Shown here piece by piece: positions 1 to 64,000 of a DNA stretch of 64,000 bases. A model generated the notes under the pieces. The model searched no databases. It saw only the letters and a list, made by a program, of their open reading frames with translations, and had not been told where the DNA came from. How positions within the stretch are numbered: position 1 is the first letter of the stretch; every line of letters begins with the position of its first letter. Origin of the DNA: Gemmatimonadales bacterium (GTDB taxonomy: Bacteria > Gemmatimonadota > Gemmatimonadetes > Longimicrobiales > Gaopeijiaceae); NCBI GenBank assembly GCA_020344755.1, contig CP070829.1:398001-462000 (forward strand), given 5' to 3'. Made by a program: the position numbers and the translations under genes.

Positions 1-2
1 TC

Positions 3-1214
3 ATCGAGCATCTGCCCGGATTCCAGATGCCGGATCCCTGGGTGACCCGGGAGCTGACCGTTCGGGATCTCCTGAGCCACCGGAGCGGTCTTCCCCGTGG
101 CGACCACCTCTGGTATCTGTCGGCACTCGACCGGGAGGAGGTGGTGGGGCGGGTACGCCTTCTCGAGCCCGCCACCAGCTTCCGGAGCCGCTATGGATAT
201 CAGAACATCATGTTCATCACGGCCGGCGAGGTGATCGAAGCCGCCTCGGACCGCTCGTGGGACGCATTTCTGACCTCCAGGATTCTCGAGCCGTTGGGGA
301 TGTCACGCACCGGAACCAGTACGTCGGACCTGGTGGGGTCGGACAACGTGGCCACGCCTCACGTCCGGCTGGATGGTGGTGTGGTCCCCATTCCCTGGCC
401 GGACTTCGACAACGTGGGTGCCGCGGGAGCCGTCAACTCCTCCGTCCACGACCTTTCCCGCTGGTTGCAGGTCCAGTTGGGGAAAGGGACCCGGGACGGC
501 CTCACCCTCTGGTCCGACTCCGTGGCACGCGAAATGTGGACGCCCAACACCGTGGTCCCCCTGGGCCAGGAGACACGGCGGACCCATCCCGAGACCCACC
601 TGCAGGCGTATGGAATGGGATGGTTCCTGCAGGACTACCGGGGGCGACTCGTGGTCCGACACGGTGGATCCCTGGACGGGATGCGGGCCCACGTGGCCCT
701 CGTCCCCGAGGAGGGCCTCGGTGTGGTGGCCCTGACGAACCTGAACGAGAGTCGTCTCCCCGTGGCGGTGGTCTGGGAGGTCATCGATCGGTTCCTCGAG
801 CCCCGTGCGAAACCTCGGGATTGGAACGCACTTCTGCATGCGGAAGCGGAACGGGAGCGGGAGGCCTCACAGCGCCGCGAGACCGAGCGCGAGAAGGCGC
901 GTGTCACGGGCACCTCCCCCTCCCTGCCTCTCGAGGCCTACGCCGGGCAGTACCGGAGCGCGCTCAGCGGCGACCTCGAGGTCGATCTGGAGGAGGGCAC
1001 GCTTCGTCTGGCCTACGGGCCCAACTACCTGGGGACCCTGGCGCACTGGCACTACGACACCTGGCGGGTGACCTGGCAGAACCGGAGCCTGGGATCGGAC
1101 CTTTTGAGCTTCCAACTCGGGTCGGACGGCACGGTGGAATCCCTGGCCCTGTCGGGCACTGACCGGTTCCGCCGGGTGCCGGCGGAACCCGTCCCGGGGG
1201 GCCCTTCCCGCTAG
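3..1214 (+). CDS. Serine hydrolase, beta-lactamase/D-ala-D-ala peptidase family (5' end missing)
   Basis: The reading frame is open to the left edge of the window, and protein-like sequence (HLPGFQMPDP) precedes the first ATG at 27, so the gene starts outside the window. The family is PF00144 (class C beta-lactamase / penicillin-binding-protein-like esterase). The middle motif Y-x-N is seen as YQN at nt 198-206, and the third motif H-x-G as HGGS near nt 660-671. The S-x-x-K nucleophile motif must lie upstream. After about residue 300 a separate C-terminal beta-rich region (AYAGQYRS onward) resembles the DUF3471-type tail common in secreted members. The substrate cannot be told. It converges with the next gene, 4 nt away. 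Confidence 0.85.
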   Translation: MEHLPGFQMPDPWVTRELTVRDLLSHRSGLPRGDHLWYLSALDREEVVGRVRLLEPATSFRSRYGYQNIMFITAGEVIEAASDRSWDAFLTSRILEPLGMSRTGTSTSDLVGSDNVATPHVRLDGGVVPIPWPDFDNVGAAGAVNSSVHDLSRWLQVQLGKGTRDGLTLWSDSVAREMWTPNTVVPLGQETRRTHPETHLQAYGMGWFLQDYRGRLVVRHGGSLDGMRAHVALVPEEGLGVVALTNLNESRLPVAVVWEVIDRFLEPRAKPRDWNALLHAEAEREREASQRRETEREKARVTGTSPSLPLEAYAGQYRSALSGDLEVDLEEGTLRLAYGPNYLGTLAHWHYDTWRVTWQNRSLGSDLLSFQLGSDGTVESLALSGTDRFRRVPAEPVPGGPSR

Positions 1215-1218
1215 AGAG

Positions 1219-2040
1219 CTAGAGAGCGGAACGGATCCAGTCCACCCACGCCTCCGGCGTCTCGAGGTGCGGCAGGTGGCCCGCTCCACGCAGCAGGGTG
1301 AGGCGGGCGTCGGGGAGGAGGGCCGCCATCCGAACCGCCAGGTCACGGAACTTCTCGTCTGCCTCACCGGCCAGTAGCCTCACCGGAACCCGAAGTTGGT
1401 GGAGATCGTCCCAGTACGAGGGCTGGGTGCCCGTCCCCCCACCCCTGAGCCAGGCGGCCATCTGCGCCGGGTCCTGAGCGGACCGGATGCGACGGGCATG
1501 CTCCCGCGGCTCTTCGGGGACCCGGCGCAGCCCCTGGAAGAGAGGCAATCCCAGCCAGTGGTCGACGAATCGCGACATCCCTTCTTCCATCAGCCGCCGT
1601 GCGGTCTCCTCGTCCCGCTCCCGTCGGGCCTGCCGGGCCGCCGGGTCCTGTAACCCGGGTGATGCACTCTCCAGCAGGAGCATGCGCATGGGCACCCCCT
1701 GCGCAGCCGCCGAGAGCGCGATGCGCCCTCCCATGGAATACCCCAGCCATGCCGCGGGTTCACCGAAGAGCACCTCCTGGAGGCGTCCCATCTCCCGGGC
1801 GATCCGGGGAACCCGGTACCGCTCCGGGCTCGGCTCGCCCTCGCTCCTCCCGTGGCCGGGCAGGTCCACCGCCGCTACCCACATCCCCTCCAGCCCTTCG
1901 GGCAGGTCCCCCCATTCCTCGGCGCTGCCCATGAAGCCGTGGAGGAGAAGGAGGGGTGTCGTGCCCCTCCTCCACTCCCGCACTCGCACCGCTCCCGCAC
2001 CGGGGACGGGGAGGATCCGGTCCCGGACCTCCCCTACCAA
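1219..2040 (-). CDS. Alpha/beta hydrolase, MenH-like (SHCHC synthase family)
   Basis: The 273-residue alpha/beta-hydrolase has an oxyanion motif LLLHGFMGS near residue 35, the nucleophile elbow GYSMGG with Ser102, an acid region GEADEKF, and the catalytic His in GAGHLPHLE near residue 255. The combination of PGHGRS, SMGGR and H-x-x-HLE is typical of MenH (2-succinyl-6-hydroxy-2,4-cyclohexadiene-1-carboxylate synthase, menaquinone pathway). No other men gene lies nearby, so the enzyme could be a related esterase and I give no gene symbol. Its start overlaps the end of the DinB gene by 7 nt, suggesting an operon with the three genes upstream. Confidence 0.75.
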   Translation of the reverse strand: MVGEVRDRILPVPGAGAVRVREWRRGTTPLLLLHGFMGSAEEWGDLPEGLEGMWVAAVDLPGHGRSEGEPSPERYRVPRIAREMGRLQEVLFGEPAAWLGYSMGGRIALSAAAQGVPMRMLLLESASPGLQDPAARQARRERDEETARRLMEEGMSRFVDHWLGLPLFQGLRRVPEEPREHARRIRSAQDPAQMAAWLRGGGTGTQPSYWDDLHQLRVPVRLLAGEADEKFRDLAVRMAALLPDARLTLLRGAGHLPHLETPEAWVDWIRSAL

Positions 2041-2552
2041 TGGGTTCCGGTGACGTGACCCTGATCGTCCACCGAGTAGAACCCGAGATCGGTGCCGGTG
2101 CGGAGCTTCACCAGGAAGAGGATCTGACCCGTGTGCATGGAGAAGTGCTCCACCACGTGGTAGACCGCCCGGAGTCCCGTGGTCTCCATCCCCTGGATCG
2201 TACGTGGATGGAGGAGCGTCTCCGGGTCGAGCCGGGCCAGGACCTGGTCCGCTTCCGTCACCGAGGCCATCAACTCGGCGAAAGCCTCGCCTCTGGACAT
2301 CCCGTCTCCCCGGTCGAACTCATCCCGTCGCCGACGCCGGTCCGGGACACCGCCCAGCCCGTGCACCACCCACTGGCGGATGTTTCCGGCCAGGTGCAGG
2401 AGGAGGTTTCCGACGCTGTTGGAAACCTCGTTGGGGCGCCACCACACGTCCTCGTCGGGCAGGGCCTCCAGCGCGATCCGGATCTTCGCGGGATACTCCC
2501 GGGCCAGGAGCCGGCGGGACTCGTCCAGGAAGGGCGTGAGCGGGTGAGCCAT
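2034..2552 (-). CDS. DinB-fold protein (DUF1572-like)
   Basis: A small four-helix-bundle protein of the DinB/YfiT superfamily. These proteins usually bind a divalent metal through three histidines and include thiol-dependent transferases. Visible matches are LLLHLAGNIRQWV (first His), VYHVVEHFSMHTGQIL (remaining His pair) and a tail ending GTDLGFYSVDDQG. I chose the ATG at 2552 because translation then starts MAHPLTPFLDE, 8 nt after the DUF2461 stop; longer in-frame starts run into that gene. It overlaps the MenH-like gene by 7 nt. It is one of four DinB-superfamily genes in this window. The substrate is unknown. Confidence 0.85.
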   Translation of the reverse strand: MAHPLTPFLDESRRLLAREYPAKIRIALEALPDEDVWWRPNEVSNSVGNLLLHLAGNIRQWVVHGLGGVPDRRRRRDEFDRGDGMSRGEAFAELMASVTEADQVLARLDPETLLHPRTIQGMETTGLRAVYHVVEHFSMHTGQILFLVKLRTGTDLGFYSVDDQGHVTGTHW

Positions 2553-2560
2553 GGCCGAGG

Positions 2561-3241
2561 TCAGAAGGGCACGCCCAGCGCGGTACAGAGGAACTGCAGG
2601 AAGGGCCGGCCCGGCGCGCACAGGGAGAGGAAGTCGTCCACCAGGTCGGCTCCCGTGAGGAACGCCTGGGGTACCGCCGCGAAGGCCACGAAGTCCTTCC
2701 GCTTCAGGTCCTCAACGAGGGGGTGTTCCGGATCGAACCCGCGCGGGGGTCGCATGAGGGATTCACCGCCCAGCTCGAAGCTTCGCTTGAAAGCCGGATC
2801 GTTCACCGCCTCGCGCCACCCCCCCGGATCCGCAGCCAGACCCTCACGAATCGCCCGGAGGGCAGGTCCTGCGGGGCGCCACGCCCCCATCCCCACGAAG
2901 CAGTTACGGGGCTCGATGTGCAGGTACAAACCCGGGGCATGGGCGTCCTTGCCCGCGGCGTGGCGAAACTGGATGCCCGAAGCCGTCTTGAACGGGCTCT
3001 TGTCCTTGGAGAAGCGGACGTCCCTGTAGATACGGAAGAGGGAGCCACCCACGGGCCGCGGATCGGCCCGGAGCTGCGGGCTGATGTCATCCAGCCGCTC
3101 CCCCACCGCAACGATGAACTCCTGAGCCGGCTCCCTCACGTGGCGTTCGTACCGGTCCCGGTTCTGGTCGAACCAGTCGCGCCGGTTGTTCGCAGCGAGA
3201 TCCGAGAGGAAGCGGAACGTCTCCCGGGAGAACCGGGTCAT
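2561..3241 (-). CDS. DUF2461 / TIGR02453 family protein
   Basis: The 226-residue soluble protein matches the DUF2461 (TIGR02453) family from its opening FSRETFRFLSDLAANNRRDWF through the conserved R-x-x-RD segment (FRIYRDVRFSKDKSPFKT) and the GLYLHIEP core. The function of the family is not established; members are widespread single-domain cytosolic proteins. Length is normal for the family. It is the second gene of a likely minus-strand operon, 13 nt after the HTH gene and 8 nt before the DinB gene, which suggests cotranscription but gives no functional hint. Confidence 0.85.
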   Translation of the reverse strand: MTRFSRETFRFLSDLAANNRRDWFDQNRDRYERHVREPAQEFIVAVGERLDDISPQLRADPRPVGGSLFRIYRDVRFSKDKSPFKTASGIQFRHAAGKDAHAPGLYLHIEPRNCFVGMGAWRPAGPALRAIREGLAADPGGWREAVNDPAFKRSFELGGESLMRPPRGFDPEHPLVEDLKRKDFVAFAAVPQAFLTGADLVDDFLSLCAPGRPFLQFLCTALGVPF

Positions 3242-3254
3242 CGGTCCGGGTGAC

Positions 3255-3680
3255 TCAGTGCCGGACGGGCCCCGTGCCCGGCCTCCGGCCCTGGTTCGGG
3301 TGCTTGAGATGGCTCCAGGTCTCGCCGCGGCGGAGCATGTGGATGGTGCTCGGCGCGACCTCCAGGCGCCGGGCCCACTCCGCTCCCGAGGTGTGCCAGC
3401 GGTCCTTCGCCTCGTCCCAGTCGCTCAGGACCTCCAGCACCTGCGCTTCCGAGAGCTCCGCGTGCGGAGACCTCGAGCCCTGCAACCAGACATTGTGCCC
3501 ACCCCACCGCCCGGTCCTCTGGAGGGGACCCGGGAGCTTCTTGCCGGAAGTCCCCATGCAGTAGTGACGGACCTGATCCGCCGTGAATTTCGGATATTCG
3601 CGAGCGATCTCGGCGTAGGACCGTCCATCCTGGGCTAGGTCCCGCCATTTCACCACGAGCGGCCCTGGAGGTCTGGCCAT
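3255..3680 (-). CDS. Small helix-turn-helix protein, function unknown
   Basis: A 141-residue basic protein starting at an ATG behind a good ribosome site (AGGAAGGAAG). It carries two helix-turn-helix-like segments. Near residues 16-42 is a resolvase-type SYAEIAREYPKFTADQV. Near residues 105-125 a second, EWARRLEVAPSTIHMLRRGETW, resembles the DNA-binding tails found in phage regulators and in accessory domains of homing endonucleases. No nuclease motif is visible. It heads the DUF2461/DinB/MenH-like operon, so it may be a local regulator, but that is only a guess from position. Confidence 0.6.
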   Translation of the reverse strand: MARPPGPLVVKWRDLAQDGRSYAEIAREYPKFTADQVRHYCMGTSGKKLPGPLQRTGRWGGHNVWLQGSRSPHAELSEAQVLEVLSDWDEAKDRWHTSGAEWARRLEVAPSTIHMLRRGETWSHLKHPNQGRRPGTGPVRH

Positions 3681-3904
3681 CTTCCTTCCTCTGAGTCGGG
3701 GTGGCTTCCGCAGGGATACCGCTCACGGTCCCCGGGTGCCGGCAGACCCCCGGCGAAGCGAAGCAGTTATCCGCTTTACAAGAATAGAGGTCCGGGAACT
3801 CCCGAGACAGGGGTGCCAACGACTGAAAGAAATCTTGTTGCCCTCGGCTGGGATCGGGGCCGCCGCCGAAGGGCCCGAACGGCCCGGTCCCGGCCGCATC
3901 CCGT

Positions 3905-4852
3905 CTACCGAACGCCCTGCTCCCACACGGATCTCAGGAAACCTCCCAGTCGCTCCCAGACCTGCTCCCAGGGCGCGGTCCACGGCGCCACCAGCTCGAA
4001 GTGCCCGGCTCCCGGCACCGTGGCCACCTCCACCACCTGCCCCGACTCCAGGGCTCGGCGGGTATAGTGTTCGCCATGGCTCGGGGGAACGATGGGGTCC
4101 AGCTCCCCCATGAGGAGAAGCTGGGGCGCCGACGCCGGAAGCAGGCTTCCCGGGTCGGACAGGCGGAACCGTTCGGAGCTGGGGTCCACCGGCTCTCCCA
4201 GGAAGTCCGACACGATGGTCGGCCCGCATCGGGTGTAGCGGGTGTAGTCCGCCAGGTCGGCGATGGCCGCCAGGCCCACGACCCCCGCCAGAGGCAGCGG
4301 ATCCCCACCCCGCAGGCGCGGCCCTCCCTCCAGGTCGTGCGGGAGGCTCTCCCGCGCTCCGAGCCAGAGCGCCAGGTGCCCGCCGGAGGAGTGGCCGGAC
4401 GCCACGACCCGGGACGTGGAGAGGGGATATTCCTCCGCCATGTGGCGCAGGTGGTCCGTACCCAGCGCCACGTCTTCCAGGATCCTCGGCCACCCACCGC
4501 CCTCCTGGTCGATCGTGCGGAATTCCAGGCTCCAGGTGGCCCACCCGGCCCGGTTCAGGGTCCCGGCGAAGTGATCCATATACGTGAGGTCGGCGATGGA
4601 GAGCCAGCACCCGCCGTGGATGATCACCACCACGGGGTGCGGGCCCGGGCCCTCCGGTAGCCGCAGCTCCCCGAACTGGTGCGGGCCGGGGCCATAGGAG
4701 ATCCGAGCCGTGACCTGAGGCGCGGACCGTCGCCGGAGCTCGGTTTGCATCTCATCCCAGCTCAACGTCGCCTGACCCTTCGCGGCGACCGGTACGGCAG
4801 CGGCAGACGCCAGGACGAGGGCTCCGGCTCCGCCGATCCGGGAGGACCTCAC
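3905..4852 (-). CDS. Exported alpha/beta hydrolase (BD-FAE/esterase-lipase type)
   Basis: The 315-residue protein begins at a GTG in a GTGA overlap (4849-4852) with the msrA stop, so translation is probably coupled. An N-terminal Sec-type signal (hydrophobic AGALVLASAAAVPVAA) is followed by an esterase/lipase core. The core has oxyanion motif IIHGGCW, nucleophile GHSSGG, acid region GELDPIVP and catalytic His in PGAGHFE. HGG near the N terminus plus G-x-S-x-G is the pattern of bacterial carboxylesterases and kynurenine-formamidase-like hydrolases. It would act outside the cytoplasm. The substrate cannot be inferred, and the link to methionine sulfoxide reductase is positional only. Confidence 0.8.
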   Translation of the reverse strand: MRSSRIGGAGALVLASAAAVPVAAKGQATLSWDEMQTELRRRSAPQVTARISYGPGPHQFGELRLPEGPGPHPVVVIIHGGCWLSIADLTYMDHFAGTLNRAGWATWSLEFRTIDQEGGGWPRILEDVALGTDHLRHMAEEYPLSTSRVVASGHSSGGHLALWLGARESLPHDLEGGPRLRGGDPLPLAGVVGLAAIADLADYTRYTRCGPTIVSDFLGEPVDPSSERFRLSDPGSLLPASAPQLLLMGELDPIVPPSHGEHYTRRALESGQVVEVATVPGAGHFELVAPWTAPWEQVWERLGGFLRSVWEQGVR

Positions 4853-5400
4853 GACCCGGAGCCCCTCAGGCGGTGGGCGAAGCTCCGTCTGAAGCTGGAC
4901 ACCTTGGGCGCGACCACCACCTGGCAGTAGGGCTGCCTGGGGTTGGTCCGGTAGTAGTTCTGGTGGTAGTCCTCCGCCGGGAAGAAGGTCTCCAACGGCT
5001 CCACCTGGGTCACCAGCGGATCCTCCCAGATCCCCTCCCGCGCGAGCTCCTCCATCACTTCGCGGGCCGTTCGCTCCTGCTCGTGCGAATGGGTCAGGAT
5101 GATGGACCGGTATTGGGTCCCCACGTCGGCACCTTGGCGATCCCGTGTCGTGGGATCGTGGATGCCGAAGAAGATCCTCAGGACATCGGCGTAGGGGATG
5201 ACGCGGGGATCGAAGCTCACCTGCACCACCTCCGCGTGTCCGGTGGCTCCGCTGCACACCTGGCGGTAGGTCGGATTCGGGACCTGCCCACCGGCGTAGC
5301 CGCTCACCACCTGCGCCACCCCTTCCACCTCCTGGTACACGGCCTCCAGGCACCAGAAGCAACCTCCCCCCAGGGTCGCGGTCTCCAGCACTCGTTCCAC
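4849..5400 (-). CDS. msrA: Peptide-methionine (S)-S-oxide reductase MsrA
   Basis: MsrA reduces methionine-S-sulfoxide in proteins, using thioredoxin or a similar donor. The hallmark GCFWC is at residues 13-17, with catalytic Cys14. Family blocks follow: VVSGYAGG, GHAEVVQV, FFGIHDPTT, D-x-G-x-QYRS, and FFPAEDYHQNYYR. I chose the GTG at 5400 because GGGAGGAAAGAAG lies just upstream and the protein then starts right before the family core; the 183-residue length is typical. No second catalytic domain (MsrB) is fused. It overlaps the exported hydrolase by 4 nt. A divergent aminotransferase gene starts 85 nt away, so the shared intergenic region should hold both promoters. Confidence 0.95.
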   Translation of the reverse strand: MERVLETATLGGGCFWCLEAVYQEVEGVAQVVSGYAGGQVPNPTYRQVCSGATGHAEVVQVSFDPRVIPYADVLRIFFGIHDPTTRDRQGADVGTQYRSIILTHSHEQERTAREVMEELAREGIWEDPLVTQVEPLETFFPAEDYHQNYYRTNPRQPYCQVVVAPKVSSFRRSFAHRLRGSGS

Positions 5401-5485
5401 CTTCTTTCCTCCCGTTGGCCGCCGAGGGCCGGTTGGATACCCTTTGTGCGAGGACAAACCCCCGACGCCCCCCCGGAGATCCGAC

Positions 5486-6700
5486 GTGCTCGACATCGCC
5501 ACCATCCGCGCCCGCTTCCCTGCCCTCCAGCGAGTGGAGGCGGGGCAGCCCGCCGCCTATTTCGACGGTCCCGGGGGAACGCAGGTCGTCCGATCGGTGG
5601 TGGACGCCATGGAGGACTACCTGCTCCACCACAACGCCAACACCCACTGGGCCTACGCCACCAGCGCCGAGACCGACGCCCTCATCGCGGGGGCCCGGGA
5701 GACGCTGGCCGACTTCCTGGGCTGCGCTCCGGCGGAAGTGGCGTTCGGCGCCAACATGACCACGCTGACCTTCCACTTCACCCGTGCCCTGGGGCGGGAC
5801 ATGGGTCCGGGGGACGAGGTGGTGGTGACACGCCTCGACCACCAGGCCAACGTGGGGCCGTGGCAGGCGTTGGCCCGAGAACGGGGGATTCGCGTGCGTG
5901 AAGTCCCCTTCCGGGCAGAGGACGGGACGCTGGAGCTGGACGCGCTGCGACAGGCGGTAGGGGAGCGGACCCGTTGGGTCGCCGTGGGCGCCGCCTCCAA
6001 CGCCCTGGGAACCATCACGCCGATGGCGCAGCTGCATGAGATCGCCCGGGCCGCCGGCGCCCGGCTCTTCGTGGATGCGGTCCACTACGCCCCCCACGAG
6101 CTGGTGGACGTGGACGCCCTCGGGGCTGACGCCCTCGCCTGTTCCCCCTACAAGTTCTACGGCCCCCACATGGGTGTGCTCTTCGTGCGGGAGGACCTCC
6201 AGCGCTCCCTGGACGTGCCACGACTCGCTCCCGCCGGCGATCAGCCTCCGGAGGTCCTGGAGACCGGGACCCTCAGCCACGAGGGGATGGTGGGCTCCGC
6301 CGCCGCGGTGGACTTCTTCGCCTCGCTGGGAACCGGGGGGAACCGGCGCGCACGCCTCGTCTCCGCCTTCTCGGCGCTGCGGGCCCGGGGTGAGGTCCTC
6401 CTGGCCCGGCTCTGGAACGGACTCGAATCCCTGGACGGTGTCACCCTCTACGGACCTCGGCCGGGCACGCCGCGCACTCCGACGGTGGCCTTTACGGTGG
6501 CCGGCCACCCGGCGGAGCGGGTGACGGCCCACCTGTCCGACCGCCACGGGATCTTCACCTCCCACGGTGACTTCTACGCGAGCACGGTGGTGGAAGACCT
6601 GGGGCTCGCGCCCCACGGGCTGGTCCGCGCGGGGTGCGCATGCTATACCACCGAAGAGGAAGTGGATCGGCTCATCGCGGGTGTCGCCGAACTCCTCTGA
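5486..6700 (+). CDS. Cysteine desulfurase-like class V aminotransferase (VC1184/TIGR01976 subfamily)
   Basis: A PLP-dependent fold-type I enzyme of about 404 residues. The opening FPAL...G-x-PAAYFDGPGGTQ and the HHNANTHW block are typical of the VC1184 subfamily of cysteine-desulfurase-like proteins. The PLP lysine lies in ACSPYKFYGPH, preceded by the aspartate of FVDAVHYAPHE. I prefer the GTG at 5486 because GGAG sits 7 nt upstream; an upstream TTG at 5444 is also in frame. Whether it is a true cysteine desulfurase is uncertain, since these subfamily members have no settled substrate. A YkgJ-type cysteine-cluster gene follows 36 nt downstream. Confidence 0.85.
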   Translation: MLDIATIRARFPALQRVEAGQPAAYFDGPGGTQVVRSVVDAMEDYLLHHNANTHWAYATSAETDALIAGARETLADFLGCAPAEVAFGANMTTLTFHFTRALGRDMGPGDEVVVTRLDHQANVGPWQALARERGIRVREVPFRAEDGTLELDALRQAVGERTRWVAVGAASNALGTITPMAQLHEIARAAGARLFVDAVHYAPHELVDVDALGADALACSPYKFYGPHMGVLFVREDLQRSLDVPRLAPAGDQPPEVLETGTLSHEGMVGSAAAVDFFASLGTGGNRRARLVSAFSALRARGEVLLARLWNGLESLDGVTLYGPRPGTPRTPTVAFTVAGHPAERVTAHLSDRHGIFTSHGDFYASTVVEDLGLAPHGLVRAGCACYTTEEEVDRLIAGVAELL

Positions 6701-6736
6701 GCCTCCCCCACCCTCCGCACCCAGATCCGGGGATCC

Positions 6737-7126
6737 ATGGCCGCCTCCCTTCCGGTCTTCTACAGTTGCCTCAAATGCCCCGCCTACTGCTGTACCTATC
6801 CCCAGATCCCGGTTGAGAAGAGGGACATCCGGCGCCTTGCGAAGCGGTTCGGAATCTCCGAGGAGAAGGCGCGGAAGAAGTTCACCAAGAAGGGCGAGGA
6901 GCGGGGTACGCGCGTACTCCGCCACCGAGAGGACGCGATCTTCGACTCCGCCTGCATGTTCCTGGATCCGGACAGCCGTGGGTGCACGATCTACGAGCAC
7001 CGGCCCACCCCGTGTCGCGAGTACCCCGGCACGGTCCGGTGCGGGTACTACGACTTCCTGGCCTCCGAACGGACCCGCCAGGAGGACGACGATCTGGTCA
7101 TTACCGCCTGGGTGGCGGACCTGTAG
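6737..7126 (+). CDS. YkgJ-family cysteine-cluster protein
   Basis: A 129-residue protein of the YkgJ/CxxCxxCC (UPF0153-type) family, thought to bind zinc or an Fe-S cluster. The N-terminal cluster is SCLKCPAYCCTYP near residues 10-22. The C-terminal half has the conserved C-x-x-Y-E-x-RP-x-x-C-R-x-YP pattern (GCTIYEHRPTPCREYP) and a final RCGYY. No enzymatic role is established for the family. It follows the class V aminotransferase by 36 nt and may be cotranscribed; a metal- or sulfur-linked role would fit, but this is inference. Its 3' end overlaps the convergent NTF2-fold gene by 26 nt. Confidence 0.88.
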   Translation: MAASLPVFYSCLKCPAYCCTYPQIPVEKRDIRRLAKRFGISEEKARKKFTKKGEERGTRVLRHREDAIFDSACMFLDPDSRGCTIYEHRPTPCREYPGTVRCGYYDFLASERTRQEDDDLVITAWVADL

Positions 7127-7718
7127 CCGATTCGGCCTCCGCCCGCAGCGTGTCCCCCTCCGGGAAGACCACCGCGCCACCCTCCGCCAGGATCAGGGGA
7201 ATCGGATCACCGTAGTCCGCGGCCCTCACGATGAGTCCGCCCTGAACCTCGATGAGCGTGAGTCCGTCGACCCGGAAGCGTCGGACCACCAGCGAGTCCC
7301 CCGACACCCCGGACGGGCCCTCTCGGTTGCCCTCCAGGACCCACTCCGCCACAGCCATCCCGTTTCCGGCGTGGTAGGAGATCACCTCCAGAAAGACCGC
7401 GCCGTCCGCGGTGTGGAAAGCCTCCATGAAGTCGGCGATCTCCGGCAGATCCCGATAGGTGACTCCGCTGGTGAAGTCATCGTAGACGGCCGTCGGGTGG
7501 AAGAGCCGCTCGATCCCCGTGGCGTCACCGGCCCGCCGCATCTCCATCAGCTCGATCAGTCGGCGCTCCTCGACGGTCACGGAAGACGGTTCGGGACCCG
7601 TGCAACCCGGGCCTACGGCCCACGTCAGCACGGCCACCCACACGGGTCGTCTCCACCCCCTGCCGGCTCCCTGGCCGACTCGAGGGCCGTGCCGGGGCAC
7701 CTCTCTACGGCCACTCAC
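7101..7718 (-). CDS. NTF2/SnoaL-fold protein, probably exported
   Basis: Begins at a GTG in a GTGA overlap with the upstream membrane-protein gene. A basic N terminus and the hydrophobic VWVAVLTWAVGPGC suggest a signal peptide, possibly of lipoprotein type, although the residue at -3 is not ideal. From about residue 48 the sequence fits a SnoaL/NTF2-like cone: ERRLIELMEMRRAGDATGIERLFHPTAVYDDF, then AFHTADGAVFLEVISY and a strand-rich end. Such domains are steroid-isomerase-like pockets with many roles, and no catalytic pair can be assigned. The C-terminal 26 nt overlap the convergent YkgJ-type gene. Confidence 0.65.
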   Translation of the reverse strand: MSGRREVPRHGPRVGQGAGRGWRRPVWVAVLTWAVGPGCTGPEPSSVTVEERRLIELMEMRRAGDATGIERLFHPTAVYDDFTSGVTYRDLPEIADFMEAFHTADGAVFLEVISYHAGNGMAVAEWVLEGNREGPSGVSGDSLVVRRFRVDGLTLIEVQGGLIVRAADYGDPIPLILAEGGAVVFPEGDTLRAEAESATGPPPRR

Positions 7719-8152
7719 CGTTCATCCCCTCCCCCGCCCCACCACCGGTGGACCCGGCGAGAGCCAAACCCCGCCCAGGCGGACACCACGAGCAACAGGA
7801 GCCAGGGGATCCCCGCCTCGACCCGGGCACGCTCCTCCAGGAGCGTGGAGCCCTGAACGGTTCTGAGCCCCCGTACACGGAGGACGCCGGGGACCACCCA
7901 GTGATCCCGGATCTCCGTGGTTTCCAACGGCCGGGAGGACAACAGGTCGGGGCCCTCGTACCACGTCCGGTCCACACGGATGGGAACCGAGAGGCCCGGA
8001 ACGACGGGGATGGCCGCGAGCGCCGCGATCAGGGTCACCCTCCACCATCGACGCCCACCCGGCGGTGCGAGCCTCCCCACGTCGGCCCAGCACCATACCC
8101 ACAGACCCAACGCCCCCAGGAGGACCGACGCTGCCGCGACCCAGGAGACCAT
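7715..8152 (-). CDS. Small integral membrane protein, unknown
   Basis: A 145-residue protein with three likely membrane spans: near residues 4-22 (AAASVLLGALGLWVW), 38-56 (VTLIAALAAIPVVPGLSVP) and 115-130 (GIPWLLLLVVSAWAGF). A polar extracytoplasmic loop contains the DRTWYEG segment. I do not recognise the family. It lies 28 nt after the YfiT-like gene and overlaps the NTF2-fold gene by 4 nt, so the three probably form one operon. Confidence 0.6.
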   Translation of the reverse strand: MVSWVAAASVLLGALGLWVWCWADVGRLAPPGGRRWWRVTLIAALAAIPVVPGLSVPIRVDRTWYEGPDLLSSRPLETTEIRDHWVVPGVLRVRGLRTVQGSTLLEERARVEAGIPWLLLLVVSAWAGFGSRRVHRWWGGGGDER

Positions 8153-8180
8153 GCCGAAGAGCGCTCAGGTCATCGAGAGC

Positions 8181-8708
8181 CTACCAGCCCTCGCGATCCC
8201 GAAGACCGAGGATGTGGGCCAGGTGGTGCCGGCAGTGCCAGTCGTACAGACACAGGAGCTGGTCCAGGTCCAGCTCGCCAACCTCCGGATGGTGCATCCC
8301 CCGCGACCACGCCTCGTCGGGGAGTGCCTCGAGGCCGGTCACCCACCGCCGGTGTAGACCGTCCACCAACCGCAGCGACATCTCCAGCTCGCCGGATCGG
8401 GCCTCGCCCTGCTCGGCCCATGCCTTCTCGTCGTAGGGCTGCACCGTGGGATGGTCCTCGGTGACGGCTTTCTTGAAGCGCAGATACGCGTTCAGGTGAG
8501 AGTCCGGGAGGTGGTGGACCACCTGGCGGACGGTCCAGCCTCCCGGTCGGTAGGGAGTGTCGAGTTGTGTGTCGGTCAGTCCTGACACCGCATCCCGGAG
8601 GCGCCCGGGTAGCTCGGCCAGGACCCGGATCTTCTCCTCCCTCTCCGACGGCGTGAGGGGGGAGCGGAGGGAAGGGGTCCCCAGCGGGTACCGGAGGTCC
8701 TCGTCCAT
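8181..8708 (-). CDS. YfiT/DinB-superfamily putative metal-dependent transferase
   Basis: A 175-residue DinB-superfamily protein of the YfiT (BstA-like) branch. It opens with RYPLGTPSL and carries the family metal ligands in GGWTVRQVVHHLPDSHLNAYLRFK and in the C-terminal YDWHCRHHLAHI. YfiT/BstA proteins of Firmicutes are nickel-dependent bacillithiol S-transferases. Whether this organism makes bacillithiol is unknown from the window, so the thiol partner is open. It is first in a likely operon with a small membrane protein and an NTF2-fold protein. Confidence 0.82.
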   Translation of the reverse strand: MDEDLRYPLGTPSLRSPLTPSEREEKIRVLAELPGRLRDAVSGLTDTQLDTPYRPGGWTVRQVVHHLPDSHLNAYLRFKKAVTEDHPTVQPYDEKAWAEQGEARSGELEMSLRLVDGLHRRWVTGLEALPDEAWSRGMHHPEVGELDLDQLLCLYDWHCRHHLAHILGLRDREGW

Positions 8709-8771
8709 GGGCGTCTCTGGCGGCGGTGGGTGGGTTCGTGGGTGGTGGGCGGCTTCGTTGGGCTGCCGAAG

Positions 8772-9158
8772 TCAGCGGTTGAGGAGGTGCGCGTAGCGGT
8801 CCCGGTGCTCGGCCTCGCCGCCCTGTGCGAGATTGTCCCGGTCGGCCCGCATGAGCCGAAGCGCCTCCCTGGCCTCCTCCGCACGGGCCCGATGGTGCCG
8901 GAGATCGCCCTCGGCCACCACCAGGTCCTTTCGCGCCGCCACGAGCTCGGTGACGTCGGCTTCCGGTGACATCTCCAGGGCTCGTACCCGTTGGAGGAGC
9001 TGGCCCGCCCTCTCCGATGCCTCCCGCGCTTCCTCCTCGTGGTAGCTCTGCCGTTGACGCGCCCTGACCATCCCCTCACGGAGGGCGTGCGACGGACCTA
9101 CCTGTGGGTTGAAGAAGCGCCTCAGGTCGTCCAACAACCACTGGAGGAGCCACCTCAT
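8772..9158 (-). CDS. Coiled-coil protein, partner of the upstream membrane protein
   Basis: About 128 residues, starting at the ATG within an ATGA overlap (9155-9158) with the upstream gene, which decides the start. The N terminus MRWLLQWLLDDLRRFF looks amphipathic and might sit on the membrane. From about residue 30 to the end it is almost all charged heptad-like helix (REGMVRARQRQ ... EEAREASERAG ... ARAEEAREALRLMRADR), i.e. coiled coil. No family is recognised. Translational coupling suggests it acts with the membrane protein encoded just before it. Confidence 0.6.
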   Translation of the reverse strand: MRWLLQWLLDDLRRFFNPQVGPSHALREGMVRARQRQSYHEEEAREASERAGQLLQRVRALEMSPEADVTELVAARKDLVVAEGDLRHHRARAEEAREALRLMRADRDNLAQGGEAEHRDRYAHLLNR

Positions 9159-9628
9159 GGGACCGGGATCCCCAGCTCGGCGAAGACCCTCCCCGGATGC
9201 TCGCAGGTGGTCTTCTCCCGGAGGTCCCGGATCTGGGCGGTGAACCGGCGTCGCACGTTCACCTCCTCCTCCTCCCACCGGGCGTAGCCCGCCAGGATAT
9301 CCACCACCAGGAGGCTGAGGGCGACCATCCCCAACATGCGGGACGCGGTGGTGCCGAGGATCCGGGCAGCGCCACGCCGGCCGGTTGCGAGCGCCATCGC
9401 ACGGAGGATTCGGAACAGCTCCTGGAGCCCCAACACGACCTCACCGGACTGGACCATGCAGAGGAATCCGGAGACGGCCCGGTCCACCGCCCCGCGCTCC
9501 TCCCAGTCGAGGATGAAGTCCAGCCCGAGCAATCCGAGCCAAAACCGGCGACGGGCCAGATCCAACTCCCGGTCGCGCTCCTCCAGGGCGTCTTTGAGGT
9601 CGCGTTTGAGCTGTTCGCAGGCGTCCAT
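9155..9628 (-). CDS. Membrane-associated helical protein, unknown
   Basis: A 157-residue protein. It has a charged N-terminal helix (LKRDLKDALEERDRELDLARRR), an aromatic patch (WLGLLGLDFILDW), and a hydrophobic stretch near residues 95-115 (MLGMVALSLLVVDILAGY) that could cross the membrane. A charged tail follows (EEEEVNVRRRFTAQIRDLREK). I recognise no family. It overlaps the downstream coiled-coil gene as ATGA. Both lie downstream of the macro-domain gene, separated from it by about 100 nt and a possible terminator hairpin. Confidence 0.55.
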   Translation of the reverse strand: MDACEQLKRDLKDALEERDRELDLARRRFWLGLLGLDFILDWEERGAVDRAVSGFLCMVQSGEVVLGLQELFRILRAMALATGRRGAARILGTTASRMLGMVALSLLVVDILAGYARWEEEEVNVRRRFTAQIRDLREKTTCEHPGRVFAELGIPVP

Positions 9629-9698
9629 GGTCTCCGGTTGCCACCGGGATGGAAGGAGGGGGGTTCTCTAGGAATAGTGACAATCCCCCCGGGATTCA

Positions 9699-9725
9699 GC
9701 CAGAGCCTTGAGCGAGGGCCCTGGC
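9699..9725 (-). terminator. Possible terminator hairpin after the macro-domain gene
   Basis: Inverted repeat with arms 9699-9707 and 9717-9725 (nine pairs, one of them G-U) and a nine-base loop, just downstream of the macro-domain stop on the minus strand. There is no clear run of T after it, so termination is only a possibility. Confidence 0.35.
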
Positions 9726-9732
9726 CACACCG

Positions 9733-10248
9733 TCACTCCACCACCGACACGCCGGCGGACCGGTAGGCCGCCAGGACCTCGGGGCTGAAGCAGCAGAATG
9801 CGACCTCGGGCGAATTCGGCTCCAGAGCGAGCTCGTCCCGCACCGCGGCCACGGCGACCGCGGTGGCCGCCCCCAATGGGTAACCGTAGATGCCCGTGCT
9901 GATGGCTGGGAAGGCCACGGTCCTGGCACCGACCTCGCGGGCCCGCTGCAGAGCAGAGCGATACGCGGAAGCCAGCTCCTCCTCCTCACCCTGCCCACCA
10001 CCGCGCCACACAGGCCCCACCGCATGAATGACCCACCGTGCCGGGAGGTCGAATCCCGGTGTGACCCGGGCTTCTCCGGTGGGACAACCTCCGAGTTCCC
10101 GGCAGGCTCGCGCGAGCTCCGGCCCCGCGGCCGCATGGATAGCTCCGCAGACGCCTCCCCCTGGGGCGAGATTCGAATTCGCGGCGTTCACGATGGCATC
10201 CACGGACAGTCCCGTGATGTCCCCCAGCACGGCCGTCACGGTGGGCAC
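9733..10248 (-). CDS. Macro-domain (ADP-ribose-binding) protein
   Basis: A single-domain macro protein of about 171 residues. It shows the ADP-ribose-binding blocks GDITGLSVDAIVNAANS (Asp and Asn of the active site), the glycine loop GGGVCGAIHAAAG, AVGPVW, and the phosphate loop AISTGIYGYP. The pattern is that of MacroD/YmdB-type O-acetyl-ADP-ribose deacetylases or mono-ADP-ribosyl hydrolases. I place the start at the GTG at 10248, one base after the stop of the upstream hydrolase gene, because it gives the usual length. The two genes are probably translated in tandem. Role: removal of ADP-ribose from proteins or metabolites in the cytoplasm. Confidence 0.9.
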   Translation of the reverse strand: MPTVTAVLGDITGLSVDAIVNAANSNLAPGGGVCGAIHAAAGPELARACRELGGCPTGEARVTPGFDLPARWVIHAVGPVWRGGGQGEEEELASAYRSALQRAREVGARTVAFPAISTGIYGYPLGAATAVAVAAVRDELALEPNSPEVAFCCFSPEVLAAYRSAGVSVVE

Positions 10249-10249
10249 G

Positions 10250-11296
10250 TCAACGCCCCTCCAGGAAGCGACGGATCTCCCGGAGGAAGGCCTCGGGCTG
10301 CTCCATGAATGCGAAGTGGCCCGCGTCGCGGATCCGCACCAGCCGCACATCCTCCAGACTCCGGATCAGGGCCTCGCCCCCGACGTCGACGCCCGGCTCC
10401 TCCGCTCCGTAGACCAGGAGGGTAGGCACTCCAAATCCCTCCAGCTGCTCCTGGAGGTCGAAGCCCGCGAGTTCGGGCCCCATGACGCCGAGTTGACGAC
10501 TGCGTTCCAGGTAATCGGGGGGCACGTAGATCGAGAGTCGGTCGGCGGACTCCGGATCATGGAACTGGAGCCGGAACGCGTGCCGGAGCAGGGCCTCGAT
10601 GGCTTCGGGTTCTCCCGTCGCCACTCCGGGGGCCTCCCTCAGCCTCCTGGCCTCTTGGGAGTGCGCCGGCGGCACGTCCTCCAGCAGGCGCGCCTGCTCC
10701 TCCCGCTGCAGGGAGGCGCTGGGCGCGGTGGGGCTGACCAGCACCAGGGACGCCAACCGGTCCGGGTACTGGAGCCCATAGTGGAGGGCCAGGAAGCCGC
10801 CCCAGGAGTGGGCCAGGAGAGTGATTCTCTCCAGCCCGAGGGTCTGACGGAGGACCTCCATGTCCGCCACGAACGCCTCCACGCTCACGCTCGTCGAGTC
10901 GACGTGCCCCGCGGAGCGCCCCGAGAGTCGCTGATCGAAGAACACCAGGGTCCGATCGTCCCCCAGGGGTGCCAGGTAGGGGAGGAGATACCCGTGGTCC
11001 AGGAGAGGACCGCCGTGGACCACCAGGACTGGAGGCCCCGACCCCATGGTCTTCACGAAGAGCTCGGTTCCGTTCACGGGCAGGAGGCCTTCGGAGAAAT
11101 CGTCCGGCGCTCCCCGGGTCTGAACTTCGGGATCGGAGGGGTCTTCCGGCCCCTCCCGGGTCTGGGATCCGGGAGGAGCTTCCCCCCCGGCACAGGCAGC
11201 CCCCAGGACCGCAGCTGCGAGCAATCCGGCCCGTGCCCGGAGCGGTGCCGGCACACCGCGGACCTGGACCGCCCCGTCCATCCTCCTGGTTGTCAT
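10250..11296 (-). CDS. Exported alpha/beta hydrolase, proline iminopeptidase-like
   Basis: The start at 11296 has GGGAG seven bases upstream; the second in-frame ATG at 11281 also follows an AGGAGG but with no spacing. The signal-like segment RAGLLAAAVLGAAC suggests a lipoprotein, although the lipobox is imperfect. The mature domain shows VVHGGPLLDHGYL (oxyanion), DQRLSGRS, the nucleophile AHSWGG, an acid near YGAEEPG and the His in DAGHFAFME. The order HGGP, DQRG-like and G-x-S-WGG is characteristic of proline iminopeptidases and related esterases. It is followed after one base by the macro-domain gene. The substrate is unknown. Confidence 0.8.
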   Translation of the reverse strand: MTTRRMDGAVQVRGVPAPLRARAGLLAAAVLGAACAGGEAPPGSQTREGPEDPSDPEVQTRGAPDDFSEGLLPVNGTELFVKTMGSGPPVLVVHGGPLLDHGYLLPYLAPLGDDRTLVFFDQRLSGRSAGHVDSTSVSVEAFVADMEVLRQTLGLERITLLAHSWGGFLALHYGLQYPDRLASLVLVSPTAPSASLQREEQARLLEDVPPAHSQEARRLREAPGVATGEPEAIEALLRHAFRLQFHDPESADRLSIYVPPDYLERSRQLGVMGPELAGFDLQEQLEGFGVPTLLVYGAEEPGVDVGGEALIRSLEDVRLVRIRDAGHFAFMEQPEAFLREIRRFLEGR

Positions 11297-11444
11297 CCAA
11301 ACGCTCCCAATTGCTGTTCGTCCTGGCCTTTGGAGCCCTTCGACTGCATCGCCCCGGTCATCATGCCCTCCCGCTCCACTTCCCCAAACTCGTTCCAGGA
11401 ACGCCACCGCGCATCACGACCCCACCGAAGCCCCATCTCCACTC

Positions 11445-11481
11445 CGTAACCAACCCGTCACGTCGTAACGATTCTGTTACA
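11445..11481 (+). promoter_or_regulatory. Pho-box-like repeats before the porin gene
   Basis: Four GTAAC/GTCAC/GTAAC/GTTAC units begin at 11446, 11457, 11465 and 11476: two pairs each spaced 11 bp, the pairs offset by 8. The last unit CTGTTACA is close to the enterobacterial PhoB half-site CTGTCAT. A candidate -10 (TGGAAT, 11491-11496) begins 9 nt after the last 7-mer, the same geometry as at pstS. Confidence 0.75.
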
Positions 11482-11565
11482 GTTCCGTCTTGGAATCACC
11501 TTCTTCCGGGTGCACGTTCCTTCCCGTGAACACAACTCACTCGCCCGCATCCGGAAGGATCTGAC

Positions 11566-12618
11566 ATGAATCGAGTGCTTCTGGTCCTCGCGCTCCTGGT
11601 AGCCTTCATTCCCGCCGACGCCCTCCAGGCGCAGGCCGAAATCTCGGCCCGGGGCGCGACCCTCAGAATGGGGGGCCGTCTCCACGCCCAGTTCCAGTCC
11701 TCCTCGGTGGAGGACACCGAGGCCGACTTCTTCTTCCGCCGGGCTCGGCTCATCGCCGACGTCACCGTGACGGACTTCTGGTCCGGCCGGGTGCAGGCGG
11801 ACTTCGCCGGTGGTGGCGCCTCCCTCCAGGACGCGTACGTGCGGATGAACTTCGCCGACAACTTCCGGGTCTCCATGGGGCAGTTCAAGCGAGCCTTCGA
11901 CCTCTTCGAGCTCTCCAGTTCCACCGAACTGAGCATCATTGAGCGGGACGGCCGGGTGGCCGGCGTGAGCGCCTGTACCGGCGTCGGTCGGGTCTGCTCC
12001 TACGGCCGTTTCATCAGCCGCCTGGCCCTGGGAGGCCGGGACCAGGGGGTCCGGGTGGAGACCGGTTTCGGACAGTTCTCCTTCCTGGGGACCATCACCA
12101 ACGGCGCCGGAGCCAACTCGTCGGACGAAAACGACCAGAAGTCCCTCTCCGGGCGGCTCACCTTCCAGGCCACGGACGACATCGCCGTGTCGGCGCAGTT
12201 CGCCCGGCACGACTTCGTCAACGGGCTCGAGGACGACTACGCCAACGCTTGGGCCGTGGACGGGGAGTACGGCGGCTTCCGGGACGGCCTGCACGTCCAG
12301 GCTGCGCTGACGGGCGGGGACAACTGGCGCATCCTCGACGGAGAGGGTGACCCCTCGACCTTCATGGCCTGGCAGGCCGTGGGAAGCTGGTATCTCCCGC
12401 TCTCCACTGAGCGGTTCGTGGCGTGGGAGCCGCTCTTCCGCATCAGTTCCGGGGACCCGAACACCGACGTGGACGACGATGCCGGGCTGATCTTCACCCC
12501 CGGGGTCATGCTCTACGTCCAGGGTCGAAACAAGGTGGGATTCAACGTGGACTTCTGGAGCCCCGAGACCGGGGATTCCGAGTGGAGCCTGAAGTTTCAG
12601 AGCTTCCTCTACTTCTGA
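11566..12618 (+). CDS. Phosphate-selective porin OprP/OprO family
   Basis: A 350-residue outer-membrane beta-barrel with a Sec signal (MNRVLLVLALLVAFIPADALQAQA). The mature start (ISARGATLRMGGRLHAQFQ), the FFFRRARL block, GRVQADFAG, DAYVRMNF and GQFKRAFDLFEL, and the aromatic C terminus LKFQSFLYF are typical of porin_O_P (PF07396). Family members form anion or polyphosphate/phosphate channels. The setting supports this: Pho-box-like repeats lie upstream and the pst operon lies downstream. A strong terminator follows, so it is its own transcription unit. Specific phosphate selectivity is inferred from context, not from residues. Confidence 0.88.
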   Translation: MNRVLLVLALLVAFIPADALQAQAEISARGATLRMGGRLHAQFQSSSVEDTEADFFFRRARLIADVTVTDFWSGRVQADFAGGGASLQDAYVRMNFADNFRVSMGQFKRAFDLFELSSSTELSIIERDGRVAGVSACTGVGRVCSYGRFISRLALGGRDQGVRVETGFGQFSFLGTITNGAGANSSDENDQKSLSGRLTFQATDDIAVSAQFARHDFVNGLEDDYANAWAVDGEYGGFRDGLHVQAALTGGDNWRILDGEGDPSTFMAWQAVGSWYLPLSTERFVAWEPLFRISSGDPNTDVDDDAGLIFTPGVMLYVQGRNKVGFNVDFWSPETGDSEWSLKFQSFLYF

Positions 12619-12662
12619 TTGGATTTCGGTCTTCCCGACGCCAGATGTAGTCGGATCCTCGA

Positions 12663-12695
12663 GGGGGGTGCAGCGCGTGGCTGCGCCCCCCTTAT
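12663..12695 (+). terminator. Rho-independent terminator after the porin gene
   Basis: A 12-bp stem (arms 12663-12674 and 12680-12691, one G-U pair) with a five-base loop, followed by TTATCTTC. It separates the porin from the sensor kinase gene. Confidence 0.85.
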
Positions 12696-12744
12696 CTTCG
12701 ATGCATCCTCACCATCCGAGTGACCGAGTAGAGGACCGGGCCAG

Positions 12745-14484
12745 ATGCGGTTGAGAATCCACCACGCCCTCTTCATGGGCTTCGCCGGGACCATTGCCGC
12801 CGTCGTCCTCCTTCTCGCCTTCCTCGTTGGAAACCGCGTCCGCGCAGAGATGCGGGACACCTTCGAGAGTGAGATGGGGCGGCAGCTGAACCTCACCGGC
12901 GTCATCCTGTCCCGGGTGCAGCCGGATGGACTGCAAGCGGCGGTTGACTCGGTAGCCCGGGAGATGGGACACCGTGTCTCCGTCATCGCCCTGGACGGGG
13001 AGGTGCTTGCCGACTCGGAGGTGGCACCCGCCGACCTCGCGGGAGTGGACAACCATGCCACCCGCCCCGAGGTGAGGCAGGCCCTCTCCGGAACGCGGGG
13101 GTTCGCCACGCGCACCAGCGCCACGGTGAACGACCCCTTCCTCTATGGCGCCCAGTTCGCGGAGGTGGGCGGCCAGGAGATCGTCCTGCGCATCGCAGCC
13201 CCCCTCGATCGGATCGACGTCGCCGTGGAGCGCCTCCGGGGACGCATCATCCTCACCGGGGTGGTGGCCATGGTGCCGGCGCTGGTGCTGGCCTGGATCC
13301 TGGCCCTCCTCCTCGCGAGCCCGATGGCGAAGCTGGCCGATCAGGCCCGTCTCCTGGCCGCCGGCAACCTGGAGCTCCGGGTCCCCACCGGCCGCCGAGT
13401 CGCCGAGCTGGAGAACCTGGCCAGCGCCTTCAACCGGTTGGGAGAAGAGCTCCAGGGCCGCATGACCGAGCTGGCAGGAGAGAGGGACGAGATTCAGGCG
13501 CTCATCGACTCCCTCGACCAGGGGCTCCTCGCCCTGGACCCCGACGCCCGGTTCGTGCGCTGGAACCGGACCGCCGTCCAGTTGCTCGCCCTGCCCGAGG
13601 GACTTCGTCCCTTCACCCCGGCCACTGCCCTGGTCCGGCACGAAGGGCTCCGTGAGGTGCTTCTCGCCGCCGCCGAGGGCCGAGAGGTCACGCAGGAGGT
13701 TCACCTGCACGATCGGGAGTTGGTCGTCACGACCCACCCCCTGTCGGGTGGAGGCGGGGCAGCGGGAATCCTGGACGTGTCCGAGATTCGGCGGCTTGAG
13801 CAGGTCCGGAAGGACTTCGTGGCCAACGCCTCCCACGAATTGAAGACCCCCCTCACCTCTTTGCGGGGGTACGCCGAGACCCTCCTGGAGGAGGATCCGG
13901 GTGCCGAGATTCGGCGCACCTTTCTGACCTCCATCCTGAACAACACGGTGCGCCTTCAGAACTTGGTGGACGACCTCCTGGACCTTTCCCGGCTCGACTC
14001 GGGCGGATGGGTCGCAGACACCCGCCAGCTCGAGGTGGGTCGGATTGCCCGGGAGGCCTTCGATCCCTTCCGGGACGAAGCTGAGGCGGGGAACCGGTCC
14101 TTCGAGGTGGAGGGATCGGCGCAGGCGGTGGCCGATCCCGCCGGATTGATCCAGGTCTTCCGTAACCTCTACGAGAACGCCCTTCGGCACACCGATCCCG
14201 GTGGATCGGTCCAGGTGGTCATCCGCGAAGAGCCGGAGACGGTGCACGTGGCCGTCTCGGACGACGGCGAGGGGATCCCCCAGAAGTCCCTGCCACGCAT
14301 CTTCGAGCGCTTCTATCGGGCCGACTCCTCCCGGGACAGGGACCAGGGTGGGACGGGCCTCGGCCTCGCCATCGTGCGGCACCTGGTACAGAGCATGGGA
14401 GGCACGGTCTGGGCCGAGAGCGAGCTCAGCGGGGGCACGACCGTGAACTTCACCCTGCCCCGGCACGTCTCTGACGAACAATGA
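12745..14484 (+). CDS. phoR: PhoR-like sensor histidine kinase
   Basis: A 579-residue membrane kinase. It has TM1 at about residues 8-28, a periplasmic region of about 135 residues, TM2 at about 168-190, a HAMP linker, and a PAS-like region from about 245 (IDSLDQGLLALDPDARFVRWN). The HisKA box is VANASHELKTPLTSL with phospho-acceptor His364. The HATPase_c has N box NLYENALRHTDPGG, G1 DDGEGIP, F box FERFYR and G2 GGTGLGLAI. Phosphate-sensing PhoR is the best reading because pstSCAB-phoU follows directly. Oddly, no response regulator gene (phoB/phoP) is adjacent or in the window. Its large periplasmic domain is longer than in enterobacterial PhoR. Confidence 0.85.
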   Translation: MRLRIHHALFMGFAGTIAAVVLLLAFLVGNRVRAEMRDTFESEMGRQLNLTGVILSRVQPDGLQAAVDSVAREMGHRVSVIALDGEVLADSEVAPADLAGVDNHATRPEVRQALSGTRGFATRTSATVNDPFLYGAQFAEVGGQEIVLRIAAPLDRIDVAVERLRGRIILTGVVAMVPALVLAWILALLLASPMAKLADQARLLAAGNLELRVPTGRRVAELENLASAFNRLGEELQGRMTELAGERDEIQALIDSLDQGLLALDPDARFVRWNRTAVQLLALPEGLRPFTPATALVRHEGLREVLLAAAEGREVTQEVHLHDRELVVTTHPLSGGGGAAGILDVSEIRRLEQVRKDFVANASHELKTPLTSLRGYAETLLEEDPGAEIRRTFLTSILNNTVRLQNLVDDLLDLSRLDSGGWVADTRQLEVGRIAREAFDPFRDEAEAGNRSFEVEGSAQAVADPAGLIQVFRNLYENALRHTDPGGSVQVVIREEPETVHVAVSDDGEGIPQKSLPRIFERFYRADSSRDRDQGGTGLGLAIVRHLVQSMGGTVWAESELSGGTTVNFTLPRHVSDEQ

Positions 14485-14505
14485 CCGTGTTGCACTGCGG
14501 CAGTG

Positions 14506-14545
14506 TGTTACCGGTCCGTTACAGGGCGATTACAGAACGGTACCA
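14506..14545 (+). promoter_or_regulatory. Pho-box array before pstS
   Basis: Four 7-mers (TGTTACC, CGTTACA, GATTACA, CGGTACC) start at 14506, 14517, 14528 and 14539, an exact 11-bp period like the PhoB box of other bacteria. A candidate -10 (TAACGT, 14555-14560) begins 9 nt downstream. This implies phosphate-starvation control of pstSCAB-phoU by a PhoB-type regulator. Confidence 0.85.
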
Positions 14546-14615
14546 GCCCTCTTCTAACGTTGGGTACTCGGACGTTCCGTCCGGCCTTGGTTGCCCAACT
14601 CAGGAGAACAGTCAA

Positions 14616-15572
14616 GTGGAGATTCGTTTGAGCCGGCTCGGTGCGGCCGCGGTGGCCCTCGCCTTCCTTTCCGCCTGCGGTGGCGGCGAACCCGAAGGAG
14701 CCGCATCCGGCGCTGCAAAGCTCACCGGGTCCATCGAGATCGACGGCTCCAGCACCGTCTTCCCCGTGGCGGCGGCCGTGGCCGAGGAGTTCCAGATCGC
14801 GAACCCCGACACCCGTGTCACCGTGGCCTACTCCGGAACGGGCGGGGGCTTCCAGCGATTCTGCGCTGGCGAGACGGACCTGTCCAACGCCTCCCGGCCC
14901 ATACGCGACTCCGAGGCCCAGGCGTGTCATGATGCCGGGGTGGAGTTCACCGAGCTCAACGTGGGCTGGGATGGTCTCTCCGTCCTGGCCAACCCGGAGA
15001 ACGAGTTCCTGCAGTGCCTGACGGTGGAGGAGCTCAATCGGATCTGGGAGCCCAATTCCACCGTGGTCACCTGGCGGGACGTTCGCGACGAGTGGCCGGC
15101 AGAGGAAATCCGCCTCTACGGACCCGGCACCGACTCGGGAACCTTCGACTACTTCACCGAGACCATCAACGGTGAGGGAGGCGCTTCCCGGGCCGATTAC
15201 CAGGCCTCCGAGGACGACAACATCCTGGTGCAGGGAATCGCAGGGGATACCTACTCCCTCGGGTACTTCGGGTACGCCTACTATGCGGAGAACTCGGACA
15301 TCCTGAAGCTGGTGGCGGTGGACGGGGGTGAAGGGTGCATCCTGCCCTCCGATGCGACCATCCAGGACGGAAGCTACGCCCCGCTCTCGCGACCCCTGTA
15401 CGTCTACGTCAGGCACTCCGCCCTGACGCGTCCGGAGGTTCGGGCCTACGTGGACTTCATGCTGGAGAACGCCCCGGCGATCGTCCCCTCCACCGGGTAC
15501 AGCGCGCTCTCCACCGAGCAGTACGCAGAGCAGATGCAGGCCATCGCCGAGGCCGCCGGTGGCGCAGACTGA
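14616..15572 (+). CDS. pstS: Phosphate ABC transporter substrate-binding lipoprotein PstS
   Basis: Periplasmic phosphate-binding protein of the Pst importer. The GTG at 14616 follows AGGAGA by 8 nt and gives a lipoprotein signal [17 protein letters not shown] (lipobox LSAC). Phosphate-binding blocks are visible: [10 protein letters not shown] near the mature N terminus, [25 protein letters not shown], and [12 protein letters not shown]. The protein matches the PstS/SphX lineage that ends in a region such as [16 protein letters not shown]. Longer in-frame starts upstream would run through the Pho-box array and are rejected. The stop overlaps pstC by 14 nt. Confidence 0.95.
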
Positions 15573-16539
15573 GCCGGCTCTCGGCCGACCTCACGATTAT
15601 CGTTCGGGTCCCGCGGGGCCGGCGGCCATCGCTGGCCCTGCGGCGCTCTCGTCGCGGAAGAACCGGGCCCTGAAGGAGCGGCTCATCGGAGCCGTTCTCT
15701 TCGTCTGCGCCGCCATTTCCACCCTGGTCACGGTGGGGATCGTGGCGGTGCTCCTGGGAGAGAGCCTGCTCTTCTTCCGCGAGGTCTCCCCTGTGGACTT
15801 CCTCACGGACACTCGGTGGACGCCCCTCTTCCAGGATCCCCATTTCGGGATCCTCCCCCTTGCCGCCGGGTCGTTCCTGGTCGCCGCCGGGGCGGCAGCC
15901 ATCGCCATCCCCGTGGGTCTCTTCAGCGCCATCTTCCTCAGCGAGTACGCAGGCGAGCGCCTTCGCGGCATCCTCAAGCCGCTCCTGGAGATCCTCGCGG
16001 GGATCCCCACCGTCGTCTACGGCTACTTCGCCCTCACCTTCATCACCCCCCTCCTCCGGGTCTTCTTCCCGTCCACCGACATCTTCAACGCCGCGGCAGG
16101 GGCGATCGTGGTGGGAATCATGATCATTCCGACGGTGGCATCGCTCTCCGAGGACGCCCTTCGAGCCGTGCCCGATGCCCTCCGGGAAGGGGCGTACGGG
16201 TTGGGCGCCACGAAGATGGAGGTCTCCACCCGGGTGGTGGTGCCGGGTGCCCTCTCCGGGATCATCGCCTCCTTCATCCTGGGGATCTCCAGGGCCATCG
16301 GGGAGACCATGGCGGTCACCATCGCCTCGGGGAACATGCCGAACCTGACCCTGAATCCCCTGGAGTCCATCCAGACGATGACGGCCTACATCGTCCAGGT
16401 CTCCAAGGGGGACACCCCCCACGGCACCGTGGAGTACCAGACCCTCTTTGCCGTTGGCCTGACCCTCTTCGTTATCACCCTCCTCATGAACATCCTCAGC
16501 CAGTGGGTGCTGGCCCGTTTCCGGGAGGAGTACGAGTGA
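15559..16539 (+). CDS. pstC: Phosphate ABC transporter permease PstC
   Basis: Inner-membrane permease with about six spans. It starts at GTG 15559 inside the end of pstS; the polar N-terminal 30 residues precede the first span ([25 protein letters not shown]). The binding-protein-dependent transport loop is [26 protein letters not shown], the EAA motif that contacts PstB. The segment [16 protein letters not shown] is typical of PstC. The 326-residue length is normal. Its stop overlaps the pstA start as GTGA (16536-16539). Confidence 0.95.
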
Positions 16540-17417
16540 CTCCGAAGCCCCTGGGCGGACCGCCGTCGGCCTTCGAGCGCCGCCGTCATCGGAAGGCCGC
16601 GATCTTCGCTGGCCTGGGACTTCTGGCTACCCTCGTGGGAGTCGTGGCGCTGGCCGTCCTCCTGGTGGACGTCACCATGGACGGAATCTCCGCCGTGGAC
16701 GTCGACTTCATCAACTCCTTCGCATCCCGCATTCCGGAGCGCGCCGGGATCAAGGCCGCCCTCTACGGCTCCGTCTGGATCCTGGCACTCACGGCCGCCG
16801 TGGCTTTCCCCCTCTCGGTGGCGGCGGCGATCTACCTCGAGGAGTATGCCGCCAAGAACTGGCTCACCCGCCTGATCCAGCTGAACATCGCGAACCTCGC
16901 CGGTGTCCCCTCCATCGTGTACGGGATCCTTGGGCTGACCGTCTTCGTTCGGGCGTTTTCCCTCGAGCGTAGCATCATCTCGGGTGCGTTGACTCTGTCG
17001 ATCCTGATCCTCCCGGTGATCGTCATGGCCGCGCAGGAGGCGATCCGAGCGGTTCCCAACTCCATTCGGGAGGCTGCCTACGGACTGGGTGCCACCCGCT
17101 GGCAGGTGGTGCGCCAGCAGGTTCTGCCCATGGCCATGCCGGGCATCCTCACCGGGACGATCCTGGCCCTCTCCCGGGCGGTGGGAGAGACCGCACCCCT
17201 GATCATGGTGGGGGCGGTGGGCTTCCTGGCCTTCACACCCTCTGGGCTCGGCGACCGCTTCACGGTGCTCCCCCTCCAGATCTACGACTGGATCTCCCGG
17301 CCCCAGGACGAGTTCCATGCCCTGGCCGCGGGCGGCATCATCGTCCTCCTCCTCCTGCTTCTCACCATGAACGCGACCGCCATCTTCCTCAGGAACCGTT
17401 TTCGGAAGCGGCTCTGA
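16536..17417 (+). CDS. pstA: Phosphate ABC transporter permease PstA
   Basis: Second permease subunit, 293 residues, starting at the GTG of a GTGA overlap with pstC; this start decides against a much longer in-frame opening that runs back through pstC. Six membrane spans are visible, with the PstA block [18 protein letters not shown] and the EAA loop [26 protein letters not shown]. The following [16 protein letters not shown] is also family-typical. It pairs with PstC to form the channel. pstB begins 4 nt after its stop. Confidence 0.95.
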
Positions 17418-17421
17418 ACCC

Positions 17422-18204
17422 ATGGCAACGATTCACGATATCGATACAGAGGGACGGCCCCCCGCGTTGGAGGCACGGAGCCTCTCCGTCTTCTACGGCT
17501 CCAAGCAGGCCGTGAAGGAGGTGGACCTGGTGGTCCCGGCCCACAAGGTGGTCGCCCTCATTGGCCCATCCGGATGTGGCAAGAGCACCTTGTTGCGCTG
17601 CTTCAACCGGATGAACGACCTGGTGGGGAGCGCCCGGGTCGAGGGACGTGTGGACTTCCACGGGAAGAACCTGTACGACGACGACGTGGACCCCGTGGAG
17701 GTCCGGCGCCGGATCGGAATGGTCTTCCAGAAGCCCAACCCCTTTCCCAAGTCCATCTACGACAACGTGGCCTTCGGACCCCGTGTGAATGGCTTCAAGG
17801 GTGACCTGGACGGTCTGGTCCAGGATTCGCTCCGGCAGGCGGCCCTGTGGGACGAGATCCACGACCGCCTGGGAGACTCGGCCTACGCGCTTTCCGGAGG
17901 GCAGCAGCAGCGGCTTTGCATCGCCCGAACGCTGGCCGTCAAGCCCGAGATCGTCCTCATGGACGAGCCCGCCTCGGCGTTGGACCCCATTGCCACTCAG
18001 CGCATCGAGGAGCTCATCTACGAGCTCAAGAAGGACTACACCATCGTCATCGTCACCCACAACATGCAGCAAGCAGCCCGGATTTCGGACTACACGGCCT
18101 TCCTCTACATGGGTGCGCTCATCGAGTACGGCCCCACCGACATGATCTTCACCAACCCGTCCGAGGAGCGGACGGAGGCCTACGTTACCGGGAGATTCGG
18201 ATGA
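17422..18204 (+). CDS. pstB: Phosphate ABC transporter ATPase PstB
   Basis: A 260-residue cytoplasmic ATPase that drives Pst phosphate import. Walker [10 protein letters not shown] is at residues 48-56, the Q loop in [11 protein letters not shown], the signature ALSGGQQQR near 155, Walker [14 protein letters not shown] and the H-loop VTHNMQQA. The NRMNDLV segment after Walker A and [12 protein letters not shown]-like end are specific to PstB. Its stop overlaps the phoU start as ATGA (18201-18204). Confidence 0.97.
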
Positions 18205-18920
18205 ACATGGACGGCACTCCCAAGCGGCATTTCCACGAGGAGCTGGATGGCCTCCAGGAGCTCCTCCTCACGATGGCCGGCAGGGTGGAACAGGCTGTGG
18301 CCCGGGCGCTCGAGGCTGTGGCCGTCGCGGACGCAACCGTCGCTGCGGATCTTCGCGCAGGGGACGGCGAGATCGACGAGATGGAGAGCCTGATTGACGA
18401 GCGGGTGCAGGAGCTCCTGGCCCTCCATCAGCCCATGGCGTCCGACCTCCGCCTCATCATCACCGTTCTCAAGGTGGCCAACGACGTGGAGCGTGTCGGG
18501 GACCATGCGGTGAACATCGCTCGAGCGGTCCGGCGTATGCGGAAGTCCTCTCCGCCTCCGGAGCTCCGGGAACTTCAGGAGATGGGCGACGTGGCTCGCG
18601 AGATGCTCTCCGATTCCCTGGCGGCCTTCGTCGCCCGCGACCCGGGATCCGCCATGCGGGTTCATGCCACCGACGACACGGTGGACTCCCTTCGAAAGTC
18701 CCTCTTCCGCATCATGGTGACCTATATGCTGGAAGACCCGCGCAACATCGGGAGTGGGCTCGAGGTACTCCTCATCTCGCAGAACATCGAGCGCATTGCG
18801 GACCTGGCCACCAACATCGCCGAGGACGTGGTCTTTCTCGTGAAGGGCCGCGAGGGGATCCGCGACATGAAGAACTGGGCGGATCACGACGCGGACGGCG
18901 GCGAGGACGAGGGGGGCTGA
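18201..18920 (+). CDS. phoU: Phosphate-specific transport regulator PhoU
   Basis: A 239-residue all-helical protein with two PhoU repeats. Each carries the E/D-x-x-x-D metal-binding type helix: [33 protein letters not shown] in the first half and [35 protein letters not shown] in the second. PhoU links the Pst transporter to PhoR and represses the Pho response when phosphate is plentiful. The start at 18201 is fixed by the ATGA overlap with pstB. It closes the pst operon. No terminator is obvious in the 58 nt before the convergent DinB gene. Confidence 0.95.
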
Positions 18921-18978
18921 GGGGCTCGTCGCGACCGACGGTGCGTTGAACTTCAGGGCGCGCCGCCCACCTCACCCG

Positions 18979-19467
18979 CTAGAAGATCGCCTTGAGGGAT
19001 TGGGCTTCCACGCCTTGGCCCTGGCCGGTCACCATCCGACGGTGGTAGTCGATCTGACCGAGGTGGTACCCGAAGTGGATGGCCAGGTGGAGCAGAAACC
19101 GACCGGTGCGCACCCGTCCCATGGGAAAGTCCGCCGGGAAGGTCTCGTCGAGTCGGGCCCCGTCCATCTCGCCCAGTACCGCGTCCACGACCCGGGCCGT
19201 GGAGTCGAGCCGGCCCAGCAATTCCTCCAGGGGAAGGTCCCGGTCTCCGAACTCCCCTTCCCGGTCCCGCACATAATGCGTTCCTCCCAGAACGGCCCCC
19301 ACATAGTGGTGGAGGTTTCCGGCCAGGTGTAGCGCCAGCGTCCCCGCCGAGTTCGGGATCCCGTCCGGCTTCGCCCAGATGTCCGCAGGGTCCGGATAGG
19401 CCAGCAGCTCGCGCTTCACCGTCGCCAGATCGCGCAACAGAATCGTCCTCAGGTCGTCCACGGTCAT
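18979..19467 (-). CDS. DinB-fold protein (DUF1572 type)
   Basis: A 162-residue DinB-superfamily protein. The blocks LALHLAGNLHHYVGAVLGG (first His), FPMGRVRTGRFLLHLAIHFGYHLGQIDYHRRM (second and third His) and the E/D-rich LEELLGRLD in between match DUF1572-like members. It is close in sequence to the protein encoded at 2034-2552 (for example the shared PNSAG-x-L/LHLAGN motif). Presumed metal-dependent, possibly thiol transfer; no substrate is known. It converges on phoU and is preceded by a cupin gene in the same orientation. Confidence 0.85.
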   Translation of the reverse strand: MTVDDLRTILLRDLATVKRELLAYPDPADIWAKPDGIPNSAGTLALHLAGNLHHYVGAVLGGTHYVRDREGEFGDRDLPLEELLGRLDSTARVVDAVLGEMDGARLDETFPADFPMGRVRTGRFLLHLAIHFGYHLGQIDYHRRMVTGQGQGVEAQSLKAIF

Positions 19468-19498
19468 GGTCGGTGCCCTCCTTGGCGGTTGGGCTCGG

Positions 19499-19867
19499 TC
19501 AGATCCACGGGAGATCCTCCACCGTGCGCTCGTTCACCGTGTCACCGGTGTTCCGGGTTGTGACCGGCTCCAGGAGCAGGATATGGACCTCCTCCCTGGC
19601 CACCGGCTTGTGTTCCACGCCCCGGGGCACGATGAAGAACTCTCCCTCTCGGAGCCGCACCGTACGGTCACGAAGGTGGAGCTCCAGCTCACCCGAGAGA
19701 ACGAGGAAGAGCTCGTCCTCCTCGGGATGTCGGTGCCAGATGAACTCGCCCTGCAGCTTCGCCAGCTTGACGTACTGGCCGTTGAGCTCACCGGCGATCC
19801 GGGGCGACCAGTGGTCGGAGAACAGCGCGAGCTTCTCCTTGAGATTCACGACGGCCGGCTCGGCCAT
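19499..19867 (-). CDS. Single-domain cupin
   Basis: A 122-residue small cupin barrel starting at the ATG at 19867 (MAEPAVVNLKEKL). Motif 1 is WHRHPEEDELFLVLSGELEL, with the metal ligands His, His and Glu; motif 2 is GEFFIVPRGVEHKPVA with the fourth His. This matches the family of short cupins of unknown role that keep a full metal site. It lies 40 nt downstream of the GNAT gene and 31 nt upstream of the DinB gene in the same direction, so these could form one operon. Confidence 0.85.
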   Translation of the reverse strand: MAEPAVVNLKEKLALFSDHWSPRIAGELNGQYVKLAKLQGEFIWHRHPEEDELFLVLSGELELHLRDRTVRLREGEFFIVPRGVEHKPVAREEVHILLLEPVTTRNTGDTVNERTVEDLPWI

Positions 19868-19907
19868 TGCAGGCTCTCCCGGGCACCCCATCGGCGGGCC
19901 CTTTGGG

Positions 19908-20348
19908 TTACAGTCCGCGGACCAGCACCACCCGGTCCACTCCGGGAGCGTAGCCATCCCGCTCCCGCGAGGCCACCTGGAATCCCGACTTCTCGAAGAA
20001 TCCAACGGTCTGGGGCAGGGTCTCGAGCCGCACGGTCCCGATGCCCGGATCCCTGCGCATCAGGTCGAGGCGGGCTTCCAGCATCCTCCGGCCCAGCCCC
20101 TGGCCGTGCCGGCTCGACTTGACCATCCCCCAGCACAAGCTGGCCAGCCCGCCGCCTTCTTCGGCGATCCCGCCACACCCGACGATGCCCTCCGCCCGGT
20201 CTTCCAGCACGAGGAACGGACCCGGCGGATCCTCGAGAAAGGCCTGGAAAGCCTGCCTCTCCGCAGATCGGAAGAACCCCGGGACATTGGAGTCGAACAC
20301 CGCCAGGCACGCGGCTCGATCCTCTGGCAGGAACCGTCGGGTCTTCAA
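19908..20348 (-). CDS. GNAT-family N-acetyltransferase
   Basis: A 146-residue acetyl-CoA-dependent acetyltransferase. The core strand/loop pattern is visible: VGCGGIAEEGG, then LCWGMVKSSRHGQGLGRRMLEA with the acetyl-CoA pyrophosphate loop R-x-G-x-GLGRRML, then TVRLETLPQTVGFFEKSGF. It appears to start with TTG immediately after the stop of the upstream lipoprotein gene (20349-20351), implying coupled translation. The acceptor substrate is unknown. Confidence 0.85.
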   Translation of the reverse strand: MKTRRFLPEDRAACLAVFDSNVPGFFRSAERQAFQAFLEDPPGPFLVLEDRAEGIVGCGGIAEEGGGLASLCWGMVKSSRHGQGLGRRMLEARLDLMRRDPGIGTVRLETLPQTVGFFEKSGFQVASRERDGYAPGVDRVVLVRGL

Positions 20349-20783
20349 TCACGCTCCCGGGTCGGAGCCGTAGACCAGGTCCACCGTCGTCGTTACGGGA
20401 TCGCTGGGAATGGTGAAGACCACGGCGACGTCCTGGAAGACCTGGGGTGCCTCACCCGCGGGAATGACGACCAGGTCCACACACAGGTCCCGGTCCACCG
20501 CCGCCGGGGTGACGATCTCCAGGAAATAGTCACCCTGGGATCCGGTGGCCCCCAACCCGGTCAGAGGTGGGGAGGCCAGCTCCCCGGTGTCGCACCGGTA
20601 GGCGAACTCCCCCGGGCGAATGGCGGCCGCCACCACGGCCTGGCCCAGAGTGTCGGTCACGATGCCCTCCACCCAGCTGAGGCTGTTCCGGGGAAGGCCG
20701 GTGCCCTCGGTCCCACCCACGCAGGCGGATCCGACGGAGACGAGGGCGGCGAAGATCGCTACGGGAAGGAAGGGACGATGCAT
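20349..20783 (-). CDS. Exported protein with carboxypeptidase-regulatory-like fold
   Basis: About 144 residues. The start MHRPFLPVAIFAALVSVGSAC gives a signal sequence, with a possible lipoprotein Cys. The mature part (WVEGIVTDTLGQAVVAAAIRPG ... GDYFLEIVTPA) looks like a single beta-sandwich of the carboxypeptidase regulatory type, as found on secreted proteins. I see no catalytic residues. It is followed without a gap by the GNAT gene. Confidence 0.6.
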   Translation of the reverse strand: MHRPFLPVAIFAALVSVGSACVGGTEGTGLPRNSLSWVEGIVTDTLGQAVVAAAIRPGEFAYRCDTGELASPPLTGLGATGSQGDYFLEIVTPAAVDRDLCVDLVVIPAGEAPQVFQDVAVVFTIPSDPVTTTVDLVYGSDPGA

Positions 20784-21025
20784 GGGTCGAACTCGTGGAT
20801 GGAGAACGGGATCCTTCTTCACCCCCCAGGTGTGGCGAAGGGTCCGCTGGGGCGGTCGCCTGTGGGGAGTCCGGTGGAGGTTGGTGGGGCCTCCATCCCT
20901 CCACCGCGCGCCAAGCCCCGTCCTTCCCTACGCCGGGAGGGCCGAATCGTGTCGCTACCAGTAGCCGCGGATCCAGCGGGGTTCGATCCGCACCAGGGCG
21001 GCCGCGAGAAGCCCGAGACCGCTCG

Positions 21026-21790
21026 CTATCCGTCCGCGTCGAGCCGCCCACCCGTCCGCAGGTAGGTGGCGAAGTCGTCGGGAAGGGTGCTCTCGCGAAT
21101 GGCCTGGGCCGCACGGTCCACGTCGTAGTCCACCCGCCGAAAGTCCACCTCCACCTCGCCCTCGCCCTCGCCCAGCGTGAGAACCACGTACCCGGCTCGC
21201 CAGTTGCCGTCCTTGGGACGCCCCACCGACCCGGTGTTCACGAAAAGGACTCCATCCAACTCCCGGGACCAGGGCTTGTGGGTATGGCCGAAGGCCACCA
21301 CGTCCCCGGGACGAGCGCCCATTCGCTCCGCCATCTTGCCACAGAAATCAGCCGACCGGTCCTCGGTCCAGTAGACCGTGTTCAGCACCGGGTTTCCGTG
21401 GATCAGCCGCAGCGTGGGGCCTGCCAGGTGCCCCCCCAGGGGTCGAAGGTCCAGACGGAAGGGGAGGGCGGCGAGCCACGCCCGAGTCTCCGCCGACGTG
21501 TGCTCCAGGGTCCAGGCATAGGAGAGGTGGGACAGCTCCGACTGCCGTGGATCCTCGTACTGGCACCCGCAGTGATCGTACCCCGTGGCCACCGTGGAGT
21601 CGTAGTTGCCCGCCACGCCGGCGATTCCCCTCTCTCGTAGCCCGGTGACCACCTCGTTGGGCCAGGGAGCGTATCCCACCAGGTCTCCCAGGTGGTAGAT
21701 GGCCTGGCAACCATCTCCGTCGATCCCCGCCAGGACGGCCTCGAGAGCCGGAAGGTTGCCGTGCACGTCGCTCAACAGGGCGATCCTCAT
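21026..21790 (-). CDS. Calcineurin-like metallophosphoesterase, last gene of the ars operon
   Basis: A 254-residue phosphoesterase with the family metal motifs SDVHGNL (D-x-H), YHLGDLVGY (GD), AGNYD (GN-x-D), IHGNP and GHTHKPW. This is the YfcE/DNA-ligase-flanking type of small phosphodiesterase or phosphatase. Its start is fused to the acr3 stop as ATGA (21787-21790), so it is the fourth gene of arsR-arsM-acr3-phosphoesterase. Metallophosphatase genes are sometimes found in arsenic islands; what this one cleaves is unknown. Confidence 0.9.
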
Positions 21791-22941
21791 GACGTTCTCC
21801 CATTTCCGGCCCGCCGGGCCCCGCTGGTGACCTCGGTGGCGCAGAGGTCCGGGTCCAGCGAGGGGCCTCCGTCACCGACTTCAGCCCCGAACCAGCGGCG
21901 CTGGAGCCAGAAGGCCACGTGTACCAACCCCAGGAGGACCGGTACCTCCACAAGGGGACCGATCACCGCAGCGAACGCCGCCCCGTGCGCGATCCCGAAG
22001 GTCCCCACCGCCACCGCGATCGCGAGCTCGAAGTTGTTGCTCGCCGCCGTGAAGCTCACCGATACCGTCTTCGAGTAGTCGGCGCCCACGGCTCGGCCCA
22101 TGGCGAAGCTCACCAGGAACATGGCCACGAAGTAGATCAGAAGGGGCACCGCGATCCGTACGACACCCGCCGGAGTGTCCAGGATCGCCTCCCCCTGGAT
22201 GGAGAACATGACCACGATGGTGAAGAGGAGCGCCACCAGGGTCAGTGGAGAGATCCGGGGGATGAACTCCCTGGCGTACCACTCTTTCCCCTTCCGCCGC
22301 ACCAGGGCGAAGCGAGTCGCCATTCCGGCCAGGAAGGGGATCCCCAGGTAGATGAAGACACTCGTGGCGATCTCAGCCATGGTGATGTCCACCACCGCCC
22401 CCTCCAGCCCGAGCCACTCCGGCAGGAGGGTGATGAAGAACCAGGCGTAGACGCTGTAGAAGAGGACCTGGAAGACGGAGTTGAACGCGACCAGACCGGC
22501 CGCGTAGTCGTTGTCGCCATCCGCCAGCTCGTTCCAGACGATCACCATGGCGATGCACCGGGCCAGACCGATGAGGATCAGTCCCACCATGTACTCGGGG
22601 TAGTCCCGGAGGAAGGCCACCGCCAGCACGAACATCAGGATGGGGCCGATGATCCAGTTCTGGACCAGGGAGAGCGCCAGGATCCGCCAGTTTCTGAAGA
22701 CGTCCCCGAGCTCCTCGTAGCGCACCTTCGCAAGCGGCGGGTACATCATGAGGATCAGCCCGGCGGCGATCGGAAGCGAGGTTGTCCCGAGCTGGGTCCG
22801 CTCATTCAGTACCTGGACACCGTCGGACCAGAGGGCGCCCAGCACCACTCCGGCACCCATCGCCAGGAAGATCCAGAGGGTCAGGTAGCGATCCAGTACG
22901 GACAAACGCGCCCGCAATGTCTGGCCCGAGGCGTCGCTCAC
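21787..22941 (-). CDS. acr3: Arsenite efflux permease Acr3
   Basis: A 384-residue inner-membrane arsenite exporter of the ACR3 (BART) family, with about ten spans. The hallmark [16 protein letters not shown] contains the conserved, functionally essential Cys of Acr3. The block [21 protein letters not shown] and the late [15 protein letters not shown] are also typical. The start is the GTG in the GTGA overlap with arsM (22938-22941). The short C-terminal tail ends near GARRAGNG. It lowers cytoplasmic arsenite and competes with ArsM for the same substrate. Confidence 0.95.
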
Positions 22942-23774
22942 GATTCGGTCTCCGGCTTCCGGGCGCGAACGAACGCCGACATGAACATGCCGTCCACCTC
23001 CTCCGACAGGGCCTCCAGGTCCAGGCCCGCCTCCTCGAGGAAGGCCCGGGCCTCCTCCACTCGGTAGACCCGCGTGGGCTCCAGGGAGATATCGTCGAAT
23101 CCCGCAGCAGCCAACTTGGCGCGGAACGCCCCCACCGAGAGGGCACCCGCGATGCATCCGGCCCACAGCTCCAGGCTCCGCCGCACCAATTCGGGAACCT
23201 CGTCATCCCTGCTCACGATGTCCGAGACGGCGAAGCGCCCGCCGGGCTTGAGGACGCGGTATGCCTCCGCGAGGACCCGGTCCTTGTCCGCGGAGAGGTT
23301 GATGACGCAGTTCGAGACGATGACATCCACCGATGCGTCGGGGAGGGGGATGGCTTCGATGTCCCCTTTCAGGAACTCGACGTTCTCCGCTCCCGCCTCC
23401 CGGGCGTTGGCCCGGGCGAGCTCCAGCATCTCGTCGGTCATATCCAGTCCGTACGCCTTCCCGGTGGGACCCACTCGGCGTGCCGACAACAGGACGTCGA
23501 TCCCGCCTCCACTCCCAAGGTCCAGGACCACCTCTCCCGGCCTCAGATCCGCCAGCGCCGTGGGGTTGCCGCACCCCAAAGAGGCCAGCATGGCCCCCTC
23601 CGGAAGGCTCTCCGAGGTGACCCGATCGTACAAGTCCCGGGTGACCGGGTCTGTGGAGCCGTCCTTCCCTTCCGAGCTGCAACCACAACCGCAGTCTCCT
23701 CGCCTTCCTTCCACCACCCGCAGCGCAGCCTGTCCGTACTTCTCGCGGACCGTGGCCCGAAGCTGGTCACTCAT
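22938..23774 (-). CDS. arsM: Arsenite S-adenosylmethionine methyltransferase ArsM
   Basis: A 278-residue SAM-dependent methyltransferase that converts arsenite to methylated arsenicals. The three arsenic-binding cysteines are seen in SLGCGNP (Cys68), VSNCVINL (Cys156) and [10 protein letters not shown] (Cys207), plus an N-terminal cluster CGCGC (28, 30, 32). The SAM motif is [12 protein letters not shown]. Start ATG at 23774; the stop overlaps acr3 by 4 nt. It lies behind a second ArsR-type operator (23860-23877), so it may be transcribed separately from arsR as well as with it. Confidence 0.95.
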
Positions 23775-23859
23775 GACAATTCCTCCGTCCGGATGCGTGC
23801 ATCCGGGTAAGGGACCGATCCCGGTCGTGGCGACCCGTGGGGGTCCGAGGGGTCCATTC

Positions 23860-23877
23860 CATCAATGATCGTTGATG
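23860..23877 (-). promoter_or_regulatory. Second ArsR-type operator, before arsM
   Basis: Inverted repeat CATCAA-N6-TTGATG, 85 nt upstream of the arsM start. Its arms match the core of the larger operator in front of arsR (ATCAAC / GTTGAT). It suggests ArsR also controls an internal promoter for arsM-acr3-phosphoesterase. Confidence 0.6.
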
Positions 23878-23905
23878 TTTGAGGGCAAAAAAACGACGTC
23901 GGCCA

Positions 23906-24241
23906 TCATCCGCAGCAGCGGGAGTCCGGCCGTCCCCGCCACGCCTCCTCGCACACGCTCCCAAGCTCCCCGAGAACGCTCCGCATCTCCTCGAGCGCCT
24001 CGGGTACCAGGCGATAGTAGACCCAGCGGCCGTCCCGACGGTCCTCCACCACTCCCGCGTCCTTCAGCTTCTTGAGGTGGAACGAGAGCCGGGACTGAGC
24101 CGCGTCGAGGTCTACCTGCAACTCGCAGACACACCGTTCCCCGGCGGAGAGGAGCCGGACGATGGACAGGCGCGTCTCCTCCGCCACGGCCTGGAACCGC
24201 TGGAGGAGGATGGCGTCGGAGCTGGGCGGGGAGTTCTTCAT
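23906..24241 (-). CDS. arsR: ArsR-family arsenite-responsive repressor
   Basis: A 111-residue winged-helix repressor. The recognition region ERCVCELQVDLDAAQSRLSFHLKKLKDAGVVEDRRDGRWVYYRL matches ArsR/SmtB. Possible As(III) ligands are Cys37 and Cys39 in the CVC motif, and Cys97, Cys109 and Cys110 at the C terminus, a layout recalling ArsR proteins whose site is built from C-terminal cysteines. The third Cys of the classical C-x-C-x-x-C site is absent (Gln42). I take ATG 24241 because an ATG at 24253 overlaps the -10. It heads the arsenic operon. Confidence 0.92.
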   Translation of the reverse strand: MKNSPPSSDAILLQRFQAVAEETRLSIVRLLSAGERCVCELQVDLDAAQSRLSFHLKKLKDAGVVEDRRDGRWVYYRLVPEALEEMRSVLGELGSVCEEAWRGRPDSRCCG

Positions 24242-24248
24242 ACCGACA

Positions 24249-24276
24249 ATCATATCAACGTCTGTTGATATGTCAA
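24249..24276 (-). promoter_or_regulatory. arsR promoter with embedded operator
   Basis: On the minus strand a consensus -35 TTGACA (24276-24271), a 16-nt spacer and -10 TATGAT (24254-24249). A perfect inverted repeat ATATCAAC-N4-GTTGATAT (24252-24271) fills the spacer and overlaps the -10 and the edge of the -35, so a bound repressor would block polymerase. Seven bases separate the -10 from the arsR ATG, so the transcript may be leaderless. Confidence 0.85.
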
Positions 24277-24662
24277 CCGCCGGTCGCCGCTCCCGTGAGG
24301 TCGTCGCACAGGAACCGGGTGCCCTCCACTCTGCCGCCGCCATTGAACCAGGCCACGAGCTTCAGAGCTTCGTCCAGCCACAGATCTTCGATGAAGAGGA
24401 TGCGACGGGTGACTCGAGTGTCGCCCGCCGGCGTCGTGGGGATGATGTCCCCGAGCACCGCCACACCGCCGGCATCCGGACCGGAACGCGTCGTGTACGC
24501 CTCGAATCGAGCCAGCACGGACTCGAGCGCCATCCCTTCGTCCACCTCTACCGCCAGCCGGGCGAGCGGGTGGTGCTCGCATCGGAAGGCGGGGGAATCC
24601 AGGAACGACACCGCCGGTACGGCTGCCCAGGCGAGTCCGCCGAGGACCAGGAGGGTGTTCAT
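24273..24662 (-). CDS. Small exported protein of unknown function
   Basis: About 129 residues from ATG 24662, with a short N-terminal hydrophobic signal (MNTLLVLGGLAWAAVPAVSFL) and a charged, mostly soluble remainder (EDLWLDEALKLVAWFN ... VEGTRFLCDDL). I recognise no family. It lies between the ABC ATPase gene and arsR; the stop is 31 nt from the arsR start, inside the arsR promoter. Codon use looks normal for this genome. Confidence 0.5.
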   Translation of the reverse strand: MNTLLVLGGLAWAAVPAVSFLDSPAFRCEHHPLARLAVEVDEGMALESVLARFEAYTTRSGPDAGGVAVLGDIIPTTPAGDTRVTRRILFIEDLWLDEALKLVAWFNGGGRVEGTRFLCDDLTGAATGG

Positions 24663-24801
24663 GCTGGTCAGACGGCTGCAAGGAACGGTCCAGAATTCCC
24701 TGGAGGCGGGAACGCGTCCTGGGGCACCTCGCGGAGACCGGCACCCGAGCGGGCGCGTGCCAGCCGGCGGCTCGGCCGGCAGCCCGGCGGCAAACGGGCG
24801 G

Positions 24802-25950
24802 CTAGATCTGTCCCCTGGGGCCCAGGTATTCCCTCCGGAACTGGGGGTGAAGGGCCGCCTCGGATGGCCCACCCAGCCAGTGCGTGGTGCCCGCCACGAC
24901 CCAGATGACCTGATCCGACACCTGGAAGAGGTCCTCCACGTCGTGCCCGGAGACCACGATCGCGCATCCACCGTCCCGCAGCACCCCGAGCCCGGCGGCG
25001 ATGAGCGGTCGGTCCGCGGGAGCGATTCCCGCGAACGGCTCGTCCATGAGGAGGCACACCGGGTCGCGCAGCAGCGCCATGGCCAGCGAGGCTCGCTGGC
25101 GCTCCCCTCCGGAGATCCGGTGCGGGCGCCGGTCCAGGAACGCCTCGAGACGCATCCGGTGGACCACGTCGTCCATCCGCTCCCTTCCACCGAAGGTCCT
25201 CACCACCATCTCCAGGTGCTCCCGCACGGTGAAGTGGGAGGTGAGGGCCGACTCCTGAGCTGAGAAGAAGAGTCCCTCGCGGGCGAGGCGGTGCAGGCGC
25301 GGACGCTCCCGGTACTCACCCCGCCAGAAGACGCTTCCCCACCCCGCCCCCAGAGCCCCTGCGGAGATCCTGAGCATGGTCGTCTTCCCGCTTCCGTTCC
25401 GCCCCATGAGGGCCGTGACCTGTCCGGAAACTGCGCGGAAGGACGCGGACTTCAGGACGGACTTTCGGCCGAAGGATTTCCCCAGGCCATCCGCGTGCAG
25501 GACGAATGCGCCCGCGTCGGGCCGTCCCGGCGCGAGCGGCGAGGTACCCGCCGCACCCACGGCGAGGAGCGGAATGATCTTCCGGCTCGATGCGGCCGCC
25601 CTTCTCGCCGGGTCGTGCGGCGGAACCGACCCGGGATTCCCCGGGGTGCCCTGCTCCGGGGACGGGCCCGGCATGAGAAGCTCCGCAACCGCGGGTACGG
25701 CGGCTGCCCATGCGGCTGCCTGAGCCATGGGAATGCCGAGATTCCCCAGCAGGACATTCTCCCAGCGCCGCCTCGCATACATCAGAACGACGACCACCAC
25801 CACCGCCAGGAGTGCCACCGTGGTCCGCAGGTCCAGGGCCAGACCTCCTCCGGGTTGGGCCGCCAGGACGAATCGGCAGAGCAGCCACACCCCGATTCCC
25901 CGACGCAGGTAGGCGTTCCGGAGCCTGGGCAGGCGAGCGAGCCGCTTCAA
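24802..25950 (-). CDS. ABC-transporter ATPase with N-terminal membrane segment
   Basis: A 382-residue protein. Residues about 20-100 are hydrophobic, with two to three possible spans (VWLLCRFVLAAQ; TTVALLAVVVVVVLMYA; AQAAAWAAAVPAVAELLM). A proline/glycine-rich linker leads to an ABC ATPase from about residue 150: Walker A GRNGSGKTT, signature RISGGERQR, Walker B CLLMDEPFAGI and H-loop VSGHDVED. The ATPase resembles LptB/LivF-like families. A single ATPase fused to a short membrane part is unusual; it could be a half-transporter or two genes read as one frame. No partner permease is adjacent. Confidence 0.75.
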   Translation of the reverse strand: MKRLARLPRLRNAYLRRGIGVWLLCRFVLAAQPGGGLALDLRTTVALLAVVVVVVLMYARRRWENVLLGNLGIPMAQAAAWAAAVPAVAELLMPGPSPEQGTPGNPGSVPPHDPARRAAASSRKIIPLLAVGAAGTSPLAPGRPDAGAFVLHADGLGKSFGRKSVLKSASFRAVSGQVTALMGRNGSGKTTMLRISAGALGAGWGSVFWRGEYRERPRLHRLAREGLFFSAQESALTSHFTVREHLEMVVRTFGGRERMDDVVHRMRLEAFLDRRPHRISGGERQRASLAMALLRDPVCLLMDEPFAGIAPADRPLIAAGLGVLRDGGCAIVVSGHDVEDLFQVSDQVIWVVAGTTHWLGGPSEAALHPQFRREYLGPRGQI

Positions 25951-26111
25951 GCTTCGCGTCGCGAGGGGCGTGAGGCCTGCGGGGCCCCGGATCGAGAGGG
26001 GAGGGACATCGTGACGACTCCCGGCGGAAGGGTGGACCCGGTCCCGCCATCATGGGGAGATGCACCCGGTCCGGCCACCCTTCGGGAGCGCTCCACCTCA
26101 CGCACATGAAT

Positions 26112-26149
26112 CGAGAGGGCCGCCCCCGCATCCGGGGACGGCCCTCTCG
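26112..26149 (-). terminator. Strong hairpin after the first cold-shock gene
   Basis: Perfect 11-bp stem (26112-26122 with 26139-26149) and an inner CCCC/GGGG extension, immediately downstream of the cold-shock gene ending at 26168. No clear T run follows on the minus strand, so it may be a terminator or a 3'-end stabiliser. Confidence 0.6.
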
Positions 26150-26167
26150 GCACGACGAGCACCGGCG

Positions 26168-26374
26168 TCAGACCAGTGTCACGTTTTCCGCCGCGGGACC
26201 CTTTGCGCCTTCAACGATTTCGAACTCCACCTCGGCGCCTTCGCTGAGCGTCCTGAATCCGTCGCCCTGGATGGCGCTGAAGTGGACGAAGCAGTCCTTC
26301 CCACCACCCTCCGGGGTGATGAATCCGAAGCCCTTCTCATCGCTGAACCACTTCACGGTCCCTTTCGTACGCAT
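26168..26374 (-). CDS. Cold-shock protein (CspA family)
   Basis: A 68-residue single OB-fold nucleic-acid chaperone. RNP1 is [12 protein letters not shown]2 is DCFVHFSAI, with the usual start TKGTVKWF. It melts RNA structure, mainly in the cold. It is the downstream member of a tandem csp pair, with its own leader (26375-26468), its own hairpin terminator and about 75% identity to the neighbour by eye. The shared leader suggests post-transcriptional control. Confidence 0.97.
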
Positions 26375-26468
26375 CTCGCGCTCCTCCTGTGACGCAAGTC
26401 GGAGCCACGCTCACACGCACATCCCGACTGCTTCTCGGTACGCGGCACACCCGCGCCGTGTGTGACCT
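26375..26468 (-). promoter_or_regulatory. Structured 5' leader of the downstream csp gene
   Basis: Aligned with the leader of the other csp gene, it keeps two hairpins: AGTCGG/CCGACT with a 21-base loop (26397-26402 with 26424-26429), and a CGCGG/CCGCG stem higher up, plus the flanks GGTCACAC and AAGCAG. Conservation of pairing in both copies suggests an RNA control element. Confidence 0.6.
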
Positions 26469-26642
26469 CGCCGAGGCCACGGATCGACAGGTCGGCCTCC
26501 GGAGCCGGCCTCGGTGAACGCCCTGGCGAGCGATGCACCCGGCTCCGCGCCTCCCGGCAGACTGAAGCGAGACGCGTCGGCTGTCAACGAAAATCCCTGT
26601 GCCGCAGGATCGGCGACCCTGGCGCCTGCCTGAAACGAGAAA
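26469..26642. other. Spacer between the csp units, promoter region with one inverted repeat
   Basis: No gene is visible. On the minus strand this must hold the promoter of the downstream csp gene. It contains a perfect 8-bp inverted repeat, CCGAGGCC (26471-26478) with GGCCTCGG (26507-26514), whose role is unknown. I see no further motif. Confidence 0.4.
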
Positions 26643-26670
26643 GGGGCCGGCCCCCGAAGGAGCCGACCCC
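26643..26670 (-). terminator. Rho-independent terminator of the upstream csp gene
   Basis: Stem of nine pairs (one G-U) with a TTCG-type loop, followed on the minus strand by TTTCTCGTTTC. It lies 29 nt after the csp stop at 26699. Confidence 0.8.
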
Positions 26671-26698
26671 GATGTCGACGACCGAAGTCGCGGCCGGA

Positions 26699-26905
26699 TC
26701 AGACCCGGATCACGTTCTCCGCCGCGGGCCCCTTGGGCCCGTCGACAATGTCGAACTCCACGGACTCACCCTCGGCCAGGCTCTTGAAGCCGTCCATCTG
26801 GATGGCGCTGTGGTGAACAAAGCAATCCTTGCTCCCGTCCTCCGGAGTGATGAACCCGAAACCCTTCTGATCGTTGAACCACTTCACGGTTCCCTTCGTA
26901 CGCAT
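26699..26905 (-). CDS. Cold-shock protein (CspA family), second copy
   Basis: A 68-residue OB-fold protein with RNP1 KGFGFITPE and RNP2 DCFVHHSAI. Compared with the neighbour at 26168-26374 it differs at a few sites (for example Asn/Asp for Ser/Glu after KWF, and FDIVDGPKG for FEIVEGAKG). Start ATG 26905 with AGGAG upstream. It is transcribed first, then a terminator, then the second copy from its own promoter, so the pair arose by tandem duplication including leaders. Confidence 0.97.
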
Positions 26906-27000
26906 CGATGCGCTCCTGTGCAGTGCAAGTCGGAGCCACGATGAACCGTACTTCCCGACTGCTGCTTTTGCGCGGCAACCCCCGCGCTGAGGTGTGACCA
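26906..27000 (-). promoter_or_regulatory. Structured 5' leader of the upstream csp gene
   Basis: Contains the same two stems as the other csp leader: AGTCGG/CCGACT with a 21-base loop (26928-26933 with 26955-26960), and GCGCGG/CCGCGC higher up, flanked by AAGCAG and GGTCACAC. Loop length is identical while loop sequence differs. Confidence 0.6.
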
Positions 27001-27022
27001 ACCGCGGCCACAAATCTGATCG

Positions 27023-27056
27023 GGGCGGCGATCTTCGACGATCCAGATCGTCGCCC
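27023..27056 (-). terminator. Possible terminator of the GH53 gene
   Basis: An 11-bp stem with one G-U pair (27023-27033 with 27046-27056) and a 12-base loop, followed on the minus strand by CGATCAGATTTGTGG. It lies between the GH53 stop and the csp leader. Confidence 0.5.
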
Positions 27057-27162
27057 GGAGAAATTGTCTGCGCCTCCGGCAAACCCATGCCCGAACGCCT
27101 CGGAAAACGGTCGCCACATCGCGCGGATACGTCAATGCCTAACCGCTTCGGACCGTCCTCGC

Positions 27163-28245
27163 TCACTCCCGCCGCTTGAACCTGTCGAAGACCGTGATCA
27201 CGGGGCGGACCTCGCAATCGGCATCGAAGTAGTCCCGGTCGCAGGCGCTTGCAGGCTCCCACCAGAAGATCCCCTTCACCCGGCGGTCCGAGATACCCAG
27301 GAGAGTCTCGTTCACCGCTTCGAGGAAGGCCTTGCGGGGCCCGCCCGGAAGGTCTTCCGGGAACGGGGGACGCGGGTTGTCCCGGTATTCGTGTGGCCGG
27401 TACCCGGCTTCCACCAGGATGATATCCTTGTCCGGGTAATGGTCCAGGAGGGAGAGGACGTTGTCCCGCAGCTCGATGAGGGTCCCGTGCCACCAGGGGT
27501 AGTACGAGAGACCGATGATGTCGTACGGAATCCCGTAAGAGTGGAACCGGTCGTAGAAGGCTTTGGCCCCCGGGGTGTCGGCCCCATTGTCATAGTGCAG
27601 CATGATGAGCGGGCGCGCCTCCTGGCCTCGGCCCGCGTCGATGCCGTCCAGCCCCGCCTTGAAGAGACGAGCGAAGTTGTCCCAGTGGTCCGGGAGGCGG
27701 CCCAGGGGCCACATCATCCCGTTCCGCACCTCGTTTCCGATCTGAACCATCTCCGGCATCACCCCGGCCTCCCGGAACGCGCGGATCGTCTCCCGGGTGT
27801 ACGCGAAGACCGAGTCCGCCAGCACGTCGATGTCCGTCGTGTCCCATGCGGCGGGGGCCCACTGCTGCTGCGGGTCCGCCCAGTGGTCCGCGTAGTGGTA
27901 GTCCAGCAGGAACCGGAAGCCTCGTGCCTTCGCATCCTGTGCGAGGGCGATGGTGTACTCCAGGTCGTTCGGGAGCCGATCGGGAGAGTGGAAGAGCCGG
28001 AGGCGGATCCAGTCGTATCCGTGGTCCCGGAAGATGTCCAGGCCCGGCCGGACCACTCCGTTCTCCTTGAATTGGATCCCGCGGGTCTCCTCGGCCCATT
28101 TGAGAAAGGAGAGGTCGGCACCCACGGCGTAGGTGAGCGTGACTCCCAGGGTGTCCGCCCCAACTTGCTGGGAGCGGGTCGGGGCTGCGACGAAGACCAC
28201 CAGGGACGGGACCAGCCAGAACGCGGTGGGAAGGCGTGCAGTCAT
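27163..28245 (-). CDS. Arabinogalactan endo-beta-1,4-galactanase (GH53)
   Basis: A 360-residue secreted glycoside hydrolase family 53 enzyme, which cuts beta-1,4-galactan (pectin side chains or related). The signal is [28 protein letters not shown]53 blocks follow: [46 protein letters not shown] with acid/base Glu172, [20 protein letters not shown] and ILVEAGY with nucleophile Glu279. Length is normal. It stands alone, without a sugar transporter or galactosidase nearby, so its regulation is not evident. Confidence 0.93.
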
Positions 28246-28328
28246 GGGTCATGGACTCCGTGCATGTCGGCGAGTTCGAGGGCTCGAGCGGTGCCGTCTC
28301 CGGACCGGCCGTCCGTCGGCATGAGGTC

Positions 28329-28754
28329 TCAATCCAGGTCCGGGCCGTCCTGGGGCTCTCCCCCGGAGCTGGACGACGCGCCATAGAAGGTGAGAAGCGC
28401 CACCGCAGCCGCGGAGACTCCCACGGACAGGTAGGCCACCGGAAGGAAGAGGAGATCCAGCAACTCCTGTTCGGTGAGTCGGGACGCGGCAAATGCGGCA
28501 AGGGTCAGCACCGCGCTGGCCAGGGCCGTCTGCCAGAGTTCCAGGCCGTAGGCCGGGGGCCAATCGGGAGACTCCCGGGATCGGCGTCGATGAAGGGGCC
28601 AGACCAGGATCGACCACGGGAAGATCACCAGCGAGGCCAGGGCCCCCAGGGGGAGGCCCACGAGCACGGCGGCCAGCATCGCACCGGCCCAGAGGATCGG
28701 TTCAACGGGTTTCGACACCGTTCCTACTCGCTCCTCGGGAGGCCGCAGTGCCAT
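28329..28754 (-). CDS. Small membrane protein, unknown
   Basis: About 141 residues from ATG 28754, with four likely spans (ILWAGAMLAAVLVGLPLGAL; ASLVIFPWSILVW; TALASAVLTLAAFAAS; LLFLPVAYLSVGVSAAAVALLTF). The tail is acidic and polar (SSSSGGEPQDGPDLD). I recognise no family. It follows the DUF2834 gene in the same direction with 68 nt between. Confidence 0.55.
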   Translation of the reverse strand: MALRPPEERVGTVSKPVEPILWAGAMLAAVLVGLPLGALASLVIFPWSILVWPLHRRRSRESPDWPPAYGLELWQTALASAVLTLAAFAASRLTEQELLDLLFLPVAYLSVGVSAAAVALLTFYGASSSSGGEPQDGPDLD

Positions 28755-28822
28755 GGATGGCAACGAGGCGCTGGAAGCATGCGCAGTTCCTCGAAGAAGA
28801 AGAGAATCGGGCGGGTGGCTCG

Positions 28823-29137
28823 TCAGGCCTGATCCCCGATCCGACCCTCCCGGGCCCAGAGGAAGAGTGGCAAGGCACAGGACAGGCCGATGGTGAAGGT
28901 CACCACCGGAAAAGGCCACCAACGGGCCAACCCCACCCGCCGACTCTCCCGGAACGACCAGAGCAGGAACACCACGGCGCTGAGGGTGATGTCGCCGGTG
29001 AGGCCCCGCGGCGCGGGATCCGAGAGAAGCTGCCGCATCCACACGTCGATGCCGGCCCCTTCCAGGATCAGTGACCCGAAGAGGAGATAGGGCACCACGG
29101 CCCCGACGATGGCCAGCACAAGGTAGGTCTTACGCAT
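28823..29137 (-). CDS. DUF2834 family membrane protein
   Basis: A 104-residue protein from ATG 29137 with three spans. RKTYLVLAIVGAVVPYLLFGSLILEGAGIDV, then a loop with the acidic DITLSAVVFLLWSF, then FTIGLSCALPLFLWARE. The arrangement PY-x-x-F ... GLD-like ... D-x-x-x-S-A-V-V and a final ALPLFLWARE matches DUF2834, whose function is unknown. A TTG at 29158 gives a slightly longer start and is less likely. Confidence 0.75.
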   Translation of the reverse strand: MRKTYLVLAIVGAVVPYLLFGSLILEGAGIDVWMRQLLSDPAPRGLTGDITLSAVVFLLWSFRESRRVGLARWWPFPVVTFTIGLSCALPLFLWAREGRIGDQA

Positions 29138-29240
29138 GATCCCATCCGTTCCGTTCAATGGTGAAGTGGAGGGTCGTGGGCGCGGTCGACCGAGCCGTTT
29201 CGGGCGTCACTCCGGGGGAGGCCGAGTCGCTCCCGAACGC

Positions 29241-30719
29241 TCAGCGGGCGAAGTTCCATCGGGGTAGTCGGGCCTCGGTTCGGGACTCCATCACCTCACG
29301 GGCACGAGCCACCACCTCGGGGTGCTCGTCGGCTACGTCACGGCTCTCCCCCGGATCCGACTCCAGGTCGTAGAGCTCGATGGGAGCCTCCGCATTGTCA
29401 TGCCCGCCGAGGCGCACAGCCTTCCACTGCCCCATGCGTACGGCTTGAGCCCCGTTCCAGAGCCCGTGGTACTCCCAGTAGAGATGGTCGTGCACCTGCT
29501 GGTTCGACTCCCCCAGGAGGGCGGGAAGGAACGACACCCCATCGATGGCCGCCGGAGGGTCCACACCCACCAGTCCGGCGAAGGTGGGCATCATGTCCCA
29601 GAAGGCGGACACGTGCGCGCTGACCGATCCGGGCTCGATTCGTCCGGGCCACCGCGCGATGAGGGGTACCCGGATGCCCCCCTCGTAGACGGAGCCCTTC
29701 AGACCCCGAAGCCCGGCCGTGCTCTGGAAGTACTCGGCGTCTACACCCCCGGTGTAGGTCGTGCCGTTGTCACTGGAGAAGAACACCACCGTGTTCTCGT
29801 CCAGCCCGAGTTCCGTGAGCTTCACCATGATGCGGCCGATGTGCGCGTCCATGCGGGTGATCATGGCCGCATAGGCGGACAGGGGCCGGTAGTGGGGGAG
29901 GTAGCTCCGGTCTCCCAGGTACGGCTCCTCCTCGAAGGCTCCCTCGTATTCCGCCAGGGCGGAGTCGGGCACCTGGAGCGCGAGGTGCGGGACCGTGAAG
30001 GGTAGGTAGAGGAAGAACGGCTCGTCCTGGTGCCGTTCCAGGAAGACCAGGGCGTCGTCGGCCATGACGTCCAACGAGTACTCCGTCCCCTGATACTCCC
30101 CGTATTGGCTCGGGTCGGAAGGATCGTCGCCCTGGAAGCGTTGGTGAGGGGAGAAGGAGGGGTTGTCCAGCTCCACCCGCTCACCGTTTCGCCACAGGTG
30201 GGTGGGATAGAAGTTGTGGGCCAGCTGTTGATCCAGGTATCCGAAGAAGTAGTCGAAGCCCTGGAAGCGGGGCTGGCCCTTCGAGAGGCGCCCTCCCAGA
30301 CCCCACTTCCCGATCACACCGGTGACGTAGCCCGCCTCCTGGAGCATGGTGCCCACGGTGAGGGTGCCTGAGTCCAGCGGCATCTGGCCCAGCTCGTCCG
30401 GATCCGGATAGCCTCCCACCTCGAAGTTGTCCCGGATCTGCCCATGCCCCGTGTGAAGCCCCGTCAGGAGGGTCCCACGGGACGGGGCACAGACCGGGCT
30501 TCCCGCGTAGTGGTCGGTGAAGCGCATCCCCTCCGCCGCCATCCGATCCAGGTTGGGGGTGCGAATCCGGGTCTGACCGTACGCGCCCACCTCCCCGTAC
30601 CCCAGGTCGTCGGCGAGCATGTAGATGATGTTGGGCGGGCGGGACTCTTCCTCGGGCCCGCAACCACCCGCCAGGGCCACCAGGGCCAGAATGCCGGTGA
30701 GCTCCGCTCTCCACTTCAA
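29241..30719 (-). CDS. Sulfatase (arylsulfatase family), lipoprotein-like
   Basis: A 492-residue alkaline-phosphatase-superfamily sulfatase. The TTG at 30719 follows GGAGG by 8 nt; it gives the signal TGILALVALAGGCGPEE. The active site C-x-P-S-R is CAPSRGTLLTG with Cys77, the residue converted to formylglycine by an FGE or anSME. Metal ligands are MLADDLG near residue 36, and FFSSDNGT later. HxD-type blocks KWGLGG and the HGGxR-like VPLIARWPGR are typical of N-sulfoglucosamine or arylsulfatases. Probable outer-surface role in polysaccharide desulfation; the substrate is open. Confidence 0.92.
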   Translation of the reverse strand: MKWRAELTGILALVALAGGCGPEEESRPPNIIYMLADDLGYGEVGAYGQTRIRTPNLDRMAAEGMRFTDHYAGSPVCAPSRGTLLTGLHTGHGQIRDNFEVGGYPDPDELGQMPLDSGTLTVGTMLQEAGYVTGVIGKWGLGGRLSKGQPRFQGFDYFFGYLDQQLAHNFYPTHLWRNGERVELDNPSFSPHQRFQGDDPSDPSQYGEYQGTEYSLDVMADDALVFLERHQDEPFFLYLPFTVPHLALQVPDSALAEYEGAFEEEPYLGDRSYLPHYRPLSAYAAMITRMDAHIGRIMVKLTELGLDENTVVFFSSDNGTTYTGGVDAEYFQSTAGLRGLKGSVYEGGIRVPLIARWPGRIEPGSVSAHVSAFWDMMPTFAGLVGVDPPAAIDGVSFLPALLGESNQQVHDHLYWEYHGLWNGAQAVRMGQWKAVRLGGHDNAEAPIELYDLESDPGESRDVADEHPEVVARAREVMESRTEARLPRWNFAR

Positions 30720-31033
30720 GGGAAAGGCCTCCGTCGAGGGGACACGATCTCCCGCAAGGATAGACCGGCCCTTCCATTCACGCGACCGGACCGAGCCTGC
30801 CGTGGGGTCGGGGACGCGACCCTCGGGGGCAATTCGGACCCTTTTCACGCTCGCACCGGCAAAAATGTCCCCCCGCCGGAAAAAAATTCCTTGCACCGGC
30901 TCTCCACCGGTTTTGAGCTTTGAGTAGGCGGGTGCGCGCAGAAGTCCCTAGAAGGGCACCTGTCGAAGGCTGCACCCCGAGGACCGCAAGCCGGGGTATC
31001 GACCCCGATCCGTATCAGGCAGGAGCCGTTGGA
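30720..31033. other. Divergent spacer between the sulfatase and the PKD lipoprotein
   Basis: No gene is visible in these 314 nt. It holds two A-rich tracts near 30860-30890, set among ACCGG-type repeats (30855, 30895, 30906), and a GC-rich leader up to the +-strand start. Promoters for both genes should lie here, but I cannot identify -35/-10 pairs with confidence. Confidence 0.4.
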
Positions 31034-33196
31034 ATGAGTACCCGTCTTCCCCCCGCACCGTCGTACAGGACGGCCATCATGGCCGGCTTGGTCCTTGGCC
31101 TGATCTCGGCGTGCGGAGATCCCGTGACCAGCCCCGACGAGACGGGTCCAGAGCCCCCGCCTGTCGCCCTCAGTCACGACGAGTACAGCGAATCCCAGGG
31201 GATCTACCGCATCCCCTACATCGATGGGGCTTCGCTGACGGTCGCCTCGGATGCGCACGACCACGTGCCCGCGAGCCAGGTCGACCTGGTGGGAGTAGAG
31301 GTCGGTGGGGAGATCGTCGCCGCGGCCTCCGGGACTATTCGGGCCATCGTCGACCGTCACGGGAACGACGGGCAGGCCGGCGACGGACTCTCCGCCGACG
31401 GCTCGGAGGCCCACGATGACGGAGCCGAGCACGGCTGCGTGGACGATGACACCGTGATCGGTTCCTGCGCCGACTACAACAACTACGTCTGGATCGAGCA
31501 CCCCAACGGGGAATGGACCCGGTACACCCACTTCGCCACTGGAAGTGTCGCAGCGAACGGGTGGAGCGCAGGGGACTGGGTCGAGGCTGGGCAAGTCCTG
31601 GGGACGGAAGGAGACGTGGGCGCCGCTTCCGGCCCCGGGCTCCAGTTCGAGGTGGGGGTGCCGGATGATCCGGATGCGGCGGAGCCGTTCCAGTCGCTCG
31701 GGGGCGCCATGACCCCGGACTTCGGCGAGAACGTACTCCCCCTAACCTGTGGCCTTGCCGACCTGCAGTACGCGACCGGGGAGACCCACACCGCCATTCC
31801 GTGCGCCCATCAGCCGCCCACCGCCGACGCCGGAGGGCCCTACGAGGTGGACGAGGGCTATGTGGTCCCGCTGGACGGGTCCGGTAGTGTCGACCCCGAG
31901 GGCCTGCCTCTCACCTTTTCCTGGGCGCCTGCGGACCTCATGGACGACCCCTCGCTGGAGCGCCCCATGTTCCGGGGAGTGGACGACGGGGAGATCCCGG
32001 TCATCCTCACGGTCTACGACCAGGTCGAGGCGCTTTCCGCCAGCGCGGAGGCCTCGGTGAACGTCCTGAACGTTGCGCCGGACGTCTGGATCCCAGAAGA
32101 CCAGGTGACCGAGATCGTGGAGGGCCAGACCCTCCGTGTCAGGGCGAGCTTCGGTGACCCCGGGCTCGACGACGCACCCTTCACCGCGGTGGTCCAGTGC
32201 CACGACGTGGAGGGTTACGATGCCACGGTGGACGGCACGGTGGACTTCGCGGCTGCAGACGGAAGGCTGGAGGGGACGGTGACGGCGGCGTGTCCGTATG
32301 GAGACACCAGCCAGTCCGGCGATCCCTCCGAGGGAACCTTCACCGTGACCGTCACCGTGACCGACAAGGACGGAGGCGAGGGAAGCGCCTCCTTCGAGGT
32401 CGCGGTTCTCAACGAGGCGCCCAGCCCGTCGGTGCGGTCGAGGCGCGCCACGATGGTGAACGGCAATCCCACCTTCCTCCTTTCTGTTGGGGGTACGCTG
32501 CCCCTGGCCGCCCGGGTTACCGATCCGGGGAGTGACGACTTGATGCTCCTGCTGGATTGGGCCGACGGGGAGACGGAGACGGGCAGCTACTTGCTGGATC
32601 CTCCCAATCGCGACCCCTTCCCCAGCCCGGACCTGTCACCGCGGGACATCACGGTCCGCACATCCCACCGGTTCTCCGACGCCTGCTACTACCCCGTCCT
32701 TCTGACCGTGTCCGACGAGGACGGGGGAACCGGGATTGCGCTCACACACGTGGTCGTGACCGGCACGGCGCGACGCGTGCAAGGCGCGGGATACTGGATG
32801 ACCCTGTACAGGGGGAACCGAGGGGGATCCCTGGATGAGGCGACCCTGGGCTGCTACCTGCGGATCGCGGGTCACATGTCGGCGGTGTTCGACGAGGAAC
32901 GTACCGGCACCGACAGCTTCGACTCCTCCTCGGACGTCCTGTGGACCAACGACAGCCGGGGCGCGATGGACCAGCTCCTGGACCGCCAACTCCTCACCGC
33001 GTGGCTGAACTTCGCCAACGGGGCGTTGGGTTGGAGCGAAAGGGTGGACACGAACGGCGATGGTGCGGCCGATGCCCTCTTCTGGGAAGCCATCACCGCC
33101 GCCGAGGAAGTACGTCTCGACCCGCGGGCCACCCGGCAGGAGCTCGAGGAGCAGAAGGACATTCTCGAGCGCATCAACGGGATGGACGGGGACTGA
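31034..33196 (+). CDS. Large lipoprotein with degenerate M23-like domain and PKD-type repeats
   Basis: A 720-residue lipoprotein; ATG 31034 follows AGGAG by 8 nt, signal ends LISAC. Residues about 45-235 resemble a LytM/M23 peptidase by layout (VDLVGVEVGGEIVAAASGTIRAIVDRHG; WIEHPNGEWTRYTHF; GDWVEAGQVLGTEGDVG; GPGLQFEV). However the zinc ligands H-x-x-x-D and H-x-H are replaced by A-S-Q-V-D and L-Q-F, so it is unlikely to be catalytic. After residue about 265 come two to three PKD/Ig-like beta-sandwich domains and a helical C-terminal region with LNFANGALGW. Perhaps an envelope scaffold. Confidence 0.75.
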   Translation: MSTRLPPAPSYRTAIMAGLVLGLISACGDPVTSPDETGPEPPPVALSHDEYSESQGIYRIPYIDGASLTVASDAHDHVPASQVDLVGVEVGGEIVAAASGTIRAIVDRHGNDGQAGDGLSADGSEAHDDGAEHGCVDDDTVIGSCADYNNYVWIEHPNGEWTRYTHFATGSVAANGWSAGDWVEAGQVLGTEGDVGAASGPGLQFEVGVPDDPDAAEPFQSLGGAMTPDFGENVLPLTCGLADLQYATGETHTAIPCAHQPPTADAGGPYEVDEGYVVPLDGSGSVDPEGLPLTFSWAPADLMDDPSLERPMFRGVDDGEIPVILTVYDQVEALSASAEASVNVLNVAPDVWIPEDQVTEIVEGQTLRVRASFGDPGLDDAPFTAVVQCHDVEGYDATVDGTVDFAAADGRLEGTVTAACPYGDTSQSGDPSEGTFTVTVTVTDKDGGEGSASFEVAVLNEAPSPSVRSRRATMVNGNPTFLLSVGGTLPLAARVTDPGSDDLMLLLDWADGETETGSYLLDPPNRDPFPSPDLSPRDITVRTSHRFSDACYYPVLLTVSDEDGGTGIALTHVVVTGTARRVQGAGYWMTLYRGNRGGSLDEATLGCYLRIAGHMSAVFDEERTGTDSFDSSSDVLWTNDSRGAMDQLLDRQLLTAWLNFANGALGWSERVDTNGDGAADALFWEAITAAEEVRLDPRATRQELEEQKDILERINGMDGD

Positions 33197-33274
33197 CCGC
33201 GGCCCTGAACCCCTCGCCTCGGCTGGGCTCCGCCGCTCTCTTCGCGGGAGCAGGGCAATGCCGCCCCCGCCCCG

Positions 33275-34009
33275 CTACCGGATCCAGCCCGAGGTATAGA
33301 GGAAGACCCCCCCGCCCGGGTAGCGAACGCTTTCTCCAGGAAGGAGCACCAACACCACGCCCGCCAGCTCCACGGGTACGGCGTCCCCGAATCCACGGGG
33401 GATGCGGGCGTCGTTCAGGTACACCGGCACGCAGCGCCCACGGAGGTTGAAGCAGGGCCCGTCCACCGTGCGCATCACGACCACGCTGGGCCCGCCCCAC
33501 TCCCGAAGGAGCTCGACGAGGCCGTTCCCGCGGGCGGCTTGTCGGAGGATCTCGTCGCGATGGATGGGCCTCACTCGGAGCGAACCCGGGCTCACGCCGA
33601 TGAGGTGTCGGAGCGAGCGCTCCAACGCCAGTCGCTGCTCCACCGTCACCTCGATCCCCTGGATCGGGACGGGGACTCGGCGTACCAAGATGTCCAACCC
33701 GTAGGCCTCGTCCCGGGCCGCCACTGCCAGGAGGTGGGAGCGGAATACGTCGATGCCGAGACCTTCCGCCACCAGGTAGTAGTCGCCGGCGCCGGGTGCG
33801 TTCAGCCGATAGAACCCGAGAGAATCCGATAGCGAGGCCGCCCGCTGGCGCCCGTTGGCGTCCTGCAGGGCCACCAGGACCGCCGGTACCGGGCGGCCCG
33901 CCTCCTCGTCCAGGACCGTGCCCTGGAGGACCTGGGCCCGGACCCAGCCCGGACCGGCCAGGAGCCCGATAACGGCCGCCGCGGTCCACCAGCCCATACT
34001 ACTCTTCAT
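33275..34009 (-). CDS. Secreted carboxypeptidase-regulatory-like domain plus plug-like protein
   Basis: About 244 residues. Signal MKSSMGWWTAAAVIGLLAGPGWVRAQ, then a carboxypeptidase-regulatory-like sandwich (LQGTVLDEEAGRPVPAVLVALQD ... SDSLGFYRLNAPGAGDYYLVAEGLG). The second half (VEQRLALERSLRHLIGVSPGSLRVRP ... VELLREWGGPSVVV ... CFNLRGRCVPVYLND) resembles the plug domain at the start of TonB-dependent receptors. No barrel follows, so it is far shorter than such receptors. It could be a stand-alone surface module. Confidence 0.7.
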   Translation of the reverse strand: MKSSMGWWTAAAVIGLLAGPGWVRAQVLQGTVLDEEAGRPVPAVLVALQDANGRQRAASLSDSLGFYRLNAPGAGDYYLVAEGLGIDVFRSHLLAVAARDEAYGLDILVRRVPVPIQGIEVTVEQRLALERSLRHLIGVSPGSLRVRPIHRDEILRQAARGNGLVELLREWGGPSVVVMRTVDGPCFNLRGRCVPVYLNDARIPRGFGDAVPVELAGVVLVLLPGESVRYPGGGVFLYTSGWIR

Positions 34010-34209
34010 GCGTCGGCCCCTCTCCGTACGGACACCACCCTGTGAGCCCACCACCCACGGTGGTCGCCACCGCCCGGCTTGCAGGATACGGTCTCCGGTC
34101 CGGCCTCACCACACCGAGGTCACGCGTTAAAGGCGTTGCTGAACATCTGTTTATAGTGCATTGAGGATCCTCGCGCGGGTCTGATCCCCCTCCTTCAAGG
34201 AGCCCTCCC

Positions 34210-34821
34210 ATGAAGAAGATCCTGCTCACGGTCGGCGCCACATTGGTGCTGGCAGCCTGCACCGAGACCCCTGCGGACCCGCTTGCGGAGGAGCGGACCC
34301 TCGACCTCCCCACCGCCGCCGCCAAGGCCGGCCAGGACGACCCCGGCCTCTCCGAGACCGAACAGGCGCTCTTGGACGAACTCATGGCGGGGGCCGACAT
34401 GGGCGCCATGCTGAACCGGGACGTGGGCTGCGGAATGCTCACCGGCTTCAGCAACAATGGTCAGTTCGTTGCCTTCGGTGGCCTCTTCCCCACCGAAGGC
34501 CCCAATGGGATCTGCCCCATGGGGAACTTCGAACGGACCAATCCTGACGGAACGATGGACCTTCACATGAAGGGAACCGGGAACTTCTTCCTCGTGGTTT
34601 TCACCCCCTCGGGGTTCTTCCCGTCCGCGGGCTCCAGCGTGAATTGGCGGATCGTGGCGCACGAAGGCGGTGCAAGGACCTTCAATGTCTCCGGGACCCT
34701 GAGCGACGGAAGTCGGGTCCGGGCCCACTTCACAACCACTCCGGACGGCAAGAACCCCCAGGGGAACACGCTCTGGATCGAGAGCCTCGGGTACGTCGTG
34801 GGCGGTCCGGCTCGGCGTTAG
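34210..34821 (+). CDS. Lipoprotein of unknown function
   Basis: A 203-residue lipoprotein with signal MKKILLTVGATLVLAACTE (lipobox LAAC) and a good ribosome site AAGGAG. The mature part is mostly beta (CGMLTGFSNNGQFVAFGGLFPTEG ... FLVVFTPSGFFPSAGS ... GTLSDGSRVRAHF). I recognise no family. An A/T-rich patch with TTTATAGTG (around 34150) lies 60 nt upstream and may hold the promoter. A long hairpin follows the stop. Confidence 0.65.
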   Translation: MKKILLTVGATLVLAACTETPADPLAEERTLDLPTAAAKAGQDDPGLSETEQALLDELMAGADMGAMLNRDVGCGMLTGFSNNGQFVAFGGLFPTEGPNGICPMGNFERTNPDGTMDLHMKGTGNFFLVVFTPSGFFPSAGSSVNWRIVAHEGGARTFNVSGTLSDGSRVRAHFTTTPDGKNPQGNTLWIESLGYVVGGPARR

Positions 34822-34843
34822 ACACGCAGACCCCGGTTCGACG

Positions 34844-34885
34844 CACGCCCCCGGAGGTCGGCATCGCCGGTCTTCCGGGGGCGTG
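34844..34885 (+). terminator. Hairpin after the lipoprotein gene
   Basis: Perfect 12-bp stem (34844-34855 with 34874-34885) and an 18-base loop, 22 nt after the stop. There is no T run, so it may act as a terminator or as 3'-end protection. Confidence 0.5.
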
Positions 34886-35023
34886 GCATATGCAGTCGCC
34901 CCGTCCCCTTCACCAACGACTCGGGGTCCACGGTCCCCCGAGGCGTCGGCTGGCGAAAGCGGACCGGGCACACGATCATCAGGAAGCCCCCTCCCAACTG
35001 GGCTCTGAACCGCAGGTGCTGCC

Positions 35024-37261
35024 ATGGAGGAGCATCCGTCCCGCCTCAAGGCGTTCCTCACCGAGTTGAAGCGCCGGAAGGTCTATCGTGTCGCCGCGGC
35101 ATACGCGGCTGGGGCGTTCGTGGTCTGGCAGGCCGCAGAGATCGCCCTGCCCGCACTGGGGTTCCCGGGATCGGTGCTCCGCTTCGTGGTGGTGATCTCC
35201 CTCCTGGGCTTCCCGGTGGCGGTGGTCCTGGCGTGGATCTACGAGCTCCGCCCTGAGCTTCGTGTCTCGCGAGATCCATCCCACCACCCTTCGCGCCTGG
35301 GGTGGTGGCCCGTGTTGGCCGCCGGACTGGTTGTGGCCGGAACGGCCCTGGTCGCCTACATCGTTCTCCGGGTCGAAGGAGACGCCCGCGATGAGACCCG
35401 CCTGGCCATCTTCCCGCTGCACTCCCGGTCTCCCGGTGGAGAGAGCCTCGGCGAGGGGGTCGCGGACCTCATCGCCGTGGGGGTGGACGGAACGCCGGGG
35501 ATCACGGTCGTGGATCCCCGGGCCCTCTGGCCCCCGGTCCTTATGGCCTCGGCCTCTCCGCTCGCGGACCTGGATGAGAATCGACTCGCGGAAACGAGCC
35601 GCCGCTTTGATGCTTCGCACTTCGTGACCGGGACCGTTCTGGATGCCGGCGGGAGCCTGCAGGTCGCCCTGCGAATCCACGAGTCCGAGGACGCGGCCGC
35701 CATCGCATCGGTACGGGCTTCGGCGCCCAGCGACAGCGTGGGTCCTCTGGTGGATCAGCTGGCCGTCGATCTGGTGGCGTCTCTCTGGCGGGACGATGCG
35801 ATTCCCGCGGTTGGAAGGGTGGACCAGCACGCCACCTCCAGTCCCCAGGCTCTCGGCGCCTATCTGGAGGCCATGGCCCACGCCCGGCGCGGTCGCTTCG
35901 ACGAGGCCACGGAAGCCATCGAGCGGGCGGTCGCGGCGGATTCGACCTTCGCCCTCGCCCACCTGGAGCACTTCAGGATCCGGGGTTGGGTGCTCTCGCT
36001 GAACAACCAGCCCAAGGTGGGTCTGCGCGAGATCATCGACCGGGCGATGGCGTTCCGCGATCGCCTGACGCCGCGTAACCGGCTGCGGGTGGAGGCCGCA
36101 CGCGCACTGGACGACACCGACGCGGCCACTTCGGCCATGTTGAACGAGCGCATCATCGAGATCGACTCCAGCGATGCCGACGCCTGGGCCTCCCTGGCGA
36201 TCATCCAGACCCAGGACGGTTGGATGCTCCATCGGCGGTTCGAGGACGTCCGGCCCACGGTGGAGCGGGCCCTGGAGTTGGACTCACTGAACGTCCCGCT
36301 TCTCTACGCCCTCGGGCTCCACCACCTCCTCGCGGGTGACACCGCCGCGGCGGCAGCAGCAGGCATGCACCTGGACCGCGTGAACCCCGAAGGGCCCATC
36401 CCTGAAGGATTCCGGGCAGGCCTCTCCGTCCTGACCGCCCCCGAACCCGCCCTGGACTCCGTGATCCGCGCCGTCTCCCGGCAACCCGCCGGACCCGTCA
36501 TCGGTGCGCTGCGCATCACCCGACTGGTGGACCTGGACCGCTCCCTGCGGCTGGCGGAGTTCCTTCGGGACTCGGCTGGGCAGGTCATGCACCGGCAGCT
36601 GGGATTCGGAGCCGCCCTCCAGATCTCCGCCGCTCTTGGCCAGGCGTCCCGAATCGACTCCATGGTCCACGCTCCAACGGTGGACCCGGTTCTGCGCAGC
36701 TACGTGCACCGGTATCTCGTGGCCATGGCACTCGCAGGAGCGGGAGACCGGGAGATGGCTCGTCACGCAGCGGAACAGTTGGTCCCGTTCGCCCCTTTGG
36801 ACTCCCTGGCGTGGGCCGTGGAGACGCAGATCGATGCCTTTGCCGCTGCGTGGGCCATCGGAGCGTTCCACGCCTCCATCGGGGACACGGCCCGGGCAAG
36901 GGCCTACCGCGACGCTCTCCTGGCGCTCGGTCCGATGGAGAGCACCGTTCCTCTCTGGGCCGAGTCCGTGGCCGCCGACGTGGAGGCGCGACTCGCCGGC
37001 CGACGTGGAGACGAGGAGGCCGCCCTCGCGGCAGCCATGCGCGCCTACGAGCTGTGGATCATCCACGACCCCTCGGAGGGGGGGTGGTTTCCGGAGCCGG
37101 GGATCCGATTCCATCTCGCACGGCGACTCGATGCGGCGGGGCGGAGAGAGGACGCTGCGTGGCTCTACCGGTCCTTTCTCACTCCCCACTGGACGTCGTT
37201 CTACACGGTGCTGGCTCAGGAGGCGCTGGCGGTGGATCCGGCCGGCGCCAGCGAGCGTTGA
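35024..37261 (+). CDS. TolB/FlgO-like domain and TPR protein with N-terminal membrane anchor
   Basis: A 745-residue protein. The opening SRLKAFLTELKRRKVYRVAAAYAAGAFVVWQAAEIALPALGFP, then LRFVVVISLLGFPVAVVLAWIYELRPELRV, is the double-span start shared by many TPR-type regulators that carry a FlgO-like ATP-binding/TolB region. A third span (WPVLAAGLVVAGTALVAYIVL) precedes RLAIFPLHSRSPGGES (TolB-like). From about residue 290 several TPR helices follow (ALGAYLEAMAHARRGRFDEATEAIERAVAADSTFA). There is no DNA-binding or cyclase domain at the front, so its output is unknown. Confidence 0.8.
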   Translation: MEEHPSRLKAFLTELKRRKVYRVAAAYAAGAFVVWQAAEIALPALGFPGSVLRFVVVISLLGFPVAVVLAWIYELRPELRVSRDPSHHPSRLGWWPVLAAGLVVAGTALVAYIVLRVEGDARDETRLAIFPLHSRSPGGESLGEGVADLIAVGVDGTPGITVVDPRALWPPVLMASASPLADLDENRLAETSRRFDASHFVTGTVLDAGGSLQVALRIHESEDAAAIASVRASAPSDSVGPLVDQLAVDLVASLWRDDAIPAVGRVDQHATSSPQALGAYLEAMAHARRGRFDEATEAIERAVAADSTFALAHLEHFRIRGWVLSLNNQPKVGLREIIDRAMAFRDRLTPRNRLRVEAARALDDTDAATSAMLNERIIEIDSSDADAWASLAIIQTQDGWMLHRRFEDVRPTVERALELDSLNVPLLYALGLHHLLAGDTAAAAAAGMHLDRVNPEGPIPEGFRAGLSVLTAPEPALDSVIRAVSRQPAGPVIGALRITRLVDLDRSLRLAEFLRDSAGQVMHRQLGFGAALQISAALGQASRIDSMVHAPTVDPVLRSYVHRYLVAMALAGAGDREMARHAAEQLVPFAPLDSLAWAVETQIDAFAAAWAIGAFHASIGDTARARAYRDALLALGPMESTVPLWAESVAADVEARLAGRRGDEEAALAAAMRAYELWIIHDPSEGGWFPEPGIRFHLARRLDAAGRREDAAWLYRSFLTPHWTSFYTVLAQEALAVDPAGASER

Positions 37262-37359
37262 TTCTCCGAGCCGACCACCCGAGTAGCCCACCCCGTCGGC
37301 AATTCCATATCTTGTGAGCCGGACTCCCTCCTCGCACACCGATTCAAGGAAGCCCCTGC

Positions 37360-37974
37360 ATGCCCGAGCAGCCCTGGGTCGACTACTACGAGACCCTCCA
37401 GCTCAGCCCGTCTGCGGACCGGGAGACGATCGAACGCGTCTACCGGCTCCTGGCGAAGCGCTACCATCCGGACAACGACGTCACCGGAGATGCGGACCTG
37501 TTCAACGAAGTCCGAAGTGCGTACGAGATCCTCACCGATCCGGACTCCCGGGCGGCCTACGACGCCTCCTACGAGCGGGACCGGAGCGAGCAGTGGCAGG
37601 TCTTCCGGCAAGACACGGCCGACTCGAATCGGAGCGACGACCAGCGACTGTTCCACGCCGTCCTCTCGCTCCTCTACATCCAGCGCCGCCGTGACCCGGA
37701 CAACGCCGGGCTCGCTCCCTCCCACCTCGAGCGGATGCTGGCCGTGCCTCGGGAGCACCTGGATTTCCCCCTCTGGTACCTGAAGAAGCGCAACTACGTG
37801 GAGGTCCTGGAGAACGGGTTGCTGGCCATCAGCGTCGACGGTGTGGACAAGCTGGGGTCCGGAGACCTGGCCCTTCCTGCGGACCGCCTGCTTCCCGACT
37901 CCACCGCCGTGCGCAGGGGGGCCGGCGATCAGCGCGACCCCCGGGCGCTACCGGACCCCACCCACTCCGGTTGA
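37360..37974 (+). CDS. DnaJ-domain protein
   Basis: A 204-residue protein whose first 65 residues are a J domain: DYYETLQLSPSADRETIERVYRLLAKRYHPDND, with the HPD triad at residues 36-38 and the helix YEILTDPDSRAAYDASYE. It would stimulate a DnaK-type ATPase. No Gly/Phe or zinc-finger region follows; instead the C-terminal part (LFHAVLSLLYIQRRRDPDNAG ... PLWYLKKRNYVEVLENG) looks like a winged-helix module that may recruit a specific client. No DnaK is nearby. Confidence 0.9.
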   Translation: MPEQPWVDYYETLQLSPSADRETIERVYRLLAKRYHPDNDVTGDADLFNEVRSAYEILTDPDSRAAYDASYERDRSEQWQVFRQDTADSNRSDDQRLFHAVLSLLYIQRRRDPDNAGLAPSHLERMLAVPREHLDFPLWYLKKRNYVEVLENGLLAISVDGVDKLGSGDLALPADRLLPDSTAVRRGAGDQRDPRALPDPTHSG

Positions 37975-38068
37975 CCGAAGGCCTGCCCCGGGGGACCGAG
38001 AAGCAGAGCGAGCCGGGAGCTGGTAGGTAGAACGACTTGAACATGGTTCCGGGACCGACCCGGCCACG

Positions 38069-38611
38069 TCAGTTCATGGTGGGGTCGTAGGGCATCATCG
38101 ACAGGAGCCGGAAGTCGGGCCCCTTTCGCTCCAGGACCCGGCTCCAGAGGAGCTCGGGTGCGTCCGTGAACACATCCCCCACTCGTGCGGGCTCGACGAT
38201 CCAGGTGTCCGCATCCATCTCGGCTTCCAGCTGGCCGGGTCCCCAGCCGGAATAACCCGCGAAGACGCGGGCCCTCACGATGTCCCCTTCCGCCTCGGTG
38301 GGGACGTCCCCCACGAGGAAGCCAACGGACTCGAATACCAGGAGATCCGCACGATCGGGCCGGGCGAGCTCCGCGAGGAGAACGGGACTCTCCCGCTGCA
38401 CCGGACCTCCCTCGAACAGGGGTTCCCCGTCCGGGACCAGGTCTCCGAGAGGCGGTACCGCCTGTTGTACCGTGACGTTGAGGGCACGGTTCAGGACGAC
38501 ACCCAGGGCTCCGTCCGGAGTGTGCTCGCCGATGAGGACCACGGTGTGGCGGAAGTTCGGATCGTACAGGCCGCCGCTGGAGACCAGCAGGTGGCCCCGG
38601 AGACTCTCCAT
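38069..38611 (-). CDS. UPF0301 / YqgE-AlgH family protein
   Basis: About 180 residues. I choose ATG 38611 (MESLRGHLLVSSGGLYDPNF), which has GGGAG upstream and matches the family start. Family blocks are VVLIGEHTPDGALGVVLNRALNV, LFEGGPVQRE, ARVFAGYSGWGPGQLEAE and WIVEPARV ending in the WSRVLERKG motif. The biochemical role of this widespread family is not settled; the name AlgH comes from alginate regulation in Pseudomonas. Soluble and cytosolic. Confidence 0.92.
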   Translation of the reverse strand: MESLRGHLLVSSGGLYDPNFRHTVVLIGEHTPDGALGVVLNRALNVTVQQAVPPLGDLVPDGEPLFEGGPVQRESPVLLAELARPDRADLLVFESVGFLVGDVPTEAEGDIVRARVFAGYSGWGPGQLEAEMDADTWIVEPARVGDVFTDAPELLWSRVLERKGPDFRLLSMMPYDPTMN

Positions 38612-38746
38612 GGCGCTCCCTCTGGGCGTGGGCATATCTGGACCCTCTCTATCCAACGTAGACCTCCCTCTCCTGCCTCGCCACGAGCGCGAAGGGCCGG
38701 CCCCATGTCCCCGGGGTCGGTGGAGGTCGCCTCCGGGGCGTCTCCC

Positions 38747-39652
38747 TCAGTCCTCCCCCGGTCCGAGAGCCGCCACGAGGCGCGAGAGGAGCCGTCGCTC
38801 CGAGTCCGCACTCTCGATGATCTGGTCCGCAACGCTCTCCATCTGGTCCACGGGAAGCTCCCCCGCAGCCTCCTGGATCCTCAGACGCTCCATGGCCCCC
38901 AGTGCCTCACCCACCCGCACGGCCTGGCTCAGCACCTCCCGGGCGATCCCCTCCAGGGCAAGATCGGCCCCGGAGGTCACCTCATCCGCCCGGTCACTGA
39001 GGTCGGCCAGACGCCGGGTCTCTTCCACGTCCCGCCTGCCGTGCTCCAGAGCCACCAGCTTCGCCTCGCACGAGTTGAAGAAGTCCAGGAGGATGCGGCT
39101 CCGCTCGAGCAATTCTCCGAGTGCGGCGTCGAACTTCTTGCTGAGCCGCTCCGCGGTCTCCACCTGCTGCTTTGCCAACAGGCTGGACGGGTCCTGCCGG
39201 CACCGTTCGGTCCAGTAGGCCTCTGAGCGACGGGCCTCCTCCAGCGCCTCCTCCAGCGGAGCCCTCGCACGGCCCAACTCCGAGCGGGGTCCCATCAGGC
39301 GGGCGCGCTGGACCTCCAGGTCCCGCCGGAAGCTCTCCGCGATCCCCCCGTAGAGTTGCCAGGGTCGGTTTCGGACGATCTCCCGGAACTCCATCAGCCG
39401 TCGGTACCGGTACCCCTCCACCAAACCGACGGAGAGGACCACCATGACCAGCGACACCACGAAGGCCCCAATCCATCCCAGCGGTCCGTAGGCCGCGAGC
39501 CCCACGAAGAGGGTGAGAATGCCCACGGAGAAGTACATGCTCACCCGGTCGACGGCAGGGTTGGGGCGGAGATCGGGGGCGTACCGCTCGATCAGCACAC
39601 CGAGATCCGTAGGCTCCAGGGGCTCGAATCGATCCAGTGGTCCCAGGGCCAT
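38747..39652 (-). CDS. Two-span membrane protein with long coiled coil
   Basis: A 301-residue protein. A soluble N terminus (EPLEPTDLGVLIERYAPDLRPNP) precedes two closely spaced spans (VGILTLFVGLAAYGPLG; IGAFVVSLVMVVLSVGLVEGY). The rest is almost entirely helical (RDLEVQRARLMGPRSELGRARAPLEEALEEARRSEAYWTERC ... LERSRILLDFF ... DLSDRADEVTSGADLAL). I know no family. The neighbour in the same direction is a lipoprotein gene 22 nt upstream. Confidence 0.6.
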   Translation of the reverse strand: MALGPLDRFEPLEPTDLGVLIERYAPDLRPNPAVDRVSMYFSVGILTLFVGLAAYGPLGWIGAFVVSLVMVVLSVGLVEGYRYRRLMEFREIVRNRPWQLYGGIAESFRRDLEVQRARLMGPRSELGRARAPLEEALEEARRSEAYWTERCRQDPSSLLAKQQVETAERLSKKFDAALGELLERSRILLDFFNSCEAKLVALEHGRRDVEETRRLADLSDRADEVTSGADLALEGIAREVLSQAVRVGEALGAMERLRIQEAAGELPVDQMESVADQIIESADSERRLLSRLVAALGPGED

Positions 39653-39674
39653 GGCGTGCTTTCCCCTGACCCGA

Positions 39675-40100
39675 CTACGGGCGGCGGTCGCCCTCCTGCT
39701 GTCGGGTGCGACTTCGACTCGGTACGAAGATCGCTACCGCCTGGCCCGTCCGATTGGCCGTGGTCCCCAGGATGGCCTTCGCCACACGGGCTCCGGTGCT
39801 GGGGTCCTCCAACTCGCCGATGATGATGGCGTTCGCGCCGAGCTTCCCGGCTTCCTCCCGGAGCTTGTTGAGGAGGTCCGCGTTGTTGAAGAGGTCGGCG
39901 TCGCCTTCTGCGTCGAGGATGGCGACCCGGGTATGCTCCGGAACGGTGTCCCCGGGCATGTAGACGTAGACGTCATCCCGGGGCACGGGATTCGCCTGGA
40001 ACGACGTGTCCAGGACGGTCTTCCCCACGGAGACACACCCGGCCAGGAGAAGGCCGATCAGAAGCCCGAACGCGCGACGCCCCGATGCTGTCAGTGTCAT
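39675..40100 (-). CDS. Lipoprotein of unknown function
   Basis: About 141 residues from ATG 40100. Signal RRAFGLLIGLLLAGCVSVG with lipobox LAGC. The mature domain VYVYMPGDTVPEHTRVAILDAEGDADLFNNADLLNKLREEAGKLGANAIIIGELEDPSTG looks like the small sandwich seen in some outer-membrane quality-control lipoproteins. It precedes the coiled-coil membrane protein by 22 nt and may be cotranscribed with it. Confidence 0.6.
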   Translation of the reverse strand: MTLTASGRRAFGLLIGLLLAGCVSVGKTVLDTSFQANPVPRDDVYVYMPGDTVPEHTRVAILDAEGDADLFNNADLLNKLREEAGKLGANAIIIGELEDPSTGARVAKAILGTTANRTGQAVAIFVPSRSRTRQQEGDRRP

Positions 40101-40397
40101 GACGGTACCCGTAAGATCCGTGATTTGGCCGGCTCGGCGCCGCACCCGGACTTCACGGTGGGTGCGCCCGCACCGTCCCCCCTTGCGGCTCCGGAGGGCC
40201 GGAGGCTCGACGGGAGGGGCTGAAGATGTCCAAGGGGTGACGAGAGGGGCAAGGCGCTGGCTCCGCGCCTCCTCTCCCGCCGCTTCACCTGCCCCGGGGC
40301 GTGGCCCCCCTGCGTCCTGCCACATCAGGGGTCTTCACCCCTCCGGCCACGCCAGACCCGAGCGGCTAGACGCCCGCACGGGATGCCTGGATGCCGG
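40101..40397. other. Spacer with no recognised feature
   Basis: No convincing gene, promoter or hairpin is visible between the DUF2339 gene stop and the lipoprotein start. The region is GC-rich and the minus-strand promoter for the lipoprotein probably lies here. Confidence 0.35.
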
Positions 40398-42092
40398 TCA
40401 TGGGGACCCGGAGTCCGGCTGCCCTTCCTCCGGACCCTCGGCGTTCAGCCAGTACCCCAGCCCCAGGAGGGTGGCGCCAAACCCCAGGAAGAGGAGGATC
40501 CTCCAGACCGGGTCCAGCTGAGACAGGTCCACCAGGAGGAGCTTCGCGGCCACCAATCCCAGCGTGCCCAGACCGGCGGCCTGGGCGGCATGGCTCCTGC
40601 GGACCCGAGACGTTACCAAGGCACCCACGCCCTGCACCGCCCAGGCAATACTGACCAGAGCCGGGCCCTCGGGACGTGGAGCGAGATCGGCGAAGAGCCA
40701 TACGAGGAGCCCCACATAGGCGGCAGACCGATAGACCGACGCCCGCCGACCCGCCCAGCTTCCGGCAAGAACCACCATCGCGAGGAATCCCAGGTGGGGG
40801 ACCGCGCCCTGGTGGAATCCGAGGTATCCCCCTCCTCCGCCGGCCAGCGACTGGGACAGGAACACGGCGGCCGCCACCGCACCAATGGCATGACCGATGG
40901 ATTCCAGCGCCCGCGCGCCGATCCTCTCCCGGAAGGCCAGCAGAGCCACGACCTCAACGGCAAGAAGGAGGGGGGTGGTCATGCCCCAGCTCACCATCCC
41001 GACCCCTGCGGCCAGCGCGAGTGCGGAGCCCTCGGCAGAGGTCGAGCCGGACGACGGACTCCTCCGGACCAGGAGCCACAGGCAGGCGAAGATCACGGCC
41101 AGCCCGAGGAAGAGGAACCCGGCACCAAGCCGGCCCAGCGAGAGAAGGTGGACGAGCATGAGGACGGCCGTGCCGGACCCCCACGCAGCCGCGCTCCGAA
41201 GGAGGAGTACCGGGCTCTCGTCACTCCACGAGGCCTTCAGCACGGGGCGGAGAAGCGGGAAGGCCGCCGTCACCAGCCAGAAGGTACCCACCAGCCCCAA
41301 GGTGGCGATCCCGTACCCCGGAAGAAGGAAGGTGTGGCTCGCGACGCTCAGCCAGCCCCCGACCACCAGGGTCATCAGCAACGCGGGCCATCCCCGATGC
41401 ACGTACACACCGCCCCCGCCCAGCAGGACCAGGGTGAGGTAGATGGCCACGCCGTCGCCGGGCTCCACCAGCAGGAGCCACGGAGTCGCCAGGCCACCCA
41501 CGAGTGCCATCACTGCCAGGGCCGGGGAGTCCTGCCGTTCGGCCAGGACGAAGGCCAGGAGGGTGACGGTGGACATGAATGCCAACGCCAGCGCCGGCGG
41601 AAAGTACCCGTAGAACTGCGAGCCGGCGTAGGTCACCAGGTAGAAAAGGGCGATGCTCCCGGCCAGAAGCGCCTGCGCGAGACGCCTCCGAGCAGCCTCC
41701 AGACGAAGCCCGGCGATCAGCAGACCCACGCCCGCGCCGGTCCCGGCCACCAATCTCAGCGCGGGGGTGATCCAGCCCCGGTCGAAGGACAACTTCAGGA
41801 GGAAGGCGAAGGCGAGAACCACGAACAGGATTCCGGCCCGGCCCAGGAGCTTGTCCGTGTCCCATCGCGGACCCGTAGCGTCGAGCCCCGTGCCGAGCCC
41901 GTTACGGGGATCCGGACCCCTTGGGGAACCGGGCGGTTCTTCAAGGGTGGGCGTGTCGACCGGTGTGCCTTCCCCGGCAGAATCCCGGGCGGGTGATTCC
42001 CTCCTCGGAGATCGGTCCACCAGCTCCGCCACGACCCGCTCGAGCCGCGCGACGCGCGCCTCCAGGTCGCCGTCCGGATGCACTTCGCTCAT
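40398..42092 (-). CDS. DUF2339 polytopic membrane protein
   Basis: About 564 residues with many spans. A short coiled region (LEARVARLERVVAELVDR) is followed by a Pro/Gly-rich linker, then the DUF2339 blocks LLGRAGILFVVLAFAFLLKLSFDRGWITPALRL, AGSIALFYLVTYAGSQFYGYFPPALA and GGLATPWLL. The C-terminal half is a run of helices ending in LVAAKLLLVDLSQLDPVWRILLFLGFG. The role of DUF2339 is unknown. ATG 42092 fits best; another at 42125 is in frame. Confidence 0.88.
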   Translation of the reverse strand: MSEVHPDGDLEARVARLERVVAELVDRSPRRESPARDSAGEGTPVDTPTLEEPPGSPRGPDPRNGLGTGLDATGPRWDTDKLLGRAGILFVVLAFAFLLKLSFDRGWITPALRLVAGTGAGVGLLIAGLRLEAARRRLAQALLAGSIALFYLVTYAGSQFYGYFPPALALAFMSTVTLLAFVLAERQDSPALAVMALVGGLATPWLLLVEPGDGVAIYLTLVLLGGGGVYVHRGWPALLMTLVVGGWLSVASHTFLLPGYGIATLGLVGTFWLVTAAFPLLRPVLKASWSDESPVLLLRSAAAWGSGTAVLMLVHLLSLGRLGAGFLFLGLAVIFACLWLLVRRSPSSGSTSAEGSALALAAGVGMVSWGMTTPLLLAVEVVALLAFRERIGARALESIGHAIGAVAAAVFLSQSLAGGGGGYLGFHQGAVPHLGFLAMVVLAGSWAGRRASVYRSAAYVGLLVWLFADLAPRPEGPALVSIAWAVQGVGALVTSRVRRSHAAQAAGLGTLGLVAAKLLLVDLSQLDPVWRILLFLGFGATLLGLGYWLNAEGPEEGQPDSGSP

Positions 42093-42191
42093 GTCGGGCC
42101 GACCCCCTTCTGGTCCGGGACTCATCCAAGCGTGCGTGGCCGTATGATGCGGTCCTCCCAGGCCTCAACGCCACCTCTTCGGGCCGGCCAC

Positions 42192-42866
42192 CTAGCAACA
42201 CAGGGGCCCACCATCCAGCGCCTGCGCGAATATCAGGGCCACGACGGCAAGCACCGCGGCACCCCCCCATGAAGCGAGGCCCAGGCGCTCGCTGGCCCGA
42301 ATACCCAGCGAGAGGGCCGGTCCATGATTCACTTCCGGGGAGTCCCACTCCTCGCGGGGAAAGGTCGGCATGAACTCGAGCTGCGCGACCACCGCCCCCC
42401 AGGGATGTGGATAGAACGCGACCCCCACCGTGCTCCCGAGATGCCCCTGGTCGAGGCTCGAGTAGAATCCCGACGCCGTACCTTCCAGGCGGCGCGGGCC
42501 CCACCGCCGACTCAGCCGCACTCTCGCCCCCACCAGGACGGCTTCATTCGGAAAGTCGTACCCGCCGGCACCCGACACTCCCCAACCGGCGCCCGACGCA
42601 AGGTCCCAGCGGGCTCCCAGGTCCCCCACCACCACGGCGGTGGACACCAGGTTTCCCTGGTAGGCGGGGCCGCTTCTCCCGAAGGTCGCGGTCGTCTCGG
42701 TGATCCAGCGGCGCGTCACCTGGGCATCCAACGGCTTCGCAACGGGCCCGAAGCCCGCGGAAAGTGACACCATCAGGAAGAGAGCGCCCCACAGGACGCG
42801 CCGGGTCCGGTTGGACGCCCCAGGAATCACGGCAGGGCAGGCTTCGCGGTCGATCCTTCGGCCCAT
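42192..42866 (-). CDS. Exported or outer-membrane protein, unknown
   Basis: A 224-residue protein with GGAG before ATG 42866. A basic start precedes the signal-like VLWGALFLMVSLSAGFGPV, followed by beta-rich repeats (TETTATFGRSGPAYQGNL; VLVGARVRLSRRWGPRRLEGTASGF; GSTVGVAFYPHPWGAVVAQLEFMP) that look like outer-membrane strands. A late hydrophobic helix LASWGGAAVLAVVALIFA follows, and a Cys-Cys end. Family not recognised. Confidence 0.55.
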   Translation of the reverse strand: MGRRIDREACPAVIPGASNRTRRVLWGALFLMVSLSAGFGPVAKPLDAQVTRRWITETTATFGRSGPAYQGNLVSTAVVVGDLGARWDLASGAGWGVSGAGGYDFPNEAVLVGARVRLSRRWGPRRLEGTASGFYSSLDQGHLGSTVGVAFYPHPWGAVVAQLEFMPTFPREEWDSPEVNHGPALSLGIRASERLGLASWGGAAVLAVVALIFAQALDGGPLCC

Positions 42867-42948
42867 CTGAGGCTCCGGCGTGGGAGGGAAGTGGCTCTAC
42901 CGCAACGTGCCGGGGGGCCCAGTCGGGAACAGTACGTAGGGGTACGTA

Positions 42949-43020
42949 TCCGTCCGCCCTCGGGACACCTAGGCGCCGCTACGATGTCCTCCGTCCGCCC
43001 TCAGACACGAGGGCGCCACC
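42949..43020. repeat. Two imperfect direct repeats, about 30 bp
   Basis: Two copies beginning TCCGTCCGCCCTC at 42949 and 42990, offset 41 bp, each followed by a similar GACAC and GGCGCC stretch. Only two copies and no coding role; probably local slippage. Confidence 0.45.
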
Positions 43021-43041
43021 TGGGGCACCTTTCGCGTGCCC

Positions 43042-44211
43042 CTACCCGTCGCTGCCGCTTCCTGGAGCTCCGAAGTACAGCATGTTCGGGGCGCCCGAGC
43101 GGGCCATGGCGATGTCCAGGAACCCGTCCTCGTCCAGGTCGCCCACCGCGAATCCATAGGCCGTCCCCTCGGCATTCCCGAAGGGTACCGCCGTGAAGGC
43201 GCCTGGACCGTCGTTGAAGTAGACCACCGGCCGTGCTTCCACGTAGCCGACGATGACATCCGCACGACCGTTCCCGTCCAGGTCGGTCACGGCTACCGCG
43301 TACGGCATCGCCTGGGGCGGGCCGAGCCCTTCGGCTTCCGAATAGGTCCCGTCCGAACGACCCCAGAAGATGGCAGGACCGGTGCGCTGGTCGATCACCA
43401 CCAGGTCCACCACGCCGTCACCGTTCAGATCCGCCGGCCGGGCGCTCCGGATGGCGGCGTCCGGCGGGCCAAACGGGCGGCGCTCCGGAAAGCCGCCCCC
43501 GCCGTCGTTGAGGTACACGAAGCTCTGCCCCCCATCCCGGTGGGGGACCACCAGGTCGAGAGACCCGTCATCATCGACGTCCGCGGCCTCGATGGTGGTG
43601 GCGGACCCTTCTGCCACCGCGACGCACTCGTTCTGGAATCGTCCCCCCTCGACACCGAGACAGACAAAGCTCGGACCGGAATCGGACCCGTATCGGTTGG
43701 CCAGAACTACGTCCGGGAGCGCGTCCCCGTCGAGGTCCGCCACACCGATATGTCGAGTGGACCAGTCGCCCTGGCCGAAGGTGGACCCCACGGAGAACCG
43801 CCCGGTGCCGTCGTTGAGATGCACGAGCTTCGGGTCCGGGTCGTCGTTGCTGACCACCACGTCCAGATCACCGTCCCCGTCCATGTCCACGAGGAGTCCG
43901 GAATAGGAGCGGTCGGGAGGGCCTCCGAGGGGATAAGCCGGTCGGAAGCCACCGGCACCGTCCCCCAGCAGAACGAGGTTCTCCAGGGGCCAGTGCCGTC
44001 CCTTCACCAGCACGATGTCCTGGTGACCGTCGGCGTTCACATCGCCGATGCTGACGTTGGCCGATGTCGCGGCTGAGTCCTCCAGGGCCAGATGTCGCTG
44101 GAAGCTCCGCGAACCGGTGTTCCCCTGGTCCACCTGCCCGCATCCGACCAGAAGAAGGGTCGCGAACAGGGGCGCGTACCCCCCTCCTCGACCAGTCCCG
44201 CGAATCCGCAT
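43042..44211 (-). CDS. FG-GAP/VCBS-repeat lipoprotein (seven-bladed propeller)
   Basis: About 389 residues; ATG 44211 follows GGAGGGGGG. The signal ends LLLVGC. The mature protein carries seven calcium-binding D-x-D/N-x-D-G-type loops in register: DVNADGHQD, DMDGDGDLD, DLDGDALPD, DVDDDGSLD, DLNGDGVVD, DLDGNGRAD and DLDEDGFLD. One loop per blade gives a seven-bladed integrin-like beta-propeller. These proteins are usually on the cell surface and bind other proteins or glycans. No enzymatic domain is fused. Confidence 0.85.
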   Translation of the reverse strand: MRIRGTGRGGGYAPLFATLLLVGCGQVDQGNTGSRSFQRHLALEDSAATSANVSIGDVNADGHQDIVLVKGRHWPLENLVLLGDGAGGFRPAYPLGGPPDRSYSGLLVDMDGDGDLDVVVSNDDPDPKLVHLNDGTGRFSVGSTFGQGDWSTRHIGVADLDGDALPDVVLANRYGSDSGPSFVCLGVEGGRFQNECVAVAEGSATTIEAADVDDDGSLDLVVPHRDGGQSFVYLNDGGGGFPERRPFGPPDAAIRSARPADLNGDGVVDLVVIDQRTGPAIFWGRSDGTYSEAEGLGPPQAMPYAVAVTDLDGNGRADVIVGYVEARPVVYFNDGPGAFTAVPFGNAEGTAYGFAVGDLDEDGFLDIAMARSGAPNMLYFGAPGSGSDG

Positions 44212-44295
44212 CCCCCCTCCTCGTTTGTGCTCAGGACGTCTCTTCCACGCCGCCGCGTCTCCACCCGTGGGTCGTCGTATCCTCTCTTGCAATAC

Positions 44296-44305
44296 ATAGA
44301 TCTAT
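44296..44305. promoter_or_regulatory. A/T-rich palindrome in the PadR promoter region
   Basis: The 10-bp perfect palindrome ATAGATCTAT sits in an unusually A/T-rich stretch (44287-44312, TACAT...TATTATGCATA), between the divergent lipoprotein (start 44211) and the padR gene. It is a plausible PadR operator, which commonly binds near its own promoter. Confidence 0.45.
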
Positions 44306-44392
44306 TATGCATACTGGCTCTAGGTATCTGACCCGATGTTCCTGGATGATCCTTCAGAGGGATTCGAGAATGATCTCGCACAGGGATCCGAA

Positions 44393-44746
44393 GTGGAGAT
44401 AGGCAAGGACCTCGTCGCCGCGTCCGCCACGCCTCTGGTGTTGGCCATCCTCAGCGAAGGCGAGAGCTACGGCTATGCCATCATCAAGCGCGTGGACGAG
44501 CTCTCCGGCGGGAAGCTGCAGTGGACGGACGGCATGCTGTACCCGGTCCTTCATCGCCTGGAGAGGAACGGCCTCGTAGAGGCTACCTGGGGGCGATCGG
44601 AGGCGGGACGTCGGCGGAAGTACTACCGGCTCACGGACCGAGGCTCCGACGAGCTCCAGGACCAGCGGCGACAGTGGCAGGTCGTGAACGAGACGCTCCG
44701 CGCGACCCCGTTCACTCCGTTCCACCTCACGCCCCGGATGGCGTGA
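44393..44746 (+). CDS. PadR-family transcriptional regulator
   Basis: About 117 residues: GTG 44393 is the start that matches the family (IGKDLVAASATPLVLAILSEGESYGYAIIKRV), although an ATG at 44336 is in frame and adds 19 residues. Winged-helix recognition region GMLYPVLHRLERNGLVEATW and the wing RRRKYYRLTDRG are typical. PadR proteins repress adjacent genes and are relieved by ligands. Its stop overlaps the next ATG as TGATG (44744-44748), so it probably controls the membrane protein encoded behind it. Confidence 0.92.
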   Translation: MEIGKDLVAASATPLVLAILSEGESYGYAIIKRVDELSGGKLQWTDGMLYPVLHRLERNGLVEATWGRSEAGRRRKYYRLTDRGSDELQDQRRQWQVVNETLRATPFTPFHLTPRMA

Positions 44747-46122
44747 TGCCCGAGGCAGGAGGCACCCAGGTGTTCGAGGAACGAATCAACGAGTGGCGCT
44801 CGTACCTGCAGCGGCGGCAGCCCATCGCCGCGACCGACGTGGACGAGTTGGAGGACCACCTCCGGAGCCAGGTGGCGGATCTCCAGGAGGCCGGGTTGGA
44901 CGAGGAGGAGGCGTTCCTCATCGGGGTGAAGCGCCTGGGCCAGCTCGACGTCCTGTCCCGGGAGTTCGCCCGAGAGCACTCGGAGCGCTTGTGGAAGCGC
45001 CTGGTGGTGGACGAGGACGGGTCGGGGCGAGGCGGGTGGAGCCGGGAGGCCTGGGTCGCCCTGGCTCTGGCCATCGCCGCAGCGGCGGCCATCAAGGTGC
45101 CTTCCGTCTTCGGCATGAAGATCGAAGACGGTTCAGCGGCGGCCCAGTCGTTCTATACCCTGAACTTCAGCCTCTTCGTCCTCCCGTTCCTCGCAGGCTT
45201 CTTCGCCTGGAAACGAGGAATGGAGCGGCGTGGGATCGTGGCACTGTCGGTTCCTTTCGTCGTGGGCGCACTGGCGGTGAACCTCTTCCCCTTCTCACCG
45301 GGGGGAAGCACCGAAGTCCTCGCAGCCCTCCACCTTCCCATGGCGCTCTGGCTCGCCGTGGGCGTGGCCTACGCAGGTGGCGCCTGGCGGAGCCACGACC
45401 AGCGCATGAACTACGTGCGCTTCTCCGGGGAGTGGTTCATCTACCTCGCCCTCATCGCCATGGGCGGTGGTGTGCTCATGGGATCCACCGTTTTCGTCTT
45501 CAGCGCCATCGGTGTCGACCCCGAGGGACTGCTCAATTCCTGGATCCTGCCCTGTGGTGTCATGGGGGCCATCGTCATCGCCGGTTGGCTGGTGGAGGCG
45601 AAGCAGAGCGTCATCGAGAACATGGCGCCGGTCCTCACCCTTCTCTTCACCCCCCTCTTCACACTCCTGCTCCTGGCCTTCCTGGTCACCATGGTGTGGA
45701 CCGGCAGCGGCATCGAAGTGGAGCGGGAGGTCCTCATCGGCTTCGACCTCCTCCTGGTCCTGGTGGTGGGTCTACTCCTCTACGCCATCTCCGCTCGGGA
45801 TCCCCAGGCGGAGCCAGGGTTCTTCGATACCCTTCAACTCGTGCTGGTGGTGTGTGCTCTCCTGGTGGACGCCATGGCGCTCTGGGCCATCCTGGCCCGG
45901 ATCAGCGAGTTCGGGTTCAGCCCCAATCGGGTGGCCGCCCTGGGGGAGAACCTCATCCTGGTGGTGAACCTGGGCTGGTCCGCCGTGCTCTACACCCGCT
46001 TCGTCCTGAAGCGGGGCAGCTTCAGCTCCCTGGAACGATGGCAGACCGCGTACATCCCGGTCTACGCCGTGTGGGCGTGGCTCGTGGTGGTGGTCTTCCC
46101 CCTGGTCTTCCGGTTCCAGTAA
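44746..46122 (+). CDS. Permease-prefix-domain membrane protein
   Basis: A 458-residue polytopic membrane protein. The N-terminal 75 residues (FEERINEWRSYLQRRQPIAATDVDELEDHLRSQVADL ... FLIGVKRLGQLD) match the permease-prefix (HAAS-like) domain that pairs with PadR regulators. About ten spans follow; the arrangement resembles DUF4153-type proteins. No ABC ATPase or MacB-type domain is present. Starts at ATG 44746, overlapping the padR stop by one base. Transport substrate, if any, is unknown. Confidence 0.8.
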   Translation: MPEAGGTQVFEERINEWRSYLQRRQPIAATDVDELEDHLRSQVADLQEAGLDEEEAFLIGVKRLGQLDVLSREFAREHSERLWKRLVVDEDGSGRGGWSREAWVALALAIAAAAAIKVPSVFGMKIEDGSAAAQSFYTLNFSLFVLPFLAGFFAWKRGMERRGIVALSVPFVVGALAVNLFPFSPGGSTEVLAALHLPMALWLAVGVAYAGGAWRSHDQRMNYVRFSGEWFIYLALIAMGGGVLMGSTVFVFSAIGVDPEGLLNSWILPCGVMGAIVIAGWLVEAKQSVIENMAPVLTLLFTPLFTLLLLAFLVTMVWTGSGIEVEREVLIGFDLLLVLVVGLLLYAISARDPQAEPGFFDTLQLVLVVCALLVDAMALWAILARISEFGFSPNRVAALGENLILVVNLGWSAVLYTRFVLKRGSFSSLERWQTAYIPVYAVWAWLVVVVFPLVFRFQ

Positions 46123-46242
46123 GGCGGTTCAGGTCACGGTTGCACACCCCTGGGACCCGGAGCGCACGAGGTCCGCTTCCTGTCTGCGGTCGGGCACACT
46201 GCCTGTGGCGGACCTTCGAATCGGTGCGCCCCCGATGCCCTT

Positions 46243-47397
46243 GTGATGAGGCTCCGCCCCCGGCACCATGGCTGGATGCAGATCGGTATCCGATGGACGT
46301 TTCGCCAGGTGATGATCGCCACCGCTCTCCCGAGCGCTTTGGCCGCCACACAGCTTCCGGAAGCACAGGTGGCGGAGTTGTGGAACGAACTGCCGCGGGC
46401 GGAAGACTCGCTGGTCTTTCTTCAAAACCCCGTCGGAGCCACGCGCTTCGACGACGGGACCATCGTCGTGGCGGATGGGATGGCCCAGACGGTCTGGACG
46501 TTCGACGCCGACGGGGCCTTTCTCAGAGCCTTGGGTCGTCCAGGGGAAGGTCCGAACGAATTCTCGACCCCGAGCTGGCTGGGTCGCTGCGGACCGGAAT
46601 CCGCGCTGGTCTGGGACTTCAACCTGATGCGCTTCACCGAGGTCCATCCCTCTCGGGGAATCGTCGACCAGCGCCGTCTTCAGGACCGGACGGACCTGCC
46701 TCGACCACCCGCTCGGCTGGCCTGCTCTCGCCACGGATACATCCTCGCACACCTTCGGCTTACCGGCGAGAGGATCGAAGGCCGGGTGACCAGTATCCTC
46801 ACGGCGCCGCTCTACCTCGTGGGTCCGAGCGGTGATGCTCGCCTGATCGACGAGCGAGCCCCGATCATTCATTGGGTCAACGAGGACCGGACCTACCTTC
46901 CCGTCTCGCCGACGACGCAATTCGCGGTCGCGGACTCGCTGGTCTTCCTTGCCCGGAGCGACTCGGCGACGGTGCATCTCCTCGACCTGGACGGCGCCGC
47001 CTCAGGGGTTTGGGCCTTGGATGTGTCCCGTCGTCCGCCCAGGGACGCGCATATCCGAGCGGACGCCGAGACCCTCACCGAGTTCGTGTCCGATCCCGTG
47101 GGCCGAGCGGAAATCATCGAACGATACCTGCGCGGGGAGCGGCCCGACCACCTGCCCGGGTTCAGCGGGCTCCGGGTCGATCCCGGCGGGCGACTCTGGA
47201 TCGTGGCATCGGTCCCTGGAGACGCACAGACGGTCCTCCACTGCTACGGCACCCGGGGGCGGTTCCAGGGCGCGGTGACCGTGCCCGCCGAATTGGAGGT
47301 GTACGAGGTCGGCACGGACTACGTGCTGGGGAGCCGCATCGACCCTCGGACGCTGGAGCCCAAGATCCTCTTGTACGGCTTCCGCGGTTCCTGTTGA
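46243..47397 (+). CDS. Exported six-bladed beta-propeller protein
   Basis: A 384-residue protein with a signal-like region (MIATALPSALA; start ATG 46243, or 46276). The repeats FDDGTIVVADGMAQTVWTFDADGAFLRALGRPGEGPNEF, LVWDFNLMRFTEV and FSGLRVDPGGRLWIVA are the NHL-like blades of the six-bladed propeller family (DUF4934-type) common in Bacteroidota and Gemmatimonadota. A related protein is encoded at 50058-51290. Function unknown, presumably extracytoplasmic. Confidence 0.75.
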   Translation: MMRLRPRHHGWMQIGIRWTFRQVMIATALPSALAATQLPEAQVAELWNELPRAEDSLVFLQNPVGATRFDDGTIVVADGMAQTVWTFDADGAFLRALGRPGEGPNEFSTPSWLGRCGPESALVWDFNLMRFTEVHPSRGIVDQRRLQDRTDLPRPPARLACSRHGYILAHLRLTGERIEGRVTSILTAPLYLVGPSGDARLIDERAPIIHWVNEDRTYLPVSPTTQFAVADSLVFLARSDSATVHLLDLDGAASGVWALDVSRRPPRDAHIRADAETLTEFVSDPVGRAEIIERYLRGERPDHLPGFSGLRVDPGGRLWIVASVPGDAQTVLHCYGTRGRFQGAVTVPAELEVYEVGTDYVLGSRIDPRTLEPKILLYGFRGSC

Positions 47398-47427
47398 CCC
47401 CGCTGTGTACCCTGGAGTGGGCGGCCG

Positions 47428-47922
47428 TCAGCCCTCCCCGAAGTGACTTCGGGCCAGTCGCTTCATGAGCTGAATCTGTCCGGCGTGATAGGTGTCGTGC
47501 AGGAGCACGCCGGTGATGAGGTCCGCATAGGTCGTACTCCCTGATCCCGCGACCTCGTCGAGCTTCACGGGGTCGAATCCCGCGATGCTGTCCCGAAGCG
47601 AAAGGTGGCTTTCCCGGATCCGGCCCCGGTCCTTTCTCCATGACTGCTCATCCCCGGCGGCCCCGGGACGGGGCCAGTTCGCCGGAGCTCCCCAGAACGA
47701 CCCCGACGGACCGTCGCGGAGACGCCGCTCCACGGCGTAGTTCCAGTACGCCACGTGCAGTCCGAGCTCCCAGATGGTGTGGCGATCGGGATACGGGCGC
47801 CATGCGGCGACCCTGGCGGAGACCCCCCTTAGCGCCCCGAGGGCCGTGGGGCCTCCGTGCCAGGGCTTGAATCCCCCCGTGGGGTGCAGATGCCGAAGGA
47901 CCTCTTCGATTCGTCGATCCAT
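47428..47922 (-). CDS. DinB-fold protein
   Basis: A 164-residue DinB-superfamily protein. The His motifs lie in IWELGLHVAYWNYAVERRL and LLHDTYHAGQIQLMKRLAR, with the linker region HLSLRDSIAG between them. The GVLLHDTYHAGQI segment is a strong family signature. It is convergent with the propeller gene, 30 nt away, and follows the GNAT gene in the same direction. Fourth DinB-type gene of the window. Confidence 0.85.
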   Translation of the reverse strand: MDRRIEEVLRHLHPTGGFKPWHGGPTALGALRGVSARVAAWRPYPDRHTIWELGLHVAYWNYAVERRLRDGPSGSFWGAPANWPRPGAAGDEQSWRKDRGRIRESHLSLRDSIAGFDPVKLDEVAGSGSTTYADLITGVLLHDTYHAGQIQLMKRLARSHFGEG

Positions 47923-47985
47923 CCCGCCCTCCTGAAGTAGCTCGCGTGTCTCTCGATGGCGCCACCGGCCTCGGGCGACGAGAGG

Positions 47986-48567
47986 TCAGCCCCCGACCTT
48001 CGCCTCGGGGGACGCAGGTCCACTCCTGCCCGCCTCCCCTGGACGCACGAACAAGACGAGCGCCTCCCTTCGCCGCGAGAACGGCCGCCCCACCCTCAGA
48101 AACCCCAAGGCCTCGAGCATCTCCTTCATCGCTCCATTGTCGGATCGCGTCGTGGCGAAGACCGCCCGGCCCTCTACCCGACCCAGCAGTCGCGTGCAAA
48201 GCTGTCGCGCCACCCCCCGTCGCCGATGCGACGGAATGACGAAGACCCAGCCGAGCTCCAGCTCCCCCTGCGTCCGGGCCAGGTCGAACCCGGTCCCGCG
48301 GGCGACCTCCCGGACGTATGCCGGATGGGGCCGCTTGAGTGCCGCAATCCCCACCCACTCGCCCTCGGTGCCGGCCTGGTAGGCAAGGAGATTCGCACGG
48401 CGCAGCCGCGCCGGCAGGCCGCCGTCCGAACCGTCGAAGCCTCGTCGCACAAGAGTCTCGAAGTCCACGAACTCGGCCTTGGAGAATTCCGAAGGACGTT
48501 TGAGCACCGGGTCAGGCCGGAGAGGCGGCGGGGGAAGCGCGTTCACCGCCGCGACCTCCTCCCACAT
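47986..48567 (-). CDS. GNAT-family acetyltransferase
   Basis: A 193-residue protein from ATG 48567. The acetyl-CoA loop is WVFVIPSHRRRGVARQLCTRLL, preceded by GIAALKRPHPAYVREVARGTGFD and followed by TTRSDNGAMKEMLEALGFLRVGRPF. These are the standard GNAT motifs A and B. The N-terminal EFVDFETLVRRGFDGSDGGL fits the first helix. It could act on a small molecule or ribosomal protein; no clue in the neighbours (DinB downstream, Tat aminotransferase upstream). Confidence 0.82.
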   Translation of the reverse strand: MWEEVAAVNALPPPPLRPDPVLKRPSEFSKAEFVDFETLVRRGFDGSDGGLPARLRRANLLAYQAGTEGEWVGIAALKRPHPAYVREVARGTGFDLARTQGELELGWVFVIPSHRRRGVARQLCTRLLGRVEGRAVFATTRSDNGAMKEMLEALGFLRVGRPFSRRREALVLFVRPGEAGRSGPASPEAKVGG

Positions 48568-48744
48568 GGGCGCGCAGCCTGGATCATCTCCATGGTCTCC
48601 TACTGAAGCCGGGGCTACGCCTCCTGGACTGCCCACCCCCCGGAGGGGCCCCGGAACGAAGATGGGGATCCGAGGTGGGGGGTGCGAGTCGCCGAGCCAT
48701 ACCACAGGGGTGGCAACCGCCCCGGTGGTGCACGAATCCCAGTG

Positions 48745-49998
48745 TCAATCCAGCAGGGCGGCCACCACCCGATCCACTTCCTCCGTGGTGTTGTAGACGT
48801 GGGTCGAGATCCGGATGGCGTTGTGGCCATCGCGCTGATGTTCGTCGATGTGCGCGTCCGCCCGACTCTCGATCAGGGGGACCGCTTCCAGGGCGTCGAT
48901 CCCTTCCACCTCGAAGATGGTGCTCCCGGGAGCACTCTGGCCGGCATTGGACGAGAGCAACGTGACCCTCGAAGACTCCGAGAGGCGGGCTTTCAGGTGG
49001 TCCGACAGGAACCGGCAGCGGGCTTCGATTCGTTCCAGACCGAGAGTTTCCACGAAGTCCAGCGCCGAAGAAAGAGCGGCTCGCACCGGGAGGTCCAGGG
49101 TCCCCGGGGGGTCGAAGGCCGGACTCTCCAGGGAGGCATCGTGGGCGAACGCGGACCGAATCCGATCGCGGGCGGCCGCTCGCACGTACAGGAATCCCGT
49201 ACCGGAGGGCCCGAGCATCCACTTGTGCAGGCTGGCGGAGTAGGCATCACAGCCCAGCTCGCCCAGGTGGGTGGGAAACTGCCCCACCGCCTGCGCGCCG
49301 TCCACCAGGCTGACGAGGCCCCGCGAACGGGCCATCTCGCAGAGGGCTCGGACCGGGTACCGATGGCCGCCTCGGGTCACGTGGCAGAAGGCGATGGCAC
49401 GGGTCCGGGGAGTGATCGCACGCGCGAAGGCCTCCACGATCTCCTCTTCGGTAGGGAGGGGGCTCGGCACGAAGACCTCGTTGACCGCCACCCCGTCCCT
49501 GGCGGCCCTGAACAACCAGGGGCGGCGTCCGGCGGGGTGCTCCTGGCTGGTAATGAGCACCTCGTCGCCCGGAGACAGGTCGAGGCCGGTGGTCTGCAGG
49601 TGCAGGGCCTCCGAGGCGTTCCGGGTGAGGACGACCTCCGAGGGGCTCGCTCCAAGCAGCGTCGCCAGGCGCGGCACGACCTCTTCGGCGATCTGGTCTT
49701 GAAGAAGGTGCTTGCCATCGAGGGGCTCGGAGGAGAGATGGCGATACCCTTCGCAGACCGCGTCGACCACCTCCCTCGGGGGCATCCCGAGGCTGGCGTT
49801 GTTCAGGTACGCCCTGCCGGGCTCGAGAAGGAATCGGCCTCGGACCGCCCTCCACGCATCGTCGGCCGCGCCTGCCGGCGGGCGCAGCTCCTCGAGGGCC
49901 CCCCGGCCATCACAGGCGCTGAACCCCACGAGGGCCGCACCTGCGCCGAGCTTGAGCCAGTCCCGTCTCCCCATTCCCGGGGCATCGCTGCAACTCAC
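48745..49998 (-). CDS. Tat-exported class V aminotransferase (isopenicillin-N-epimerase-like)
   Basis: A 417-residue PLP enzyme. GTG 49998 follows GAGGAGGG by 4 nt and gives the twin-arginine signal RRDWLKLGAGAALVGFSAC, perhaps a Tat lipoprotein. The PLP domain shows AYLNNASLGMPP, SEVVLTRNASEALH, HVTRGGHRYPV, SLVDGAQAVGQFP and the Schiff-base Lys in ASLHKWMLGPSGTGF. This is the isopenicillin N epimerase-like/CsdB group. A PLP enzyme folded in the cytoplasm and exported by Tat is plausible but uncommon. An ATG at 50034 would add 12 residues. Confidence 0.85.
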   Translation of the reverse strand: MSCSDAPGMGRRDWLKLGAGAALVGFSACDGRGALEELRPPAGAADDAWRAVRGRFLLEPGRAYLNNASLGMPPREVVDAVCEGYRHLSSEPLDGKHLLQDQIAEEVVPRLATLLGASPSEVVLTRNASEALHLQTTGLDLSPGDEVLITSQEHPAGRRPWLFRAARDGVAVNEVFVPSPLPTEEEIVEAFARAITPRTRAIAFCHVTRGGHRYPVRALCEMARSRGLVSLVDGAQAVGQFPTHLGELGCDAYSASLHKWMLGPSGTGFLYVRAAARDRIRSAFAHDASLESPAFDPPGTLDLPVRAALSSALDFVETLGLERIEARCRFLSDHLKARLSESSRVTLLSSNAGQSAPGSTIFEVEGIDALEAVPLIESRADAHIDEHQRDGHNAIRISTHVYNTTEEVDRVVAALLD

Positions 49999-50057
49999 AC
50001 TTCCCTCCTCGGTGATATCCCGGTCCGAAGGCATCTCCTCCCCCCCGGGAGCCCGGC

Positions 50058-51290
50058 CTACGGGTTCCTCTCCAGCCGGTAGAGACGCAGATACGCGACA
50101 TCGAACTCGTCCCTCCACGAAGCCAGGACATAGTCGTCCCCCACTCCGAGAATCTCCACCAGATCCCGGGGGACCCCCACCTCGGCAAGCCAGCGCCCGG
50201 ACCGATCGAAGACGCCGAACGGACCCATCCCCTGGGAATCGCGAGTCCGGCTGCCGACCCAGAGGCGCTGGTCACGGTCCCAGAACATCCGGCGGATCGC
50301 TGGCAGACTGTCCGGGACGGGGAGCGCATCCATGGCCTCGATCAACTCCCGGTGTCCCACGCCCAGCTGCTCGGCAAGCTCTGGGGCCCGCCGGCGTTCG
50401 GCGGCCCTCGCCTCCTCGCCGCCCAGGTCTCTCTTCATGGCAGGGCGTACGATCTGAGCTACCGATCCGTCGGGCCGGTACACGGTCCACTCGGCTCGCT
50501 CGGGATGAGATACGGTCACCATCCCACTGTCGGGACCCCGGGCGACGGCCTGGGAGGGGGACAGGGGATCGTGGTAGCCCCGGAGGTGCCTGGCGTTCCC
50601 CGAGATCCACGAGATGCGCCCCGCCAGCACCGGGCTGAACTCCCGGGCGAATCCTGTGGTCGGGTCGTAGAACACCACCCGCCTGAGCTGCTGCTGCACG
50701 CCCGAATTTCCCATGCCCTGGGACGAAGTCATGGTGTTCAGCAGCGTCCCGTCGGGAGCGGGCTGCCAAACGCGACAGACCGGGCACGGAAACAACGACA
50801 GAGCCTCGAGCGCACCGCTCAGAGACTGCTGGTGGATCAGTTCCCCCTCCAGGGTGAACCGGGAGAGCCGAAGGTGGCCGGCGTCCCACGTCACGATCGT
50901 GTCCGGGGGCGCCACGACGATCCACGGTGGGCCGCCGAATTCTTCGGGTCCCTCGCCTCTGCGACCGAAGCTCCACAGGTGGGTGCCGTCGCCGGCGAAC
51001 ACTCGGACCTCGTGCGTCCCGACGTCCACCGCAACAATCCGTCCGTCATCGAGCCGTGCCGCGTCCCACACCTCCGTGAACAGGTAGGGATCGGCACCCT
51101 CGATCTTCCCGATCTGGAGCACCGGCTCGGGGTCGACCCTCCACTCGGACGTGGCCGGGGTCGGAGCAGTCCACACCAGGAGAACCCCCGCGCTGTCCCG
51201 AGATTGATAATCCTGAGCCACCGCAGGCCCCGAGCAGAGAAGGGCCGCCCCCGTGCTCGCCAGGATTGGGAGCCAAGTCCTGCATCCCAT
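50058..51290 (-). CDS. Exported six-bladed beta-propeller protein
   Basis: A 410-residue protein from ATG 51290 with a signal (TWLPILASTGAALLCSGPAVAQ). Blades include ARLDDGRIVAVDVGTHEVRVFAGDGTHLWSFGRRGEGPEEF, DTIVTWDAGHLRLSRFTLEGE and RLWVGSRTRDSQGMGPFGVFDRSGRWLAEV. Same family as the protein encoded at 46243-47397. It has a C-P-x-C pair (FPCPVCRVW) that the other lacks. It lies 59 nt upstream of the Tat aminotransferase gene in the same direction, so they may share a transcript. Confidence 0.78.
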   Translation of the reverse strand: MGCRTWLPILASTGAALLCSGPAVAQDYQSRDSAGVLLVWTAPTPATSEWRVDPEPVLQIGKIEGADPYLFTEVWDAARLDDGRIVAVDVGTHEVRVFAGDGTHLWSFGRRGEGPEEFGGPPWIVVAPPDTIVTWDAGHLRLSRFTLEGELIHQQSLSGALEALSLFPCPVCRVWQPAPDGTLLNTMTSSQGMGNSGVQQQLRRVVFYDPTTGFAREFSPVLAGRISWISGNARHLRGYHDPLSPSQAVARGPDSGMVTVSHPERAEWTVYRPDGSVAQIVRPAMKRDLGGEEARAAERRRAPELAEQLGVGHRELIEAMDALPVPDSLPAIRRMFWDRDQRLWVGSRTRDSQGMGPFGVFDRSGRWLAEVGVPRDLVEILGVGDDYVLASWRDEFDVAYLRLYRLERNP

Positions 51291-51417
51291 GGGATGACCG
51301 CCGGCTGAGGTTGTCGACCGATCGATGTAGACCGCCCCGCCCATTTCACCCGTCGGACGCGGTCATCCTACAGAACTCCGCCGCGTTTAGCGGAGACCGC
51401 TCTGGTGCGGGGTCCGG

Positions 51418-51852
51418 TCATCCGGGACCGTCGGGACCCCCGCTGTGCCGCCCCGGCTGGGAAGAGTCACGGGCTGCCTCTGAGAGAACTTCAAGCATGA
51501 GCTGGCGGTCGGAAAGTCCCAGGACGAAGAATCCCAGGAAGCTTCCGAAGGGAAGGAGAGCAGCCGCGTAGCAGATGACCCGCAGCAGCCCCGGCTCGTT
51601 GGCGAGGCCGGGCAGCACCAGGATGAAGCCCCCAAACCCCAGGGAGACCGTGGCCAACCCGACCTTCATGGGAAGCCAATCGTTCCGGTAGAGGATCCGG
51701 CGATGGGCCAGGGACAACGGCAAACCGTCGTCGGTCGCTCCGGTCAGCACGCGATCTCGCGTAGCGTTCACGGCGGTGTAGCCCGCAATCAACGTGTTGA
51801 CCGCAGCCCAGATAGAGGCGACCAACACGAGACTCAACTGCAGGTCGTTCAT
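51418..51852 (-). CDS. Small membrane protein, unknown
   Basis: A 144-residue protein with three spans: LSLVLVASIWAAVNTLIAGYTAV near the N terminus, KVGLATVSLGFGGFILVLPGL and VICYAAALLPFGSFLGFFVLG. The loop between spans 1 and 2 holds RRILYRNDWLPM. The C-terminal tail is soluble. Family not recognised with certainty; it resembles short DUF-type channel-like proteins only in layout. Confidence 0.55.
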   Translation of the reverse strand: MNDLQLSLVLVASIWAAVNTLIAGYTAVNATRDRVLTGATDDGLPLSLAHRRILYRNDWLPMKVGLATVSLGFGGFILVLPGLANEPGLLRVICYAAALLPFGSFLGFFVLGLSDRQLMLEVLSEAARDSSQPGRHSGGPDGPG

Positions 51853-51961
51853 CGAAACCTCGGGTCGTCAGTAGTGTCGAGCTCGTGAATGCGGGGGAAG
51901 CGGCTCCACGTCGAACACCGCCGCCCAGGGCACCAACACTCCCCGGATCCCGGCGCGATCC

Positions 51962-52822
51962 CTACCGAACCAGTTCCAGGATCGGCGCCCACGTCGCGTC
52001 GTCGGGGGTCTGATAGACGTTGTTGTGCCCCGGGGTCTCCAGCGCAACGAAGGTGCCCCGTTCGCCCACGGCCCCCGCCAGCTCCTCGCCCATGGAGAAG
52101 TCGATCACCTCGTCGTCGGGGCTGTGGAGGATGAAGACAGGCATGGCCAGGTCCCGGACCTGCTCGACACCGTTCCAGAGATCCGGGTACTGCTCCCGCT
52201 GGTCCGGTTCGATGACGTCCTTGTCCACCAGGACGTCTCGCATCGTCGTGAAGGCGCCGTGCACCATGATCGCCGTCGGCAGGGGCTCGAGCCGGTTCGC
52301 CACCTCCATGAGGATGCTGGACCCGAGGGAGTGGGCGAATGCGATGCGCTCCGGGGCCTCTGCGGCCCGCTCGGCGAACCGGCGGTACGCCTCAACGGCG
52401 TCCTGGTTCAGCCGGGCCACCGTGGGAGCCCCCGTGCTGCTTCCGAACCCGGTGTAGTCGAAGACGAAGGACGAATACCCCTTCTCCAGAAGGTAGGCCT
52501 GCAGCGGGCGCCACTCCCCGATGTGCTCTCCGTTCCCGTGGAGGAGGAAGAAGGCGGGGGCCGCAGGATCGCGTGACACCCAGTTGGCATACAGGGTGCG
52601 GTCACCCAGATCGATGGTCAGCCGTTCCGCAGGCAGGTCGTCCTCGGGCGTGGCCGGCTCGGGAACCAGGGTGAAGATCCGGGTCTCCAACTCGGCCAGG
52701 TTCCTCTGCTGCTCCTCCGTGATGAGAGCGTCAGCGGCGTCTGCACCGGCCTCGCCACGACAGGCGGACACCGGGACGACCGCCAGCACGGCAAGCGCGA
52801 CGGTGGGAAGGGTGCCTCTCAT
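51962..52822 (-). CDS. Lipoprotein alpha/beta hydrolase
   Basis: A 286-residue lipoprotein from ATG 52822 (signal ending VVPVSAC). The hydrolase fold shows FFLLHGNGEHIGEW, the block SSFVFDYTGFGSSTG, nucleophile FAHSLGSSI, acid in HSPDDEVIDF and the His in ETPGHNNVY. This is the Abhydrolase_1/BAAT-like group related to surface serine hydrolases such as the FrsA/YtpA-like enzymes. The nucleophile elbow H-S-L-G-S is a G-x-S-x-G variant with Ala at the first position (AHSLG). Substrate unknown. Confidence 0.78.
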   Translation of the reverse strand: MRGTLPTVALAVLAVVPVSACRGEAGADAADALITEEQQRNLAELETRIFTLVPEPATPEDDLPAERLTIDLGDRTLYANWVSRDPAAPAFFLLHGNGEHIGEWRPLQAYLLEKGYSSFVFDYTGFGSSTGAPTVARLNQDAVEAYRRFAERAAEAPERIAFAHSLGSSILMEVANRLEPLPTAIMVHGAFTTMRDVLVDKDVIEPDQREQYPDLWNGVEQVRDLAMPVFILHSPDDEVIDFSMGEELAGAVGERGTFVALETPGHNNVYQTPDDATWAPILELVR

Positions 52823-52905
52823 GGGGATGCCTCCACGGGTCTGCCGGCCTGGGGAACCGGTCGCGATTCTGGATCTAAGGTGAATCCTGCGGCGGACCCG
52901 CGGAC

Positions 52906-53556
52906 TCAGGCGGCCGCGAAGATCTTTCGTCCCTGCAGGACCACCTCCGTCACGAGGAGGGGGACGGCCCAACAAGCCCACGCCATGACCGCCGCCATGT
53001 CGCCGGCGGACGCCAGACCCAAGTCGACCACCGTGTCCTGAACGAGCCGGAACGTCACGAACCCGAAGGTCACGACGTAGCTCCGGATCATCCACTCCCG
53101 GTGAAGCATGATCTTCCTGCGCCGAATGGCCGCGAAGGCCATGCCCGTGGTGGTGAGCCAGGCGACGGCGAGGAAGAAGAGCCCGGTCCGGAAGGCCAGG
53201 CCGGTATCCCGGATCAGCGTCATGGCAATCGCCGCGATGGAACCGCCCAGAATCGTGATCACGTAGGCCCGACCCGCCACCCGGTGGAACTTCCGGTACC
53301 GATTCCGGATCCGCGACCAGAGCTGCAACGGCCCGATGGTGATGGCCACGATCCCGAACACGACGTGCGCCAGCAGCCACCCCGCCTGGGGCCAGTACCT
53401 CCCGTACGATTCCTCCGTGACGATCAGGTAGTGGAACGCGTACTGGGTCACGAAGTACGCGCCCACGATGAGGACCAGCAGGGCGAGCGACGTGCGGACC
53501 GCGCGGGGAAACCCGCCTCCCCGGGGAAGGGCGGACGACGACAGTTCCATCTGCAT
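52906..53556 (-). CDS. DUF2306 membrane protein
   Basis: A 216-residue protein with about six spans. Conserved family parts are GPLQLWSRIRNRYRKFHRVAGRAYVITILGG, with the HR-x-x-GR-x-Y core, and KIMLHREWMIRSYVVTFGFVTFR, with HR-x-W-M-x-R-S. These histidines suggest haem or metal binding, but the role of DUF2306 is unproven. It follows the hydrolase gene region in the same direction with an 83-nt gap. Confidence 0.85.
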   Translation of the reverse strand: MQMELSSSALPRGGGFPRAVRTSLALLVLIVGAYFVTQYAFHYLIVTEESYGRYWPQAGWLLAHVVFGIVAITIGPLQLWSRIRNRYRKFHRVAGRAYVITILGGSIAAIAMTLIRDTGLAFRTGLFFLAVAWLTTTGMAFAAIRRRKIMLHREWMIRSYVVTFGFVTFRLVQDTVVDLGLASAGDMAAVMAWACWAVPLLVTEVVLQGRKIFAAA

Positions 53557-53659
53557 CTCCAGGCTCGGGACCGGGGCAACCTAGGGGACGGCCACGCTCT
53601 CCACCACGTTGGATCTCGACGACCCGGGCGCCGGGTCCCCGGGGGCTCGTGACCCTCGC

Positions 53660-54361
53660 CTAGGAAGCCGAGCCCCCAGCCGCGTCGAGATGGGCCCGGG
53701 CAGAAGGCGTCTGACGCCCCACGATGGCGGGAGCTTCCTGGACCAGGGCGTCGTTGGTCAGGGCATCCACCATGAAGAGGGCGAAGTCGACCCGTCGGGT
53801 CCGATTGCTGGCCAGCACCGGATCCCCGACGTGCCGACTCCACAGCGGAAGGCCCTGGCTCTCCCCCTCCTCGAGATCGCTCCCGCGGACCACGGTCCAA
53901 CGTCGATCGCTGGCGAAGATGCGTCGGCAGGCCTCCACCTGGTCGTCGATGTCGAAGATCCTGAAGATCCGGGCCAACCGCGCGAGGATCGGCACCAGCC
54001 AGCGGAGCTGCCAGGAGTATTCGTCCTTGCCGTCCCGCGTGATGTGCCACCCGGCGGAGAAGATCAGGCGGGCCTCAGGATCGGCGTGGTCCAGGACGGC
54101 CTGCGCCGTGCCCGTCGAGTATCCGTGAATGCCCCACGGAACCAGGACGGTCAGGACGCCGTCGCATCCGGCCACCGCACGTCCGATGACTTCGGGATCG
54201 TTGGTCCGCCCCGGAATGACCGTCATGCGTCCCTCGAACTCCTGCAGCTTCCCCACGCTCTCGGACCTGCAGACACCCACGACTTCGTAACCCCGGTCGA
54301 GGGCGTGGCGAACCATGTACTTCCCGAGCTTTCCGGAAGCGCCGACGATGCAGACCCTCAT
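53660..54361 (-). CDS. NAD(P)-binding epimerase-like protein
   Basis: A 233-residue Rossmann protein of the atypical SDR (NmrA/NAD(P)H-binding) group. The dinucleotide motif is CIVGASGKLGKYMVRHAL (G-x-x-G-x-x-G), followed by GVCRSESVG, VIPGRTNDPEVIGRAVAG and FSAGWHITRD. The usual active-site Y-x-x-x-K is not obvious, so a regulatory or reductase role is equally possible. It could sense redox state. The N-terminal core is complete; length is normal for the group. Confidence 0.8.
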   Translation of the reverse strand: MRVCIVGASGKLGKYMVRHALDRGYEVVGVCRSESVGKLQEFEGRMTVIPGRTNDPEVIGRAVAGCDGVLTVLVPWGIHGYSTGTAQAVLDHADPEARLIFSAGWHITRDGKDEYSWQLRWLVPILARLARIFRIFDIDDQVEACRRIFASDRRWTVVRGSDLEEGESQGLPLWSRHVGDPVLASNRTRRVDFALFMVDALTNDALVQEAPAIVGRQTPSARAHLDAAGGSAS

Positions 54362-54558
54362 TGGAACGACTCCTCCGTTGGTTCTTCCAGGGAAGACTCA
54401 CGACCCCCGCCGGGGGGACCCGGCCCAAGATACGAGCCCGAGGGGTGTTGGCCCATCCGAACAGGGGGTTCGCGGATGCCATCGACGAGATCCTGGCGCC
54501 GTCAGGGCCAAGAACCGCCAGCTGACCGACCCACGTTGCCCTCCGAATCCTCGGGGGG

Positions 54559-55797
54559 CTACGAACCCGCCAGCCGCACCAGGCCGAACCACTCCTCCAC
54601 GTCATCCGGGTCCTGCGTGAACGAGTCTTCGAGCCCGAACTTCCACCAGGCGTCCAGGAGCTCATGGATGACGACCCCAGCCAGCGGCTCACGGGCCGTC
54701 GCCACGTCTTCCAGCGCCTGCACCAGACCCGTGGCCTGTTCGAACTCGGTGTTCCCGCCGTACCCGTAGTTTGGCGGCCCGAGGTGCGGTGCGTTCGGCG
54801 AGACGCTCAGGCCGGTCTCGGTCACCAGGAGGGGGACCTCGGGATGCCTGGCCTTGAGCTCCTCCACCCACCCCTGGAGGAACGTCCCCGAGACGCTGCC
54901 GGCCGTGGTACCCGGCCGCAGGTACGGGATGTCGTACGGGTAGACGTTGTGGCTTCTGAAGTCCAGGAAGGGGGTGTCGATCAGATCGGCGGTTCGAATC
55001 TGGTTCGCGTAGGAGACCAGGTGCGTGACGCCGTAGTTGTCCTCTTCGTACTGCTTCAGGTAGTCCGCGATCTCGGCGAGGAAGACCTCGGCCGCGTTCA
55101 GGCCCGGGCCGGTTCGGACATGCCGCCCCTCGTAGCGATCCAGGCCCGGGTGTGTGGCGTTCGTTGCGAGAATCGTGCTTTCACTGATCTCGTTCCCCAC
55201 CAGGTAGGCGATCAGGGGCGCAGACCCGTTCGGGAAGACCCCGTGAATGCGATCCACGACGCTCCGAATGTAGGCACGGGTCGACTCCTTGAAGCCGGGA
55301 TCGTGCAGGTCGTCCACCTCCGTGCCGATCCAGATGGTCTGGATGAAGTGCAGCGAGCCGATCCGGGCGAGAGCCTCGTAGGCGTAGCGGGGAGCACCCC
55401 AGAAGCGAACCGTGTTGGCACCCATGTCGGCGATCTGTTCCAGATCCCGGTCGATGCTGTTCCGGAGCTTCTCGGGAAGGCTCCACGCCGTCTCGGACTC
55501 CCACGGCAGGTACCCTGGATAGCCGGGCACGTAGACCACCCCCCGGATCTCGAAGGGCTCCCCGTCCTTCAGGATGCGGTCGGCTCCCACGGTGAACGTG
55601 CCTCCCGCGAGTCCAGGTGACCCACTCCAGCGCGCCCGGATTGACGCGTACGCCGGCCGAGGCTGGGTGAGGAACGCCGGAGGCGGGGCCAAGTCGTCCG
55701 GGTCCGGCCCCGCGGGACCACCCGATTCGGAGCATCCTGTAGCCCCCAACGCCAGGACGGACGTGATACCCAGGAGTCGACGGACCGCCGGGCTCAC
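54559..55797 (-). CDS. Lipoprotein glycoside hydrolase, TIM-barrel type (GH2/GH5-like)
   Basis: A 412-residue lipoprotein starting with GTG, signal LLGITSVLALGATGC. The mature domain FEIRGVVYVPGYPGYLPWE ... DLEQIADMGANTVRFWG is a GH-A clan (beta/alpha)8 barrel. Acid/base Glu203 is in YLVGNEIS and the nucleophile Glu327 in LLVTETGLSV. Sequence resembles GH2 TIM-barrel or beta-glucanosyltransferase-like families. It would work outside the cytoplasm on a glycan. No partner enzymes or transporter nearby. Confidence 0.78.
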   Translation of the reverse strand: MSPAVRRLLGITSVLALGATGCSESGGPAGPDPDDLAPPPAFLTQPRPAYASIRARWSGSPGLAGGTFTVGADRILKDGEPFEIRGVVYVPGYPGYLPWESETAWSLPEKLRNSIDRDLEQIADMGANTVRFWGAPRYAYEALARIGSLHFIQTIWIGTEVDDLHDPGFKESTRAYIRSVVDRIHGVFPNGSAPLIAYLVGNEISESTILATNATHPGLDRYEGRHVRTGPGLNAAEVFLAEIADYLKQYEEDNYGVTHLVSYANQIRTADLIDTPFLDFRSHNVYPYDIPYLRPGTTAGSVSGTFLQGWVEELKARHPEVPLLVTETGLSVSPNAPHLGPPNYGYGGNTEFEQATGLVQALEDVATAREPLAGVVIHELLDAWWKFGLEDSFTQDPDDVEEWFGLVRLAGS

Positions 55798-55854
55798 CCG
55801 ATCACCACCCTTCGCCCGGCGGGTCCGGAACTCCAGAACTGCAATCCGACGGCC

Positions 55855-56346
55855 CTACGTCCCGAGGGTGTCGGGCGCCGATGCCGCCTGGAAGCCGCCA
55901 GCGGCGAATCGCCACTGCCCCGAGTCCTCCCTCTTCACCACCCACAGGACGTTCCCTCTCTGGATCCGCGGCTCGCCATCTGCCGCCGTGTAGTGATTGT
56001 TGATCTCCGTCCAGGCGTATGCCAGGTCCCCCTGACCATCAATGCGCATCACCGTCGATGTCACGTCGGAATAGGTGTAGTCGTCCCAGAAGCCGGAGAT
56101 CATCTCCTGGGCGGCTTCTCGGCCCACCACCGCGTTCACCCGCATCTCGACATAGTCGTCGGCGTAGAGCGGCGCGGTCGTCGTGGGGTCACCGTCGCTC
56201 CACGAGGCGTCCCACTGGCCGATGAGCGCCCGAATCGCCGCCTCGTCTTCGGGTGTCAGTGCCGCAGGGGCGTCCGGAGCCTCCGGTGCAGGGGCACAGC
56301 CAGCCACGGCCACCATCAACAACAGCGCGGAGAAGAGCCCTTTCAT
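55855..56346 (-). CDS. SnoaL/DUF4440-type lipoprotein
   Basis: A 163-residue protein with AGGAGG before ATG 56346. The signal MKGLFSALLLMVAVAGC has lipobox VAGC. The mature part ALTPEDEAAIRALIGQWDASWSDGDPTTTAPLYADDYVEMR is the opening of an NTF2-like (DUF4440/SnoaL) fold, ending with VVKREDSGQWRFAAGGF. These cone-shaped proteins bind small ligands. It is divergent from the small membrane protein at 56625 and shares its promoter region. Confidence 0.82.
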   Translation of the reverse strand: MKGLFSALLLMVAVAGCAPAPEAPDAPAALTPEDEAAIRALIGQWDASWSDGDPTTTAPLYADDYVEMRVNAVVGREAAQEMISGFWDDYTYSDVTSTVMRIDGQGDLAYAWTEINNHYTAADGEPRIQRGNVLWVVKREDSGQWRFAAGGFQAASAPDTLGT

Positions 56347-56556
56347 GAGGTCCTCCTGGCCCACGAGGGTGGGAGGGTCATTCGGGGATGATGGGGGTCG
56401 AACCCGAGGCCTCGCAAGCTCCTCTCGCCTCGGTGAACACCCACAACAGTCCGGACTTTGGCGTCGATTGAGCGACGCCCCGGGGACCGCGAGGCCACGG
56501 TCCGGGTGCCGGCGGACGCGCCCCCGCAGCCTCTTCTGCCAATCGTCCCGACATTT

Positions 56557-56575
56557 TACTTTGCGACACAAAGTA
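56557..56575 (+). promoter_or_regulatory. Palindromic element, copy 1
   Basis: Inverted repeat with 7-bp arms (TACTTTG / CAAAGTA) and centre CGACA, 49 nt before the start at 56625. The 18-base core TACTTTGCGACACAAAGT recurs exactly at 61861-61878 before the paralogous gene, so it is probably a specific operator. Confidence 0.8.
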
Positions 56576-56624
56576 GTAGGGCGTTCGTGCCGGTACATAT
56601 CGATCCAGGTGCAATGGAGGTGGC

Positions 56625-57068
56625 ATGAGCAAGTGGCTCAGACGGATCCGGGGCGCCATTGGCATGGGACTGACCTGGGGGCTCGCCTGGTTCAGCGCAG
56701 GCATGGTCCTGCTCTTCATTGTCGGCTTCGGCGCTGCGGATGTGCCGTTTCCCCTGGGATTCGGTCTCCTGGGTTTCCTCGCCGGGGTGACCTTCTCCGG
56801 GGTCCTGGGGCTCGCTGAGGGCCGGCGCACCTTCGACGAAATGTCCCTCCCGCGCTTCGCGGCGTGGGGTGGCCTGGGAGGGGTCCTCCTGTCGGTCCTC
56901 TTCATTCTGGTGGCAGGGCTCGGAGGGGATCTCCTCCTGGTCCTGGGCCCCGTGTTCGGCTTGGCAGGCGCCGGCTGCGCCGCAGGCTCGCTGGCTCTCG
57001 CCCGGCAGGCGGACGACCGGTCACTCGCGGGGTCCAGGGGGGATGACCTCCTCGGAGACGGGAGCTGA
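56625..57068 (+). CDS. Small membrane protein (paralogue of 61943-62458)
   Basis: A 147-residue protein with GGAGG before the ATG. It opens with a basic helix (WLRRIRGAIG), followed by about four spans (GLTWGLAWFSAGMVLLFIVGFG; PFPLGFGLLGFLAGVTFSGVLGL; GGLGGVLLSVLFILVAGLG; LGPVFGLAGAGCAAGSLAL). The loop EGRRTFDEMSLPRFAAWG aligns with GRRRRFDELSLPAVAAWG in the paralogue. Family unknown. It lies behind the same palindrome as the paralogue, suggesting a common regulator. Confidence 0.7.
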   Translation: MSKWLRRIRGAIGMGLTWGLAWFSAGMVLLFIVGFGAADVPFPLGFGLLGFLAGVTFSGVLGLAEGRRTFDEMSLPRFAAWGGLGGVLLSVLFILVAGLGGDLLLVLGPVFGLAGAGCAAGSLALARQADDRSLAGSRGDDLLGDGS

Positions 57069-57274
57069 CCAACGGCTATACGAGGCCCACTCTCCTGCAG
57101 CCCTTCGGCAGGCTCCGTCCGCCTTGCCGCGGCACGCAACGTCACGAGCGAACCCCGGGTCGAACCGGTACGGGAGCGCAGCGCCCGGGACGAGGCGGTC
57201 GCGGGAGTTGCCGGCCCCCGGCAACGTCGATCTCGGCCCCGGGAAGGGGCCGTCACACAGCGGGAGGTGTCGAA

Positions 57275-58555
57275 GTGAAACGCGCTCTGGAGCGTCTCGT
57301 GGCCTGCGCTGTCCTCCTGGGCGCCGCGTCGTGTGTCGGAGAGCGAGGATCCCGCGCAGCGGGTCCCGACAAGGGCGATTCGACCGCGATTCAGGTACTC
57401 GTGGTCGGGACCGTTCACGATCAGCACGGCCGAAACCCCAACTACACCTACGAGGATGTCGTCCGGATCGTCGACACTTTCGATCCAGATGTGGTGTGCG
57501 TGGAAATCCGCCCTGACGACTTCCGGCGAGTTCCGTATCTCAAGGAGATGATGCTAGCCACCGTCTGGGGGGCATCGAAGGGCCGGGAGACGTGTGCCTT
57601 CGACTGGTATGACGGGACGACCCGCCGGATTCGGCGCGAGTTGGCGGAGACACCCGAGTACGTCGAGAAGGAGCGGGAGTTCCAGGAACTGATCGCCTCC
57701 AACCCGATCACCGTTCCCTTCGAGGAACGCTACGGTGACTACTGGTCGGGAGAGATGGACTACCGCTTCTACAACGGCTCGGAGTACAACCGGTACTTCG
57801 AGGAATGGTACCGGCTGTCGCTCGCCGTCTATGGTGACGACCCCTTGAATCTCTACTACGAGAGCCGCAATCGCCGCATGATGGACCAGGCGTGGGAGGT
57901 GATCCGTCGGTTCCCCGGGAGGAGAGTGGCGCTCCTCACCGGCACGGAGCACAAGCACTACTTCGACCGCGACTTGGGTTCCCGAGACGGCGTCCAGCTC
58001 ATCCGCCTGGAGGATCTCCTCCCCCTGACCACGGCACCGCTAGACCCTTCGGTCGAGGCTTTCCTCCTGGAAGAGAACGACCTGCCCTACTACCTGGAGG
58101 GCTTCCCGGAAGACACGACGCGCTACTACAGCGGGAAGGTCACCAATCTCATCCACGGTCCGAACATGGACTGGCGGCCCGAGATCATCCCGACGCGAAA
58201 CATCGAGGTCGCCGGGCTGGTGCTCGCGCGCTGGCGCGCCTCGCAGGCCGAGTCACCCCGGCTCCTTCTCGACGAGGGGTGGCAACACTTCCTGGCTGGG
58301 GATTGTCCCGGAGCGATCGAGCACCTCCTGCCCCTGACCGGCGCGATCGAACGCGGCGAAGTCGACGACCTCTTCGTACGAGCCTACGCCTACCGGAACC
58401 TCGGTTGGTGCCACGACCTCCTCGGCGACCGAGACTCCGCGCTCGAGGCGTATTCGAGCGTCCGGCGTATCACGGCGGGAACTCGAATGGAGCGGAGCGC
58501 CGAGCCGATGCTGCGGGACGTGGAATCCACGCCTTTCGTGTGGGACGCCTCCTGA
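57275..58555 (+). CDS. TraB/ChaN-like lipoprotein with C-terminal TPR
   Basis: A 426-residue protein starting GTG 57275 (GGGAGG upstream). Lipoprotein-type signal VACAVLLGAASC. The core IQVLVVGTVHDQHGRNPNYTYEDVVRIVDTFDPDVVCVEIRPDDF and later LLTGTEHKHYF match the EreA/ChaN/TraB-like group (the GT-x-H and E-x-R-P motifs). Members include Tiki-type proteases and haem-binding ChaN, so function is not settled. The last 110 residues are helical, TPR-like (DDLFVRAYAYRNLGWCHDLLGDRDSALEAY). It sits inside the duplicated membrane-protein module. Confidence 0.72.
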   Translation: MKRALERLVACAVLLGAASCVGERGSRAAGPDKGDSTAIQVLVVGTVHDQHGRNPNYTYEDVVRIVDTFDPDVVCVEIRPDDFRRVPYLKEMMLATVWGASKGRETCAFDWYDGTTRRIRRELAETPEYVEKEREFQELIASNPITVPFEERYGDYWSGEMDYRFYNGSEYNRYFEEWYRLSLAVYGDDPLNLYYESRNRRMMDQAWEVIRRFPGRRVALLTGTEHKHYFDRDLGSRDGVQLIRLEDLLPLTTAPLDPSVEAFLLEENDLPYYLEGFPEDTTRYYSGKVTNLIHGPNMDWRPEIIPTRNIEVAGLVLARWRASQAESPRLLLDEGWQHFLAGDCPGAIEHLLPLTGAIERGEVDDLFVRAYAYRNLGWCHDLLGDRDSALEAYSSVRRITAGTRMERSAEPMLRDVESTPFVWDAS

Positions 58556-58615
58556 GACCTGGCTGACGGCTCAGGCTCCACGACCGGTCCCCGGTGGGTG
58601 CACCGCTCCCGCCGA

Positions 58616-59350
58616 TCAGCGTTGGAGCAGCGTGAGAATGCTGTCCACATGGGCGACGGAGCGATCCAGGACGGCCACCGTCGCCACTTCGTGGTGGGTA
58701 CGCTCGGCCAGGAGGTTCCGGAGGAGCTCGGAGTTCCGGGTAGGGATCGCCACACGCACGCGGGTCTCGGGCGTGCCCCGGGCATGCCGATCCACCCAAC
58801 CCTGGAACCGTTCCCACGCCGGCGTCAGGTCCGCCGCCTCGCGAAGCAGAGGAATCAATCGGCCTTCCGTCAGGCGTTGGGAGGTGGCCTCTTCGTTGAA
58901 GACGTCCCGGACCACCCTGGGCCAGGCCACCAGTGCGCTCCGGAGCACCGGATCTTCGATGGCCGAGATGTCCGCGGCCATCTCCAATTCCTCCAGGGTG
59001 GCGTTGGCGATGTCCAGGGTGGGGAGGCTCAGAACCGCAAGCACGAGGGTGTCGGGAATCGGAACGACCTCTTCGCTCCCCGCGGTGGCGAGACGGCTCC
59101 CGGCCTCCCGAGCCGAGCTGGCGATGAGGGAGTGGAAGTAGCGCTTCTCCAGGAGTTCTTCCCGCGCCTGTCCGAAGTCTCCCGCCAGGTTCTCGAGCTC
59201 ACTCCGCTGCCTGGCGGTCTCCTGGAGTCCGTCCCACCAGGCATCGATGGCGAAGGCCAGGAGGATGCTCCCCACGATGGCCAGCGCCTCGGCGCCGATA
59301 CGTGGCCACGAGGCACGCGGAAGGACGGGGGGGCTGGATGGATCAGACAC
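58616..59350 (-). CDS. Single-span membrane protein (paralogue of 62505-63230)
   Basis: A 244-residue protein from GTG 59350. One N-terminal span IGAEALAIVGSILLAFAIDAWWDGLQ is followed by a soluble helical domain (ETARQRSELENLAGDFGQAREELLEKRYFHSLI ... DISAIEDPVLRSALVAWPRV ... LDRSVAHVDSILTLLQR). The AFAIDAWWD motif and layout match DUF6090-like proteins and the paralogue at 62505-63230. Function unknown. Confidence 0.7.
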   Translation of the reverse strand: MSDPSSPPVLPRASWPRIGAEALAIVGSILLAFAIDAWWDGLQETARQRSELENLAGDFGQAREELLEKRYFHSLIASSAREAGSRLATAGSEEVVPIPDTLVLAVLSLPTLDIANATLEELEMAADISAIEDPVLRSALVAWPRVVRDVFNEEATSQRLTEGRLIPLLREAADLTPAWERFQGWVDRHARGTPETRVRVAIPTRNSELLRNLLAERTHHEVATVAVLDRSVAHVDSILTLLQR

Positions 59351-59546
59351 CGAGCACCTCGAGGTCAGCTGTCGGCCCGACGGGCATGCGAGTCCGGTGC
59401 CGGCCACTATGCCCAGCCTGGACCGGCCGGTGCAAGGTCCGTCCGCTGGCGGCGGCCACGTCGCCCCCCTCATGTTCTCCACTCGGGGCGCCCGGACCCT
59501 CCGGACGGCCCCGGCCCGCGGACCGGCCTCGAAAGGAGCCCTGCAG

Positions 59547-61004
59547 ATGAAGTATCCCGCCCGTCCTCCTGTCTCGTCTCTCCTCCTTCGCACCCTCCCT
59601 CTTTTGGCGGCGTGCGTCACCCTGCTCACGGACGCGGCACCCTCGTGGGCACAGGAGGTCACATTCGACCCCGAGGCGCGCCTGGCCGAGCTCGGGATCG
59701 TGCTGCCGGAGCCACCCAACCCCGTGGCGAACTATGTGAACGGGGTGCAGGCGGGAAATCTCATCTTCCTCGCGGGGAAGGGTCCTCTACGGTCCGACGG
59801 GACGGAGGTTCGCGGGAAGCTCGGCCGAGATCTCACCATCGAGGAGGGGTACGAGGCGGCACGGATCACGGCCATCAACCAGCTCGCAGTACTCAAGGCG
59901 ATGCTCGGCGATCTCTCCAGAGTGGTGCGTGTCGTGAAGGTCCTGGGGATGGTCAACGCCGATCCACAGTTCGTGGACCAGCCCGCCGTGATCAACGGCT
60001 TCTCCGACCTCATCGTGGAGGTGTTCGGGGAACGCGGACGCCACGCCCGAGCCGCGGTAGGGATGGCCACCCTTCCCCGGGGTCAGGCCGTGGAGATCGA
60101 GATGATCGTGGAGGTGGCGCCGGAGACCGCGGTGCGCTCCGCCGGCGGTGGCGAGCCGCTGGAGCTGACCTACTTCGGGGCCGCTGGGTGGCGCATCTCG
60201 GACGGGAACGTGGTCGTGCTGGTGGACCCGTGGCCGTCCCGGCTGAAGTACGGGGGCGGCGGGCACCCGGATGACGACCGTCCCGACTTCGCCCGCAGCG
60301 ACCTGGCCTGGTCCGATACCACCCTCATCGACACCCTCATCCCGGAAGCCGACTTCATCCTTGTCCAGCACGGGCACTTCGACCACCTGGGGGACGTCCC
60401 CTACATCGCCCGGAAGACCGGCGCCAGCGTGATCGGAACCGAGACCGTCATCATGATCCTGCGGGCCTACGGGGTCCCCGAGGAGCAGCTCTATGCGGTC
60501 CACGGAGGGGAGGACTACCAGTTCGACGGTTTCAGCGTCCGCGTGGTGCCCGGCCTCCATTCGGCCCTGAATGACAAGCACTACCACGACACGCGCCGAT
60601 ACGACACCCGCACCCCGCTGGAGGCGCCTCTGCGCATCGATCAGTTCATCGAGGGAGGAGCCCTGAGCTTCCTCGCACGGTTCGATCGCCACACGGTCCT
60701 CACCATGGGATCGATGAACTTCATCGAGCGGGAGTTCCAGGGACTCGAGCCGGACATCCTCCTGGCCGGGATAAACGGCTCACGCCTGGGCCTGTACGAC
60801 TACGACCGGCGACTGCTCACCGCCACGGGCTTCCCTCCGGTCGTTCTCCCCACCCACTGGGACAACTTCCGGCTGCCCTACGGCTTCTCGCAGCAGGACA
60901 ACGTCGAGCGGAACCTGCTCCCGTTCATCGAGACCGCCCAACGGGTATCCCCACAGTCGACGGTGATCACGCCCGTGCACCTGGAGCCGATTCTCGTGCG
61001 CTGA
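59547..61004 (+). CDS. Exported RidA-like domain fused to metallo-beta-lactamase domain
   Basis: A 485-residue protein; AAGGAG precedes ATG 59547. The N-terminal signal (PLLAACVTLLTDAAPSWAQ) indicates export; an LAAC could also make it a lipoprotein. Residues about 50-190 form a RidA/YjgF domain (NYVNGVQAGNLIFLAGKGPL ... HARAAVGMATLPRGQAVEIEMIVEV), with the family Arg at 168. From about 205 comes an UlaG-like metallo-beta-lactamase fold, with HGHFDHLGD (275-283) and a second ligand region GLHSALNDKHYHD. RidA with a zinc hydrolase in one exported chain is unusual. Confidence 0.9.
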   Translation: MKYPARPPVSSLLLRTLPLLAACVTLLTDAAPSWAQEVTFDPEARLAELGIVLPEPPNPVANYVNGVQAGNLIFLAGKGPLRSDGTEVRGKLGRDLTIEEGYEAARITAINQLAVLKAMLGDLSRVVRVVKVLGMVNADPQFVDQPAVINGFSDLIVEVFGERGRHARAAVGMATLPRGQAVEIEMIVEVAPETAVRSAGGGEPLELTYFGAAGWRISDGNVVVLVDPWPSRLKYGGGGHPDDDRPDFARSDLAWSDTTLIDTLIPEADFILVQHGHFDHLGDVPYIARKTGASVIGTETVIMILRAYGVPEEQLYAVHGGEDYQFDGFSVRVVPGLHSALNDKHYHDTRRYDTRTPLEAPLRIDQFIEGGALSFLARFDRHTVLTMGSMNFIEREFQGLEPDILLAGINGSRLGLYDYDRRLLTATGFPPVVLPTHWDNFRLPYGFSQQDNVERNLLPFIETAQRVSPQSTVITPVHLEPILVR

Positions 61005-61108
61005 CGTCGGGGTGCCCCGACCCCTTCCGTCGGCAGCCGGGACCTTGGCGCCCGAGGACCGTCAGCTCCGCTTCCAGGACCGAAGCCAGGCGCTCGACGG
61101 CTCTACGT

Positions 61109-61663
61109 CTACGCCAGCCAGGAGGACTGAAGCTGGGCGACAATGGCGACCAGAGTGAAAGCAACGAAAAGCACCCCGATGGCGCGGTGGACCTTCGCGT
61201 TCTCGGTCCAGGCTCCGACGAGGCCGACGGTCACCGCCGTCGCCTGCACCCCTCGTGCAGGATGGGCCAGCCCCATCCCCAGATTCACCGATGCGCTGGC
61301 TGCAGCGCTCGCACCCCAGACCGCCAGGCCCAGGAACCAGCGCCTTCGCGTCGCGAGGTAGTGGTCCTCCCAGGAGGCCACGGCTTCGGCATCCGAGGGT
61401 ACGACCGTGGCGGCGCAGTAGTAGAGCGTCCCCGGGATCAGGAGCGCGACCAGGAAACCCACGAAGGACCACTCGACCTCGGCGAGGGAGTAGAAGACCC
61501 AGAAGCTCATCGCCACCAGGAACAGGGTCGTGCCGGTCAGGATCAGGTGCGACGCGGATCGAACCTCCCTCGACAGCGCCGACGAGAGCCCTCCAATAAT
61601 CCGGAGAGCCGCCAGTGAATAGAGCAGACTGAAGGCGATCGCCAGGTATTCGAATTGCGTCAT
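61109..61663 (-). CDS. Polytopic membrane protein, unknown
   Basis: A 184-residue protein from ATG 61663 with about five spans (MTQFEYLAIAFSLLYSLAALRIIG; HLILTGTTLFLVAMSFWVFYSL; FVGFLVALLIPGTLYYCAAT; WFLGLAVWGASAAASASVNLGM; IGVLFVAFTLVAIVAQL). The soluble loop between spans 3 and 4 carries EAVASWEDHYLATRRR. No family recognised. Divergent from the second palindrome-controlled gene. Confidence 0.6.
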   Translation of the reverse strand: MTQFEYLAIAFSLLYSLAALRIIGGLSSALSREVRSASHLILTGTTLFLVAMSFWVFYSLAEVEWSFVGFLVALLIPGTLYYCAATVVPSDAEAVASWEDHYLATRRRWFLGLAVWGASAAASASVNLGMGLAHPARGVQATAVTVGLVGAWTENAKVHRAIGVLFVAFTLVAIVAQLQSSWLA

Positions 61664-61860
61664 GGAGGCAGCGGCACCTCTCCCGAATCGATCGGCGGTG
61701 GTTGGTTGTCTGATGCTCCCGCACATCATGCCAGGCTCGGGCCATGGTTCGCAAAGGAGCGCTTCGGTCCGTCCTCGGGCTACGTTGCGGAGACTCCAGG
61801 CCGGCATCATGCCCGGCCCGCTCCACATCCTTCAAGCTTGGATCCAGCCGACGGCGTTTG

Positions 61861-61878
61861 TACTTTGCGACACAAAGT
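61861..61878 (+). promoter_or_regulatory. Palindromic element, copy 2
   Basis: Same 18-base core as copy 1 (TACTTTGCGACACAAAGT), inverted arms ACTTTG/CAAAGT with centre CGACA, 64 nt before the start of the paralogous gene. Two exact copies in front of paralogues argue for a functional operator rather than chance. Confidence 0.8.
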
Positions 61879-61942
61879 GGTATCGAGGGCGCGTCGCGCC
61901 GCACCCTCGGCGGGAACCAGCGCGCACTCTGGGGAGGTCGCG

Positions 61943-62458
61943 ATGAAGGCTTGGGTGAGACGGATCCGAGGCGCCTTGGGGCTGGGAGTGACCTGGGCGG
62001 CGGTGGGCTTCTTCGCGGGAATGGTCATCGAGCTGATCCACAACCTCTGGCCCAACCCTCTCGGGGAGGCGGTGGACATCTGGCCCGCGGCACTCGCCTA
62101 TCCAGGGTTCTTCGGCGGAGTGGCCTTCGCCGCGGTACTGGGGATCGCAGGACGCCGACGCCGATTCGACGAGCTCTCTCTTCCCGCCGTCGCCGCCTGG
62201 GGCGCGCTCGGTGGCCTCGTGGTGAGCCTCATCCCCGCCATCCTGGTGGGCATCGGCTGGGCGACACCCAATGTGCCGGTGTGGCGGATCACCCTGGCCC
62301 TCGCCGGTCCGTTCACGATCGGGGGAGCCCTGGCCGCCTCGGGTTCGCTGGCCCTGGCCCGCAGGGCCGAGGACCAGGAACTCCTGGAGGGCGGCCTCGA
62401 CGTCGCCGATGCAGGGCTCTCCGAACGGGAGAAGCGGGAGCTGCTTGGGGGCGGCTGA
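61943..62458 (+). CDS. Small membrane protein (paralogue of 56625-57068)
   Basis: A 171-residue protein; GGGAGG lies 5 nt before the ATG. It opens WVRRIRGALGLGVTWAAVGFFAGMVIELIHN, near-identical in pattern to the paralogue, with about four spans and the shared loop GRRRRFDELSLPAVAAWG. The C-terminal tail is longer (RRAEDQELLEGGLDVADAGLSEREKRELLG). Family unknown. The DUF6090-like gene at 62505-63230 follows convergently 46 nt away, as in the other copy of the module. Confidence 0.7.
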   Translation: MKAWVRRIRGALGLGVTWAAVGFFAGMVIELIHNLWPNPLGEAVDIWPAALAYPGFFGGVAFAAVLGIAGRRRRFDELSLPAVAAWGALGGLVVSLIPAILVGIGWATPNVPVWRITLALAGPFTIGGALAASGSLALARRAEDQELLEGGLDVADAGLSEREKRELLGGG

Positions 62459-62504
62459 CTCCGCCGGGACCCGGCGAAGCTGATCTCGCCCTAGGCCCGC
62501 CGCC

Positions 62505-63230
62505 TCATGCGCGGTCTTCCAGGCTGCGTGCGATGAGGTCCAGGATGCGCTCGATCTCCGCCAGCACCGGTTCGAACTCGTCCACCAGGTGAGCCTGGAT
62601 CATGAAGCGGGTCGAGACCACACCGACCAACTCGGTATCGACCGGAATCGTGGATCGGGTTCCGAGCTCCTCCGGTGTGAGGGTTCCTGCAAGCACATCC
62701 AACCCGATGGTCCGGAACGGGCTCACGTCCATCCGTTCCCTGAAGACGCGGTCGAGATCGGAGAGGACCAGCTCTCGCGCGCTCCACTCCTCCTCGCTCA
62801 ACTCTCCCAGGTTGTTCCCCCAGGCGGCCAGTGCGCTCCGGAGCTCGGGATCTCGGACGATCCCCAGCCCGGCCGAGCCCACCAGGCCGTTCAGCGTCCC
62901 CAACATCAGTTGGGTCGTGGGTGGGATGTAGAGCCAACCCAGGGCGGTGTCGGGCACCGAGACCATCGGCGCCCCGCCACGAAGCCCGTCCACCACGCTC
63001 GCCCGGACCGATTCCACGGATCCCAGGATCCGCCGGTGCATGTCGAGTTGCGCCAGGAGATCCGAGCGGGTGGCGCGGAACTCGGTGTCCAGGGAGCGCA
63101 GGACCTGCTCCTCCTCGGACCGGGCCTTCACCGAATCCCACCAGGTGTCCAGGGCGAAGGCCGCGAGAATGCTCGCGACGATGACGACGCCCTCCAGTAC
63201 GAGGCGCCGGCTCTCCTTGGCGGCAATCAT
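62505..63230 (-). CDS. Single-span membrane protein (paralogue of 58616-59350)
   Basis: A 241-residue protein from ATG 63230. The span LVLEGVVIVASILAAFALDTWWDSVK is followed by a soluble helical domain (ARSEEEQVLRSLDTEFRATRSDLLAQLDMHRRIL ... RDPELRSALAAWGNNLGEL). The TWWD motif and the RDPELRSALAAW segment align with DAWWD and EDPVLRSALVAW in the paralogue. Function unknown; presumably the partner of the small membrane protein encoded next to it. Confidence 0.72.
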   Translation of the reverse strand: MIAAKESRRLVLEGVVIVASILAAFALDTWWDSVKARSEEEQVLRSLDTEFRATRSDLLAQLDMHRRILGSVESVRASVVDGLRGGAPMVSVPDTALGWLYIPPTTQLMLGTLNGLVGSAGLGIVRDPELRSALAAWGNNLGELSEEEWSARELVLSDLDRVFRERMDVSPFRTIGLDVLAGTLTPEELGTRSTIPVDTELVGVVSTRFMIQAHLVDEFEPVLAEIERILDLIARSLEDRA

Positions 63231-63351
63231 AGGATCGGTCTTCCCCAGGGTCTCTCAGAGGCGATTCGGCACCCAGGGCTCATGATGTAAGACCTCCGGC
63301 CCCGAGTGCAAAAGCCCGACTCTCTCATGCCACGCTTTGTCCGGCGCCGAC

Positions 63352-63840
63352 CTACTCCTCTCTCGACAGCACCACCCGCAGGGCCACATTGGCGATCCAA
63401 CCGGTCTCGGACCCGAGCATCCCGAACCGAAACTGCGGCCCGAAGAGAAGGAACCTGGGGCCGACCATGGCCGCCGCATAGATGCCCACGAAGGTGCGCG
63501 TCTCCGACGTGTCGTCCGCGGGAGAGGTGATGGCGCCGCTGAGACCGAGGTCCCCCTGGAACCAGGGGACCGGCTGGTACCGCGTGAATCCCTCGATGTG
63601 AACCACGTTCCACACCTGGCGGTCGAAGGAGTGGTCGTTCAGCTCCCATGCGAAGCCACCGCCGATTCCCCACAGGCGGTTGGAGTCGTCCATTCTCCGC
63701 GCATACGTGATCGCTCCCGCCCACGTGGGGGACAACTCGAAACCCAGTTGGCTCCGAGGAGGAGTGTACTGGGCCGCCAGCGGCACCGGGACGGCGAAGG
63801 CGAGGGCGAGAAACGTGAGGATGACGGGGAACCTCTTCAT
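63352..63840 (-). CDS. Outer-membrane-like protein, unknown
   Basis: A 162-residue protein from ATG 63840, with a signal (MKRFPVILTFLALAFAVPVPLAAQ) and beta-strand-rich remainder (LGFELSPTWAGAITYARRM; LWGIGGGFAWELN; FLLFGPQFRFGMLG; WIANVALRVVLSREE) typical of small outer-membrane barrels. Family not recognised. It follows the second module copy in the same orientation as its second gene, 121 nt away. Confidence 0.6.
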   Translation of the reverse strand: MKRFPVILTFLALAFAVPVPLAAQYTPPRSQLGFELSPTWAGAITYARRMDDSNRLWGIGGGFAWELNDHSFDRQVWNVVHIEGFTRYQPVPWFQGDLGLSGAITSPADDTSETRTFVGIYAAAMVGPRFLLFGPQFRFGMLGSETGWIANVALRVVLSREE

Positions 63841-64000
63841 CGGGAAGCTCAAGGGGAGAGGAGTCTCTTCGGATTCCCCATCGAGGCGGGGGATCCGGAT
63901 GGGTGGCATGCCAGGCGTCACCGCCCTCCCGGGAGCGCGGCTTCCTCACTGTCCACCTCACGCGCCCGGAGGAAGTTCTGTCGGGGCTCCGGCGAGCGGA

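Follow-up and report, generated by a model that had tools for sequence, protein, structure and literature searches.

The window, by which we mean the whole 64-kb stretch of DNA that was analysed, carries on its + strand a block of genes that runs from a porin through a sensor kinase to the pst and phoU genes. The porin (11566..12618, +) is of the phosphate-selective O/P family, matching PF07396 with an E value of 1.8e-14 and 54.2 bits (gathering cut-off 20.9) over residues 34-200 only, and had no match in NCBIfam. Between the porin and the kinase gene lies a strong GC hairpin with a weak T tail (12663..12691, +); the surrounding stretch 12650-12710 folds at -36 kcal/mol (z -5.0). This hairpin is a possible terminator or attenuator, and was not among the three terminator-like sites returned by a terminator scan. 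The kinase itself (12745..14484, +) is a PhoR/PnpS-like sensor histidine kinase with HAMP, PAS, HisKA and HATPase domains. It falls below the curated cut-offs of both TIGR02966 (PhoR; 252.3 of 334.2) and NF046044 (PnpS; 296.9 of 400), and is predicted from its neighbourhood to work like PhoR while standing outside the strict PhoR and PnpS families. Downstream follow pstS, encoding a phosphate-binding lipoprotein (14616..15572, +; TIGR02136, 275 bits; GTG start inferred), pstC (15559..16539, +; TIGR02138), pstA (16506..17417, +; TIGR00974; start approximate), pstB (17422..18204, +; TIGR00972) and phoU (18204..18920, +; TIGR02135), each of the five proteins scoring above the cut-off of a curated model.

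Repeat arrays before the porin and pstS

Each of the two array-bearing candidate promoters in this block was described in a first-pass annotation as having GTTAC-type repeats phased by 11 bp, with the kinase between them, and this arrangement was recovered here. The Pho-box-like array before the porin (11446..11482, +) consists of GTAACCA at 11446, GTCACGT at 11457 (+11), GTAACGA at 11465 (+8) and GTTACAG at 11476 (+11), so that the unit positions bear out the claim of two 11-bp pairs offset by 8. On the far side of this array is a divergent hydrolase ORF (10250-11407, -), and because GTNAC is identical on the opposite strand the direction in which the porin array is read is uncertain. The Pho-box-like array before pstS (14507..14546, +) comprises four units, GTTACCG (14507), GTTACAG (14518), ATTACAG (14529) and GTACCAG (14540), with 11-bp steps throughout.

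Both arrays are real repeats and lie above chance in the window and in the genome. A cluster of four GTNAC within 35 bp is seen at one place in the window, against none in 200 shuffles, and the layout of the porin array, at up to two mismatches, is found at a single place in the genome, where the control pattern gave 0 matches. A three-unit pattern with at most one mismatch matches the window once, at the pstS array, against none in 20 Markov shuffles. With up to three mismatches it matches 12 places in the whole genome, while the control pattern matches 7; of the 12, only the pstS array has a single mismatch, and the other 11 have three. One of those 11 overlaps the pstS array itself. That the arrays are chance repeats could be argued from the two-unit pattern, which shows no enrichment in this genome when one mismatch is allowed (19 matches against 25 for the control), so that two units alone carry little information. 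The three-unit, four-GTNAC and porin-layout counts speak against this, as do the arrays in the promoters of relatives and the dyads near their phosphate genes described below, and coincidence is left with a negligible probability.

Three further exact dyads in the same genome (L140, L142 and L143) were considered as members of a larger regulon and set aside, no phosphate gene being apparent beside them. Their surroundings, judged by eye from lists of ORFs, are a peptidase-like gene, the gap separating an amidohydrolase-like ORF from a lysine-rich one, and an unassigned stretch; we take these three dyads as chance occurrences.

Dyads beside phosphate genes in relatives

In 479,547 bases from 40 loci that surround phoR orthologues, the exact dyad GTTAC-N6-GTTAC occurs 17 times, against 0 in one Markov shuffle per strand. 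Across 58 genomes, including the one studied here, it occurs 95 times, and the reversed control 53 times by a manual count. No more than 1.5 kb separates 33 of the 95 dyads, spread over 25 genomes, from one of the 161 listed phoB, phoR, pstC or porin hits, where 0.26 would be expected from an even spread; none of these near dyads is inside such a listed hit, and the remaining 62 are farther than 1.5 kb from any listed hit. Not included in the 161 were pstA cross-matches, second copies of pstC, kinases with lower ranks than the phoR rows, and two incomplete porin rows from G016. Among the matches listed, many of the near dyads lie where a promoter of phoB, pstS or the porin would be expected. 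A PhoR search for further relatives returned 17 loci, all below 40% identity and mostly covering the kinase core, and these were left out of the comparisons. Since the dyads recur beside phosphate genes in relatives, the Pho-box reading is convincing, and the two arrays are supported by these comparative data as candidate Pho boxes.

An exact dyad lies within 200 bp of phoB in several relatives, for example G035, G043, G047 and G054. Around the phoB of the present genome, described below, neither GTTAC-N6-GTNAC nor GTNAC-N6-GTTAC was found within the surrounding 15 kb, and self-activation of phoB may be absent here.

Candidate -10 hexamers

A candidate -10 hexamer follows each array. At the porin this is TGGAAT (11491-11496, +), which matches TATAAT at 4 of 6 positions and does not fit TANNNT; at pstS it is TAACGT (14555-14560, +), which matches at 3 of 6, its offset from where the first unit starts being 48 bp. 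Both hexamers are weak, and in both the offset measured from the first base of the last unit is 15 bp. The first-pass annotation had placed them nine bases past the last 7-mer, a figure that has to be corrected to 8 bases at both promoters. A scan for sigma-70 promoters with a -35 element returned two candidates, both on the - strand, and none on the + strand, under a rule too strict to pass the -10-like hexamers reported here; such a promoter was rejected.

The same spacing recurs in part of a wider set. In 37 arrays from 44 loci, hexamers at an offset of 15, measured from where the last unit begins, resemble TATAAT most on average (mean match 1.86, with the runner-up, 1.68, at 13), and of the eight best hexamers scoring 4 of 6 or more, five are at this offset. 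Of 13 promoter regions selected as those of pst or its porin, our own included, 12 have an array that exceeded 300 shuffles, G012 being the one in which no array was found. TANNNT at +30..+74 was present in the regions of 5 of 12 relatives, in all five at 48 or 59, the phase seen in our own sequence; these two offsets are one unit apart. It was absent at the tested offsets from the regions of the other 7. Before the rule was coded, four of the five regions with a TANNNT in phase had already been spotted by eye; G048 is the case that had not been judged beforehand.

The candidate regulator and its competitors

The genome, 93.64% complete, yielded three OmpR-type (Trans_reg_C) regulators. None lies in the window, in agreement with the earlier observation that there is no response regulator gene beside the kinase and no PhoB in the window. 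The first-pass annotation proposed that an unlinked PhoB-like regulator could be traced, and a search of the genome indeed gave a PhoB orthologue at 970 kb (G000:C1:970469-971233), the best PhoB match of the three. Its score against TIGR02154 (PhoB), 241.9 bits, is under the curated cut-off of 296.2 and is the best among the 96 families matched. The protein is 76-80% identical to the products of the phoR-adjacent phoB genes of four genomes of the same genus (G001, G002, G003 and G005).

The helix-1 region of PhoB is nearly invariant across 13 genomes, and the DHp region of PhoR in 12 relatives is 67-79% identical to that of our kinase, compared with 42-50% for the whole of PhoR. The predicted contact surfaces of PhoR and PhoB are thus kept. 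Kinase and PhoB are unlinked and their pairing rests on orthology, which gives a small chance that the partner of the kinase is instead the OmpR-type regulator at 2.33 Mb or the one at 3.45 Mb. However, the 2.33 Mb regulator adjoins a kinase-like ORF of its own (HisKA at 2335737), and both proteins best match a heavy-metal regulator model, each below its cut-off; we regard either of them as a very improbable partner.

Separation of phoB from phoR

The expectation that phoB and phoR are usually neighbours was borne out in the relatives. Among the phoR matches listed, 41 of 47 genomes have a phoB orthologue within 5 kb of phoR, comprising 40 with the gene itself and G011, in which a phoB fragment lies beside phoR at the start of a contig. 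The two genes are split with intact flanks in three genomes, G009, G029 and our own, while in G042, G049 and G056, which belong to the 47 and were not counted as adjacent, they are on different or cut contigs. A further 11 of the 58 genomes have no phoR row among the matches listed and are outside this count. Because relatives mostly keep phoB near phoR, the separation looks derived.

The gene order around the two halves points to how it may have arisen. G022 has upB-phoB-porin-phoR-pstSCAB-phoU-SDR in a single row, whereas our genome, G009 and G024 have upB-phoB-SDR without the middle block. In G024, no kinase better than 1.5e-34 to our PhoR was found among the matches listed, and no PstC at 1e-25. 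With G022 as the full row, a broken-up ancestral cluster would account for the orphan kinase, and the regulator is not missing.

The split could in principle be an artefact of the assembly, whose record is made of pieces joined by 100-N spacers in an order that is unreliable; rpoB, for example, is broken at two N spacers about 200 kb apart. The stitching means that the 558 kb between phoB and phoR says little as a distance. However, N is absent from the window and from the 15-kb phoB locus, the cut between phoB and the SDR gene is clean, and the order upB-phoB-SDR is shared with G009 and G024. We therefore give an assembly origin of the split very little credence.

Origin of the block

The tetranucleotide composition of the block correlates with that of other loci of the same genome at r 0.957, and that of the phoB locus at r 0.971, compared with 0.69-0.89 for the loci of five relatives. 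This native make-up of both loci disfavours contamination of the bin. When another 20 kb of the window was compared at the DNA level, scattered matches were obtained in 13 of 14 genomes, the strongest in G017, of another genus, and the next in G005, of the same genus.

The trees do not all place our sequences alike. With the long branch of G023 left out, the pstSCAB tree groups our sequence with G022 (support 97/96, starred); constraining it to group with G001 and G003 was rejected at p 0.0096, and constraining the whole genus to group together was rejected at p 0.021. The PhoB tree places our sequence inside the genus (96/90, starred), and grouping it with G022, G009, G017 and G024 was rejected at p 0.031. 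In the PhoR tree the other four members of the genus form a clade that excludes our sequence (100/100, starred), which is instead in an unstarred group of six rows (84/94). The upB tree groups ours with G001, G002 and G003 (88/94), with G005 elsewhere at weak support. The groups used in these tests were chosen after the trees had been seen.

Taken at face value, these placements hint at an origin of the pst block in another genus and at a native PhoB. The kinase-pst-porin block would then be a xenologue acquired horizontally from a lineage near G022, over which the native PhoB took control. The pst grouping and its rejected genus placements favour such a transfer, as do the position of PhoB within the genus and the PhoR clade of the other four members. 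Against it, a five-member genus clade was not rejected for PhoR (p 0.103), where our own grouping is unstarred, and for PhoB a clade of the other four members without ours was likewise not rejected (p 0.129), so that ours may be the deepest branch of the genus. Moreover, the composition of the block is native, the members of the genus conflict with one another on pst, and paralogy with differential loss fits as well. We hold the transfer to be possible but tentative, with the balance tilted against it. The more specific proposal that kinase, transporter and target promoters were replaced together as a block from another genus, leaving a native, unlinked PhoB to serve a foreign PhoR and foreign Pho boxes, is somewhat less probable again and, on present evidence, unlikely. 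If it were true, the gene order seen here, together with the partial break-ups in G009, G029 and G024, would be a natural experiment in the splitting and re-pairing of a two-component system.

A probable phosphate-starvation regulon with a displaced regulator gene

The reading that we favour is a classical phosphate-starvation regulon of PhoR, PhoB and Pho box, in which phoB has been split from phoR by the break-up of an ancestral cluster; we put its probability at about 85%. The ancestral order would have been upB-phoB-(porin)-phoR-pstSCAB-phoU-SDR, with phoB and phoR once neighbours. In our genome upB-phoB-SDR would have remained, and the block from porin to phoU would have come to lie elsewhere. 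The PhoR-like kinase would sense phosphate status via PstSCAB-PhoU and phosphorylate the PhoB orthologue encoded at 970 kb. Once phosphorylated, PhoB would occupy the GTTAC units head to tail at their 11-bp spacing, in place of a -35 element, and would bring RNA polymerase to the weak -10, so that the porin gene and pstSCAB-phoU would be transcribed more strongly. Binding, phosphotransfer and induction are steps that we infer from the known system.

In that system, the Pho box bound by E. coli PhoB consists of at least two direct repeat units of 11 nt, with seven conserved and four less conserved bases, and the consensus differs among species (PMC4415409). The arrays described here are like the E. 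coli box in unit length and phase; the core there is CTGTCAT, whereas here it is GTTAC (PMC4415409). The PhoP box of Streptomyces is likewise made of direct repeats, but has the core GTTCACC in place of GTTAC, and the number and order of its units differ among promoters (PMC4415409). An orphan phosphate regulator also has a precedent in PhoP4 of Myxococcus xanthus, which has no dedicated kinase and is additional to PhoR1-3/PhoP1-3 (PMC4415409); in our genome, in contrast, no PhoB-like gene was found besides the unlinked one. By analogy with these systems, the GTTAC core is probably a further species variant of the Pho box, and an orphan phosphate regulator is already known. The proposal of Pho boxes served by an unlinked PhoB-like regulator is thus supported, but the arrangement is less unusual than had been implied, such arrays being ordinary for a Pho regulon. 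PhoR-PhoB and pstSCAB genes occur in Gemmatimonadota (PMC10581226), and the part of that account drawn on here gives neither boxes nor gene order; among limited title listings, no title dealt with Pho boxes in these organisms.

For this bacterial order, the likely Pho-box consensus is GTTAC-N6-GTTAC, followed by a -10 at an offset of 15 bp from where the last unit starts. Our analysis also puts a name to the candidate regulator of the block, and suggests that a phoB missing beside phoR can reflect a change in gene order, not new regulation.

Genomic grouping of phoB

At three loci (L133, positions 6541-9313; L134; and L138), upB, phoB and an SDR-like gene are grouped even though phoR and pst do not lie alongside. 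Inspection by eye leads us to take upB to be a synthase-like gene. Locus L138 belongs to relative G024, whose genome is 99% complete and retains phoB; no close PhoR match was found there, the best among the matches listed having an E-value of 1.5e-34, and a search of the same genome returned no PstC match at 1e-25. Two close phoB-like genes are present in each of seven relatives (G017, G019, G020, G026, G027, G029 and G030), and in G027 each of the two is matched by a separate phoR-like kinase.

Other features of the window

A very stable hairpin (z -5.0) with a poor T tail lies between the porin gene and phoR, at 12663-12691. A set of ORFs is found on the minus strand at 21787-24343, a few kb beyond phoU; judged by eye, these are presumably an arsenic-type set, comprising ArsR-like, methyltransferase-like and arsenite-pump-like genes.

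Genome record and rpoB

The organism's own rpoB is in two pieces, at 3810194-3812392 and 4009483-4011498 of record C1, which lie about 200 kb apart and whose breaks coincide with 100-N spacers. The 4.1 Mb single record is therefore stitched, and its order is unreliable. Among the 25 genomes with an rpoB model match, more than 20 (for example, at locus L159) show a match that ends near position 1104 and restarts near 1090, with a gap of 340-370 bases between the two matches. This interruption points to an insert of about 110 residues close to the C-terminus of the predicted RpoB in these genomes.

Follow-up and report, generated by a model that had tools for sequence, protein, structure and literature searches.

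Two copies of a palindrome in the window (the whole stretch of 64,000 nucleotides analysed here, C1:398001-462000 within a 4.10-Mb assembly of a Gemmatimonadales bacterium) most likely represent operators of an autoregulated winged-helix regulator of the HTH_34 family (PF13601), which is encoded in trans and would control a small regulon of membrane-protein genes. Judging from the sequence comparisons described below, we put the probability of this reading at roughly 90%. Under the proposed mechanism, the regulator would bind the palindrome (consensus, WACTYTGYNNNRCARAGTA) as a dimer. The unit comprising a membrane-protein gene, the HTH_34 gene and a second uppS would carry the same operator beside its -35 box, resulting in autoregulation, and in Gemmatimonadota the palindrome also precedes further membrane and envelope genes, represented here by P0001, P0002 and the gene for a third small membrane protein.

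The first operator, O1 (TACTTTGCGACACAAAGTA; 56557-56575, unstranded), has perfect 7-bp arms, lies 49 bp 5' of the start codon of P0001 and matches exactly the motif of both the taxonomic family and the phylum. The second, O2 (TACTTTGCGACACAAAGTG; 61861-61879, unstranded), has 6-bp arms and lies 63 bp 5' of the start codon of P0002. The two copies are identical at 18 bases, or at 21 of 22 positions when the flanks are counted (TACTTTGCGACACAAAGTAGTA at 56557-56578 and TACTTTGCGACACAAAGTGGTA at 61861-61882; common form, TACTTTGCGACACAAAGT[A/G]GTA), and the common 18 bases form an inverted repeat with the arms ACTTTG/CAAAGT and a 5-nt centre. With up to three mismatches allowed, these were the only two such palindromes in the window and none appeared in 100 shuffles, indicating that the 18-base core noticed before both small membrane proteins in the earlier note is real. 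The whole genome (4.1 Mb) contains three exact copies of ACTTTG-N5-CAAAGT (O1, O2 and C1:3663280) and one copy with a single mismatch (C1:58580), the last of which is located 46 bp 5' of another small-membrane-protein gene (start, MNTLADFLYPAPARR). When weak sites in the same genome were sought by a wider pattern, an extra one-mismatch site was obtained at C1:322208, against three per strand in the control; this site is probably a chance match. Exact palindromes were found in 21 of the 121 genomes of the taxonomic family, and the 395 genomes of the phylum yielded about 50 of them, distributed over 44 genomes, versus one for the reversed control. Rather than lying at random positions genome-wide, an outcome considered in the earlier note, the palindrome is rare and stands 5' of homologous genes in relatives. 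Two copies beside paralogous genes might also be expected of a terminator, of repetitive DNA or of a fortuitous repeat arising from local duplication. Nevertheless, this idea can practically be dismissed, as the palindrome has no T-run, occupies a promoter position, is all but unique genome-wide and has been kept across three phyla while its centre varies.

P0001 (56625-57068, plus strand) and P0002 (61943-62458, plus strand) are membrane proteins of 147 aa and 171 aa, respectively, with about three to four hydrophobic segments each (about four in P0001), and neither was assigned to a family by Pfam or NCBIfam. Their proposed paralogy was borne out by 44% identity (E = 1e-31), and the likeness extends beyond transmembrane composition, as the polar motifs RRIRGA and FDExSLP are conserved in both besides the hydrophobic stretches. 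The predicted structure of P0001 (pLDDT 59, pTM 0.32) was too poor for a fold search. Among the best loci of the P0001/P0002 family, the operator was found within about 150 bp 5' of 18 of the 28 testable genes, i.e., about one-third of them lack it. All of the 18 site-bearing genes belong to genomes with an HTH_34 orthologue, versus six of the 10 site-less genes. In a genome of the same genus (G043), about 1 kb separates the two paralogues, and one operator is present.

As the earlier note had remarked, no regulator gene was seen beside these genes in the window. The HTH_34 gene was spotted through a gene pair recurring around the palindromes of the taxonomic family, which consists of a membrane protein (...FIRxTMExxxxFTAVSG...) and a winged-helix protein. 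The genome studied here encodes one clear HTH_34 member, a protein of 131 aa (G000:C1:2506454-2506843(-)) matching model positions 1-80 of 80 with 94.1-94.9 bits against a gathering cut-off of 27. The gene follows that for a membrane protein of about 200 aa and is itself followed by one of the two uppS genes in the genome. Across the recurring pairs, the membrane protein is conserved in an N-terminal segment that precedes the first transmembrane stretch. No effector domain was evident within the approximately 130 residues of the HTH_34 protein. Its recognition-helix motif, GNL..H, was invariant in 18 of 18 alignment rows, divergent paralogues included, and a search pattern built on this motif found 549 relatives; of 14 control genomes, 11 had an HTH_34 match exceeding the cut-off. 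The relatives with named records come first from Gemmatimonadota, then from Gammaproteobacteria and Acidobacteriota, and the unit is carried by Pseudohongiella nitratireducens and Pyrinomonas methylaliphatogenes. Among solved structures, sequence comparison recovered PH1061 (PDB 1UB9) alone as a relative.

The palindrome appeared to be tightly linked to HTH_34 loci. In each search we inspected the best 30 loci, a choice that favours close relatives. Of the 30 from the taxonomic family, 29 were readable, and 28 of these have the palindrome upstream with 0-4 mismatches (3-7 in the reversed control). Its distance from the HTH_34 match is nearly always 650-750 bp, which places it ahead of the two-gene unit. 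We also scanned GTDB genomes for sites with up to three mismatches in 230-bp bins around 80 HTH_34 loci from Gemmatimonadota, Gammaproteobacteria and Acidobacteriota. Sites fell in the bin -930..-700 for 61 of 77 loci and in the bin +220..+450 for 23 of 80, with three in all other bins together; the latter bin corresponds to the gap before the next gene, which is uppS in some loci and a DUF4153-type membrane protein in others. When exact sites were gathered by pattern alone, nine of 30 loci from the phylum and seven of 21 from the family had an HTH_34 gene no more than 1.5 kb away, and the palindrome and HTH_34 co-occur at the level of genomes (Fisher, p = 1e-5). In six genomes of other phyla, every exact or one-mismatch site found falls at an HTH_34 locus (four genomes), and thus control there looks local. 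From the position of the palindrome and this co-occurrence, we infer that the HTH_34 protein itself would bind the site, as a dimer.

Alternatively, another winged-helix regulator, PadR-, ArsR- or MarR-like, reads the palindrome, and the link to HTH_34 merely reflects shared ancestry of the locus. The HTH_34 model is indeed related to the ArsR, HxlR and PadR models, and five genomes of the taxonomic family bear the site and lack a clear HTH_34 orthologue. In one of the five (G050), a divergent HTH_34 is present that has a site of its own, one (G104) has a fragment only, and the remaining three (G064, G071 and G108) have none that is clear, so that another regulator, chance or incompleteness of the metagenome-assembled genomes (MAGs) may apply there; as many of the genomes are MAGs, absences weigh little. 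Against this alternative, the palindrome stays with the HTH_34 pair despite differing neighbours, which are a lipid kinase and uppS in Gemmatimonadota, whereas several Gammaproteobacteria and Pyrinomonas have DUF4153-like membrane genes there (Pfam assigns DUF4153 to the gene 3' of HTH_34 tested in Gammaproteobacteria, L113). A site of this kind was also present 609-725 bp ahead of divergent HTH_34 paralogues whose membrane partners are different (L012, L015, L016 and L028). We therefore regard a different reader of the palindrome as improbable and HTH_34 as the preferred candidate.

The regulator's own operator in the genome studied here coincides with assembly gaps. A 100-N gap (C1 about 2,507,400) truncates the membrane-protein gene of the HTH_34 unit at its 5' end. 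The third exact site, C1:3663280, immediately follows the 3' end of a lipid-kinase-like gene, and about 50 bp past it a gene starts (MSSPILRIG...) and runs into another 100-N gap (about 3,663,200). In about 30 loci of relatives, a lipid-kinase gene immediately precedes the HTH_34 unit. Most simply, the scaffold would have been put together in the wrong order at the gaps, and the site at C1:3663280 would be the autoregulatory operator of the regulator.

When regulator promoters were aligned on the operator, they took the form ACTTTGYNNNRCAAAGTA-CTTGAC, in which the palindrome abuts a TTGAC -35 box, and 51 sequences of the Gammaproteobacteria group have a TANAGT -10 box 17 bp after the -35 box. 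As it stands directly before the -35 box, the operator spans about -55 to -37, with its centre about 11 bp upstream of that box. This fixed place at the regulator's own promoter was observed in relatives, and in the genome studied here it follows by synteny across the gaps only. The HTH_34 protein probably represses, by occluding sigma at the -35 box, rather than activates. An activator bound just upstream of the -35 box is possible and clearly the less likely of the two modes: the position of the operator centre is near class II activator geometry, whereas the site adjoins the -35 box directly, most small winged-helix proteins that regulate their own genes are repressors, and the -35 and -10 boxes of the Gammaproteobacteria set are so near consensus that they should need no help. 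In the promoters of P0001 and P0002, TTGAC was not seen beside the operator, and the mode of control by HTH_34 is thus less certain there.

In trans to the HTH_34 gene, the genome studied here has further operators at P0001 and P0002 and, at C1:58580, before the third small-membrane-protein gene, suggesting a regulon of about four promoters. Phylum-wide, exact sites precede genes for DUF4153 membrane proteins (L217, L218, L237 and L239), SLBB polysaccharide-export proteins (L221, L222 and L223), an outer-membrane efflux protein (L238) and P0001-type proteins (L225, L226, L229, L232 and L233). Together with uppS, these targets point to an envelope theme. The earlier note had proposed a shared operator, a small regulon and a possible role in the envelope; all three agree with a rare palindrome that is conserved 5' of homologous genes, with the regulator in trans and with the targets being uppS, polysaccharide-export and membrane-protein genes. 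It is tempting to speculate that a signal reaches HTH_34 via the co-encoded membrane protein, a possibility that we hold only tentatively. If so, the membrane protein of about 200 aa and HTH_34 might constitute a compact membrane-to-promoter signalling unit, in which the membrane protein would sense the envelope and hold or release the regulator. The regulator would then control uppS, polysaccharide-export and DUF4153 genes across the three phyla and, in Gemmatimonadota, would have recruited additional membrane-protein genes into a regulon; this fuller scenario is likewise conjectural, and the odds are rather against it.

Small winged-helix proteins encoded beside a membrane protein, with a palindromic operator and autoregulation, are known from the PadR regulators, and MarR/ArsR-type repressors typically act as dimeric winged helices on an inverted repeat located in the -35 region. 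The present system would share these traits and differs in the regulator: its scores are low both with PF03551 (PadR; 24.9, under the cut-off of 27) and with TIGR03433, an acidobacterial PadR paralogue family (15.2 versus 101.8), and that with PF01047 (MarR) is 20.7, under the cut-off of 24.6. The ArsR-type HTH_5 model is matched above its cut-off with 31 bits, and HTH_34 far outscores all other models. To the HTH_34 proteins, including PH1061, of which the regulator is a clear member (94 bits), the present analysis adds a conserved membrane partner and a putative operator. In the open-access literature, to which our search was confined (subscription papers and regulon databases lay outside its scope), PF13601/HTH_34 was named nowhere and no operator was found, nor did PH1061 or strings of the palindrome motif return anything relevant. 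DUF4153/DUF4173 were mentioned there in three papers only. Very probably, the assignment of the regulator to its site is new and the kind of system is not. A widespread and apparently little-studied family thereby gains a concrete predicted operator and targets, two unnamed membrane proteins (P0001 and P0002) are placed, by prediction, in a defined regulon related to the envelope, and a locally autoregulated unit appears to have expanded into a small regulon acting in trans within one phylum.

The earlier note had described a larger duplicated module, in which each palindrome and small membrane protein is accompanied by a single-span "WWD" protein, with a TraB/ChaN-like lipoprotein gene and a RidA-metallo-beta-lactamase fusion gene at the first copy. 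That the whole block acts as one functional module is very improbable in our view. The two WWD proteins, P0003 (58616-59350, minus strand; AFAIDAWWD) and P0004 (62505-63230, minus strand; AFALDTWWD), are homologous (29%, E = 8e-21) and lie on the opposite strand in both copies, as had been noted. Their pairing with the palindromes did not hold up: the family has 22 matches genome-wide, corresponding to about 20 dispersed members, and P0003 scores higher with a distant copy (L179, 84 bits) than with P0004 (74.7 bits). Moreover, the WWD, TraB-like and RidA-fusion genes were found beside P0001-type genes in none of 29 further loci, within flanks of up to 1.5 kb, and adjoined none in six larger stretches, that of G043 included; since most loci have only 1.5 kb of flank, a partner farther off could escape notice. 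Accordingly, all of these neighbours (WWD, "TraB" and RidA fusion) are probable bystanders. For the lipoprotein-like gene (57275-58555, plus strand), the TraB/ChaN label found no support, as Pfam gave only a weak TPR match and no TraB match at E <= 1, whereas the fusion of a RidA/YjgF domain and a metallo-beta-lactamase fold (59547-61004, plus strand), which has a likely signal peptide, was confirmed by Pfam. A partial RidA-like match was also observed in G043, some 8-10 kb from its P0001/P0002 paralogues.

The second gene of the undecaprenyl diphosphate synthase family (uppS) in the Gemmatimonadales genome (G000:C1:2505765-2506421, minus strand) lies immediately 3' of the HTH_34 regulator gene, and the remaining uppS copy is located at C1:1694532. 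Two 100-N gaps in this genome, at L032:2419-2518 (C1 about 2,507,400) and L005:1336-1434 (C1 about 3,663,200), seem to split a single operon into two parts. The remainder of the membrane gene, the HTH_34 gene and uppS were found beside the former, and a lipid kinase gene, the palindrome and a gene start beside the latter. The order of the scaffold is probably wrong at these gaps.

Divergent HTH_34 paralogues, paired with different membrane partners, were noticed at three loci (L012, L015 and L028), where the sites take the form AACTTTG-N5-CAAAGT[T/A]. The paralogue at L012 faces GntR and ABC-transporter genes. At L022, L025 and L027, the palindrome has an ffh (SRP54-like) gene, itself divergent, on one side and, on the other, a gene for a small membrane protein ('..EFLFPAPA.R..') that resembles the one at C1:58580 of G000. 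Exact sites lie 12-31 bp upstream of SLBB/Poly_export polysaccharide-export genes in other genomes of the phylum (L221, L222 and L223), and two divergent genes of the family of P0001, a small membrane protein of the window, have one palindrome between them (L229:1501-1519).

Single-span 'AFA.D.WWD' proteins, which belong to no Pfam family, number about 20 in this one genome and are partly clustered (G000:C1:2981188-2987409 and elsewhere; 58616-59350 and 62505-63230 in the window). Also in the window, positions 59547-61004 encode a metallo-beta-lactamase-fold domain fused to a RidA/YjgF domain; the fusion likely carries a signal peptide, and such a predicted-exported protein is unusual.
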